Assembly (NCBI GenBank): GCA_003139255.1
Contig: PLIG01000092.1
Location: forward strand, 12,841 to 48,118
Origin: Acidimicrobiaceae bacterium
GTDB lineage: Bacteria > Actinomycetota > Acidimicrobiia > Acidimicrobiales > UBA8190
Length of the DNA: 35,278 bases
Direction of reading: 5' to 3'
Of the stretch, positions 1 to 35,278 are shown in pieces (position 1 is the first letter of the stretch; each line of letters begins with the position of its first letter). Made by a program: the position numbers and the translations under genes. The notes under the pieces were generated by a model. It searched no databases, was not told where the DNA came from, and was given only the letters and a program-made list of their open reading frames with translations.

Positions 1-2
1 TC

Positions 3-494
3 AAGGTCGGTGCCGCCACCGAGGTCGAGCTGAAGGAGAAGAAGCACCGAATCGAAGACGCGGTGTCCACTACCAAGGCGGCGATCGAAGAGGGCGTCGT
101 GCCGGGTGGCGGTGTGGCGCTTCTCCGGGCCCAACAGCACATCCTCGACCGCGCCGAGAAGCTCCAGGGCGATGAGGCCACCGGTTGTCGCATGGTTGCC
201 AAGGCTGTCGAGGAGCCGCTCAAGCAGATCGCGGTGAACGCCGGGCTCGAAGGCGGCGTGATTGTAGAGAAGGTGCGCTCGCTCAAGAAGGCCCATGGCC
301 TCAACGCCGAAACCGGCGAGTACGAGGACCTCTTCGACGCAGGTGTCATCGACGCTGCCAAGGTGACGCGCTCCGCGCTTCAGAACGCGGCCTCCATTGC
401 CGCTCTGTTCCTCACCATCGAAGCCGTCATCGTGGACAAGCCCGAGAAGGAGCAGGCTCCCGCCATGCCCGGTGGCGGCATGGACGACTTCTAA
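3..494 (+). CDS. groEL: Chaperonin GroEL, C-terminal part (5' end outside window)
   Basis: This is the 3' end of a 60-kDa chaperonin, which forms the ATP-driven double-ring folding chamber in the cytoplasm. The frame is open from the window edge, and the visible ~163 residues carry the family's conserved run: [19 protein letters not shown], then [15 protein letters not shown], and a Gly-Met-rich tail ending GGGMDDF. The tail lacks the His-rich end of many actinobacterial GroEL1 copies, so it resembles the housekeeping GroEL2 form; that assignment is inference. No groES is visible. A strong hairpin terminator follows 23 nt after the stop, so this is the end of a transcription unit. Confidence 0.97.
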
Positions 495-517
495 GAGCCT
501 GCGAGAGATATCTGACC

Positions 518-546
518 GAGGGGCGCCCGAGCGGGCGCCCCTCTTC
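518..546 (+). terminator. Hairpin terminator after groEL
   Basis: Positions 518-529 and 532-543 form a perfect 12-bp GC-rich inverted repeat with a 2-nt loop, followed by a short pyrimidine stretch (ttcgtct). The position just downstream of the groEL stop fits an intrinsic terminator. The T-run is weak, as is common in high-GC actinobacteria. Confidence 0.8.
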
Positions 547-595
547 GTCTGGCTCTGTTCCTTTGGGTGGTGGCGCAGGGTGTCAGACTTGGCGT

Positions 596-1303
596 GTGGC
601 ACCGACACCTGCCCGGCATCTCCCGTCCTCTCTCGCCCCGAGCGTCGGCTGGGCGGTTCTGCACCTCTTCTGCCGGGCAGGCCCGTCAACCGATGCCGAG
701 GCTGTCGTGCGCGCCGTAAAGGCGACCCGGGTGGCGGGTGACCAGGTGGTGACGGTGGCTCTTCTCGGGCACAAGGCCGACATCGGTGTCATGGCGCTAG
801 GACCCGACCTTTGGCGACTTCGCGCCCTGCAGACGGCGCTTCGGCTCGCCGGCCTCGAGCCCGCCTGCTCCTATGTGTCGCTGACCGAGGTGTCCGAGTA
901 CGCAGAGGGCGTCCCGGAGGAGATGAAGCAGGCTCGGCTTTACCCGAGGTTGCCTCCTGAGGAAAAACCAGCGTTCTGCTTCTATCCGATGTCGAGACGC
1001 CGTGGCCCGGGCGACAACTGGTACTCGCTCAGCTTCGACGAGCGCAAAGAATTGATGCTTGGTCACGGGGCGATGGGACGGCTCTTTCGCGGGCGGGTCC
1101 TCCAGCTCGTCACCGGGTCCACAGGCCTGGACGACTTCGAGTGGGGTGTGACGCTGTTCGGCGAGCACCCCGACGACCTGAAGGAGTGCGTCTACCGGAT
1201 GCGCTTCGACGAGGCCTCGGCACGCTTTGCCGAGTTCGGACCGTTCTGGACGGGCATGGTCGGTGAAATCGAGGGCGTGCTCGGCAGCGTCGTGTCGGGT
1301 TAG
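596..1303 (+). CDS. hemQ: Coproheme decarboxylase HemQ (chlorite dismutase family)
   Basis: HemQ oxidatively decarboxylates coproheme III to heme b, the last step of the coproporphyrin-dependent heme pathway of actinobacteria and firmicutes, in the cytosol. Family signatures are clear: GHKADIGVMALGPDL near residue 58; FYPMSRRRGPGDNWYSL with the catalytic Tyr near residue 130; GHG near residue 157 with the proximal heme His; then LQLVTGSTGLDDFEWGVTL and MRFDEASARFAEFGPF. The chosen GTG gives 235 residues, the usual length, and places SVGWAVLHLF at the N terminus as in relatives; the open frame further upstream overlaps groEL in another frame and is not homologous. No strong ribosome site precedes it. 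It lies 10 nt upstream of larE, probably in one transcript. Other heme genes are not in the window. Confidence 0.93.
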   Translation: MAPTPARHLPSSLAPSVGWAVLHLFCRAGPSTDAEAVVRAVKATRVAGDQVVTVALLGHKADIGVMALGPDLWRLRALQTALRLAGLEPACSYVSLTEVSEYAEGVPEEMKQARLYPRLPPEEKPAFCFYPMSRRRGPGDNWYSLSFDERKELMLGHGAMGRLFRGRVLQLVTGSTGLDDFEWGVTLFGEHPDDLKECVYRMRFDEASARFAEFGPFWTGMVGEIEGVLGSVVSG

Positions 1304-1313
1304 GGCTCCGGCT

Positions 1314-2207
1314 GTGAGCGTGCTCGAGGCGAAGCTGAAGGCGTTGCAGGCAGAGCTCGTCGCATTCGGCCGCGTCGTCGTAGCCTTCAGCGGCGGAGCG
1401 GACTCAGCCCTAGTGGCGCACGTGGCCACCGACACGCTCGGCGCGAGCAACGCTTTGTGCGCGACGGCGGTCTCGGCTTCGCTCGCCCCAGAGGAACTGG
1501 CGGATTGCAGGTCGCTCGCCTCGGAGTGGGGGCTTCGGTGGATCGCGGTCGAGACGACCGAGCTGTCCGATGCCGCCTACGCTGCGAACGGCACCGACCG
1601 CTGCTATCACTGCAAGTCGAACCTTTTGGAGGCGCTTGGTCCTCTCGCAGCTTCGGAGGCGGCCACTGTGGTGTTAGGGGTCAACGTGGACGACCTCGGC
1701 GATCACCGCCCCGGCCAGTCTGCTGCCGCGGAGCGTGGCGCGAAATTCCCGTTGGTCACGTCAGGGTTCACCAAGGCCGACGTGCGTGAGGTCTCGTGCC
1801 GGCTCGGGCTTCGGACGTGGGACAAGCCCGCGGCCGCGTGCCTGGCGTCGCGTGTGCCATATGGCGTCCCTGTGACTCTCGGCACGCTCACAAAGGTGGC
1901 CGACGCCGAGTCTGCGCTAAGAGAACTCGGGTTCCGCCAATTGCGCGTCAGGCACTACGGCGAGCTGGCGCGCGTGGAGCTCGAGGGCTCGGACCTGTCT
2001 GGTGCCGTCGACCGCCGCCATGAGGTGGTGGCTGCGGTCAAGGGCGCGGGATATCGGTATGTCACGCTCGACCTCGAAGGCTTCCGGTCGGGGAACCTGA
2101 ATGCTGCCCTTCACGACCGTACGGGGAGCGAAGGCCCGGAGTCCGCCTCACAGCTAGCCGACGTCTCACAGCTCACCGACGCCTCAGGAGACGCCGTCGA
2201 GAGCTGA
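1314..2207 (+). CDS. larE: LarE-like ATP-dependent sacrificial sulfur transferase
   Basis: LarE adenylates the pyridinium dicarboxylate mononucleotide and gives up a cysteine sulfur to build the nickel-pincer nucleotide cofactor. Seen here: the PP-loop SGGADSAL near residue 26, a CYHCKS segment, GVNVDDLGDHRPGQ, and KPAAACLASRVPYG, whose Cys is at the place of the sacrificial cysteine of the characterised enzyme. GTG at 1314 is preceded by a weak purine-rich stretch; an in-frame open stretch further upstream overlaps hemQ and is ignored. The last ~25 residues are a low-complexity Ser/Asp tail containing a short repeat (SQLADV / SQLTDA). larB, larC and a lactate racemase are absent from the window, so the enzyme served is unknown; stand-alone larE genes are common. 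Confidence 0.9.
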   Translation: MSVLEAKLKALQAELVAFGRVVVAFSGGADSALVAHVATDTLGASNALCATAVSASLAPEELADCRSLASEWGLRWIAVETTELSDAAYAANGTDRCYHCKSNLLEALGPLAASEAATVVLGVNVDDLGDHRPGQSAAAERGAKFPLVTSGFTKADVREVSCRLGLRTWDKPAAACLASRVPYGVPVTLGTLTKVADAESALRELGFRQLRVRHYGELARVELEGSDLSGAVDRRHEVVAAVKGAGYRYVTLDLEGFRSGNLNAALHDRTGSEGPESASQLADVSQLTDASGDAVES

Positions 2208-2259
2208 CCCTCTGGCCCTTAGGTCGTACCAGGAGTTATCGGTTTCGCAGGGGCTGGGA

Positions 2260-2314
2260 TTTCACTCAACGATCACCCGACGGTTACCGGCTGTTCGCGA
2301 ACTGTTCACCTTTC
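2260..2314 (+). promoter_or_regulatory. Array of five 11-bp PHO-box-like direct repeats upstream of pstB
   Basis: Five consecutive 11-nt units in perfect register: tttcactcaac, gatcacccgac, ggttaccggct, gttcgcgaact, gttcacctttc. They match the actinobacterial PHO-box style (11-bp direct repeats with a GTTCACC-like core), bound by PhoP/RegX3-type response regulators under phosphate limitation. The array ends 19 nt before the pstB ATG and very likely controls the whole pst operon, perhaps through the response regulator encoded at its end. The periodicity is read directly; function is inferred. Confidence 0.7.
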
Positions 2315-2333
2315 GTCGTTAGGTTGGGCCGCG

Positions 2334-3221
2334 ATGACTGAGGGCGGAGACTTCTCCGGCGCATCTAGGCGCGAGCCAGTATCGCTGAAGGCCTCCTCTG
2401 AGGTCGGCGTTTCCGGCGAGCTCTCTGCGAATGCAGCCACCGGGCGAGCACCGTCCGCCGTGCTTGCCTGTCCCACGCTGATGGCGCGTGAGGTCAGCGT
2501 CGGCTTCGGCTCGAAGACCGTGGTGTCGAACGTAAACCTCGAATTCCATCCCGGCACCATCACCGCACTGATCGGGCCCACCGGTTGTGGCAAGACCACG
2601 CTCCTGCGGTCGATCAACCGGATGAATGACAAGGTCCGCGGCTACTGGCGAAAGGGTTCGATCGAGCTCGAAGGGACGGAGGTCTCCGAAGCACACATGG
2701 ACCCGCTGGTGTTGCGCCGGCGGGTGGGCATGGTCTTCCAGCGGCCGAACCCGTTCCCGATGTCGATCCGGGACAACGTCGTGGTGGGGGTCAAGGTCCA
2801 CCGAATGGCTCCCCGCCACGAGCTGCCCGCAGTTGCGGAGCGCGTCTTAAAGCATGTCGGACTATGGGCCGCAGTTGCCGACCGGATGAGTGACTCCCCA
2901 TTTCGCTTGTCGGGCGGGCAGCAGCAGCTGCTGTGCCTCGCGAGGGCCCTGGCCGTGGAGCCCGACGTGCTCCTGCTCGACGAGCCCACCTCCTCCCTCG
3001 ACCCGCAGACGACTGAGATCGTCGAGGATCTCCTTCGTGAGCTTGCCCCTCGCCTCACGATGATCATCGTCACCCACAACCTCGCCCAGGCCCGGCGCGT
3101 CTCGCACAACACCGCCTTCCTCTACAACGGGCTGCTGGTGGAGGCCGGCGACACCAAGCAGATCTTCGAGGCACCGAACGAGCCCGAGACGGTTAGCTAC
3201 GTGAGCGGGAGGATCGGCTGA
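2334..3221 (+). CDS. pstB: Phosphate ABC transporter ATP-binding protein PstB
   Basis: PstB is the ATPase of the high-affinity PstSCAB phosphate importer, on the cytoplasmic face of the membrane. Motifs in order: Walker A GPTGCGKTT (residues 81-89), PstB-typical RSINRMND, Q-loop MVFQRPNPFPMSI, signature LSGGQQQ, Walker B VLLLDEPTSSLD, and the H-loop IIVTHN. The N terminus carries ~50 extra polar residues before the ABC core, so a start at the internal Met near residue 50 is possible; the 2334 ATG fits the position just after the PHO-box array. It is the first gene of a pstB-pstS-pstC-pstA-regulator operon, an unusual order, since pstB normally comes last. Confidence 0.95.
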   Translation: MTEGGDFSGASRREPVSLKASSEVGVSGELSANAATGRAPSAVLACPTLMAREVSVGFGSKTVVSNVNLEFHPGTITALIGPTGCGKTTLLRSINRMNDKVRGYWRKGSIELEGTEVSEAHMDPLVLRRRVGMVFQRPNPFPMSIRDNVVVGVKVHRMAPRHELPAVAERVLKHVGLWAAVADRMSDSPFRLSGGQQQLLCLARALAVEPDVLLLDEPTSSLDPQTTEIVEDLLRELAPRLTMIIVTHNLAQARRVSHNTAFLYNGLLVEAGDTKQIFEAPNEPETVSYVSGRIG

Positions 3222-3306
3222 CCTTTTGGTCGACCTCCTGCGAGGCGGATCCAAGAACAATTCTGATCTTCACCCAGAGAAAGCCTTCCGAAAGGAGTAC
3301 CACCCC

Positions 3307-4494
3307 ATGTCCACGCGCCGACCCACGCTCCCGCTCGCTGCGACGCGACGACGCAAGTCACGCCTTCTCGGGCCAGCTGGCGTGCTGTCAGTGTTGACGG
3401 CTGGCGCGCTCACGCTCGCGGCCTGCAGTTCGTCGAGCTCGTCCTCCACGACATCGACTACCGCGGCAGTGCGCCTGTCGAGCTTGGAGAAGTGGCCGAC
3501 CACTCCCGTCTCTGTAACCGAGTCGGGCTCGACCCTTCTCCAGCCGCTGTTTGCCGCATGGGCCAACGCCATCCACATCTCTTGGCCCACGGTCACTGTG
3601 CAGCCGGCCGGCGGCGGATCGGGTCAAGGTTTTGCCAACGCGGCCAGCGGCATCTCGAACATCGGTGGGTCTGACCCGTACCTGTCCCAGGCACAGCTTG
3701 CGCAGTACCCGGCACTCAAGAACATCCCCCTCGCCATCTCCGCGCAACAGGTGAACTACAACGTGGCCAACATCACCCCGGCCGGTACTCACCTCAAGCT
3801 GAGCGGCAAGGTGCTGTCAGCCATGTACCAGGGGACGATCACGAGCTGGAACGACCCTCAGATCACCGCCTTGAACCCGGGGGTCACGATTCCCTCGACC
3901 CCTGTGGCGGCGATCCACCGCTCGGACAGCTCAGGTGACACGTTCCTCTTCACGTCGTACCTGGCCGCGGCCGACCCGACAGGGTGGGGGACGAAGTACC
4001 CGGCGAACACGACCGAGCAGTGGCCGAACGCTCCAGGCTCTGCTGCGGCCCAGGGCAACGGCGGCATGGTCACCACCTGCGCCGCCACACCCGGATGTGT
4101 CGCTTACATCGGGATCAGCTACCTCGACCAAGCCAGCCAGAGCAAACTGGGGTACGCAGCGCTTCAGAACAAGTCCGGCAACTACGAGCTGCCTTCGGTC
4201 ACGACGGTTTCCGCTGAAGCAGCCGGCTTCGCCAATTCGACGCCTTCCAGCGGTGCGATCTCGATGATCTACGGCCCGCCGACTGACGGGTACCCGATCG
4301 TCAACTACGAGTACGCCATCGTCGGTAAGCAACCCGACGCTGCCCACGCACAGGCCGTGAAGGCCGTGCTGGCCTGGGCGGTGGACCCGAACGGCGGTAA
4401 CGCCCCGAGCTTCCTCGACAATGTGCACTTCGTGGCTCTTCCCACGCAGGTGGAGCAGATCGCGCTGAAGTTGATCTCCAAGGTCACGAGCTAG
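3307..4494 (+). CDS. pstS: Phosphate-binding lipoprotein PstS
   Basis: PstS captures phosphate outside the cell and hands it to the PstCA channel. The start is fixed by a strong AAAGGAG site at 3291-3297. The protein has a basic n-region, a hydrophobic segment and a lipobox ending LAAC, followed by a Ser/Thr-rich linker, as in lipid-anchored actinobacterial binding proteins. Phosphate-site segments are visible: TESGSTLLQPL, AGGGSGQG and HRSDSSGDTFLF, plus GGSDPYL and GKVLSAMYQGTITSWND typical of the family. Length is 395 residues. It lies 85 nt after pstB and 43 nt before pstC. No second PHO box is evident directly upstream, so it probably relies on the promoter before pstB. Confidence 0.95.
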   Translation: MSTRRPTLPLAATRRRKSRLLGPAGVLSVLTAGALTLAACSSSSSSSTTSTTAAVRLSSLEKWPTTPVSVTESGSTLLQPLFAAWANAIHISWPTVTVQPAGGGSGQGFANAASGISNIGGSDPYLSQAQLAQYPALKNIPLAISAQQVNYNVANITPAGTHLKLSGKVLSAMYQGTITSWNDPQITALNPGVTIPSTPVAAIHRSDSSGDTFLFTSYLAAADPTGWGTKYPANTTEQWPNAPGSAAAQGNGGMVTTCAATPGCVAYIGISYLDQASQSKLGYAALQNKSGNYELPSVTTVSAEAAGFANSTPSSGAISMIYGPPTDGYPIVNYEYAIVGKQPDAAHAQAVKAVLAWAVDPNGGNAPSFLDNVHFVALPTQVEQIALKLISKVTS

Positions 4495-4537
4495 GAAGAC
4501 ACCGCCCAATAGCGCTCCGCCGAGCCCGAGACCGCTG

Positions 4538-5719
4538 TTGACCACCACCTCCGAGCGCAGTCGGGGTCCGGCCAGCTCGCTGCTGGCGGGAAAGGCGGTC
4601 GGCAGCAGTTCCGGAGGCCCCGGGTCCGGGGAGGGACAAGGTTCAGCCGGCGGCTGGGGCTCGGGCGGTGCGGGCTGGGAGGGGTCGCCTCCTGCATCGC
4701 GACAGCGTTGGTGGCGCTTTGAGCAGATGTTGCCGCGCGGCTTGACCGTCGCCGTGTGGATACCACTCTTGGCGATCGTCCTGCTCGTAGTGGTGCTGGT
4801 CGTAAAGGCCGTTCCCGCCATTCGCTTCAACGGGTTGCACTTTTTCACGAGCGACGCCTGGAGCACGGGTAACGCCTTCGGGTCGGTGGTGACGACAGGC
4901 GGGGTACGACACTTCGTGGGTGCCTCCTACGGGGTGCTCCCCTTGGTCGTGGGCACACTGATCTCTTCGGCCATCGCCATCGCGCTGGCGGTGCCCATCG
5001 GTGTTGCCACCGCGTTGGTGATTGTCGAGAAGCTGCCGATGCGCGTCTCGTCGGGTGTGGGATTTTGCCTCGAGGTGTTGGCAGGTGTGCCCAGTGCCGT
5101 GTACGGCATCTGGGGGGTGCTCACGTTCGGGCCTTGGCTCGCGCACCACATCGACGGTCCGATCGCCCGGAACATGCCCGACGTGCCGGTGCTGCGCTGG
5201 TTCCGTGGCGCCGGCCCTCACAACGTGGTGGGGCAGGGCCACGACCTTCTCACGGGCGGGTTGATCCTGACCGTCATGATCCTGCCGATCATCGCGGCGA
5301 CCACCCGCGACCTGCTCCGTCAGGTGCCCAGGGCCACGGTGGAGGGAGCCACCGCCCTCGGTCTGACTGACGCGGAAGCGGTGAACACGGTCACGTTGCG
5401 CTGGGTCCGCTCGGGCATCATCGGAGCGTCGATGCTGGGCCTGGGACGCGCGCTCGGAGAGACGATCATGGTGGCAATGGTGGGGGGCGCCCTGCTTGGG
5501 TCCAGCCCACACTCGATCTTCAGCGCTTTCAACACCATCGCGGCCGCCATCGTCACCCAGCTCGAGGCCGCCTTGAGTGACCCGACAGGGCTTCAAGTGG
5601 GCACGCTCGCCGAGATCGCCCTCGTGCTCCTCGTCATCTCGCTCGCCGCCAACGTGATCGCCCGCTGGCTCGTGCAGCGTGGCGTGGGCACCGCCCTGCC
5701 CGTCGGAAGGGGGATCTGA
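4538..5719 (+). CDS. pstC: Phosphate ABC transporter permease PstC
   Basis: PstC forms half of the transmembrane phosphate channel. About six hydrophobic segments follow a ~65-residue Gly/Ser-rich cytoplasmic N-terminal extension. Family segments include GVLPLVVGTLISSAIAIALA, the loop EVLAGVPSAVYGIWG, and the permease EAA-like loop around VPRATVEGATALGLTDAEA with LGLGRALGETIMVAMVGG. The start used is TTG at 4538; the low-complexity N terminus makes it uncertain, and a start nearer the first membrane segment is possible. Its stop is followed after 1 nt by the pstA ATG, suggesting translational coupling. Confidence 0.93.
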   Translation: MTTTSERSRGPASSLLAGKAVGSSSGGPGSGEGQGSAGGWGSGGAGWEGSPPASRQRWWRFEQMLPRGLTVAVWIPLLAIVLLVVVLVVKAVPAIRFNGLHFFTSDAWSTGNAFGSVVTTGGVRHFVGASYGVLPLVVGTLISSAIAIALAVPIGVATALVIVEKLPMRVSSGVGFCLEVLAGVPSAVYGIWGVLTFGPWLAHHIDGPIARNMPDVPVLRWFRGAGPHNVVGQGHDLLTGGLILTVMILPIIAATTRDLLRQVPRATVEGATALGLTDAEAVNTVTLRWVRSGIIGASMLGLGRALGETIMVAMVGGALLGSSPHSIFSAFNTIAAAIVTQLEAALSDPTGLQVGTLAEIALVLLVISLAANVIARWLVQRGVGTALPVGRGI

Positions 5720-5720
5720 G

Positions 5721-6689
5721 ATGGCGGCGACGACGGGTGCCGCGCCACTTCCCACCGAGGCCACCACCTTCACCGAGCGTTCGCGCAGTGCCGGACTCGG
5801 CCGGCGCAAGATGAAGAACGCCCTTCTGTGGGGGAGCTGTACGATCGCCCTGGCGCTTGTGGTGTCCCCGCTTCTTTGGATCGTGATCGGGGTGATCGCC
5901 AAGGGCGTGTCGCACTGGCAGTGGAGCGCCCTCACTCACGACCACGCTTCGGCCTCGAGCCCGGGCCTTTTGAACGCGGTGATCGGAACCTTCACCCTCA
6001 TGGCCGGCATCGTGGTCATCGGCGGTGTGATCGGCATCGCGGGTGGGATCTACCTCGCGGAGTACTGCCCCGAAGGCAAGGGAAAGTTGCTGCGCGGCGC
6101 TTCTGAGGTGCTCTCGGGGGTGCCCTCGATCGTCCTCGGCTATGTGGGGTTCATCGCGCTGGTCGTGGGTTTCAAGGGCACGGGCATCCACTGGAGTTTC
6201 GGCCTTCTGCCCGCGTGGATCGTGGTGGCGGTGCTCGTGGTCCCCTATATCACCAAGTCGACCGAGGTGGCGATCCGCAACGTTCCCACCGCCTACAGAG
6301 AGGGGGCCGAGAGTCTCGGGCTCTCGAGCGGGTTCACGCTGCGAAAGCTCATCCTGAGACCGGCGCTCCCGGGAATCGTCACGGGTCTGATCTTCGCCGC
6401 CGCTATCTCGGTGGGTGAGACCGCGCCTCTCATCTACACGGCGCACTGGTCCGACCACACCAACTTCTCGCTGATCCACAGCGCGTTCGGCGGGGTCGGG
6501 TACCTCACCTACGGCGTGTTCGAGTTCCTGAACGAGCCGAGCGCCCACGACCACGTCTTGGCCAACGACGCCGCAATGATGCTTGTCGTCATCGTGCTTC
6601 TGCTCATCGTGGTATCGAGGGTTCTCGTCTCCCTCACTCAGCGGTACTCCCCAGATCGACCCCAACGCCTCGGCCGATCCGGGAAGTGA
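5721..6689 (+). CDS. pstA: Phosphate ABC transporter permease PstA
   Basis: Second channel subunit of the Pst importer. The ATG at 5721 follows the pstC stop by one base and has a GGAAGGGGG stretch about 10 nt upstream. Membrane segments alternate with the family's GIYLAEYCPEGKGKLLRGAS, LSGVPSIVLGYVGF and the EAA loop NVPTAYREGAESLGLSSGFT, then ISVGETAPLIYTA. At 322 residues it is a normal PstA length. The following response-regulator gene starts 20 nt downstream, so the operon reads through. Confidence 0.94.
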   Translation: MAATTGAAPLPTEATTFTERSRSAGLGRRKMKNALLWGSCTIALALVVSPLLWIVIGVIAKGVSHWQWSALTHDHASASSPGLLNAVIGTFTLMAGIVVIGGVIGIAGGIYLAEYCPEGKGKLLRGASEVLSGVPSIVLGYVGFIALVVGFKGTGIHWSFGLLPAWIVVAVLVVPYITKSTEVAIRNVPTAYREGAESLGLSSGFTLRKLILRPALPGIVTGLIFAAAISVGETAPLIYTAHWSDHTNFSLIHSAFGGVGYLTYGVFEFLNEPSAHDHVLANDAAMMLVVIVLLLIVVSRVLVSLTQRYSPDRPQRLGRSGK

Positions 6690-6708
6690 GTGGCAAGGCG
6701 GCGCCGTC

Positions 6709-7467
6709 GTGGGTGACGCCGAGGCGCCGCTTCGGATTCTGGTCGTTGAGGACGAGAAGTCCTATCGCGAGGCGCTGAGCGCCGGGCTGGCCAAGGAGGG
6801 GTACGCGGTCGAGCTGGCCGCGGACGGATCCGAGGGTCTGCGCCTCTTCGCCGAGAACCCACCGGATCTGGTGCTGCTAGATGTTCTGCTGCCCGGCATG
6901 CTGGGCACCGAGGTGTGCCGCCGCATGGGGGCGATCGCACCGGTCCCGGTGATCATGGTGAGTGCTCTTGACTCCGAGGTGGATGTCGTGCTCGGGCTCG
7001 AGATCGGCGCAGCCGACTACATCACCAAGCCTTACCACCTGCGCGAGCTCACAGCGCGAATCCAAGCCGTGCTGCGCAGGGTTGCGCCCCGGCCTGTCGG
7101 TCTGCCGGTCATCTCCGGGAGAGGCGCGCAGTGGGCGCCGGAGGTGGTGGTGGCTGGACCAGTTCGCATCGACTTCGCCCGACGTGAGGTGACCACTTCA
7201 CGGCGAGTCGTGCACCTGAGTCGCCGGGAGTTCGACCTGCTCGCATTGTTGCTCTCTCCTCCCGGTCAGGTGCACACACGTGAGGAGCTGATCGACAGGC
7301 TGTGGTCCGGGCGTGACCTTTCCGACACCCGCACCCTCGACACCCACATCCGGCGACTTCGAGTGAAGCTTGAGCGCGATCCCGCCGATCCGCAGTACCT
7401 GGTGACCGTGCGAGGTGTGGGGTTCCGCTTCGATGCCGAAGGGCGCGGGGAGCTCGAGCGCTGTTAG
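6709..7467 (+). CDS. OmpR/PhoB-family response regulator of the pst operon
   Basis: A two-component DNA-binding regulator. Residues 8-120 form the receiver domain: acidic pocket E14-D15, phospho-acceptor D58 in LVLLDVLLPG, S85, and K107 in YITKPYHLREL. Residues ~150-245 form a winged helix with LSRREFDLLALLL, DTRTLDTHIRRLRVKLE and TVRGVGFRF. By position it probably senses phosphate status like PhoP/RegX3 and may bind the PHO-box array before pstB; no histidine kinase or phoU is visible nearby, so the partner must be encoded elsewhere. GTG at 6709 is chosen because the receiver begins right after it; an ATG at 6583 would overlap pstA. Its TAG stop shares bases with the stop of the convergent Nudix gene. 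Confidence 0.9.
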   Translation: MGDAEAPLRILVVEDEKSYREALSAGLAKEGYAVELAADGSEGLRLFAENPPDLVLLDVLLPGMLGTEVCRRMGAIAPVPVIMVSALDSEVDVVLGLEIGAADYITKPYHLRELTARIQAVLRRVAPRPVGLPVISGRGAQWAPEVVVAGPVRIDFARREVTTSRRVVHLSRREFDLLALLLSPPGQVHTREELIDRLWSGRDLSDTRTLDTHIRRLRVKLERDPADPQYLVTVRGVGFRFDAEGRGELERC

Positions 7468-8171
7468 GCCTCGTGGCGCTCGACGCTGCGCCACACGGGC
7501 CGGCGAGGGCGGTCGAACAGCACGTCGAGGTGTTCGCCGCGCAGAGCCGCGAAGACATGATGCCCCCAGCGCTCTGCTCCGGCCAGTGGCTGGGGGAGGT
7601 GCTCGGGGGAGAACCACCCCACGTGCGAGGTCTCGAGTGGATGGGGTCGCAGCTCGCCGCCCGTGGCCCGGCAGTGGAAGACGAGCGAGTACAGGGCGAC
7701 TCTGGTGAACCCGAGGCGCAGTCCGTCGAGAACGGCGATGAGGCGGACCACTTCCGCCTCCACCCCGGTCTCCTCGAGCACCTCCTTCACCACCACCTCG
7801 GCTGCCGAGTAACCGACGTCGGCCCACCCGGTGGGATAGAGCCACACGCCGGAGTCGGCGCGCTGCACTAGGAGCAGCTCGCCTTTCTCGTTGCCCACGG
7901 CGGCCCCCACCGCGATCTTCGGGGTCACGTATCCGGGCACTCCCTTTCCCACGGCCCCGAGCCACTCCTCGACCAGCTCCCCGGCGTCCTCCACGCCGTT
8001 CGCCCCCAGGGTGGCGGCCACCGAGATGTCGGCCGCGACGCGCAGCACTTCCTCGAAGCGCTCGCGCTCGTAGAGGTTCTCGGTGAAGCCGAGGCCGGTG
8101 CGGGCGATGGCCGCCAGGCACTCGCTCCAGCGAAGCAGTTGACGGGTGGATACGGGACGATCCACGGTCAT
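7464..8171 (-). CDS. Nudix hydrolase with N-terminal helical domain
   Basis: A 235-residue Nudix (nucleoside diphosphate-X) hydrolase. The first ~75 residues form a helical N-terminal domain seen in a Nudix subgroup (RQLLRWSECLAAIARTGLGF). The Nudix box is GWADVGYSAAEVVVKEVLEETGV: Tyr replaces the first consensus Glu and Lys the Arg, but the metal-binding KEVLEE core is intact. That subgroup acts on ADP-ribose- or CDP-alcohol-like substrates; the substrate here is unknown. ATG at 8171 is chosen because the upstream open frame is low-complexity. It converges with the response regulator, the two stop codons sharing bases 7464-7467, leaving no room for a separate terminator. Confidence 0.88.
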   Translation of the reverse strand: MTVDRPVSTRQLLRWSECLAAIARTGLGFTENLYERERFEEVLRVAADISVAATLGANGVEDAGELVEEWLGAVGKGVPGYVTPKIAVGAAVGNEKGELLLVQRADSGVWLYPTGWADVGYSAAEVVVKEVLEETGVEAEVVRLIAVLDGLRLGFTRVALYSLVFHCRATGGELRPHPLETSHVGWFSPEHLPQPLAGAERWGHHVFAALRGEHLDVLFDRPRRPVWRSVERHEA

Positions 8172-8270
8172 GACGCTAATGCCGGAAGGCGCCGCCCGCA
8201 GCGTCGCACGGGGCTCGGCCCGACGGACCTCTGGCTGGGTGGTGCCGCCCGAGGTCCGGGGTGGGACAGA

Positions 8271-8480
8271 ATGGACCTCATGGCCGTGAACGCCGACTGT
8301 CGCCACTACGTCATGCAGACGACCGACCGTGGAGAGAAGCTCGAGCGTTGCCGGGTGGATGCCAACGAGCACCTTCCCTTCGCGTGTCCCGAGGGTTGTG
8401 TCTTCTACGAGCCCCGCAAGGTGTCCAAGGCCGGGTGGCATGTCGGCGAGCGCCGCAGGGACGATCCGCCTCGCCGCTGA
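8271..8480 (+). CDS. Small conserved cysteine-containing protein
   Basis: A 69-residue protein beginning MDLMAVNADCRHYVMQTT, with CRVDANEHLPFACPEGCVFYEPRKV in the middle. Three spaced cysteine groups (DCRHY, RCRVD, ACPEGC) suggest a small metal-binding or Fe-S fold. The pattern resembles short actinobacterial hypothetical proteins I have seen with the same CPEGC-[VL]-F segment; no function is known to me. A second in-frame ATG lies at 8280. It is divergent from the Nudix gene across a 99-bp gap and ends 13 bp before the stop of the convergent patatin gene. Confidence 0.65.
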   Translation: MDLMAVNADCRHYVMQTTDRGEKLERCRVDANEHLPFACPEGCVFYEPRKVSKAGWHVGERRRDDPPRR

Positions 8481-8492
8481 GCGTCCTCGGTC

Positions 8493-9536
8493 TCATCCAT
8501 CACGGGGCCGCGTACCCGCCAGGGCCATCCGGCGGTTGGCGTGTGCCGCAGTGAACCGGTCGCCCACGCCCCCGGTCTGCCAGAAGTCGAGCACGGTCTC
8601 GGCGCTCACTTTGCCCGCTTCGATCAGGGCCTCGGTGTTCGAGAAGTCGTCGTAGCGCGACACGGGCTCGGAGTCGACTGTGAACACCACCACTTCGATG
8701 CCCTCAGGAAGGTGGGCGAGCTCGCGGACGAACCGGCTGTGCACCGCGATGAAGAAGGCTGTCAGCACCGCCTCCACTGGCCTGCGATAACGCTGAGGGG
8801 TGTAGTGCATGGGCCCGCACAGGAGCACGAAGATGCGCTCGGCGCCTTGGGACAGGGCGCGGCCAATAGGAACGTTGTCCACGACCCCGCCGTCGATGAA
8901 CGGCTCTCCGTCGATTTCGACCGGGGGAAGAAGGGCCGGCAGTGCCGCCGAGGCGAGGATGCGTTCGACGGCAGGCCCGGAGGTGAACCAGCGGGTGCGG
9001 CCGTCGTGCAGCGAAGTGGCCACCACCTCCAGGTGCACAGCGGCATGCTCGAGGTGGTCGAAGTTGATGCCCTCTTCGATCACTTTGCGCAGTCCCATGT
9101 TGGCGTGCACCGACTCGCGCTGTTGGAAGTAACGCACAGCGTTCGGCATCCGTCCCTGGGGAAAGACGTCGTCGGCGGTGAGCCGTTTCCAGATCGACGC
9201 CATGCGCTGCACGCCCAGGGCGGTGGGTTCGCTGCAGAACCCCGCTGCGTTCACGGCGCCCACCGAGGTGCCGAAGACAGCGTCGGCGGTTATGTCCCGT
9301 GCGACGAGGGCCTGGACCATCCCGATCTGCGCGGCACCTCGGGAGCTGCCCCCGGCGAAGACAAAGGCGGTACGGGCCCGGCGCCGCGAGGTATCGCCGC
9401 GGCGGTGGCGCGCCAGCCACCGCCGCGGCGTCCCCGACGCGAGGAAGACCCCGCCGGGTAACTGCGCGGCGTCGATGACCGGCGCGCCGACGGTGGGCGG
9501 GTCCGAGAGCGGTTCCACAGCGGCTTCAGGCACCAT
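8493..9536 (-). CDS. Patatin-like phospholipase
   Basis: A Ser-Asp dyad lipid acyl hydrolase of the RssA/YchK type. All catalytic pieces are present in the 347-residue product: oxyanion loop GGSSRG (residues 62-67), nucleophile elbow GTSVG (S91), and the DGG motif in FIDGGVVDNVPIG. No signal peptide is seen, so it is probably cytoplasmic or membrane-peripheral. ATG at 9536 is preceded by a GGGTG stretch at workable spacing; ATG at 9542 is an alternative, and the open frame further upstream is low-complexity. It starts a few bases after a small membrane-protein ORF, so the two are probably cotranscribed. Confidence 0.9.
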   Translation of the reverse strand: MVPEAAVEPLSDPPTVGAPVIDAAQLPGGVFLASGTPRRWLARHRRGDTSRRRARTAFVFAGGSSRGAAQIGMVQALVARDITADAVFGTSVGAVNAAGFCSEPTALGVQRMASIWKRLTADDVFPQGRMPNAVRYFQQRESVHANMGLRKVIEEGINFDHLEHAAVHLEVVATSLHDGRTRWFTSGPAVERILASAALPALLPPVEIDGEPFIDGGVVDNVPIGRALSQGAERIFVLLCGPMHYTPQRYRRPVEAVLTAFFIAVHSRFVRELAHLPEGIEVVVFTVDSEPVSRYDDFSNTEALIEAGKVSAETVLDFWQTGGVGDRFTAAHANRRMALAGTRPRDG

Positions 9537-9544
9537 GAGCATCT

Positions 9545-9712
9545 TCACCCATCTGGCCTGGGCGACGTTCGGTTGCCCGCGGGCGGAGGGCTGGTGTGGC
9601 GGGTCTCGCGCACCGCCCGGTCTCGCCTCATTCCCCATCGCACCGAGACCACCACGAGGCCCACGATGAGCACCACGAAGACCCCGAAGACGGCGTCGAA
9701 GGCGGCACTCAC
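9545..9712 (-). CDS. Predicted small single-pass membrane protein
   Basis: A 55-residue ORF reading from GTG at 9712. It has one strong hydrophobic stretch (VFGVFVVLIVGLVVVSV) followed by a basic flank (RWGMRRDRAVRE) and a Pro/Ser-rich tail, as in a short membrane anchor with its C terminus inside. The stop lies 2-8 nt before the possible patatin starts, suggesting coupling. No family is recognised and no clear ribosome site is visible; codon bias in this GC-rich DNA could also give such an ORF by chance. Confidence 0.45.
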   Translation of the reverse strand: MSAAFDAVFGVFVVLIVGLVVVSVRWGMRRDRAVRETRHTSPPPAGNRTSPRPDG

Positions 9713-9775
9713 GGCAGGGCGGCGGGTGCGAAGCCGCTGACGGCACAATCAGGGCTCAGGCTCATCGTCCGCGAC

Positions 9776-9810
9776 GCTACCTCCGGACTCCTTCGGAGTC
9801 CGGAGGTAGC
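9776..9810. repeat. Perfect 16-bp palindromic hairpin between divergent genes
   Basis: Positions 9776-9791 and 9795-9810 are exact reverse complements with a 3-nt loop. The element lies between the divergent starts at 9712 (-) and 9857 (+), not after a gene, and no T-run follows on either strand. An operator or a 5'-leader structure is therefore likelier than a terminator. Confidence 0.8.
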
Positions 9811-9856
9811 GGGTCCAAACCGTTCGCGCGACACACCCGTCGTGCATGCTTGGAAC

Positions 9857-10861
9857 GTGGTCATACGCGAGCGACCGGGTGCGCTGTCGACCGAGCCGTT
9901 GCTTGCCCGCCTGCGAGGCGACGGTGATGTGCGTCCCGCGGTGGACCCAGGCCTGGCAGGGGGACTTCGTGACTGGTTCGAGGATGCCCTAGGCGCCGCG
10001 GGCGGCTTCCCAGCGCAGGCACCTGTGGTGCGGGTCAGCAAGGAAGCGGTAAACCAGGTCCTCGTCTGTGAGGCCCATGCCCTTTCTCGAGCTGTCATGT
10101 CACGTGCCGTCACCGTCGAGCTTGCTCGAGGGGTCCTGGTGGACGCGCTGTTCCGCCAGTGGGTGACCTTGGGAGACATCGGCGAGCCATGGGTGGACGC
10201 CGTGGCGGCGGTCGAGTGCGCGGGCGACGAGGCGGTCGTCCGCTTCATATCCGACCTGGACACCCAGGGCCGGGATCGTCTCGCCGACGAGGTACGTGAA
10301 CATGCCGCGCGAATCGCGTCCGTGTGGCCTGTGTCGAGCCCGGCTTGGCTCGCCCGCACTCAGGAGCGACTGGAGGTTCCGCTCGGAGGTGGACGCCTCG
10401 TTCTGAGCGGCGTTGTCGACCTGGCCTTCGGAGCGCCTTGTGCGGGGCGCGCCTCTGTCTGCCTGGTCGAGCTGAAGTCCGGCGTTCGGCGTCTCGAGCA
10501 CCGCGGGGACCTTCACTACTACGCCCTCTTGGAGACGCTTCGAAGCGGCGCGCCTCCCTTCCGGATCGCCACGTACTACTCCTCCACCGGTGAGCTCGAT
10601 GCCGAGCAGGTCGGTGAAGATGTGCTGCTGGGGGCTATGCAACGGACCCTTGCTGGATCCGAGCGCCTGTGCCGGCTGGCCGCAGGGGCAGAGCCGGCGC
10701 GCACAGCGAACCCCCTCTGCGCCTGGTGTGCGGAGCTTCCCGGCTGTGGGCCCGGCCAAGGGCGCGCCCGGAGCAGAGTTCCGAAGATGACGGGAGGCCC
10801 CACGGCCGATGAGCGTGTTTGGGCTCGCGACCCATGCTGGGCGGAGGAGGAGTTCCGGTGA
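9857..10861 (+). CDS. RecB-like PD-(D/E)XK nuclease with probable Fe-S cluster
   Basis: A 334-residue protein of the PD-(D/E)XK superfamily as in RecB/AddB/Cas4-type nucleases. The core is GVVDLAF (D188), then CLVELKSG (E205, K207), followed by the Q/Y-type helix DLHYYALLETL. A Cys far upstream (C71 in VLVCEAHALSR) and a C-terminal cluster C288-x2-C291-x5-C297 give the one-plus-three cysteine pattern of AddB/Cas4-type [4Fe-4S] nucleases, which clamps the nuclease fold. It probably cuts or resects DNA; no helicase or cas genes are adjacent. The start is GTG at 9857 (GTG at 9842 is possible). The next gene begins 22 nt downstream and may encode a partner. Confidence 0.75.
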   Translation: MVIRERPGALSTEPLLARLRGDGDVRPAVDPGLAGGLRDWFEDALGAAGGFPAQAPVVRVSKEAVNQVLVCEAHALSRAVMSRAVTVELARGVLVDALFRQWVTLGDIGEPWVDAVAAVECAGDEAVVRFISDLDTQGRDRLADEVREHAARIASVWPVSSPAWLARTQERLEVPLGGGRLVLSGVVDLAFGAPCAGRASVCLVELKSGVRRLEHRGDLHYYALLETLRSGAPPFRIATYYSSTGELDAEQVGEDVLLGAMQRTLAGSERLCRLAAGAEPARTANPLCAWCAELPGCGPGQGRARSRVPKMTGGPTADERVWARDPCWAEEEFR

Positions 10862-10883
10862 GAAAGATCGCGGAGAAGAACCG

Positions 10884-11819
10884 ATGAGAGCAGCCCGGAA
10901 GGCTGTTAGTGAAGCCACCGAGGTTGTCCGACCCGTAGGGATCGGGCTCGCCTTGCCGCGCGCCGCGCCCCTCACCGACGCGCTGTTGGCACCGGCCGCT
11001 TGCGATGTGCGGACCTCGGAGTTCCAAGAACTGCGTGCCTCGCTGTTCTATGAGCTGCCTCGGCTGGTGGAGGAGCTGCCCCCGAGCGAGCGTTTGCAGA
11101 TCGGCGCCCACGAGTTGGTCGTCGCTCGCGACCATCCGGAGCGCTGCGCGCTGAGGCGTGACGGGTTCGTCCCTTCTCCTCGACGTTGCAGGCGAGCGAT
11201 CGGTGTCGCAGCCGTCGAGCGTTGCGTGCGCGGTCGCGCGTCGACGCCCCAGACGGCAGTGGCCGAGGTGCTGGAGTCCGGCGTGGAGGACCTGGCCGCC
11301 GCGGCGAGAGCACAGGGTGGTCAGTCCCCGCCATGGTGGGCCGAGTGGTATGCGGGCCTGGCTCTTGGAGGCCGGGCCACGGTGCAGGCGGAGGCCCTGA
11401 CGTGGGCCACGCAGCTGTGGACCGCGCTCGACTGGTGTCGCTTCGAGAGACCCCCCGTCATCGGAGGACGCGATGACTGGTGGGACTGTCCGGGCCGCCG
11501 GCAATTGGCCGTGCGCGGCCGCGCTGAAGTTCGGGCCTGGGCCGGCAGCCGACCGGCGATGCTTGTCGTCGCTGCTGGCTCCCCTGGTACCGGGTGGCGC
11601 GCCGAGCTCGCTCAGCGCGCCCTTGTCGTCGCGCTGGCGCGTGGCGAGGGTCCGATCCCGGCACGGGTCGTGGGCCTGTGGCCGACGAGTGGGCTCGTCC
11701 GGATATGCGAGGTCGACATCACCGCTCTGCACGAGGCGGCCGCCGCGCTGGTGTCAGCCGTCGGCACATGGGTGAACGCTCTCGTCGGCTCACGCCATGG
11801 CGATCCGGTGGAGTGCTAA
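10884..11819 (+). CDS. Hypothetical protein, possible degenerate nuclease-fold partner
   Basis: A 311-residue protein with a well-supported start (CGGAGAAG upstream of ATG 10884). I do not recognise a named family. Its second half contains VRGRAEVRAW, then MLVVAAGSPGTGWRAELAQRALVVALA and PARVVGLWPTSG. That strand-strand-helix order resembles a PD-(D/E)XK core, but the usual catalytic Asp is Glu and the E-x-K pair is missing, so if the resemblance is real it should be catalytically dead. The segment RCRRAIGVAAVERCV near residue 95 is another conserved-looking patch. Its position 22 nt after the RecB-like nuclease gene suggests the two proteins act together. Confidence 0.7.
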   Translation: MRAARKAVSEATEVVRPVGIGLALPRAAPLTDALLAPAACDVRTSEFQELRASLFYELPRLVEELPPSERLQIGAHELVVARDHPERCALRRDGFVPSPRRCRRAIGVAAVERCVRGRASTPQTAVAEVLESGVEDLAAAARAQGGQSPPWWAEWYAGLALGGRATVQAEALTWATQLWTALDWCRFERPPVIGGRDDWWDCPGRRQLAVRGRAEVRAWAGSRPAMLVVAAGSPGTGWRAELAQRALVVALARGEGPIPARVVGLWPTSGLVRICEVDITALHEAAAALVSAVGTWVNALVGSRHGDPVEC

Positions 11820-11836
11820 CTGGCTACGGTGGGCGA

Positions 11837-13138
11837 ATGAGCTCTGATCCCGATCGTTGCTCGGTGCGACAACGCGGCGGTTCCTCCTGTGCCCGGTCAG
11901 CCCTCTTGGTGGTGTTGCTGGCGGTGCTCTTGAGCGCGTGCAGCACCGGCTCATCGTCCTCCGTCTCGGGGTCGAGCTCACCGACCTCGGCGTCGGAGCC
12001 TTCGGGTACCACCGGCGCGCCGAACGCGGCCCAGACGGCTGCGGAGGTGAACGGAGCCACCACGGCGGACACCGACAGCGCCGGGATCGAATGGCTGTGC
12101 CGGCCGGGGCAGGTGCAAGACCCCTGCCGGTTCGACCTGACCGCGACTGTCGTGCCGAGCTCGGGATCGACCCAACTCCAGCACGCCTCGGCGCCGGCCG
12201 ATGCTCCCATCGACTGCTTCTACGTCTATCCGACCGTGAGCGAGCAGCACGGTGTGCTGGCCAACCTGCGCATCGACCCTGCGGAGATCTCTGTGGCGGA
12301 ATCGCAGGCCTCGCGCTTCTCACAGGTGTGTCGCGTCTACGCCCCCATCTATCCGCAGCTGACCCTCAACGCCATCTTGAATTCCTCGCAAGTCACCGCT
12401 GGTGACGTGGCCAAGGCCTTCGCCGGAGTGGTCGCTGCCTGGAAGGACTACCTGGACAACTACAACCACGGGCGGGGTGTGGTCGTCATCGGGCATTCTC
12501 AGGGTGCGTCCATGCTCATCGGGCTGTTGCGATCGGAGGTGGACTCCCGACCCGCCGTCCGGCACCGCCTCGTCTCGGCTCTTCTCATGGGAGGCAATGT
12601 CACGGTGCCGATCGGCAAGTCCGTGGGTGGGAGCTTCCAGCACATCCCCGCCTGTAAGTCGACCACCGAGACCGGTTGCGTCGTCGCTTACTCCTCGTTC
12701 GATCAGCCACCCCCGTCGAACAGCCTGTTCGGACGCGTCGGCCAAGGGGTGAGCAGCTTGCTGCCGGGCCCGCCGCAGTCGGGCGCCGGGTTGCAGGTGC
12801 TGTGTGTCAACCCCGCTTCTCTTTCGGGGGGAAGCGCACCGCTTTCGCCTTACTTTCCCTCGGCGAGCGTGGCCAGCGGTCTTGGTTCGAACGGGTCGGC
12901 GGCACCTGCGGCGCCCACTCCCTGGGTCGCCGAGCCGGGGCTCTACACGGGCCGCTGCGAGTACTCCGACGGTGCCAGCTGGCTACAGGTGAGCGCTCCT
13001 ATCCATGCAAGTGACCCGCGCCAAGTGGTCAGCCAGGTGCTCGGGCCCACATGGGGTCTGCATCTCGTCGACGTCAACATCGCTCTCGGGAATCTGGTCA
13101 AGCTCGTCGGTGACGAAGCACGGTCCTTCACGCGTTGA
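11837..13138 (+). CDS. Secreted lipoprotein of the DUF3089 alpha/beta-hydrolase family
   Basis: A 433-residue exported protein. The N terminus has a basic stretch, a hydrophobic core and a lipobox ending LLSAC, then a long Ser/Thr-rich linker. The enzymatic part starts with WLCRPGQVQDPCRFDL and DCFYVYPTVS, continues with RVYAPIYPQLTL and a nucleophile elbow GHSQGA, and resembles DUF3089 proteins, predicted alpha/beta hydrolases of unknown substrate. Several paired cysteines fit an extracytoplasmic location. ATG 11837 is used because the signal peptide follows immediately; longer in-frame starts overlap the previous gene. It lies 17 nt after that gene, but a functional link is not obvious. Confidence 0.85.
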   Translation: MSSDPDRCSVRQRGGSSCARSALLVVLLAVLLSACSTGSSSSVSGSSSPTSASEPSGTTGAPNAAQTAAEVNGATTADTDSAGIEWLCRPGQVQDPCRFDLTATVVPSSGSTQLQHASAPADAPIDCFYVYPTVSEQHGVLANLRIDPAEISVAESQASRFSQVCRVYAPIYPQLTLNAILNSSQVTAGDVAKAFAGVVAAWKDYLDNYNHGRGVVVIGHSQGASMLIGLLRSEVDSRPAVRHRLVSALLMGGNVTVPIGKSVGGSFQHIPACKSTTETGCVVAYSSFDQPPPSNSLFGRVGQGVSSLLPGPPQSGAGLQVLCVNPASLSGGSAPLSPYFPSASVASGLGSNGSAAPAAPTPWVAEPGLYTGRCEYSDGASWLQVSAPIHASDPRQVVSQVLGPTWGLHLVDVNIALGNLVKLVGDEARSFTR

Positions 13139-13222
13139 GCGTGGTGGTTCTGAGGTCACGTTCCAAGCCGGCACACAGCCAATCGCCAGCTGGTTCAAAG
13201 GAGAGGGCCTCATGCTCCACAT

Positions 13223-14218
13223 ATGCAAAGGGCCAAACCGGTCGGTCTGTCCGCGCCCGTCACGCTCAGCGCAAAGCACCTTCTGCGGATGCCCGTTCCC
13301 TTCGCCATCCCCGTGCGAGCATCCCTGGTCGTCGCTTCTCGTGATGAGGACCCTCCTGACCACGACCGCGCCTGTGGCGTGCTCGTCGAGAATGTCGTCC
13401 CGGTCGCCGACCCGACGCAGCAGCCACTCGTCGACGTGGTCGTCCCCGTGCACAACGAGGAACGGGTCCTCGAGTCCAGTGTGCGACGCCTGCGGTCGTA
13501 TCTCGATTGCGAGTTCGGATTCCCGGCCGTGGTCACCGTGGTGGACAACGGGAGCACGGACGCCACTGCACTCATAGCCGCTCGTCTCGAGGCCGAGCTC
13601 GGGGGGGTGCGTACCATCCATATCGAAGACAACGGCCGGGGAAGGGCCCTGCGGGTCGCCTGGGCCGGGACCGCAGCACAAGTCGTCGCGTACATGGACG
13701 TGGACCTCTCGACATCGCTCGACGCCCTGTTGCCGCTGGTAGCACCGCTCGTCTCGGGCCACAGCGAGCTGGCCATCGGGACTCGCCTCGCTCGCGGGTC
13801 ACGTGTAGTGCGCGGTCTGAGGAGGGAGCTGATCTCGCGCGCTTACAACCTGCTCCTGAAGGTGCTCTTGCACAGCGGGTTTTCAGACGCTCAATGTGGG
13901 TTCAAGGCGGCGCGCGCTGACGTGGTTCGCCGGTTGCTGCCCGAGGTCGTCGACGAGGGTTGGTTCTTCGATACGGAGCTACTGGTACGAGCTGAGCGCC
14001 ACAAGCTGCGAATCCACGAGGTGCCGGTCGACTGGGTGGAAGACACGGACAGCCGGGTCGACTTGGTGCGAACCTCACAGGAGGACTTGAGGGGCGTGCT
14101 CCGCTTGTTGCGCGACAAGAAGCAGCGGCGCCTTTCTACGAACATGAGACCGCCCGCGAACACGGACACTATCGACGACAAAGCTCCGTCGCGCGAGGAC
14201 AAGACAGTGACGTCATGA
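13223..14218 (+). CDS. Family 2 glycosyltransferase (polyprenyl-phosphate sugar transferase type)
   Basis: A GT-A fold enzyme like dolichol-phosphate mannose synthases. Motifs: VDVVVPVHNEE, VVDNGSTDAT, the metal-binding AYMDVDLS (DxD), GTRLARGSRV and DAQCGFKAARADV, then GWFFDTELLVRA. It probably loads a sugar from a nucleotide donor onto a polyprenyl phosphate for the membrane transferase encoded next. The gene overlaps that downstream gene by 4 nt (ATGA), so the two are translationally coupled. The ~70 residues before VDVVVPV look non-homologous, so the true start may be an internal one such as GTG 13379; 13223 is the first in-frame ATG and has only a distant GGAGAGG. There are no C-terminal membrane spans. 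Confidence 0.87.
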   Translation: MQRAKPVGLSAPVTLSAKHLLRMPVPFAIPVRASLVVASRDEDPPDHDRACGVLVENVVPVADPTQQPLVDVVVPVHNEERVLESSVRRLRSYLDCEFGFPAVVTVVDNGSTDATALIAARLEAELGGVRTIHIEDNGRGRALRVAWAGTAAQVVAYMDVDLSTSLDALLPLVAPLVSGHSELAIGTRLARGSRVVRGLRRELISRAYNLLLKVLLHSGFSDAQCGFKAARADVVRRLLPEVVDEGWFFDTELLVRAERHKLRIHEVPVDWVEDTDSRVDLVRTSQEDLRGVLRLLRDKKQRRLSTNMRPPANTDTIDDKAPSREDKTVTS

Positions 14219-16440
14219 CCGCGCTAGCCGAGCGCCCCGAAGGGGATCTGGCTGATCTTGGTGATCTTGCCGATCTCCGTGATGGGCGGGTCCGTTCCAG
14301 GGGGCTGTTGCGCAGCGCCTTGAGCGGCCGGACGGAGGACCCGGCATGGGTGCGTCCAGCACTGCTGGCGCTCCTAGCTGCCACGGCCGTCGCCTACATG
14401 TGGGCGCTCGGGGACTCCGGGTGGGCCAACTCCTTTTACTCGGCGGCGGTGCAGGCGGGAACCAAGAGCTGGAAGGCGTTCTTCTTCGGATCATCCGACG
14501 CGTCAAACTTCATCACTGTCGACAAGCCTCCGGCCTCTCTGTGGGTGATGGAGCTTTCCGCGAGGTTGTTCGGTCTGAGCTCTTGGAGCATCCTCGTTCC
14601 TCAAGCCGTGGAGGGTGTGGCAACCGTAGGCGTGCTCTATGCCACCGTCCGCCGTTGGTTCTCTCCCGGTGCGGCTCTGCTTGCCGGTGCCGTGATGGCC
14701 AGTACCCCTGTGGCGGTGCTCATGTTCCGTTTCAACAACCCCGATGCATTGCTCGTGCTGCTGCTCACCCTCGGCGCCTACGCCACCGTCCGAGCTCTGG
14801 AGCGAGCCAGCACCTGGTGGCTCGTCGCGGCAGCCGCTGCGATAGGGACTGGGTTCGTCACGAAGATGTTGCAGGCCTTCCTGATCGTTCCCACCATCGG
14901 GCTCGTGTACCTCATCGCCGCTCCGACTCCGCTCGCGCGCAGGGTCAAGCAGCTGTTGCTCGCCGCAGTCGCACTCGTTGTGTCCTCGGGCTGGTGGGTC
15001 GCGGCCGTCGAGCTGGTTCCGTCCGCGAACCGCCCTTACATCGGAGGCTCCCAGGACAACAGCTTGCTGAACCTGATCTTCGGCTACAACGGGTTCGGCC
15101 GACTCTCGGGCAACGAGTCAGGCAGCGTCGGGGGGTTCGGAACCGCTGGATCTCGGTGGGGTCCCACCGGGCTTCTTCGTCTGTTCCGCACCGACATGGG
15201 GGGCCAGATCTCGTGGCTGATCCCGGCTGCCCTGGTCCTTCTCGTGGCCTGCCTGTGGTGGGGTCGCAAGGCCCACCGCACCGACCGTACAAGAGCAGCG
15301 ATGATGCTCTGGGGTGGCTGGCTCGTGGTGACCGCGCTCGTCTTCTCCTACGCCCAGGGCATCGTCCATCCCTATTACAACGTCGCTCTGGCGCCAGCCA
15401 TCGGGGCGTTAGTCGGCATGGGTGCGGTGACACTGTGGCGACGGCGTAGTCGATTGTCGTCCCGCATCACTCTCGCAGGTGTTCTCGGCGTGAGTGCCAT
15501 CTGGTCGTACGTGTTGCTGTCGCGTTCTTCGAACTGGCTACCGTGGCTCAGGACCACAGTGTTGATAGTCGGTCTTGTCACGGCCGTACTTCTTGTGTTG
15601 AGCACACGTCTCGGCCGCAAGGCGGTGATCGTGCTAGGGGGCGCGGGCGTGGCGGTGGCGATGGCGGGCCCGGTGGCGTACGCGCTGGACACCGTTTCCA
15701 CGCCGCACTCCGGAGCCATTCCCTCGGCCGGACCCGCGGTGGTAGGGACGTTCGGCGGACTCGGCGGACTCGGCGGAGCGCAGGAAGCAGGGTTCCCACC
15801 GTTCTTGGGCACGGGCCGGCTTCCTCGCGCCGACGGCCAGTTTCCTCGTGGCGCCGGTCGTAGATCGACGGGTACGGCGAACGGCTTTTCACGGTTCCCA
15901 GGAGCAGCGGGTGCCACCAGCGGCGAGTCCGGTGCGTTCGTTGGCGGGCCTCCTTCGTTCGGCCGGTTCTCGGGCGGAGCCGACGCGGTGGGTGCTGGCC
16001 TGGGCGGGCGCGGTGGGGGTCTCAGTGGCCTGGGAGTCGCTGCAGGTGGTGGAGGCGGGGTGGGATTTCTAGGTAGCACCACCCCCGGTAGAGCCGTGGT
16101 GAAACTGCTCGAGAAGGACGCTCACCGCTACACGTGGGTGGCGGCCACTGTGAATTCCAACTCCGCCGCGGGTTACCAGCTGGCAACCAGTGACCCGGTG
16201 ATGGCCGTCGGAGGGTTCAACGGCAGCGATCCCGCTCCCACGCTCGCCCAGTTCGAGCGCTACGTGCACCAGGGGAAGATCCACTACTTCATCGCGGGGG
16301 GAGGTGGCCTCGGAAGCGGAGGTACCGCGACGGCGGCGGGAGAGGTCACCCAATGGGTGGAGAGCCATTACTCGAGCAAGACGGTCGACGGTGTGACCCT
16401 CTACGAGGTGAGCCCATCGGTGTCGGTAGGAACGTTGTAG
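14215..16440 (+). CDS. GT39/PMT-family membrane mannosyltransferase-like protein
   Basis: A 741-residue integral membrane glycosyltransferase using a polyprenyl-linked donor. The N-terminal ~500 residues contain about ten hydrophobic segments and the family's first-loop sequence DSGWANSFYSAAVQAG with VDKPPASLWV. Then comes a ~130-residue Gly-rich, low-complexity stretch (FGGLGGLGGAQ to VAAGGGGGVGF), and finally a soluble domain with AATVNSNSAAGYQLAT, VMAVGGFNGSDPAPT and YFIAGGGG, typical of the actinobacterial subgroup. The start overlaps the GT2 stop by four bases, so the two should act in one pathway, likely extracytoplasmic glycan or protein glycosylation. The acceptor cannot be told. Confidence 0.9.
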   Translation: MTALAERPEGDLADLGDLADLRDGRVRSRGLLRSALSGRTEDPAWVRPALLALLAATAVAYMWALGDSGWANSFYSAAVQAGTKSWKAFFFGSSDASNFITVDKPPASLWVMELSARLFGLSSWSILVPQAVEGVATVGVLYATVRRWFSPGAALLAGAVMASTPVAVLMFRFNNPDALLVLLLTLGAYATVRALERASTWWLVAAAAAIGTGFVTKMLQAFLIVPTIGLVYLIAAPTPLARRVKQLLLAAVALVVSSGWWVAAVELVPSANRPYIGGSQDNSLLNLIFGYNGFGRLSGNESGSVGGFGTAGSRWGPTGLLRLFRTDMGGQISWLIPAALVLLVACLWWGRKAHRTDRTRAAMMLWGGWLVVTALVFSYAQGIVHPYYNVALAPAIGALVGMGAVTLWRRRSRLSSRITLAGVLGVSAIWSYVLLSRSSNWLPWLRTTVLIVGLVTAVLLVLSTRLGRKAVIVLGGAGVAVAMAGPVAYALDTVSTPHSGAIPSAGPAVVGTFGGLGGLGGAQEAGFPPFLGTGRLPRADGQFPRGAGRRSTGTANGFSRFPGAAGATSGESGAFVGGPPSFGRFSGGADAVGAGLGGRGGGLSGLGVAAGGGGGVGFLGSTTPGRAVVKLLEKDAHRYTWVAATVNSNSAAGYQLATSDPVMAVGGFNGSDPAPTLAQFERYVHQGKIHYFIAGGGGLGSGGTATAAGEVTQWVESHYSSKTVDGVTLYEVSPSVSVGTL

Positions 16441-16900
16441 TTCGCTTCGAGCTGGGCCACCGGTAGACGAGGTCGGGACGCCTTCTGGCCCGTGTCGCGC
16501 AACACCCACCCAATCGCCTTGCGAATGAAGAATTCCCTTTCGTCGAGCATTGCGTCCGCGTCGCCATAGAAGCGTTCAAAGCCGCCGTCCCCTCGCCGCA
16601 GTGGCAGGAGCAGCACGAGAAGCGCCGACCGGCGGATCTAGAAGTCGTCGTCACGAGCCCAGCGGTCCAGCACGGAGCCCAGCTCGTGGTGGTTGTCAAC
16701 GAGGTGCCCCATCACGGATGTTGCGAGCCCATCGAGAAGCGCCCACGTTCGGGAGTCGCGCAGCAGACGTTCGAGCATCACCGCGTCGGCCGGTACCAGA
16801 TGGTCACCGTAGAGGTCGAGCAACTCGACAGTGACCATGTGTCGCTCGTGGAAGGGCTTCTCCCACAGGGCATCCATGAGCGCGACGAGTTAGTCGTGGC
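16441..16900 (-). pseudogene. Decayed DNA-alkylation-repair (AlkD-like HEAT repeat) gene
   Basis: Read on the minus strand, 16877-16641 gives MDALWEKPFHERHMVTVELL to LDRWARDDDF, then a TAG, then in the same frame IRRSALLVLLLPLRRGDGGF and DEREFFIRKAIGWVLRDTGQK. Intact relatives have Trp where this frame has TAG (DDFW[IL]RR), so one TGG-to-TAG change breaks the gene. After GQK the matching continuation RRPDLVYRW lies in another frame, a 1-nt shift. A further TAA sits just upstream of codon 16877, and no N-terminal half is recognisable. The 3' end abuts the GT39 stop. Several independent lesions mark it as a true pseudogene of the AlkD/COG4912 type. Confidence 0.75.
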
Positions 16901-17090
16901 CCAGCGATTCCAGCCATGGAGCAGGCATCGCCTCGCTTACGCGGCCAATGGCGCAGGGGCAAGCTGGCGGGCACCCCAGCCAGCGCGATCATCCTGTCCA
17001 AGCGTCGCCTATCACCCGACTGGGCATAGGACCCGGTGCAGAGACCCTACGATCACTCCATGCCACCTACAGGGGACGGAGGCAACCGCT

Positions 17091-17444
17091 GTGAGCCAGA
17101 ATGACGATTGGTCACCCGATGAACCATTGGGCACAGAAGCGTTCGAGCAGGGAGACGAAGCGCTCGATGAGGGCTCCAGGATCGATTCGGATTTGATCGA
17201 AGAGGTCGAGCAGGACTCCTCACGCGATCCCACACTTCAGGTAGACGAATGTGAACTCGAGGAGGCCGACGCGGAGCTCGACGACCCTGAAGTTCTGGTC
17301 ACCCTCGACGGAGGTATCGACGACCCCGATGGCCTAGGAGGGCCCTCAAGTCGCACTCGCTCTCGACATGAAGACAAAGAGGGCTGGGATCTCGACGCAT
17401 CGATGGCAAGCGGCAACGAACCTGATGCGGATTCGACCGACTGA
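17091..17444 (+). CDS. Highly acidic small hypothetical protein
   Basis: A 117-residue protein starting at GTG 17091, with a textbook GGAGG site 8 nt upstream. Asp and Glu dominate: DDWSPDEPLGTEAFEQGDEA, then EVEQDSSRD, EADAELDDPEVLVTLDGGID. No membrane segment or catalytic motif is seen. The block LDDPEVLVTLDGGIDDPDG looks conserved and resembles hypothetical proteins of related actinobacteria, but I know of no function. A longer in-frame ORF from 16686 is a shadow of the decayed gene on the other strand. Confidence 0.7.
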   Translation: MSQNDDWSPDEPLGTEAFEQGDEALDEGSRIDSDLIEEVEQDSSRDPTLQVDECELEEADAELDDPEVLVTLDGGIDDPDGLGGPSSRTRSRHEDKEGWDLDASMASGNEPDADSTD

Positions 17445-17582
17445 CGGATTCCTGAGCCGGGCGCACGCGCTTACTACTGCGAGGTGGTCACGGCGAACCC
17501 GGTTTGTGCTCGGGCGCTTTGACGGTCCTGCTCACCAGGACGGGGGAGAGGGGGTCACCAGAACAAAGTACCTGTTCAGAGG

Positions 17583-17635
17583 GCGGAGGGGGAGGGATTC
17601 GAACCCCCGGGCCTTTTGGGCCAAGGTTTTTCAAG
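17583..17635 (-). tRNA. 3' half of a tRNA-Ser(UGA)-like gene (attachment-site remnant)
   Basis: On the minus strand this reads from the anticodon loop (cttgaaa) through a long variable arm (ggcccaaaaggcc hairpin) and a T-arm (ggttcgaatcc) to an acceptor end cctccgcc. The 5' half is missing: the bases before the loop cannot pair with the expected 39-43 strand. Breaks at the anticodon loop are typical of tyrosine-integrase crossover sites, so this looks like a leftover attachment site rather than a functional tRNA. Confidence 0.6.
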
Positions 17636-17801
17636 AGAGAACTGATGTTTCTAACGGCTCGCCGCTGTTAGGCGATGTGCCCTTCGAGCTGCACTTTTGT
17701 TCCTACCGCTTGTCAGGGGTCGCGGAGATTTGCCGGGATTTGTAGTCCAAAAAGTAGTCCGAGCAAACGGCTACGAACTAACGCTCTTGGAGCCTTCGAC
17801 C

Positions 17802-17849
17802 CATTCTCACGCTCTGGGGCTTCGGCGGTTCGAGTCCGCTTCTCGCCCC
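17802..17849 (+). tRNA. tRNA-like 3' fragment
   Basis: Contains a convincing T-arm (ggcgg-ttcgagt-ccgct) followed by an acceptor-like tctcgcccc and preceded by an anticodon-loop-like ctcacgc. No matching 5' acceptor (ggggcga) lies upstream and the variable region is too long, so it is not an intact tRNA. Its identity is unclear. It is another candidate integration remnant, 170 nt from the tRNA-Ser fragment. Confidence 0.4.
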
Positions 17850-17936
17850 TCCGGCTTCCTTTGTGTCCCTATACGGTGCGATTCGCACGAGCTCGCGATG
17901 GTCCTCTAGCGACCGTGCGCCCGCCCGACGCGGAGG

Positions 17937-19256
17937 TTAGCTGGCTCGCTTGTATTGAGTGCGACTGCCGCGCCGTCCCGGCCCGGATCTTCGGGGCTGT
18001 CCGGGATCCCGCGCTGTCTTCGCATTCGAGCCGGAACGCACTGACTGGCCCCGACCACCTTTGCGTGCGCCCTGCTGCTCAGAGCGACGGATCGCCCCGG
18101 TGCCGTGGTCGACACTCAGGGAGGTGGTGACGGTCGCTGTCGAGGGGCCATCGGGCGCGTCGAGGCCTTGAGTTAGACCGAGGGCCCGCTGCATACCGCG
18201 CACAGTTGAGTGATGTTCGTCGGTGACCAGCGAGACGACCGTGCCGGTCTTGCCGGCGCGGCCCGTGCGACCTGAACGGTGGAGGTAGTCGGTTGCGTCG
18301 GTCGGCGGGTCGAAGTGCACGACGCAGGGCAAGTCCTCGACGTGAATGCCACGGGCGGCGACGTCGGTGGCCACCAGGGCGCGCGCGCGCCCGCGAGTGA
18401 AAGCTGCAAGGGCCCGCTCACGCTGGGCCTGTGTGCGGTCGCCGTGGATCGCCACCGCGGAGATCCCCGCCTGGCTGAGTTGCCGGGCGACCCGATCGGT
18501 CCCGCGTCGTGTGCGGCAGAAGACAACCGCCCGACCATGCTGGCTGACCAGACGGGCCGTCAATTGGATCCGCTCTGAGCGCTCGGCCCGCCAGAAGAGG
18601 TGGGCCACCGCGCCCACACTTGACTCGTCGGCCACCACGTCGCGACGCACTGGGTCGTGTTGGTACCTGCTGATGATGGTTTCCACTTCGCGCCCGATAG
18701 TGGCCGAAAAGAGCAGCACCTGACGCTCCGGGGAGGTCTGGTCGAGCAGGCGGCGGACGGCCGGGAGGAATCCCATGTCGGCCATCCGGTCGGCTTCGTC
18801 GAGGACTACCGTCCGTGCGTCGCTCAGATTGAGGGCTCCCTGCTTCAGCAAGTCCTCAAGCCGGCCCGGGCAGGCGACGACGATGTCGACACCGCGATCG
18901 AGGGCTCGGCGACTTGCGCCATAGGCGGTGCCGCCGTAGATCGCGATGGTGCGATCGCCGTGCTCGCCGGCAAGCAGGGCGATCTCGCCCTGCACCTGCG
19001 AGGCCAGCTCGCGGGTGGGAACGAGCACTAGCGCCCGAGGTCGGCGGGGCACCGATCCGGTGGCCGCGGCGACCACGGCAATCCCGAATGCGATGGTTTT
19101 GCCCGATCCAGTCGGGGCCCGGCCGCAGACGTCCCGGCCGGCCAGGGCATCGGGGATGGTGGCCGCCTGGATCGGAAATGGGCTGACGATGCCTTGCTGG
19201 GCGAGACGAGCCACCAGGCGGGCGGGGACGCCCAGATCAGAAAATGAGGTATTCAC
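17937..19256 (-). CDS. DEAD-box ATP-dependent RNA helicase (RhlE-like)
   Basis: An RNA helicase for RNA unwinding in ribosome assembly or mRNA turnover. Motifs in order: Q motif PFPIQAATIP, Walker A APTGSGKT, PTRELASQ, CPGRLEDLL, DEAD in VLDEADRM, SAT in LFSATIG, VATDVAARGI and HRSGRTGRAGKTG. The C-terminal ~60 residues are basic and Gly/Arg/Ser-rich, a likely RNA-binding tail. GTG at 19256 is chosen because AGGAG lies 4 nt upstream; a TTG ten codons earlier is possible. The gene is bracketed by tRNA 3' fragments, so it may have arrived or been rearranged with an integrative element, although DEAD-box helicases are normal chromosomal genes. Confidence 0.92.
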   Translation of the reverse strand: MNTSFSDLGVPARLVARLAQQGIVSPFPIQAATIPDALAGRDVCGRAPTGSGKTIAFGIAVVAAATGSVPRRPRALVLVPTRELASQVQGEIALLAGEHGDRTIAIYGGTAYGASRRALDRGVDIVVACPGRLEDLLKQGALNLSDARTVVLDEADRMADMGFLPAVRRLLDQTSPERQVLLFSATIGREVETIISRYQHDPVRRDVVADESSVGAVAHLFWRAERSERIQLTARLVSQHGRAVVFCRTRRGTDRVARQLSQAGISAVAIHGDRTQAQRERALAAFTRGRARALVATDVAARGIHVEDLPCVVHFDPPTDATDYLHRSGRTGRAGKTGTVVSLVTDEHHSTVRGMQRALGLTQGLDAPDGPSTATVTTSLSVDHGTGAIRRSEQQGARKGGRGQSVRSGSNAKTARDPGQPRRSGPGRRGSRTQYKRAS

Positions 19257-19418
19257 AGGACTCCTGTCGAGTGAGAAACAGGCCAACTCGAACAGGAACT
19301 CGAATCAGGCCCTTCGGCGAAGGTGCCGACGGTCGGTCGAAGAAACGACCGGTTACATATGCAACTTAGCAGGACTTCGGTGCTCCTATTTCACCTGCAG
19401 GTCCCGGTCCATCCAATT

Positions 19419-19488
19419 GAGTCGGTTGACGATCCGACGTCCCCTGACGCGCAAGGGGTCAGAGGTTCGAGTCCTCCACGGCTCACCA
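19419..19488 (+). tRNA. tRNA-Lys-like 3' fragment ending in CCA
   Basis: The 3' part ggggtcagaggttcgagtcc followed by tccacggctcacca matches the variable loop, T-arm, acceptor and encoded CCA of an actinobacterial tRNA-Lys-type gene. The upstream part (tgagtcggtt, gatccgac) only faintly resembles a D-arm and anticodon arm, and the 5' acceptor gagccgt is missing. It is read as a pseudo-tRNA or attachment-site remnant left by an integrative element. Confidence 0.5.
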
Positions 19489-20075
19489 TCGCGGGACGCG
19501 AACGCAGAATCTTATCCAGGACTGTCAGCCGAAATCCCTGGTAGTGGACCAGGGCCTGGATCTCTTCCGTGGTGCTTTGGTTCGAGAGTTGTCCGCTCAC
19601 CTCACGGTGACCAGACTCGAATCGGCATCGCGTTTACATCTGGGCCACGCATCAAGAGTCCATGCAAGTCGGTTTTGCGGTTCGTCAGCGCTTGCCGATA
19701 TCTGCCGTGACTTGCATGTTGTTCTCACCGTTCACTGGCCTTCGCGGGGTGTGAATGGAAGACGACGACGCAGTCTGCGGGCACGCTCCCCTCTCCCTCT
19801 CGCGACGCTTGGCAAGGTACTCCAAGAGACTGCTAGGCGGTCTCAGCGTTCGCCGACATTGATCAACATATCCTTTGACCCTGCAGTTACGTGTCAACGG
19901 CTGATCATGCTTCGCGTCGCTTTGCCGGGAATTTTTGCCCAGATTTTTGCCCAAGCTTCGGTTCGTTCACCTGGGCTCGCGCGACACTTCTGAAGCGTCG
20001 AAAGCGCCGGAACAGATGGCAGCGCGGGTATCCCCCAGCGGTCGCAACGCGACAACGGACGCATAGCGGGGCGCG
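19489..20075. other. Gene-free stretch between tRNA fragment and fic
   Basis: About 590 nt with no ORF I can support. It contains a 10-bp inverted repeat (19661-19670 and 19709-19718) and short decayed reading frames without recognisable homology. The base pattern and flanking tRNA fragment fit the worn end of an integrated element. Confidence 0.5.
19661..19718. repeat. 10-bp inverted repeat, 38-nt spacer
   Basis: Catgcaagtc at 19661-19670 and its exact reverse complement gacttgcatg at 19709-19718. It lies 170 nt downstream of the tRNA-Lys-like fragment, a place where integrase or excisionase sites are often found. Function is not established. Confidence 0.5.
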
Positions 20076-21080
20076 TCAAGATCGACGCTGGTACTTACTC
20101 TCTACGTACTCATCGACCCACACGCGGGTACTGCGCCACTGGCCGTCGGGGCCTTTCTGCCCCCTGAGCCGCCCCCGCTCGATCGCCGCCCGTAGCGTGA
20201 ACACGCTCTGCTTCTTCGTAGCCAATGCAGCCAGGGGAACCAACCGATGTAGTCCTGTTACCGCCGGCACCACAAAGCGGTAGAGGTTGTCGGTGACGGC
20301 GCGGGCGATCAGTTCGCCGAGGGGGCCGGGATCCCCACTGTCGGCCTTTCTCAGCGCACCGAGGTACCTGTTGCGATCGCGGGTGTAGATCACGGCGGGC
20401 GGGTAGCCAAGACGCACCAGGAGCAGGTTCATGAGGAGGCGTCCCGTGCGGCCATTGCCGTCGAGGAACGGATGGATCCTCTCGAAGGCTCCGTGCGCTG
20501 TGGCGACCGATTCGACAGGGTTGGCGCCGGCGCCGGCGCCGAGCGACCTGACCCAGTCAATCATGGCGGCGTCCACCTCGACCCACGATGGCGGGATCAT
20601 CCCGCCGGGGAAGGGTTGGATGTCGTGGCGCCGGAAGTTTCCGGGCCCCTCCAGGGGCCCGGCATTGGGATGGGGGGCGACGCCCCACATCGGGCCGAGC
20701 GCCAGCTGGTGAACGTGACGGACCTCGGTCAGCGTGAGAGGCGCCTCTGAGGCCCAGTCGCCCGGCTCGAGGGCCTGTCCGTATACCCACTTGGCAGCCT
20801 CGGCGTAGCCGGTCACCTCCATATATTCCTTGAGCTCCTTGTTCCCGACGGCCCGGCCCTCAGCCAGCAGGGCCTCAACTTGCTGGATGACCAGGGTGTT
20901 GCCCTCCAACGCCGTGGAGTGGTGGGCCTCCTGGTGCCAGATCGAGGTCCAGATGCCCTCTGCCTCGGTTGGCGACGGCAGGCCGCCCATGCGTTCACGA
21001 AGCTCGGTGATGGCCTCCTCCAGCCGTTGGTAGACCAGTTGTCGGGTTGGGCGGCCCCGCTGAGATTTGTTGTGCTCCAC
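20076..21080 (-). CDS. Fic-domain AMP transferase, class II (self-inhibited)
   Basis: Fic proteins transfer AMP (or other phosphoryl groups) to protein hydroxyls. The catalytic motif HPFLDGNGR is at residues 203-211, and the inhibitory helix motif S-x3-E-G (S55-G60, STALEGN) lies N-terminal, the class II arrangement in which the glutamate blocks ATP binding in cis. A flap region (GPGNFRRHDIQPF) precedes the core. The C-terminal ~70 residues (ALATKKQSVFTLRAAIERG) look like a winged-helix module, common in this class. It is 334 residues from GTG 21080; the start lies inside an inverted repeat that may be an autoregulatory operator. No separate antitoxin gene is adjacent, as expected for class II. 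The target is unknown. Confidence 0.88.
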   Translation of the reverse strand: MEHNKSQRGRPTRQLVYQRLEEAITELRERMGGLPSPTEAEGIWTSIWHQEAHHSTALEGNTLVIQQVEALLAEGRAVGNKELKEYMEVTGYAEAAKWVYGQALEPGDWASEAPLTLTEVRHVHQLALGPMWGVAPHPNAGPLEGPGNFRRHDIQPFPGGMIPPSWVEVDAAMIDWVRSLGAGAGANPVESVATAHGAFERIHPFLDGNGRTGRLLMNLLLVRLGYPPAVIYTRDRNRYLGALRKADSGDPGPLGELIARAVTDNLYRFVVPAVTGLHRLVPLAALATKKQSVFTLRAAIERGRLRGQKGPDGQWRSTRVWVDEYVESKYQRRS

Positions 21081-21104
21081 GGAAATTAATGTTATTACAA
21101 CAAA
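21066..21104 (-). promoter_or_regulatory. 8-bp inverted repeat spanning the fic start
   Basis: Tttgttgt at 21066-21073 and its exact reverse complement acaacaaa at 21097-21104, with an AT-rich 23-nt spacer that contains the fic GTG. The sequence is unusually AT-rich for this window. It may be an operator for autoregulation by the winged-helix end of Fic; this is inference. Confidence 0.35.
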
Positions 21105-21395
21105 CGCCGGACTTGTCGTGTTCTATTTAATTCGGCTGGGACTCAACAAAGTCCGCCCGGGGCGGACAGAAGCCTGCTGCCTTGACAAACTGACTGCCAG
21201 TCAGCCGTCGGTTTCGCCAAGGCTCGTCAACGCTCGCGGAGATGATGGAGGCGAGCCGAAGCGGCACGACAACCGGGTTGACAGGTACTCCCTGTTCGCC
21301 CAGACGGGCGGGTCTCAGCATTCGCCAGCCTTAATCGATATGGATCCGCATTCCGAGCGAGCCGTGCTGCCGAGTCCGGTTGTAGACCCGTTATC

Positions 21396-21836
21396 TCACT
21401 TCCCTTTAGGAGGAGATGATGGATCGAACACGATGAACTCATGGGCAGCGGCTTCGAGCTGTTCCGGGAACAGATCGAAGCCGCCATCTATCCGACTACA
21501 CAGACCGCTTCTCTCAAGATTGTCCAGCGCTTGAGCGACTGCATTGCGGTTAGCTCCACCGACGAGTCCAGCCAACTCGTTGATCTTGATGAGCCAGCGC
21601 GTATTCTGAGTTACTTTCCAATGATGGAGAAGGGCCGTAAGGACGCGGCGTTCCACCGTGCGACTTGGTAGACGGTACTGGGTAGCAGCTAGACGACGAG
21701 CGAGTTCTCTAAACATGTTTACAGCTGTCGTGGGTGAAGCCCGCGCGATTTCTTGGACGATGGCTCGACCAGATTCAGGGCTGCCATCGCTCAGAAGGGC
21801 GCGCAACTTCACATAGCGCCTGCTAGCGATCGTCAC
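21396..21836 (-). CDS. CRP/FNR-type DNA-binding domain, N-terminally truncated
   Basis: A 146-residue ORF whose second half is a CRP-family winged helix: LPSRTVERRVLTALLHHW, then INELAGLVGGANRNAVAQALDNLERSGL. The first ~50 residues resemble the tail of the dimerisation helix (ESGRAIVQEIARASPTTAVNMFRELARRLAATQ). The cyclic-nucleotide-binding beta-barrel (~100 residues) is absent, and an in-frame TGA lies just before the GTG start, so the gene has either lost its sensor half or is a stand-alone DNA-binding fragment. It is divergent from the Hdr-like operon 130 bp away and could have been its regulator. Confidence 0.6.
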   Translation of the reverse strand: MTIASRRYVKLRALLSDGSPESGRAIVQEIARASPTTAVNMFRELARRLAATQYRLPSRTVERRVLTALLHHWKVTQNTRWLIKINELAGLVGGANRNAVAQALDNLERSGLCSRIDGGFDLFPEQLEAAAHEFIVFDPSSPPKGK

Positions 21837-21969
21837 TGGGATTCACAGGCGCCTTTGCGAGTCCTCCCAGCTTCGTCCCAGGTTCTTGAAGCATGCTGGA
21901 TTCGCTCGTGCTCGCCTTTGTCGTGGGAGATATCCCTGGGGATTCGGATCGGTCACGGGTCGCCTACGC

Positions 21970-24168
21970 ATGAACGCGAAATACGTGACGCGCGCCGCCG
22001 CCGGCACCGTCGATTTTGGTTGGCGCCTCCACGGCCGACCCACGACGATGCCGCCCGACCATTCCTTCGAACTGGCAGCAGCCAAGCCTGACAGCTCCTT
22101 CCTCGCACCCTACTGTCGGGATCTCGCAGGCCTTCGGTCCTGCTTGCAGTGCGGAGTCTGTACCGCTACGTGTGATCTGGCCGGCGACGACGGCCGGTTC
22201 CCTCGGCGGCAGATCACTTTTGTTCGCCTCGGGCTGGAGGACAGGCTCGTCAGCGACCCGGACATCTGGCATTGCTACGGCTGCACCGAGTGCTCCGCCC
22301 GGTGCCCTTCAGGTGTGAATCCGGCCGGTGTCATGGGAGCGCTCAGGCAGTTCGCCACCGAACGCTACGCGTACCCGCGGTCGGTCGCGCGTGTCGTTAA
22401 CGGGGCGCGATCGTTCTGGCTCGTCTACGTCGGTGCCGCCGCGCTCTTGTCCGTCCTGGTCGCAGCGACCGGAGCGTTCAACCCCGGCCCCGGGCCACCG
22501 CGGTACGCGGGCATGCTGCCCAATCGGGCTCTCGTACCGTTCTTCTCGGTCTTCACGATCTTGCCGATAGTCGCGGTGGCCATAGGCGCCACGAGAGCCT
22601 GGAGCGCTTGGTACGGGTCGCCGCTGCGGGCCGCCGCGAGGCCTCGGATCTTTTGGCGGGCCCTGCGGCTCGGCATTGCCGAGATCTTGGCGCACCGCAG
22701 GTTCTCCTCGTGCAAGGAGCGTCGACTCAGGCCCTGGGCCCACGGGGCGGTCCTCTATGGCTTTTTCGGCCTTCTGGTCGTCTCTTGCGCGCTGGGGTTG
22801 CTCGTGCTCACCGGCCGGCCTTACCCGGTCCCGATGTCCGATCCGTTCAAGGTGTTGGGCAATGTCTCGGGTGCTCTGCTGGTAGTGGGCGCCTCCTATT
22901 TCTTGCTCCTGCGGGTCGTCGACTCGTTGAAAGGCCACGCCGGCGCGGTCTTTGACTGGAGCTTCCTCTGCAACGTGCTGCTGGTGACGCTCACAGGCGT
23001 CGGAGCGGAGGCGTTTCGTGTCACGAACGCCAGGACCCTTGCGTATCCCGTCTACTTCGTTCACTTGGTGCTCGTATTGGTCCTGATTGTCACGCTGCCC
23101 TACACCAAGCTCGCTCATGGTGTGTACCGGGTGATGGCGGTGGTGGGTCAGCGGTACGAAGAGCTCGTGGGAGAGGAACGATCCCTCGGGCCCCGTGCAG
23201 CAGCACACGATCAGTCGCTACGGACAAAGACAGCCGAGCCGCCCGTTGCGCCAGAGCACCTCGTGGAGTTGGGTCACCGCGAACTGGCCGCCTACTCGGA
23301 CACCGAGCTCAGCGCGGCCTACTACATGCTGCGTGACGCGACCGAGCCCAGCGCAAGCGGGCAGCACTACCCGAACATCAAGCGGATCTTCGGCACGCCG
23401 TTCGAGCGCGAAAAGGACAGACGGGAGGTGAAGGCCCTCCTGAGCGGACCAAGCACACCTGAGTGGCAGGACTGGTACGAGAAGGCCGCCGAACGGCCCT
23501 GCACCTGGTGGATCGAGAACCACCTTGTAGCCCGCCATGCCCTTTCTCCGTGCACCTCCTGTGGCATGTGCACGTCTGTGTGCCCGGCGGCCGAGTACTA
23601 CGAGGAGTACGACCCGCGGTGCATAGTCGACGTGGCGCTCTCGGGGAACGAGGAACGGCTTGTCGAACTTCTCCAGTCCGACTTCCTCTGGTACTGCGTG
23701 CAGTGTGGCTCGTGCAATTCGCGCTGCCCGATGGAGATAGACATCATGAGCCTCATAACCTCGCTTCGCTGTCTCGCGCAGATTAAGGGCTACCACCTGA
23801 AGAGCGTGCGCGGCAGACAGCAGTACGCCGGCCGGCACTTGTGGGGCGCCAACCTCTGGAACCGGGCATGTAGTTTGTACTTCCGCAACGGCGATCCGAT
23901 CGATCATCCTGACTTTGGCCCTCGGTACGCACGCTGGCAGGCGGAGCTGGAGGATCAATTCGTCCGCTTGGGCGCCCAGCCCGACACGGACGGGACCTTC
24001 GCTGGCCGCAAGGTGGCCCCGGCGACACTTGACGAATTGCGCAGCTGCATCCGCGGTGGGGGGACCTTGTTTCTCTGGAACAAGGTCGAGGAGCACGCGG
24101 CCGCAGATGCCAAGAGGCTCGGTCTCGACCTCGATGAGTACTACGACAAGGTGAGAACAGAAGGATGA
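21970..24168 (+). CDS. HdrC-cytochrome b-HdrC fusion (QmoC/DsrMK-like membrane electron-transfer subunit)
   Basis: A ~732-residue fusion. Part 1 (residues ~45-135) is HdrC-like, with two CxxCxxCxxxC sets: C58-C61-C64-C68 and C102-C105-C108-C112. Part 2 (~148-390) has about six hydrophobic spans with histidines suited to b-heme ligation (H258, H365, H383), as in QmoC, HdrE or DsrM. Part 3 (~430-620) is a second HdrC-like module with C528-C531-C534-C538 and C576-C579-C582-C586. It should move electrons between the quinone pool and four [4Fe-4S] clusters. The start is uncertain: ATG 21970 is used, ATG 22048 would put the first Cys near residue 32 as in HdrC, and TTG 21886 is possible. It is the first gene of a tight three-gene operon (4-nt gap to the next). 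The double HdrC plus cytochrome order is one I do not know from characterised complexes. Confidence 0.85.
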   Translation: MNAKYVTRAAAGTVDFGWRLHGRPTTMPPDHSFELAAAKPDSSFLAPYCRDLAGLRSCLQCGVCTATCDLAGDDGRFPRRQITFVRLGLEDRLVSDPDIWHCYGCTECSARCPSGVNPAGVMGALRQFATERYAYPRSVARVVNGARSFWLVYVGAAALLSVLVAATGAFNPGPGPPRYAGMLPNRALVPFFSVFTILPIVAVAIGATRAWSAWYGSPLRAAARPRIFWRALRLGIAEILAHRRFSSCKERRLRPWAHGAVLYGFFGLLVVSCALGLLVLTGRPYPVPMSDPFKVLGNVSGALLVVGASYFLLLRVVDSLKGHAGAVFDWSFLCNVLLVTLTGVGAEAFRVTNARTLAYPVYFVHLVLVLVLIVTLPYTKLAHGVYRVMAVVGQRYEELVGEERSLGPRAAAHDQSLRTKTAEPPVAPEHLVELGHRELAAYSDTELSAAYYMLRDATEPSASGQHYPNIKRIFGTPFEREKDRREVKALLSGPSTPEWQDWYEKAAERPCTWWIENHLVARHALSPCTSCGMCTSVCPAAEYYEEYDPRCIVDVALSGNEERLVELLQSDFLWYCVQCGSCNSRCPMEIDIMSLITSLRCLAQIKGYHLKSVRGRQQYAGRHLWGANLWNRACSLYFRNGDPIDHPDFGPRYARWQAELEDQFVRLGAQPDTDGTFAGRKVAPATLDELRSCIRGGGTLFLWNKVEEHAAADAKRLGLDLDEYYDKVRTEG

Positions 24169-24172
24169 CTCG

Positions 24173-25219
24173 ATGAACCTCCCGCCGATCACGACACGCC
24201 GCTACGTGAAACCGATACCCGACGACGGCTATTACCTCACGCCGAGTTGCGTCCTCGGCGTGTTTAGTCCCGCCACCGAGCCGCTCGTCGCTCGTCTCTA
24301 CGATCTTCTGGGGCGCCGCTGGGCCATGGGCGGCATCGGACCGGAGTCGCAAAACACGTGCTGTTCCGGCATCGCTACGCATGGAAACGTCTTCACGATC
24401 GAGAGCTCGCTGCTCGTCGTGGCGCGCCTGTGGTCACTGTGCGCCGAAGCCGGATTCACGAACATAACCACCGCCTGCGTCACGTCGTTCGCTGTCCATA
24501 ACGAGTGCATCGAGTTGCTCCACAAGGAGCCCGGGCTGGCGAAGAAGGTGGACCGCGTCCTCGTCGAGAGCTGCGGCCGGGGGCTCGTCGTGCCCGAAAA
24601 CATCGTGCACTGCTGTGACGTCATCTACCGCTACCGCTCCGAGCTCGCCAGCTCGATGAAGTACCGCCTGGTCGACGCCGCGACCGGCCGTCCCCTGAAG
24701 GTGGTCGACCACGTAGGTTGCCATTACAACAAGCTGTTCCCTCGGAAGTCGGTTGGCGGAACCGAGTATTGCGACGTGCTGACGGCGATGATCCGTGAAT
24801 GGGGTGGCGAGGAGGTGGACTATCCCGAGCGTCGCCACTGCTGCGGCATGGGCTTCCGTCAGTGCATGATCCGCCCGAACCGCGGCTTCACAGTGGCTTG
24901 CGTTCGCAAGAAGCTTGAGAGCATGGCCCCCTATGAACCAGATCTGATGCTCACGAATTGCCCGGGTTGCCTCCATGTCCTCGACCATGAGCAATGGGCT
25001 GTGAACGAGCTCACAGGCGCCGATCACCGGGTGCCGGTTCTCAACTATGCAGAGCTCGCCGGTCTTCTGCTCGGTTGGGACCCCTATGAAGTCGTCGGCA
25101 TCCAGACCCACACCGTCCCGGTCGAGCCGTTCCTGGAACGAATCGGCATCCCCGACCCGGCGAGCCCTGCCTACCTGGAGGACCGGTCGTTTGCCGTCCT
25201 GGGGGGCGCGATCGGATGA
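24173..25219 (+). CDS. HdrB-like CCG-domain subunit (one incomplete cluster motif)
   Basis: HdrB holds the active site of heterodisulfide reductase, where two CCG motifs bind noncubane [4Fe-4S] clusters that cleave disulfides. Motif 2 here is complete: C183, C223-C224, C263-x2-C266 (TNCPGCLH). Motif 1 has C26, C63-C64 and C102, but the last cysteine of the expected C-x2-C is Ser105 (ACVTSF), so that cluster may be altered or lost. Product 348 residues. AGAAGGA lies upstream of ATG 24173, which is 4 nt after the fusion gene; its stop overlaps the next start (ATGA). In function it should pair with the second HdrC module of gene 1, since HdrB plus HdrC makes the DsrK/HdrD arrangement. The natural substrate is unknown. 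Confidence 0.87.
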   Translation: MNLPPITTRRYVKPIPDDGYYLTPSCVLGVFSPATEPLVARLYDLLGRRWAMGGIGPESQNTCCSGIATHGNVFTIESSLLVVARLWSLCAEAGFTNITTACVTSFAVHNECIELLHKEPGLAKKVDRVLVESCGRGLVVPENIVHCCDVIYRYRSELASSMKYRLVDAATGRPLKVVDHVGCHYNKLFPRKSVGGTEYCDVLTAMIREWGGEEVDYPERRHCCGMGFRQCMIRPNRGFTVACVRKKLESMAPYEPDLMLTNCPGCLHVLDHEQWAVNELTGADHRVPVLNYAELAGLLLGWDPYEVVGIQTHTVPVEPFLERIGIPDPASPAYLEDRSFAVLGGAIG

Positions 25220-26331
25220 ACGGCCCGACATTGGTGCTCGGCGGAGGAGTCACCGGCATGCACGTTGCGATCGCGCTCGCCGAGCTCGGACTCGGCTCGG
25301 TCCTCGTGGAGAAGAGCTCTCAGCTGGGCGGTCTGGTCCCTCGACTGTCACGTACGTTTCCGTTCTTCGACGACGACGGCTTCAACGACGGCGCAGAATT
25401 CGCCGGCCAGATCGAGGCCGAGATGGGTGCGAGGTCCGAGATAGACGTGCGTCTGGGCACCGTCCTGACGGGCGTTGAAGGGGAATTCCCTGAATTCCGA
25501 GCGACCTTCAGCGACAAGTCCCAGGAGATCGTCAGCACGATCGTCGTTGCCACCGGCTTCGAGCCGTTCAACCCCTACGAACTCGAGGAGTACGGCTACG
25601 GTCGCTACCCCAACGTGGTCACGGGTCCGGAGTTGGAATGGCTGCTCAACCCGCGTGGCCCGACCCGGGGCGAACTGAGGCGACCTTCGGACGACAAGCA
25701 CGTGGACCGCCTGGCGCTCATATTCTGCGTCGGTTCGCGCAACCGGCGGATCGGGGCGCCCTTCTGCTCGCGCATCTGTTGTTCGTACAGCACCAAGCAG
25801 GCCCTAACCGTGCTCGGTCGGCACCCCACGGCAGAGATCACCTGTTTCTACATGGACATCCGAACCTACGACCGTGGGTTCGAGGAGATGTACTCGATGG
25901 CCCAGGAACGGGGGATCCGCTACATCCGTGGACGGGTGTCGGGATGCAAGGAGCTGCCCGGTGGCGACATCGTCGTGCGTGCCGAGAACACCCTTGTCCA
26001 GAAGATCTTCTCGAGCTCGTTCGACATGGTCTCGCTCTCCACCGGGATGCGACCGTGCAAGGACGTCGAGCAGCTGGCTCGCGTGCTGCGCATCGGGCGA
26101 GTCCCGGACGGGTTCTTCGCAAACCCGGCTTGGTTCCACCACCCGCACGACTCGACTCGCGAGGGCGTCTTCGTCGCCGGATGCGCGATGGGGGCGAAGC
26201 CGATCCGCAATTGCATCGTGGACGGTAGTGCGGTGGCCGCACGCATAGCGGGGCTGCTGAGGCGCGAGGGTGCGACATCGGGCCCGGTGAGGGATGCCAA
26301 CCAGTCATCTCGACCGGTTGCCACAAGGTGA
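25216..26331 (+). CDS. HdrA/QmoA-like FAD and Fe-S subunit
   Basis: A 371-residue flavoprotein. FAD-binding segments: LGGGVTGMHVAIALAELG at the N terminus, VVATGFEPF near residue 112, and GVFVAGCAMGAKPI near the C terminus. The HdrA signature cysteine set is present in FCVGSRNRRIGAPFCSRICC: C171, C184, C188-C189, binding one [4Fe-4S] cluster. The extra ferredoxin domains of full-length methanogen HdrA are missing, so the size and layout match QmoA. Translation is coupled to hdrB through a 4-nt overlap. It may receive or bifurcate electrons within the complex; bifurcation is speculative because no partner dehydrogenase (mvhD, fdh, frh) is visible. Confidence 0.86.
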   Translation: MNGPTLVLGGGVTGMHVAIALAELGLGSVLVEKSSQLGGLVPRLSRTFPFFDDDGFNDGAEFAGQIEAEMGARSEIDVRLGTVLTGVEGEFPEFRATFSDKSQEIVSTIVVATGFEPFNPYELEEYGYGRYPNVVTGPELEWLLNPRGPTRGELRRPSDDKHVDRLALIFCVGSRNRRIGAPFCSRICCSYSTKQALTVLGRHPTAEITCFYMDIRTYDRGFEEMYSMAQERGIRYIRGRVSGCKELPGGDIVVRAENTLVQKIFSSSFDMVSLSTGMRPCKDVEQLARVLRIGRVPDGFFANPAWFHHPHDSTREGVFVAGCAMGAKPIRNCIVDGSAVAARIAGLLRREGATSGPVRDANQSSRPVATR

Positions 26332-26379
26332 TGCCAAAGTCGATCGTCACGAGACCTCCGGCTTGACGGTCGCCAGCCG

Positions 26380-26494
26380 ACAACATGGAGAAGGATCCGA
26401 CCAGGTGGTGCTCCATTCCCATGCTGGTCATGGCTTCTTCATCGTTCATGACGAGACAGCCTGGGCCACTCGCGTGAACGCGTTCCTGGGTTAA
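26380..26494 (+). pseudogene. Possible C-terminal remnant of a dienelactone-hydrolase-like protein
   Basis: One frame reads QVVLHSHAGHGFFIVHDETA followed by WATRVNAFLG and a stop. GHGFF followed by a W...R...F helix is how dienelactone-hydrolase-type alpha/beta hydrolases end, with the catalytic His in AGHGF. Nothing upstream in this frame resembles the rest of the enzyme. Low confidence: only ~38 residues support it. Confidence 0.25.
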
Positions 26495-26837
26495 GACCAC
26501 CCCTTCCCGAACAGCCGTATCCTCATGCCGTGGCGCGACTGGATGCCAGAGACCCGCGAGAAATCCCAGGTGAACGGCCTGTGCGACATCCTTCGGCACT
26601 CACACTCTCGCTCCAGGACAACGGGGCTGCCTCTTTTCTTCTCGCCGACAAATTGACGAGGGACCCGTTCTTACCACGTCGAGTATTCAGGACAAGACCA
26701 CTAAACGTGGTCGTCGAAATGACCGATACCTCATCTATCGAGAGCCCCACCCACAGCGAAAGGCCGCCAAGCAGGCCAGGAGAACGGCAACCGGACAGGT
26801 CGACGTGGTGGCGATGACGCTGCACGCCCGGATTCCA

Positions 26838-26876
26838 CACCCGCTGACGGAACTCGGGGGGATAGGAACGGGGCAT
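26838..26876 (-). mobile_element. IS3-type transposase OrfA start fragment
   Basis: The minus strand from 26876 reads MPRSYPPEFRQRV, the usual first residues of an actinobacterial IS3-family OrfA, after which the similarity ends abruptly. It is probably the stub left by a deletion or insertion. No partner OrfB or terminal repeat was found. Confidence 0.35.
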
Positions 26877-27402
26877 GAGATTGAGCCTTTCATTTCAGGC
26901 CCGATCTCAACAGGAGAAGTGGAAACGATCGGTGGGGCAGGTCAAACCGTCCAGAGGTAATGGTGAGGTTCTGGCCGTCAAAAGCGCCAATCGCACAGTT
27001 TCTCGAAGCTCGTGGATTGAACGTCAATCATTGGATCGCGAGTGGTGCGCGTGTTGCACGGACGCCGCGGAGAGGACGTCCTCAGGTACAGCAGTTCCAA
27101 CGATCTGACGCAGGCAGTCGTCGCGATATTGGGCGCATTTTCGGGGAGACCGAAGGTGGGCATGACTCTACGATTCCCGAGTTGACTCAAACCTTCGCCG
27201 CTGCATGAGATCTCAGGTTAACGGCAGTGCGAGAGACAGCGCGACAACCGCGAGGAACGTATGCGGGCGGCTCTAACCCGGTGGATGAGGGCGCCCTCGG
27301 CCCGAGAAAGTCTCGAGCTACGATGTGCCGAGTGGACATGCGGCCCTCGGTAGCGACGCTACGAGCCGCCTTCCGGCGCCCTCACCGAGCCCACTCATTC
27401 TC

Positions 27403-27889
27403 GTGAGTACGCGGGCCGACCCCATTACGCCCGACACAGAAGGAGCTGAGGAGCCGCTGCCGTTCGTCCCTCGGGTGTTCGGCGGCTGGCGCCCCATCTT
27501 CGTCTTTATCGTCTGCGTCGGGGGCGTCGGCGTGTCGATCTACTTGACGATCGTCCACTTCGAGCCGCAGGCGCTGGTCTGCACCACCAACAGCTTTATC
27601 TCCTGCGCGCCGGTGCTGCACAGCCCGCAGTCCGTCCTCTTTGGCATCCCGGTGCCCTTCTATGGCCTCTTCTGGTTCGTGTCGATGGGTTCGTGCTCAA
27701 CCTGTCGTCCATGTGGCGCACGACGAAGTGGTGGCTGCCGTGGGCCCGCGTGGTGTGGTCGGTGGTCGGAATGTGTTTCGTCTTCGACATGATCTACGAC
27801 GAACTCTTGTCATCAACAAACTGTGTGAATGGTGCACCACCGTCCACGTCTTCACCTTAGGAACGCGGGTCGTAGCGCCCTGGTGTTGA
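27403..27889 (+). pseudogene. Vitamin K epoxide reductase (VKOR) gene with two frameshifts
   Basis: VKOR homologues reoxidise DsbA-like thiol oxidants with quinone. From GTG 27403 the frame gives a membrane segment (FIVCVGGVGVSIYLTIVHF), the loop cysteines LVCTTNSFISC and FGIPVPFYGLFWFVSMG. The match then moves to a second frame (VLNLSSMWRTTKWWLP, SVVGMCFVFDMIYDE) and to a third (LVINKLCEWCTTVHVFT), which holds the CEWC active site. Two single-base losses, near 27693 and near 27807, explain this. The end (GTRVVAPWC) lacks the last membrane helix. Either a pseudogene or two assembly errors; the missing C terminus favours real decay. Confidence 0.75.
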
Positions 27890-28030
27890 TGCGCGACATG
27901 TGGCTCGAGGCAAGAGCGGAACGTCTATGTACAGTATGTATAGTGAGTATTTGTCTACACAGTGAGAAGTTGATCTATGTCCAGGCGGCATGACGGCTCT
28001 GTCGACGTCGAAGGTGCTCGGAGGTCTCCG

Positions 28031-28399
28031 ATGGTGGTGTGCGTACCTGTGATCCATGGGAACTCGATCGACCCACGGTGGGGTCGAGCTGAGCGGCTGG
28101 CGATCGCGGAGGTCGAGGCCGGGACGATCACCCGCTGGCAGGAGCTTGATGTCGCGTGGGGTACCGTGCGCAACACCGGCAGCGAACGCGCCCACCATGC
28201 ACGGGTGGCACGGTTCATCAAAGAGCATAATGTGGAGACCGTGCTTGCCCATCACATGGGCGACGACATGCAGCGCATACTCGGGAGGATGGGTGTGACC
28301 GTTCATCTCGGTGCCTCCGGAGACGCGCGGCAGGCTGTGATGGCGATCGCCCAGAAGGGCGATGGGCAGGAACCCTCCCAGGGCGTAAGCGATAGCTGA
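28031..28399 (+). CDS. NifX/NifB-type dinitrogenase iron-molybdenum cofactor family protein
   Basis: A 122-residue stand-alone domain of the Nitro_FeMo-Co family (NifX, NafY and archaeal homologues): MVVCVPV at the start, IDPRWGRAERLAIAEVEAG, then HHARVARFIKEHNVETVLA, HHMGDDMQRILGRMGV and LGASGDARQAV. Such proteins bind Fe-S or Fe-Mo clusters; many lie outside nif operons with unknown roles, as here. ATG 28031 has an ideal GGAGG 6 nt upstream and gives the usual length; ATG 27977 would add 18 unmatched residues. Upstream (27925-27950) is an AT-rich stretch with two near-identical 9-mers (tatgtacag, tatgtatag), a possible promoter or operator. Confidence 0.8.
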   Translation: MVVCVPVIHGNSIDPRWGRAERLAIAEVEAGTITRWQELDVAWGTVRNTGSERAHHARVARFIKEHNVETVLAHHMGDDMQRILGRMGVTVHLGASGDARQAVMAIAQKGDGQEPSQGVSDS

Positions 28400-28536
28400 A
28401 CCAAACGGCTTCACGCCGGATCACTACAGGGGCCTCTTGGCAAGATCTGGGAGGCGTGTCGTCAGGCTGTCGACGACGCACTGCCCGATCCGATCGACGG
28501 CTCGACGTTCCGCACGCGCCGACGTTCCACTTGCCG

Positions 28537-28577
28537 TTGCGGCCTCCCATCGTCGTTGATGACGATGGGAACGCGTC
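28537..28577 (-). repeat. Repeated hairpin element, copy A
   Basis: A 9-bp perfect stem (28546-28554 with 28561-28569) and 6-nt loop, located just past the racemase stop. Its reverse complement matches the hairpin at 30016-30053 at ~90% with one 3-nt indel, including a paired C-G to T-A change that keeps the stem. It may act as a terminator for the racemase gene, or be an insertion-sequence end. Confidence 0.65.
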
Positions 28578-28580
28578 TGT

Positions 28581-29282
28581 TTAGGGAGCGAGGGATTGAG
28601 CGACTGCCGCTTCGACATGCAAGCGGGTGGTCGGGAAAACGGGGACCGGGCTGTCCGCGGCGGAAACCAACAGCTCGATTTCAGTACATCCGAGTATCAC
28701 ACCCTCGGCTCCAGCCTGAACGAGACGGTGAATGACCTCCCGATAGACGTGGCGGGACTCCTCGCGAACCACCCCGAGACAAAGTTCGTCGTAGATAATC
28801 CGGTGCACATGGACACGGTCATCCGCGGGCGGAACCAGCACTCGTAGACCGTGATCGGCGAGCCGGGATCGATAGAAGTCCTGCTCCATGGTTAACGCCG
28901 TGCCGAGCAGCCCGACCGTCCCTAGCCCCGCCCGAGTGACCACCTCGGCAGTCACGTCGGCGAGGTGCAGCAGCGGGATTCCGACGGCACGCTGCACGTG
29001 GTCGGCGACTTTGTGCATCGTATTCGTGCACAGCAGCAGCAGGTCCGCGCCAGCCGCCTCGAGTCCCTTCGCCGCCTCAGCAAGCAGCTGGCCAGCTTCG
29101 TCCCACTGCCCTGTGACCTGCAGGCGCTCGACATCGGCGAAGTCGACCGACACCAGGGCCACACGAGCCGAGTGCAGTCCACCAAGGCGCTCTCGCACGA
29201 GCTCGTTGGCCAACCTGTAGTACTCGGCGCTGCTCTCCCAACTCATGCCACCAAGCACCCCGATCACACGCTGACCGTTCAT
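28581..29282 (-). CDS. Aspartate/glutamate racemase family protein (YgeA-like)
   Basis: Cofactor-independent amino-acid racemase, 233 residues. The two catalytic cysteines lie in LLLCTNTMHK (first half) and ILGCTEIELL (second half), with GVLGGMSWESSAEYYR at the N terminus and a conserved TALTMEQDFYRSRL segment. The family interconverts L- and D-aspartate, glutamate or other amino acids; having both cysteines suggests true racemase activity, whereas single-Cys relatives are decarboxylases or isomerases. ATG 29282 gives the family length; upstream in-frame starts cover a repeat remnant. It is divergent from the fur-like gene. Confidence 0.88.
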   Translation of the reverse strand: MNGQRVIGVLGGMSWESSAEYYRLANELVRERLGGLHSARVALVSVDFADVERLQVTGQWDEAGQLLAEAAKGLEAAGADLLLLCTNTMHKVADHVQRAVGIPLLHLADVTAEVVTRAGLGTVGLLGTALTMEQDFYRSRLADHGLRVLVPPADDRVHVHRIIYDELCLGVVREESRHVYREVIHRLVQAGAEGVILGCTEIELLVSAADSPVPVFPTTRLHVEAAVAQSLAP

Positions 29283-29332
29283 CGTCACGACAACATCCTG
29301 CCAGCTACACATAGTCCAGACACGACGAACCC

Positions 29333-29439
29333 GATCAACTTGATGAGCGCACCAGGAGTTAAGGGGCTCGTGCCGCTGCCGTTGGCTTCGCCGAGGACCC
29401 CCAGTGTGACGAAGCCGTTGCCGGCGGAGCCGGTGGACT
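29333..29439. repeat. ~107-bp direct repeat, copy 1
   Basis: About 80% identical to 31660-31765 in the same orientation. On the minus strand it reads without interruption as SAGNGFVTLGVLGEANGSG then TSPLTPGALIKLI. Many differences between the copies are transitions or lie at third codon positions, so the repeat seems to descend from coding DNA. It lies between the racemase and fur-like starts. Confidence 0.65.
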
Positions 29440-29533
29440 CTTATCCACTGAACATAGAACGACAACGGTTCCCAATACACATCTAGTTGTCCATCTATAT
29501 GCTCATGGTGTTGCTGAGGACCTTCACACCCTC

Positions 29534-29998
29534 GTGGCCGCCCGTATGCGACGCGTCAACCAGCGCTACACCTCCGGACGCCGCATGCTGATCGAAGCCC
29601 TGGCACAGTCAATTCGGCCGCAGACGACCGCCGAGCTGGCTGCGCCAGAATCGCGGTTACCGCAGAGCACCACCTACCGCAATCTCGCCATCCTCGAGCA
29701 AGCCGGGATCGTGCACAGGGTGATCGGAAGCGACGAGTACTCCCGATTCGAGCTCGCCGAAGAGTTAACCGGCCGTCACCACCACCACCACCACCACCAC
29801 CACCACCACCTCATCTGCGTCAACTGCGGCACGGTCGAGGACTTCGAGGTGCCTCGACAGTTCGAGAAGGTCTTCGCCGACGCCATTGGCCAGTTCACTA
29901 CCGGCACGGGATTCCGAGTCGAGACACACCGGCTCGACCTACTCGGCACGTGCGCCAAGTGCGCTAGCCGTGTGACACACAAATCCCTGCACAAATAG
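29534..29998 (+). CDS. Fur-family metalloregulator with expanded histidine tract
   Basis: A Fur/Zur/PerR-type repressor of 154 residues. The winged helix includes RYTSGRRMLIEALAQS and LPQSTTYRNLAILEQAGIVHRV. Metal-site features: an 11-residue His run (29777-29809) where relatives have about four His, then CVNC and a C-terminal CAKC, the structural zinc pair. Which metal it senses cannot be told. Start: GTG 29534 is the first usable codon, but the frame stays open upstream and reads HGVAEDLHTLVAAR, which looks like a normal Fur N terminus, so the original start may be lost or lie in another frame. It is divergent from the racemase; an IS630-like fragment follows. Confidence 0.85.
   Translation: MAARMRRVNQRYTSGRRMLIEALAQSIRPQTTAELAAPESRLPQSTTYRNLAILEQAGIVHRVIGSDEYSRFELAEELTGRHHHHHHHHHHHLICVNCGTVEDFEVPRQFEKVFADAIGQFTTGTGFRVETHRLDLLGTCAKCASRVTHKSLHK
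29777..29809 (+). repeat. CAC trinucleotide repeat (11 units) inside the fur-like gene
   Basis: Eleven uninterrupted CAC codons encode poly-His at the conserved His cluster of the Fur fold. Perfect triplet tracts change length by strand slippage without shifting the frame, so tract length may vary between strains. Confidence 0.9.
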
Positions 29999-30015
29999 AA
30001 AGTTTGCCGTCCTCC

Positions 30016-30053
30016 GACACGTTCTCATCATCAACGACGATGAGAGGTCGCAA
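30016..30053 (+). repeat. Repeated hairpin element, copy B
   Basis: A 7-bp stem (30023-30029 with 30039-30045) and 9-nt loop, the partner of the element at 28537-28577 in inverted orientation. Here the right arm and the next bases (gatgagaggtcgca) also supply the ribosome site of the IS630-like ORF, so the hairpin could mask its translation. Confidence 0.6.
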
Positions 30054-30265
30054 TGGTTAAACGAGGACGACCGCTCGAGAACCTGGTCCTGACCGGCGAC
30101 GAGCGCGAGATACTCGAACTCTGGGCGCGTCAGCCGCAGAACGTGCAGGCGCTGGCGTTGCGCTGCAGGGATCTCCTCGAGTACGCGAAGGGCGGAACGA
30201 ACATCGAGATGGCAGAGCGCCTCTTCGTGACGCGCGCGAAGGTCGGAAAGTGGCGCCGACGGTAG
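30053..30265 (+). mobile_element. IS630-family transposase, N-terminal fragment
   Basis: A 70-residue ORF: RGRPLENLVLTGDEREILEL, then QALALRCRDLLEYAKGGTN, IEMAERLFVTRAKVGKWRRR and a stop. This is the helix-turn-helix DNA-binding part at the front of IS630 transposases; the DDE catalytic domain (~250 residues) is absent because the frame ends right after the KWRRR segment. It is a dead remnant, or a stand-alone DNA-binding peptide at best. Confidence 0.7.
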
Positions 30266-30313
30266 AACATGCCGGACATTGGTGACCGACCCGCCGATAT
30301 ACCAGCCAGGTTC

Positions 30314-31411
30314 TCAGCCGAGGCTGAGGGCACGCGTGATCTGCGTCACAGCCGAGGTGGAACAGACAGACGAGGGCTGATCCTGCGTTACCGAACAGAT
30401 ACCGGCGGTCAGGTAGTTGGCGCTGCCGACTATGGCCTGGGTGACGGGGTCGTCGGGGTTCGTGAGCTTGCTTGCGATCTCGCTCTGGTTGAGGCCGGCC
30501 AGGAGCTGCGGGCTGTAGCTGGGGCCGATGACGAACACCTTGTTGCCGATGTCGAGGAAGGGAAATCCCTCGGTCGATCCGAAATGGGTCTCGTACTTGT
30601 CCCACAGGCTCTTCTCTTGAGCGTTGGGTTGCTCGAGAAGATGCCTGCCGGCTCCGTTCGGTCCGGTGTCGTTTGACTCGATCTCAATTGTGTGAAGTGC
30701 GACATAGTTGCTCGAATAGCTCGATCCGTAAAAGGAGAACGTCGCGGTGTCAGGGTAAGAGACCCAGGTCGAAGACGTCGTCTCCTTCAACCGAGCGAAC
30801 GCTCCGAACCGGCTGAAGGCCATGATCACAGCCCAACGTTCGGCCGCGCACGGGGCACCATACTCCGACGTGATGAGGAAGGCCCCAGGTTTACCGGTCA
30901 CGGTGAGCACCGGTTGTCCCATGTCCACCGACGGGGCCTGGACGGCGGAAGAAGATGGAACTCCGACGGCGTTCATCACCGAGGGGCCGACGCCGGTCAA
31001 CTGTTTGAGTACGGTCGGTGAAGCTGGAGTCGTTACGGGCGCCAGCGAACTGGTTCGCTTCGGAGACCCGCTGGTGAGCGTCACGGCCATGATGACGGCC
31101 ACGACCACAATGACCGCTGAGAACACCAGTATTACCGACGAGCGCCGAAACGATGAGACCTTCGTCGAGGTGCTCCGGCTGCCCTTTGGCCTCGCGGACC
31201 CCCGCCGCGGGCCAGAAGCACGCTGTCGGACGCCTCGCTCATGGGCGACGGCCCCCTTCGAACCAGGTGTCGTTCGTCGATCCTGAGTCCTCTGTGCTGA
31301 TCGACGGCCCGAACGTGCTGCAGGACGCGTCTGTCCGCCTGCGGATTGCCGTCGTCGCCTCCGTCCCTCGTCGGATCTGTGTTCGCCTCGATGACCTTCG
31401 GCGCCACTCAT
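30314..31411 (-). CDS. DUF929-family membrane-anchored thioredoxin-like protein
   Basis: A 365-residue protein with a strong AAGGAGAG site before ATG 31411. The first ~90 residues are very basic and Arg/Ser-rich; one membrane span follows (SSVILVFSAVIVVVAVIMAV), then an external domain. That domain matches DUF929: KPGAFLITSEYGAPCAAERW, AFSRFGAFARLKET, TATFSFYGSSYSSNYVALHT, FPFLDIGNKVFVIG, SYSPQLLAGLNQSEIAS. In family members I recall, the segment reads CPYCAAERW, a thioredoxin-like CxxC; here only the second Cys remains (GAPC). A late pair of cysteines (GICSV, SSVCST) could form a disulfide. A role in oxidative folding alongside the VKOR upstream is plausible but unproven. Confidence 0.75.
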   Translation of the reverse strand: MSGAEGHRGEHRSDEGRRRRRQSAGGQTRPAARSGRRSAQRTQDRRTTPGSKGAVAHERGVRQRASGPRRGSARPKGSRSTSTKVSSFRRSSVILVFSAVIVVVAVIMAVTLTSGSPKRTSSLAPVTTPASPTVLKQLTGVGPSVMNAVGVPSSSAVQAPSVDMGQPVLTVTGKPGAFLITSEYGAPCAAERWAVIMAFSRFGAFARLKETTSSTWVSYPDTATFSFYGSSYSSNYVALHTIEIESNDTGPNGAGRHLLEQPNAQEKSLWDKYETHFGSTEGFPFLDIGNKVFVIGPSYSPQLLAGLNQSEIASKLTNPDDPVTQAIVGSANYLTAGICSVTQDQPSSVCSTSAVTQITRALSLG

Positions 31412-31548
31412 AGGACGCTCTCCTTGGCGATCGTCTCTTCGCAAGACGACATGACTTCGAAGCTAACACGTTAGGAAGCGCCGACTGAGCGATCATTAAT
31501 GCCCTGCTGCCCGGAGGCGCCCAGAACTGAACCTGCACCGAAGCGCCT

Positions 31549-31775
31549 TCAAGCACCATCGCGTTCGTGGACGAATCGGCAGAGGTGACTGTGGCCGTCA
31601 AGCGCGACGATCAAGCCACCAGGTTGCAGACCCGCCTGACGGGCCGGTCTGCTGGAGACGATCAACTTGACGAGCGCACCAGGGGTTGAAGGGCTTGTGC
31701 CGGCGCCGTTGGTTCCACCGAGGTTCCCAGTGCGACGAAACCAATTCCGGCGGAGCTGGTGAACTGAACTGCACC
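31549..31775 (-). pseudogene. Remnant with PDZ-like end (possible HtrA-type protease fragment)
   Basis: Minus-strand frames read SSAGIGFVALGTS and, one frame over, TPGALVKLIVSSRPARQAG then LQPGGLIVALDGHSHL. AGLQPG-x-IVALDG is the usual signature of a PDZ domain in HtrA/DegP proteases, and SAGIGF recalls the end of their catalytic domain. The frame change and missing protease body mean decay. It overlaps repeat copy 2. The assignment rests on short segments only. Confidence 0.3.
31660..31765. repeat. ~107-bp direct repeat, copy 2
   Basis: The partner of 29333-29439, ~80% identical with a 1-nt deletion that breaks the reading frame seen in copy 1. The 31,412-32,006 stretch around it has no intact gene. 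Confidence 0.65.
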
Positions 31776-32006
31776 CCCACGAATACCGTCGGGCCGACAT
31801 AAACGGTGGAGGTGTGTGATGCCCGAGAATGCTATGTCGCGATTGTGCCGCCAGCGGCATGGTTCGACAGTTGCCAGGGCATCTCCCAACATTTGACTCG
31901 AATCGATCCAACTCTGCCCAGGCGATTGAGACCTCGCGCTCACCGCTCAATGTTCGCCAACGTCGGATACCTATGCCGAGCCCGAATCCACTTCCCTCGA
32001 TCTTGG

Positions 32007-33035
32007 CTATTGCAAGGGCGTCTGTCCCGTCAGGCTCCATCTGGCCTCTCGACCAGCCCAAAGGGGAACGATTCCCTCATAGTCATTCGGAATTCTGACG
32101 GACCGCCTCACTAGCTCTATTCGGTCGCGATTTCTTGGAAGTCGGTAGAAGTCGGCGCCAAATGCAGCAACGAAGTCACCCAATCTACCAAGCGCGCCTG
32201 CATCCTCGAAGACTTGCGCCAGTACCTGAAGTGCGACCGGCGCATTGAATATGCCTGCAGCACCACTCTCCTCCTTGGCCGTTCGCCAATGCGGCGCGCT
32301 GTCGGTACCAAGGAAGAACTTTGGCTTTCCGCTCGTCACGGCCCTGATGAGTGCACGCTGGTCATCAAGTGTCTTAGGGACAGGTTTGCAAAATGAATGT
32401 GGATGCAACTCCGATCCGATCAAATCGTCGAGCGTCAGCACGAGGTGATGGGGAGTGACGGTCGCGGCGACATTAGCCGGCCAACCCTCGACTGCTTCGA
32501 CAGCCCCCCGTGTTGACAGATGCTCCAATACGATGCGAAGACGTGGGAACACTCGCACGTATTCATCCAGTTCTGGCAGGAAGGCGATCTCGCGGTCCAG
32601 ACAGAATACCCCGACGGCTTCCGCATGCACACAGAGAACCAGGTCGCTCTCCTGCATTGCGTCAAGCACTCCCGGTTGAAGATCATGAAGGTTCACTGGC
32701 CCGTCCGACGCATTTGTTGTCATGCCTTGGGGATAGAACTTCGCCGCGAGTACCCCCACGGCGGCCGCGTTCTCAACCGAAACGTTTGTCGTTAATTTTG
32801 TGAGCTTGATGGTCGTAAGTGGCTGGAAATTCATCCCTTGCGGCGACGCGGAGCGGAGCTCGGCCGCGTAATTCACTGCGTCCCGAGCTGTCAGAATTGG
32901 CGGTTCGGTGTTGGGCATAACAAGCGCACGAGAGAAATGCGCGGCAGTGAAGGGTGTGACCAATTTCAAAAGACTGCCTTGACGGAGATGGACGTGGAAA
33001 TCGTCAGGTTTCGGAATGTTGAGCGATTCGATCAC
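32007..33035 (-). CDS. pyrC: Dihydroorotase, class II (E. coli PyrC type)
   Basis: PyrC cyclises carbamoyl-aspartate to dihydroorotate in pyrimidine synthesis. The 342-residue product shows the binuclear zinc site: HVHLR (H14, H16), the carbamylated Lys in AAKFYPQGMTTN, CVHAEA, EHLSTRG, TPHHL, and the catalytic Asp in GTDSAPH. GTG 33035 is supported by a GGAAGGAG site 5 nt upstream. Class II enzymes of this length are typical of proteobacteria; actinobacteria usually carry the longer class I PyrC inside a pyr operon. Here the gene stands alone among mobile-element scars, with more A/T-ending codons than the backbone genes, so horizontal acquisition is likely (inference). Confidence 0.9.
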   Translation of the reverse strand: MIESLNIPKPDDFHVHLRQGSLLKLVTPFTAAHFSRALVMPNTEPPILTARDAVNYAAELRSASPQGMNFQPLTTIKLTKLTTNVSVENAAAVGVLAAKFYPQGMTTNASDGPVNLHDLQPGVLDAMQESDLVLCVHAEAVGVFCLDREIAFLPELDEYVRVFPRLRIVLEHLSTRGAVEAVEGWPANVAATVTPHHLVLTLDDLIGSELHPHSFCKPVPKTLDDQRALIRAVTSGKPKFFLGTDSAPHWRTAKEESGAAGIFNAPVALQVLAQVFEDAGALGRLGDFVAAFGADFYRLPRNRDRIELVRRSVRIPNDYEGIVPLWAGREARWSLTGQTPLQ

Positions 33036-33291
33036 CCGGCTCCTTCCCCTTCAGTATGTCCACGCAAGTTGCGCCACATCACATTGGCACGAGGCGACTG
33101 GAGATGCGAAGAGGTGCTTCGCATCCGGCAGGAGTCAACAGCCCAACTTGGGATCTGTCAGTCTCAGACAGCAACACAAGCACTCGATCCGGTCGGGTTT
33201 CGCCCGATCACGAGCCGCCTCGTGTTCTGCCCCTCATATCGCGAAGACGCTGAGACGTCCGGTTATTCGCTCGATTAAGTTCAGCGGCTGT

Positions 33292-34992
33292 TTACGAAGT
33301 TGGCACAGCGACCGACTCTGCCTGAGCCTGAGCCCGCATCGATGCTGACCACGTCTGGTACCCGCCGTCGAGATTGCGTGCCTTGATCCCGAGTTCGCGC
33401 AACAGTGCAGTCGCGGTGTGCGCTCGTTGTCCAACCTCGCAGTAGACAACGACTGGTCCGTTGCCGAGCGCATCGAGGTGGTCTCGGAGCGAGTCGATCG
33501 GAACATTCCTCGACCCTGGGATCGCGCCTTCGGCGTACTCTTCTGCAGTACGCACGTCGAGAAGGGTCCATCCCTCTGTGACAAGCCCGTCGAGCTCGCG
33601 AGGGTCGACGACATCGCAGTCGCCGCTCAGCACGTTTTCGGCCATGTAGCCAATGAGGTTGACAGGGTCCTTGGCCGAGGAGAACGGTGGGGCGTACGCG
33701 AGTTCGAGGTCAGCAAGGCGATCGGCAGTGACGCCGCTCGCCATCGCAGTCGCGATCACATCGATCCGTTTGTCGACTCCATTGCGGCCGACGATCTGTG
33801 CACCGAGAATTCTTGCATCATTCGGATCAAAGATCAGCTTCATCGCCATCGGTGTCGCACCGGGGTAATAGGTCGCGTGGTCGAAGGGGTGTGAGTGGAT
33901 GGCCCGGAAGGGTCGGCCTGCCGTTCGCAGGCGCCGTTCGTTCCAGCCGACCGTTGCAGCAACGAGATCGAACACCCTCACTATTGCAGTCCCGAGGGAT
34001 GCGACTGCGTGCGAGGGTCGCCCGGCAATGTGGTCGGCCACCCGTCGACCCTGGCGATTGGCGATGTTCGCAAGTGCAATGAGCGAGGTCGCATGCGAGA
34101 CGGCGTCAGCCTTCTCAACGACATCACCAACGGCGTAAATGTCAGGATCGTTCGTCTGGTTCGCCTCGTTCACAGCGATACCACCGCTCGGTCCCAGCTC
34201 TAGACCCGCGAGTTCAGCGAACTGGACATCGGGTCGTACTCCGATGGAACCAATGACGAGGTCAGCAGGGAGGATCCGACCGTCGGCAAGGGTGACCGTT
34301 CGCTCCTGGACCGATGCAACCGTCGCTCGCGTCTCGACATGGACGCCGTGAGCAACAAGCTCGTCACTGACAAGGATGGCAAGCTCAGGATCGAGTGGCG
34401 GCAGCACCTGTGGGGTGGCCTCGACGATCGTGACGTCGATCCACTGGCCGACGAGGTTCTCGGCCATCTCAAGTCCGATGAACCCGGCACCGATCACGAC
34501 AGCCGTTGACGGTGCGATATCGACGTCCGAGGCGAGGCGAGCTGCATCTTCGACGGTCCGCAGCGTGCGGACCCTGTCGTACCCGGGGATAGGCGGGCGC
34601 ACTGGGGCAGCGCCCATGCTGAGTACGAGCTTGTCGTAGGCGATGACAGTCTCTACACCGGTGACGGTCGAACGTGTCGTGACGGTGTGACCCACCCGGT
34701 CAATAGCGACGACCTCGTCATTGATCCTGACGTCGAGTCGGAACCGGTCGAACAGCTGCTCCGGGGTCTGGAGCGTGAGGTCTTCTTCCTCTTCGATCAG
34801 GCCGCCGACGAAGTACGGCAAGCCGCAGTTGGCGAAGGAGACGTGACCAGACCGTTCAAAAACGGTGATGCTGACGTCAGCATCGAGGCGGCGAAGGCGA
34901 GCGGCCGTGGACATTCCGCCCGCGACCCCACCTACGATCACTACACGCTTGGTCAACTCAGGTGCTTCAGGAGTAGCAGCCATCGCCGTCAC
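33292..34992 (-). CDS. CoA-disulfide reductase / rhodanese fusion (FAD, NAD(P)H-dependent)
   Basis: A 566-residue flavoprotein of the CoADR-Rhd type. It opens with the FAD fold VVIVGGVAGGMSTAARLRRL, followed by the single redox cysteine C56 in SFANCGLPY, which forms a mixed disulfide with CoA. The NAD(P)H site is VVIGAGFIGLEMAENL, then DIYAVGDVVE, and a dimerisation domain with AKDPVNLIGYMAENVLSG. The last ~100 residues are a rhodanese domain (LLDVRTAEEYAEGAIPGS) with active Cys in VYCEVGQRAH. Characterised relatives reduce CoA disulfide, CoA persulfide or polysulfide. GTG 34992 overlaps the previous small ORF's stop (GTGA); ATG 34983 is the alternative. Confidence 0.93.
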   Translation of the reverse strand: MTAMAATPEAPELTKRVVIVGGVAGGMSTAARLRRLDADVSITVFERSGHVSFANCGLPYFVGGLIEEEEDLTLQTPEQLFDRFRLDVRINDEVVAIDRVGHTVTTRSTVTGVETVIAYDKLVLSMGAAPVRPPIPGYDRVRTLRTVEDAARLASDVDIAPSTAVVIGAGFIGLEMAENLVGQWIDVTIVEATPQVLPPLDPELAILVSDELVAHGVHVETRATVASVQERTVTLADGRILPADLVIGSIGVRPDVQFAELAGLELGPSGGIAVNEANQTNDPDIYAVGDVVEKADAVSHATSLIALANIANRQGRRVADHIAGRPSHAVASLGTAIVRVFDLVAATVGWNERRLRTAGRPFRAIHSHPFDHATYYPGATPMAMKLIFDPNDARILGAQIVGRNGVDKRIDVIATAMASGVTADRLADLELAYAPPFSSAKDPVNLIGYMAENVLSGDCDVVDPRELDGLVTEGWTLLDVRTAEEYAEGAIPGSRNVPIDSLRDHLDALGNGPVVVYCEVGQRAHTATALLRELGIKARNLDGGYQTWSASMRAQAQAESVAVPTS

Positions 34993-35135
34993 CGTACGTC
35001 GTTGCGGGCGACGGCCTGGACAACAGCACCAAGACCGTGCGCCGAGCCTTCGCTGACGTTGAGTTCGAGTTCAAGAAACTGCTTCGCCTCACTCTCCTGG
35101 AGACAAGTGTCAGCGTTGAAGGTCGGCTCCCACAT
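34989..35135 (-). CDS. Small ORF coupled to the CoADR-Rhd gene
   Basis: A 48-residue ORF from ATG 35135: MWEPTFNADTCLQESEAKQF, then LELELNVSEGSAHGLGAVVQ and a short end. It contains one Cys and no membrane segment, and I do not recognise a family. Support comes from context: 23 nt after the preceding small gene and a 4-nt stop-start overlap with the CoADR-Rhd gene. There is no strong ribosome site, so translation may depend on the upstream gene. Confidence 0.4.
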   Translation of the reverse strand: MWEPTFNADTCLQESEAKQFLELELNVSEGSAHGLGAVVQAVARNDVR

Positions 35136-35158
35136 GGCCTGAGCTGAAGATGAACGGC

Positions 35159-35278
35159 TCAACGAGAGAACCAGGACTTGCGCTTGGGGGGTTTCTTCTC
35201 GGAACTGCATTGGCACCGTTCAGCAGGTGGCAGATCGCCGAGCACTTGCTCCACGTGGGCACCGCACCCCTTCCAGGT
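35159..35278 (-). CDS. Small cysteine-rich protein, C-terminal part (5' end outside window)
   Basis: The minus strand is open from the window edge to TGA at 35161-35159, giving 39 residues: TWKGCGAHVEQVLGDLPPAE, RCQCSSEKKPPKRKSWFSR. The pattern W-x-GCGAHVEQV...PP-x-RC-x-C resembles short actinobacterial proteins with a CGxH...C-x-C set that might bind zinc or iron; the exact family is unknown to me. The basic tail is unusual. It is probably only a few residues short of full length and heads the operon with the next small ORF and CoADR-Rhd. Confidence 0.5.
   Translation of the reverse strand, partial: TWKGCGAHVEQVLGDLPPAERCQCSSEKKPPKRKSWFSR

Follow-up and report, generated by a model that had tools for sequence, protein, structure and literature searches.

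A QmoC–HdrC fusion in an sHdr-like gene trio suggests quinone-coupled sulfur chemistry in an Acidimicrobiaceae bacterium

Results

The DNA analysed here (the window; 35,278 nucleotides of one contig from an Acidimicrobiaceae draft genome of 237 contigs and 91% completeness) carries three adjacent genes in one operon on its forward strand (21970–26331): gene 1, a QmoC–HdrC fusion of 732 amino acids (aa) (21970–24168); gene 2, an HdrB of 348 aa (24173–25219); and gene 3, an HdrA flavoprotein of 371 aa lacking inserted ferredoxin domains (25216–26331). Genes 1 and 2 are separated by 4 nucleotides and genes 2 and 3 overlap in an ATGA; both are translationally coupled behind gene 1.

Gene 1 is a single uninterrupted open reading frame with no internal stops and a level GC3 (0.72–0.85) that shows no break in composition. 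Motif scanning, domain searches, alignments and AlphaFold modelling were used to map it into a ferredoxin-like region with two [4Fe-4S] sites (residues 55–116; 22132–22317), a cytochrome b module (residues 149–374; 22414–23091), a linker of about 140 aa (approximately residues 385–523) and a second HdrC half (residues 524–732), whose double [4Fe-4S] region lies at 23539–23739. The four CxxCxxCxxxC motifs are at residues 58 and 102 in the N-terminal region and at 528 and 576 in the C-terminal one, and the six hydrophobic spans between them fall at about residues 149–167, 187–205, 261–279, 297–316, 328–346 and 356–374; because their number is even, both Fe–S halves should face the same side of the membrane. 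Motifs, spans and the domain search of the whole protein thus agree on an HdrC–cytochrome b–HdrC fusion followed by HdrB and HdrA, confirming what the original prediction had observed. The AlphaFold model places helices at the same six spans (pLDDT mostly 70–90); its C-terminal half is of low confidence, leaving the second HdrC half without model support, and a Foldseek search with the model returned weak matches only, to HdrC and NarI.

The QmoC-like character proposed for the N-terminal half was borne out, with residues 55–392 matching the NCBIfam QmoC model (E = 1e-86) at 291.5 bits, just below the curated cut-off of 300; other fused homologues score 291 and 282 bits, and true QmoC proteins of the same phylum 435–456. 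Alignment with QmoC relatives shows that the haem-ligand histidines H258, H365 and H383 are kept together with C248, as are all eight Fe–S cysteines (conserved in 18–19 of 19 relatives), while H242 is confined to the fused proteins and true QmoC. A phylogenetic tree places this half inside QmoC and away from TcuB. Within the C-terminal half, residues 524–619 match NCBIfam HdrC, and an extension at its C terminus is of the sHdrC1 type.

Gene 2 is, as first supposed, a CCG protein, with one PF02754 domain. Its C-terminal CCG site is complete (C183, C223/C224, C263 and C266), and its N-terminal site is incomplete (C26, C63/C64 and C102), the last cysteine being replaced as in sHdrB1. The HdrB proteins of the fused loci form a clade (100/100) whose sister is a cyanobacterial HdrB from Picosynechococcus (95/89), and the pair is in turn sister to sHdrB1 (99/99), so that gene 2 lies next to, not inside, sHdrB1 and separate from methanogen HdrB. 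Judged by alignment and tree, gene 2 and the C-terminal half of gene 1 belong to the sHdrC1–B1 side of the Hdr-like sulfur-oxidation family. The DsrMK-like module originally envisaged does not fit this affinity, nor the fact that HdrC and HdrB are unfused here.

Gene 3 has the HdrA FAD motif and the anticipated C171/C184/C188/C189 set, invariant across relatives. Its assignment as QmoA did not survive: the ferredoxin insert of QmoA is absent from the alignment, the protein falls outside the QmoA/QmoB clade, and an approximately unbiased (AU) test marginally rejects a forced QmoA clade (p-AU 0.048). Its position relative to sHdrA is not fixed by the free tree, and the AU test does not reject a grouping with sHdrA (p-AU 0.69). 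Since gene 3 is not a QmoA, HdrB and the second HdrC half side with sHdrB1 and sHdrC1, and the nearest unfused trio is cyanobacterial, the most fitting reading of the operon is an sHdrC1B1A-like trio onto whose HdrC subunit QmoC has been joined.

In a survey of about 780 related genomes, the fusion was found only here, in G618 and G767, and, split across contigs, in G768. The proteins of G618 and G767, both of another family, are full-length homologues of gene 1 (65–68% identity) with a conserved linker and the same HdrB–HdrA order downstream; a search of the genome_contigs collection with gene 1 returned a single unrelated locus. A CoA-disulfide reductase fused to a rhodanese (566 aa; 33292–34992, reverse strand, within the window) lies near the fused gene in 4/4 fusion genomes. 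G618 also holds a canonical sHdr–LbpA locus, so the two are separate systems. As a side observation, one contig of G768 (L098) seems to join gene 2 with two genes of a TusA/DsrE2 cluster; we do not rely on this link because gene 1 is truncated there and no gene 3 was detected.

Targeted searches, on which all absences in this genome rest, detected no dsrAB (no PF01077 match), AprA or ATP sulfurylase (sat) genome-wide. We likewise searched for canonical sHdr and did not find it: hyp and HdrC2B2 are missing from the trio's operon, a CCG search of the genome returned only gene 2, the HdrB of a second Hdr cluster and one 736-aa protein, and no LbpA was detected, the best match (30%) being GcvH-like and on another contig, compared with 43–54% for the LbpA of relatives. 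No sulfite-handling enzyme was identified. The expectation that dsr and apr are missing around the trio therefore holds genome-wide, but sulfur genes as such are not: besides the CoA-disulfide reductase–rhodanese, the same contig carries, just past the window edge, two TusA genes, DsrE, DsrE2, MvhD and the second Hdr cluster. That cluster comprises MvhD, an HdrA with a GltD-like NAD(P)H insert (HdrA–GltD), a QmoB-like HdrA, HdrC and HdrB; it lies with TusA/DsrE2 10 kb from the trio on the opposite strand, its QmoB-like HdrA about 12 kb away. The TusA/DsrE2 linkage to the fusion is not conserved, as DsrE2 was not found in G767, and G618 and G768 have copies of a different type (35–36% identity).

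Discussion

The trio mixes parts of several known systems. With sHdr (hdrC1B1A-hyp-hdrC2B2 plus LbpA; Hyphomicrobium, Acidithiobacillus, Aquifex) it has in common the order HdrC–HdrB–HdrA, the HdrC extension, the incomplete N-terminal CCG site of HdrB1 and a small HdrA without ferredoxin insert; it differs in fusing HdrC to QmoC, in an HdrB outside the sHdrB1 clade, and in that no hyp, C2B2 or LbpA was found. The N-terminal half of gene 1 has the histidines and two [4Fe-4S] clusters of QmoC in QmoABC, but the operon holds neither QmoA nor QmoB, the genome yielded no AprAB, and the trio adds an HdrC half and HdrB. Qmo and Hdr parts are also combined in the QmoAB–HdrBC of Gram-positive sulfate reducers, where HdrBC stands in place of QmoC and membrane coupling is supposed to be lost, and in type II Qmo, which is found without dsr/apr as well (PMC10504309). 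Unlike in QmoAB–HdrBC, membrane coupling would be kept in the trio because QmoC and HdrC form one polypeptide. HdrDE and DsrMK similarly couple a CCG iron–sulfur protein to cytochrome b, but with HdrC joined to HdrB and a separate cytochrome b, whereas here HdrC-type domains flank cytochrome b, HdrB is separate and a flavin-containing HdrA is added. Methanogen HdrABC differs in an HdrA of about 650 aa with ferredoxin domains and in two complete CCG sites. The nearest named unfused trio, in the same order, is on a plasmid of Picosynechococcus sp. PCC 7003 (hdrC-hdrB-hdrA-hdrC'-hdrB'-SQR-like; NZ_CP016476.1, 185219–190959; 41% identity for HdrB, 34% for HdrC and 34% for HdrA). It lacks a cytochrome b fusion; instead, a second HdrC/HdrB pair (QmoC/SdhB-like and SdhE-like, respectively) and a flavoprotein resembling type III SQR come after it. 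Within the open-licence literature, we found no paper treating both sHdr and QmoC and, among the papers listed, nothing apparent on an HdrC–cytochrome b–HdrC fusion; the layout is rare and apparently has no earlier description.

On balance, we lean towards the trio being a membrane-bound thiol/persulfide:quinone oxidoreductase, sHdrC1–B1–A-like, with its HdrC subunit fused to QmoC, in line with the quinone–thiol enzyme first suggested. From sequence we infer complex formation, electron order, substrate and direction: the substrate, a thiol or sulfane sulfur (such as a persulfide bound to TusA, DsrE2 or CoA), would meet the CCG iron–sulfur site of HdrB, with the HdrA FAD beside the C171/C184/C188/C189 cluster as an alternative or additional substrate site, and electrons would pass along gene 1 from its C-terminal pair of [4Fe-4S] clusters to its N-terminal pair and on to the haem b and menaquinone of the six-span domain. 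Most probably, sulfane sulfur or thiols of the cytoplasm would be oxidized and quinone would accept the electrons, an acceptor already proposed for Hdr-like sulfur oxidation (PMC6335251). In support we count the QmoC match with its kept histidines and cysteines, the HdrB and HdrC affinities, the order conserved in G618 and G767, the recurrent CoA-disulfide reductase–rhodanese, the TusA, DsrE and DsrE2 on the contig, and the Picosynechococcus operon, which independently ties such a trio to quinone-reactive parts. Points against are the placement of HdrA, the QmoC score under the cut-off, and a conserved linkage to CoA-disulfide reductase–rhodanese only, not to TusA/DsrE2. More tentatively, the trio could be a self-contained respiratory complex that oxidizes sulfane sulfur or persulfides in the cytoplasm, passes the electrons directly to quinone and works without LbpA, DsrAB, AprAB or Sat; Hdr-type sulfur chemistry would then have a third wiring. 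Canonical sHdr requires LbpA and includes the hyp subunit and C2B2; as these are missing here, complete oxidation to sulfite is doubtful.

A rather unlikely alternative combines the trio, as membrane half, with the second Hdr cluster into a larger assembly that links menaquinone with a sulfur carrier and with NAD(P)H or ferredoxin, in replacement of the type II-like QmoABC–TusA–DsrE2 clusters of relatives. In G257, G527 and G696, a single cluster holds TusA, DsrE2, HdrA–GltD, a QmoB-like protein and a QmoC-like protein that is not fused; the HdrA–GltD and QmoB-like proteins here group with theirs, the second cluster has a bare HdrC and HdrB where theirs have QmoC, and the only QmoC detected in this genome is that of the fused gene. 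However, the clusters are set apart on opposite strands, the fused N-terminal half is nearer to true QmoC proteins from other families than to the QmoC encoded in these relatives' clusters, no close DsrE2 of the cluster's type was found in the other fusion genomes, and the trio already has its own HdrA and HdrB. It is unlikely, too, that the complex serves thiol-redox homeostasis, with the quinone pool oxidizing or reducing a low-molecular disulfide (CoA disulfide or a mycothiol mixed disulfide) in an HdrDE-like manner, on a soluble thiol and not sulfane sulfur. Methanogen HdrB reduces disulfides, the C-terminal CCG site of gene 2 is complete, and CoA-disulfide reductase–rhodanese is the only sulfur gene close to the fusion in every genome that has it; relatives of that reductase also act in thiol homeostasis, so the neighbourhood leaves the direction unfixed. 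Yet the HdrB and HdrC relatives stand on the sulfur-oxidation side, sulfane-sulfur carriers abound on the contig, and a quinone-linked disulfide enzyme would be redundant beside the NAD(P)H-dependent CoA-disulfide reductase.

We consider it very improbable that the QmoC-type module serves an organic substrate (as TcuB does in tricarballylate oxidation, or an LdhH/GlcF-type dehydrogenase) and has sulfur neighbours by chance. QmoC, TcuB and GlpC/GlcF have common domains, and the N-terminal half does match TcuB weakly (E = 2e-18), but its QmoC match is far stronger, a genuine TcuB of the same order is set apart from the fused proteins and QmoC by a 100/100 split as well as by its own HMM, and the operon has no dehydrogenase gene; we therefore reject TcuB as its identity. 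Practically excluded is a chance join or assembly artefact from two genes, a concern raised by the original prediction and natural for a fragmented draft: two independent genomes from a different family carry full-length fusions, with order and linker kept, and the composition of gene 1 is unbroken.

If the oxidoreductase reading is true, cellular sulfur chemistry is wired straight into the respiratory chain by one protein. Published models of Hdr-like sulfur oxidation send electrons to NADH via LbpA or to the quinol pool (PMC6335251), and with their destination unsettled, the fusion of an sHdrC1-like subunit to QmoC would offer a case in which quinone coupling can be tested directly, its three genes in one operon making a compact construct for biochemistry. 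What is apparently new is the arrangement of known Qmo and sHdr-type parts that equips the HdrC subunit with a cytochrome b of its own. A marker survey (dsrAB, aprA, sat and LbpA) would score this genome as lacking any sulfur-redox capacity, which the trio would supply.

A rare HdrC–cytochrome b–HdrC fusion

Three closely spaced genes on the forward strand comprise gene 1 (21970–24168), a stop-free open reading frame of 732 amino acids, gene 2 (24173–25219), an HdrB (NCBIfam) with a CCG domain (Pfam), and gene 3 (25216–26331), a 371-amino acid HdrA (NCBIfam) with an FAD/NAD-type domain (Pfam). Genes 1 and 2 are 4 nt apart, and genes 2 and 3 share an ATGA overlap. A motif scan of gene 1 located four CxxCxxCxxxC motifs (residues 58, 102, 528 and 576), two on either side of six hydrophobic spans, an even number that places both iron-sulfur halves on the same membrane face. 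Fer4-type domains occur in each half (Pfam), and a domain search of the protein recovered QmoC over residues 55–392 (291.5 bits against a cut-off of 300) and HdrC over residues 524–619 (NCBIfam). All structural statements of the original prediction on this trio hold. GC content at the third codon position is level throughout gene 1; the second half of its structure model is of low confidence. The linker at residues ~385–523 (23122–23538) matches no known domain and retains segments such as AAYYxLRD and YPNIKR among the fused proteins.

The fusion was sought by family, phylum, order and then family of the first match (~780 draft genomes in total, with one phylum surveyed in depth). Full-length homologues were found in G618 (65%) and G767 (68%), two genomes of one genus from a different family of the same order, each followed by HdrB and HdrA as in the window. 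Given these homologues, their shared order and the conservation, across fused proteins, of the stretch joining cytochrome b to the second HdrC half, the fusion is genuine, present in two families and rare among the ~780 genomes. A gene 2 query against 395 genomes drawn class-wide returned no additional close relative. In a further genome, G768, the gene 1 homologue is split by a contig end. Locus L098:1–2565 (G768:C237) carries a gene 1 remnant (the last 73 residues) followed by an intact gene 2, with gene 3 not detected in this interval, possibly a decayed copy or an assembly chimera.

Kinship with the sulfur-oxidizing Hdr-like complex

The original prediction merged QmoC-like and DsrMK-like modules around one QmoA. 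The N-terminal halves of the fused proteins do form a 100/100 clade within the QmoC group in a tree of QmoC-like proteins, separate from two same-order proteins identified as TcuB by their own model, and H258, H365, H383, C248 and every Fe-S cysteine are conserved. Gene 3, which lacks the ferredoxin insert and has invariant C171/C184/C188/C189, falls outside the QmoA/QmoB clade; grouping it with QmoA was marginally rejected (p-AU 0.048), and neither sHdrA (0.69) nor methanogen HdrA (0.43) was rejected as a partner. Among solved relatives, only sHdrA (6TJR) matches gene 3 nearly full length in one stretch; methanogen HdrA scores higher, but across the core only. Gene 2 and the three other fused-locus HdrBs are sister to HdrB1 of a Picosynechococcus PCC 7003 plasmid operon (95/89), and this pair is sister to sHdrB1 (99/99), with methanogen HdrB apart. 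The C-terminal CCG site of gene 2 is complete; the N-terminal site ends in CVTS in place of CxxC, as in sHdrB1. The C-terminal extension of gene 1 aligns with those of sHdrC1 and the cyanobacterial HdrC, with invariant residues in common. The QmoA/DsrMK hybrid is thus not upheld, with gene 3 outside QmoA/QmoB and both gene 2 and the HdrC half sHdr-like. Instead, these kinships point to an sHdrC1-B1-A-like trio with QmoC fused onto its HdrC.

QmoABC, QmoAB-HdrBC, type II Qmo, HdrDE, DsrMK and sHdr-LbpA have all been described (PMC6067878, PMC10504309, PMC6335251, PMC9012536). Among open-licence papers, none pairing sHdr with QmoC was found, and the combination of these parts, all from known families, appears undescribed in that literature.

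Genomic surroundings and a second Hdr cluster

The trio is flanked by genes for a Fic-family protein (20076–21080, reverse strand), a VKOR-family protein (27325–27792, forward) and a PF02579 (dinitrogenase iron-molybdenum cofactor) protein (27977–28399, forward). The window further encodes a CoA-disulfide reductase-rhodanese (33292–34992, reverse), which has counterparts close to the fused gene in G618, G767 and G768. G767 and G768 additionally encode a CsoR-family repressor, and in both the gene for a SufS-like aminotransferase is oriented divergently to the fused one. Downstream of the G767 trio lies a DMSO-reductase-family molybdoenzyme of 1028 amino acids (L096:12717–15803).

Just past the window's right end, on the reverse strand of the same contig, a second cluster (L055:915–8900; C97:48914–56899) encodes DsrE2, TusA, DsrE, TusA, MvhD, HdrA with a GltD-like insert, QmoB-like HdrA, HdrC and HdrB, an NAD(P)H-capable Hdr assembly adjoining sulfane-sulfur carriers. 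The locus also encodes an HTH regulator and a membrane protein (L055:8929–9522) with an SLPSKASAGQ-like conserved segment that matches neither Pfam nor NCBIfam; its homologues (L057:113–1405, duplicated; L058:3148–3939; L098:4778–5419) make it a recurrent neighbour of sHdr or DsrE2 clusters in the order. Three same-order loci (L067, L081 and L082) hold TusA-DsrE2-HdrA/GltD-QmoB clusters with unfused QmoC, similar to type II Qmo, which has been described in the absence of dsr/apr. In a same-family genome, AprB and AprA share one locus (L057; G010:C313:10000–29000) with a complete sHdr-LbpA-LipS set, and the locus also encodes two HdrA proteins of Qmo-like type and a fusion of HdrC with HdrB.

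Predicted function and sulfur metabolism

The roles of HdrA, HdrB and HdrC are established in 5ODC-type complexes, and QmoC is a quinone module. Drawing on these roles and the anatomy of the trio, the HdrB CCG cluster and the HdrA FAD with its neighbouring cluster would probably face the substrate, a thiol or persulfide; the bridging role that HdrC has in Hdr enzymes would fall to the C-terminal half of gene 1, and electrons would reach quinone via the N-terminal clusters and haem b. The Picosynechococcus plasmid operon (L095:11146–16886), hosted by an oxygenic phototroph, is an independent pairing of such a trio with quinone-reactive parts: of its six genes (hdrC-hdrB-hdrA-hdrC′-hdrB′-type III SQR-like), the three after the trio encode an HdrC that is QmoC/SdhB-like, an HdrB that is SdhE-like and a flavoprotein resembling type III SQR. 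A sulfide-tolerant cyanobacterium is reported to have hdrA2B2C2, with no known role (PMC8002359).

A genome-wide check for dsr, apr and sat, as the original prediction had proposed, detected neither sulfite reductase (PF01077), AprA nor ATP sulfurylase (PF01747) in the window's draft genome (91% complete, 0.6% contamination). Within the same assembly, LbpA gave only a 30% GcvH-like match, and no HdrA was found beyond gene 3 and the second-cluster copies. G618 holds the fusion plus a C2B2-LplA-LbpA-LipS locus, which indicates that the two systems are distinct. Since PF01077 and PF01747 were likewise undetected in G618, G767 and G768, these organisms and that of the window possibly depend on reduced sulfur. 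Oxidation is the direction we favour for the predicted reaction, given the sulfane-sulfur carriers on the contig and the kinship with sHdr. Oxidation all the way to sulfite is doubtful in a genome without LbpA and C2B2; as the modest claim, we infer that the trio oxidizes a persulfide or thiol.
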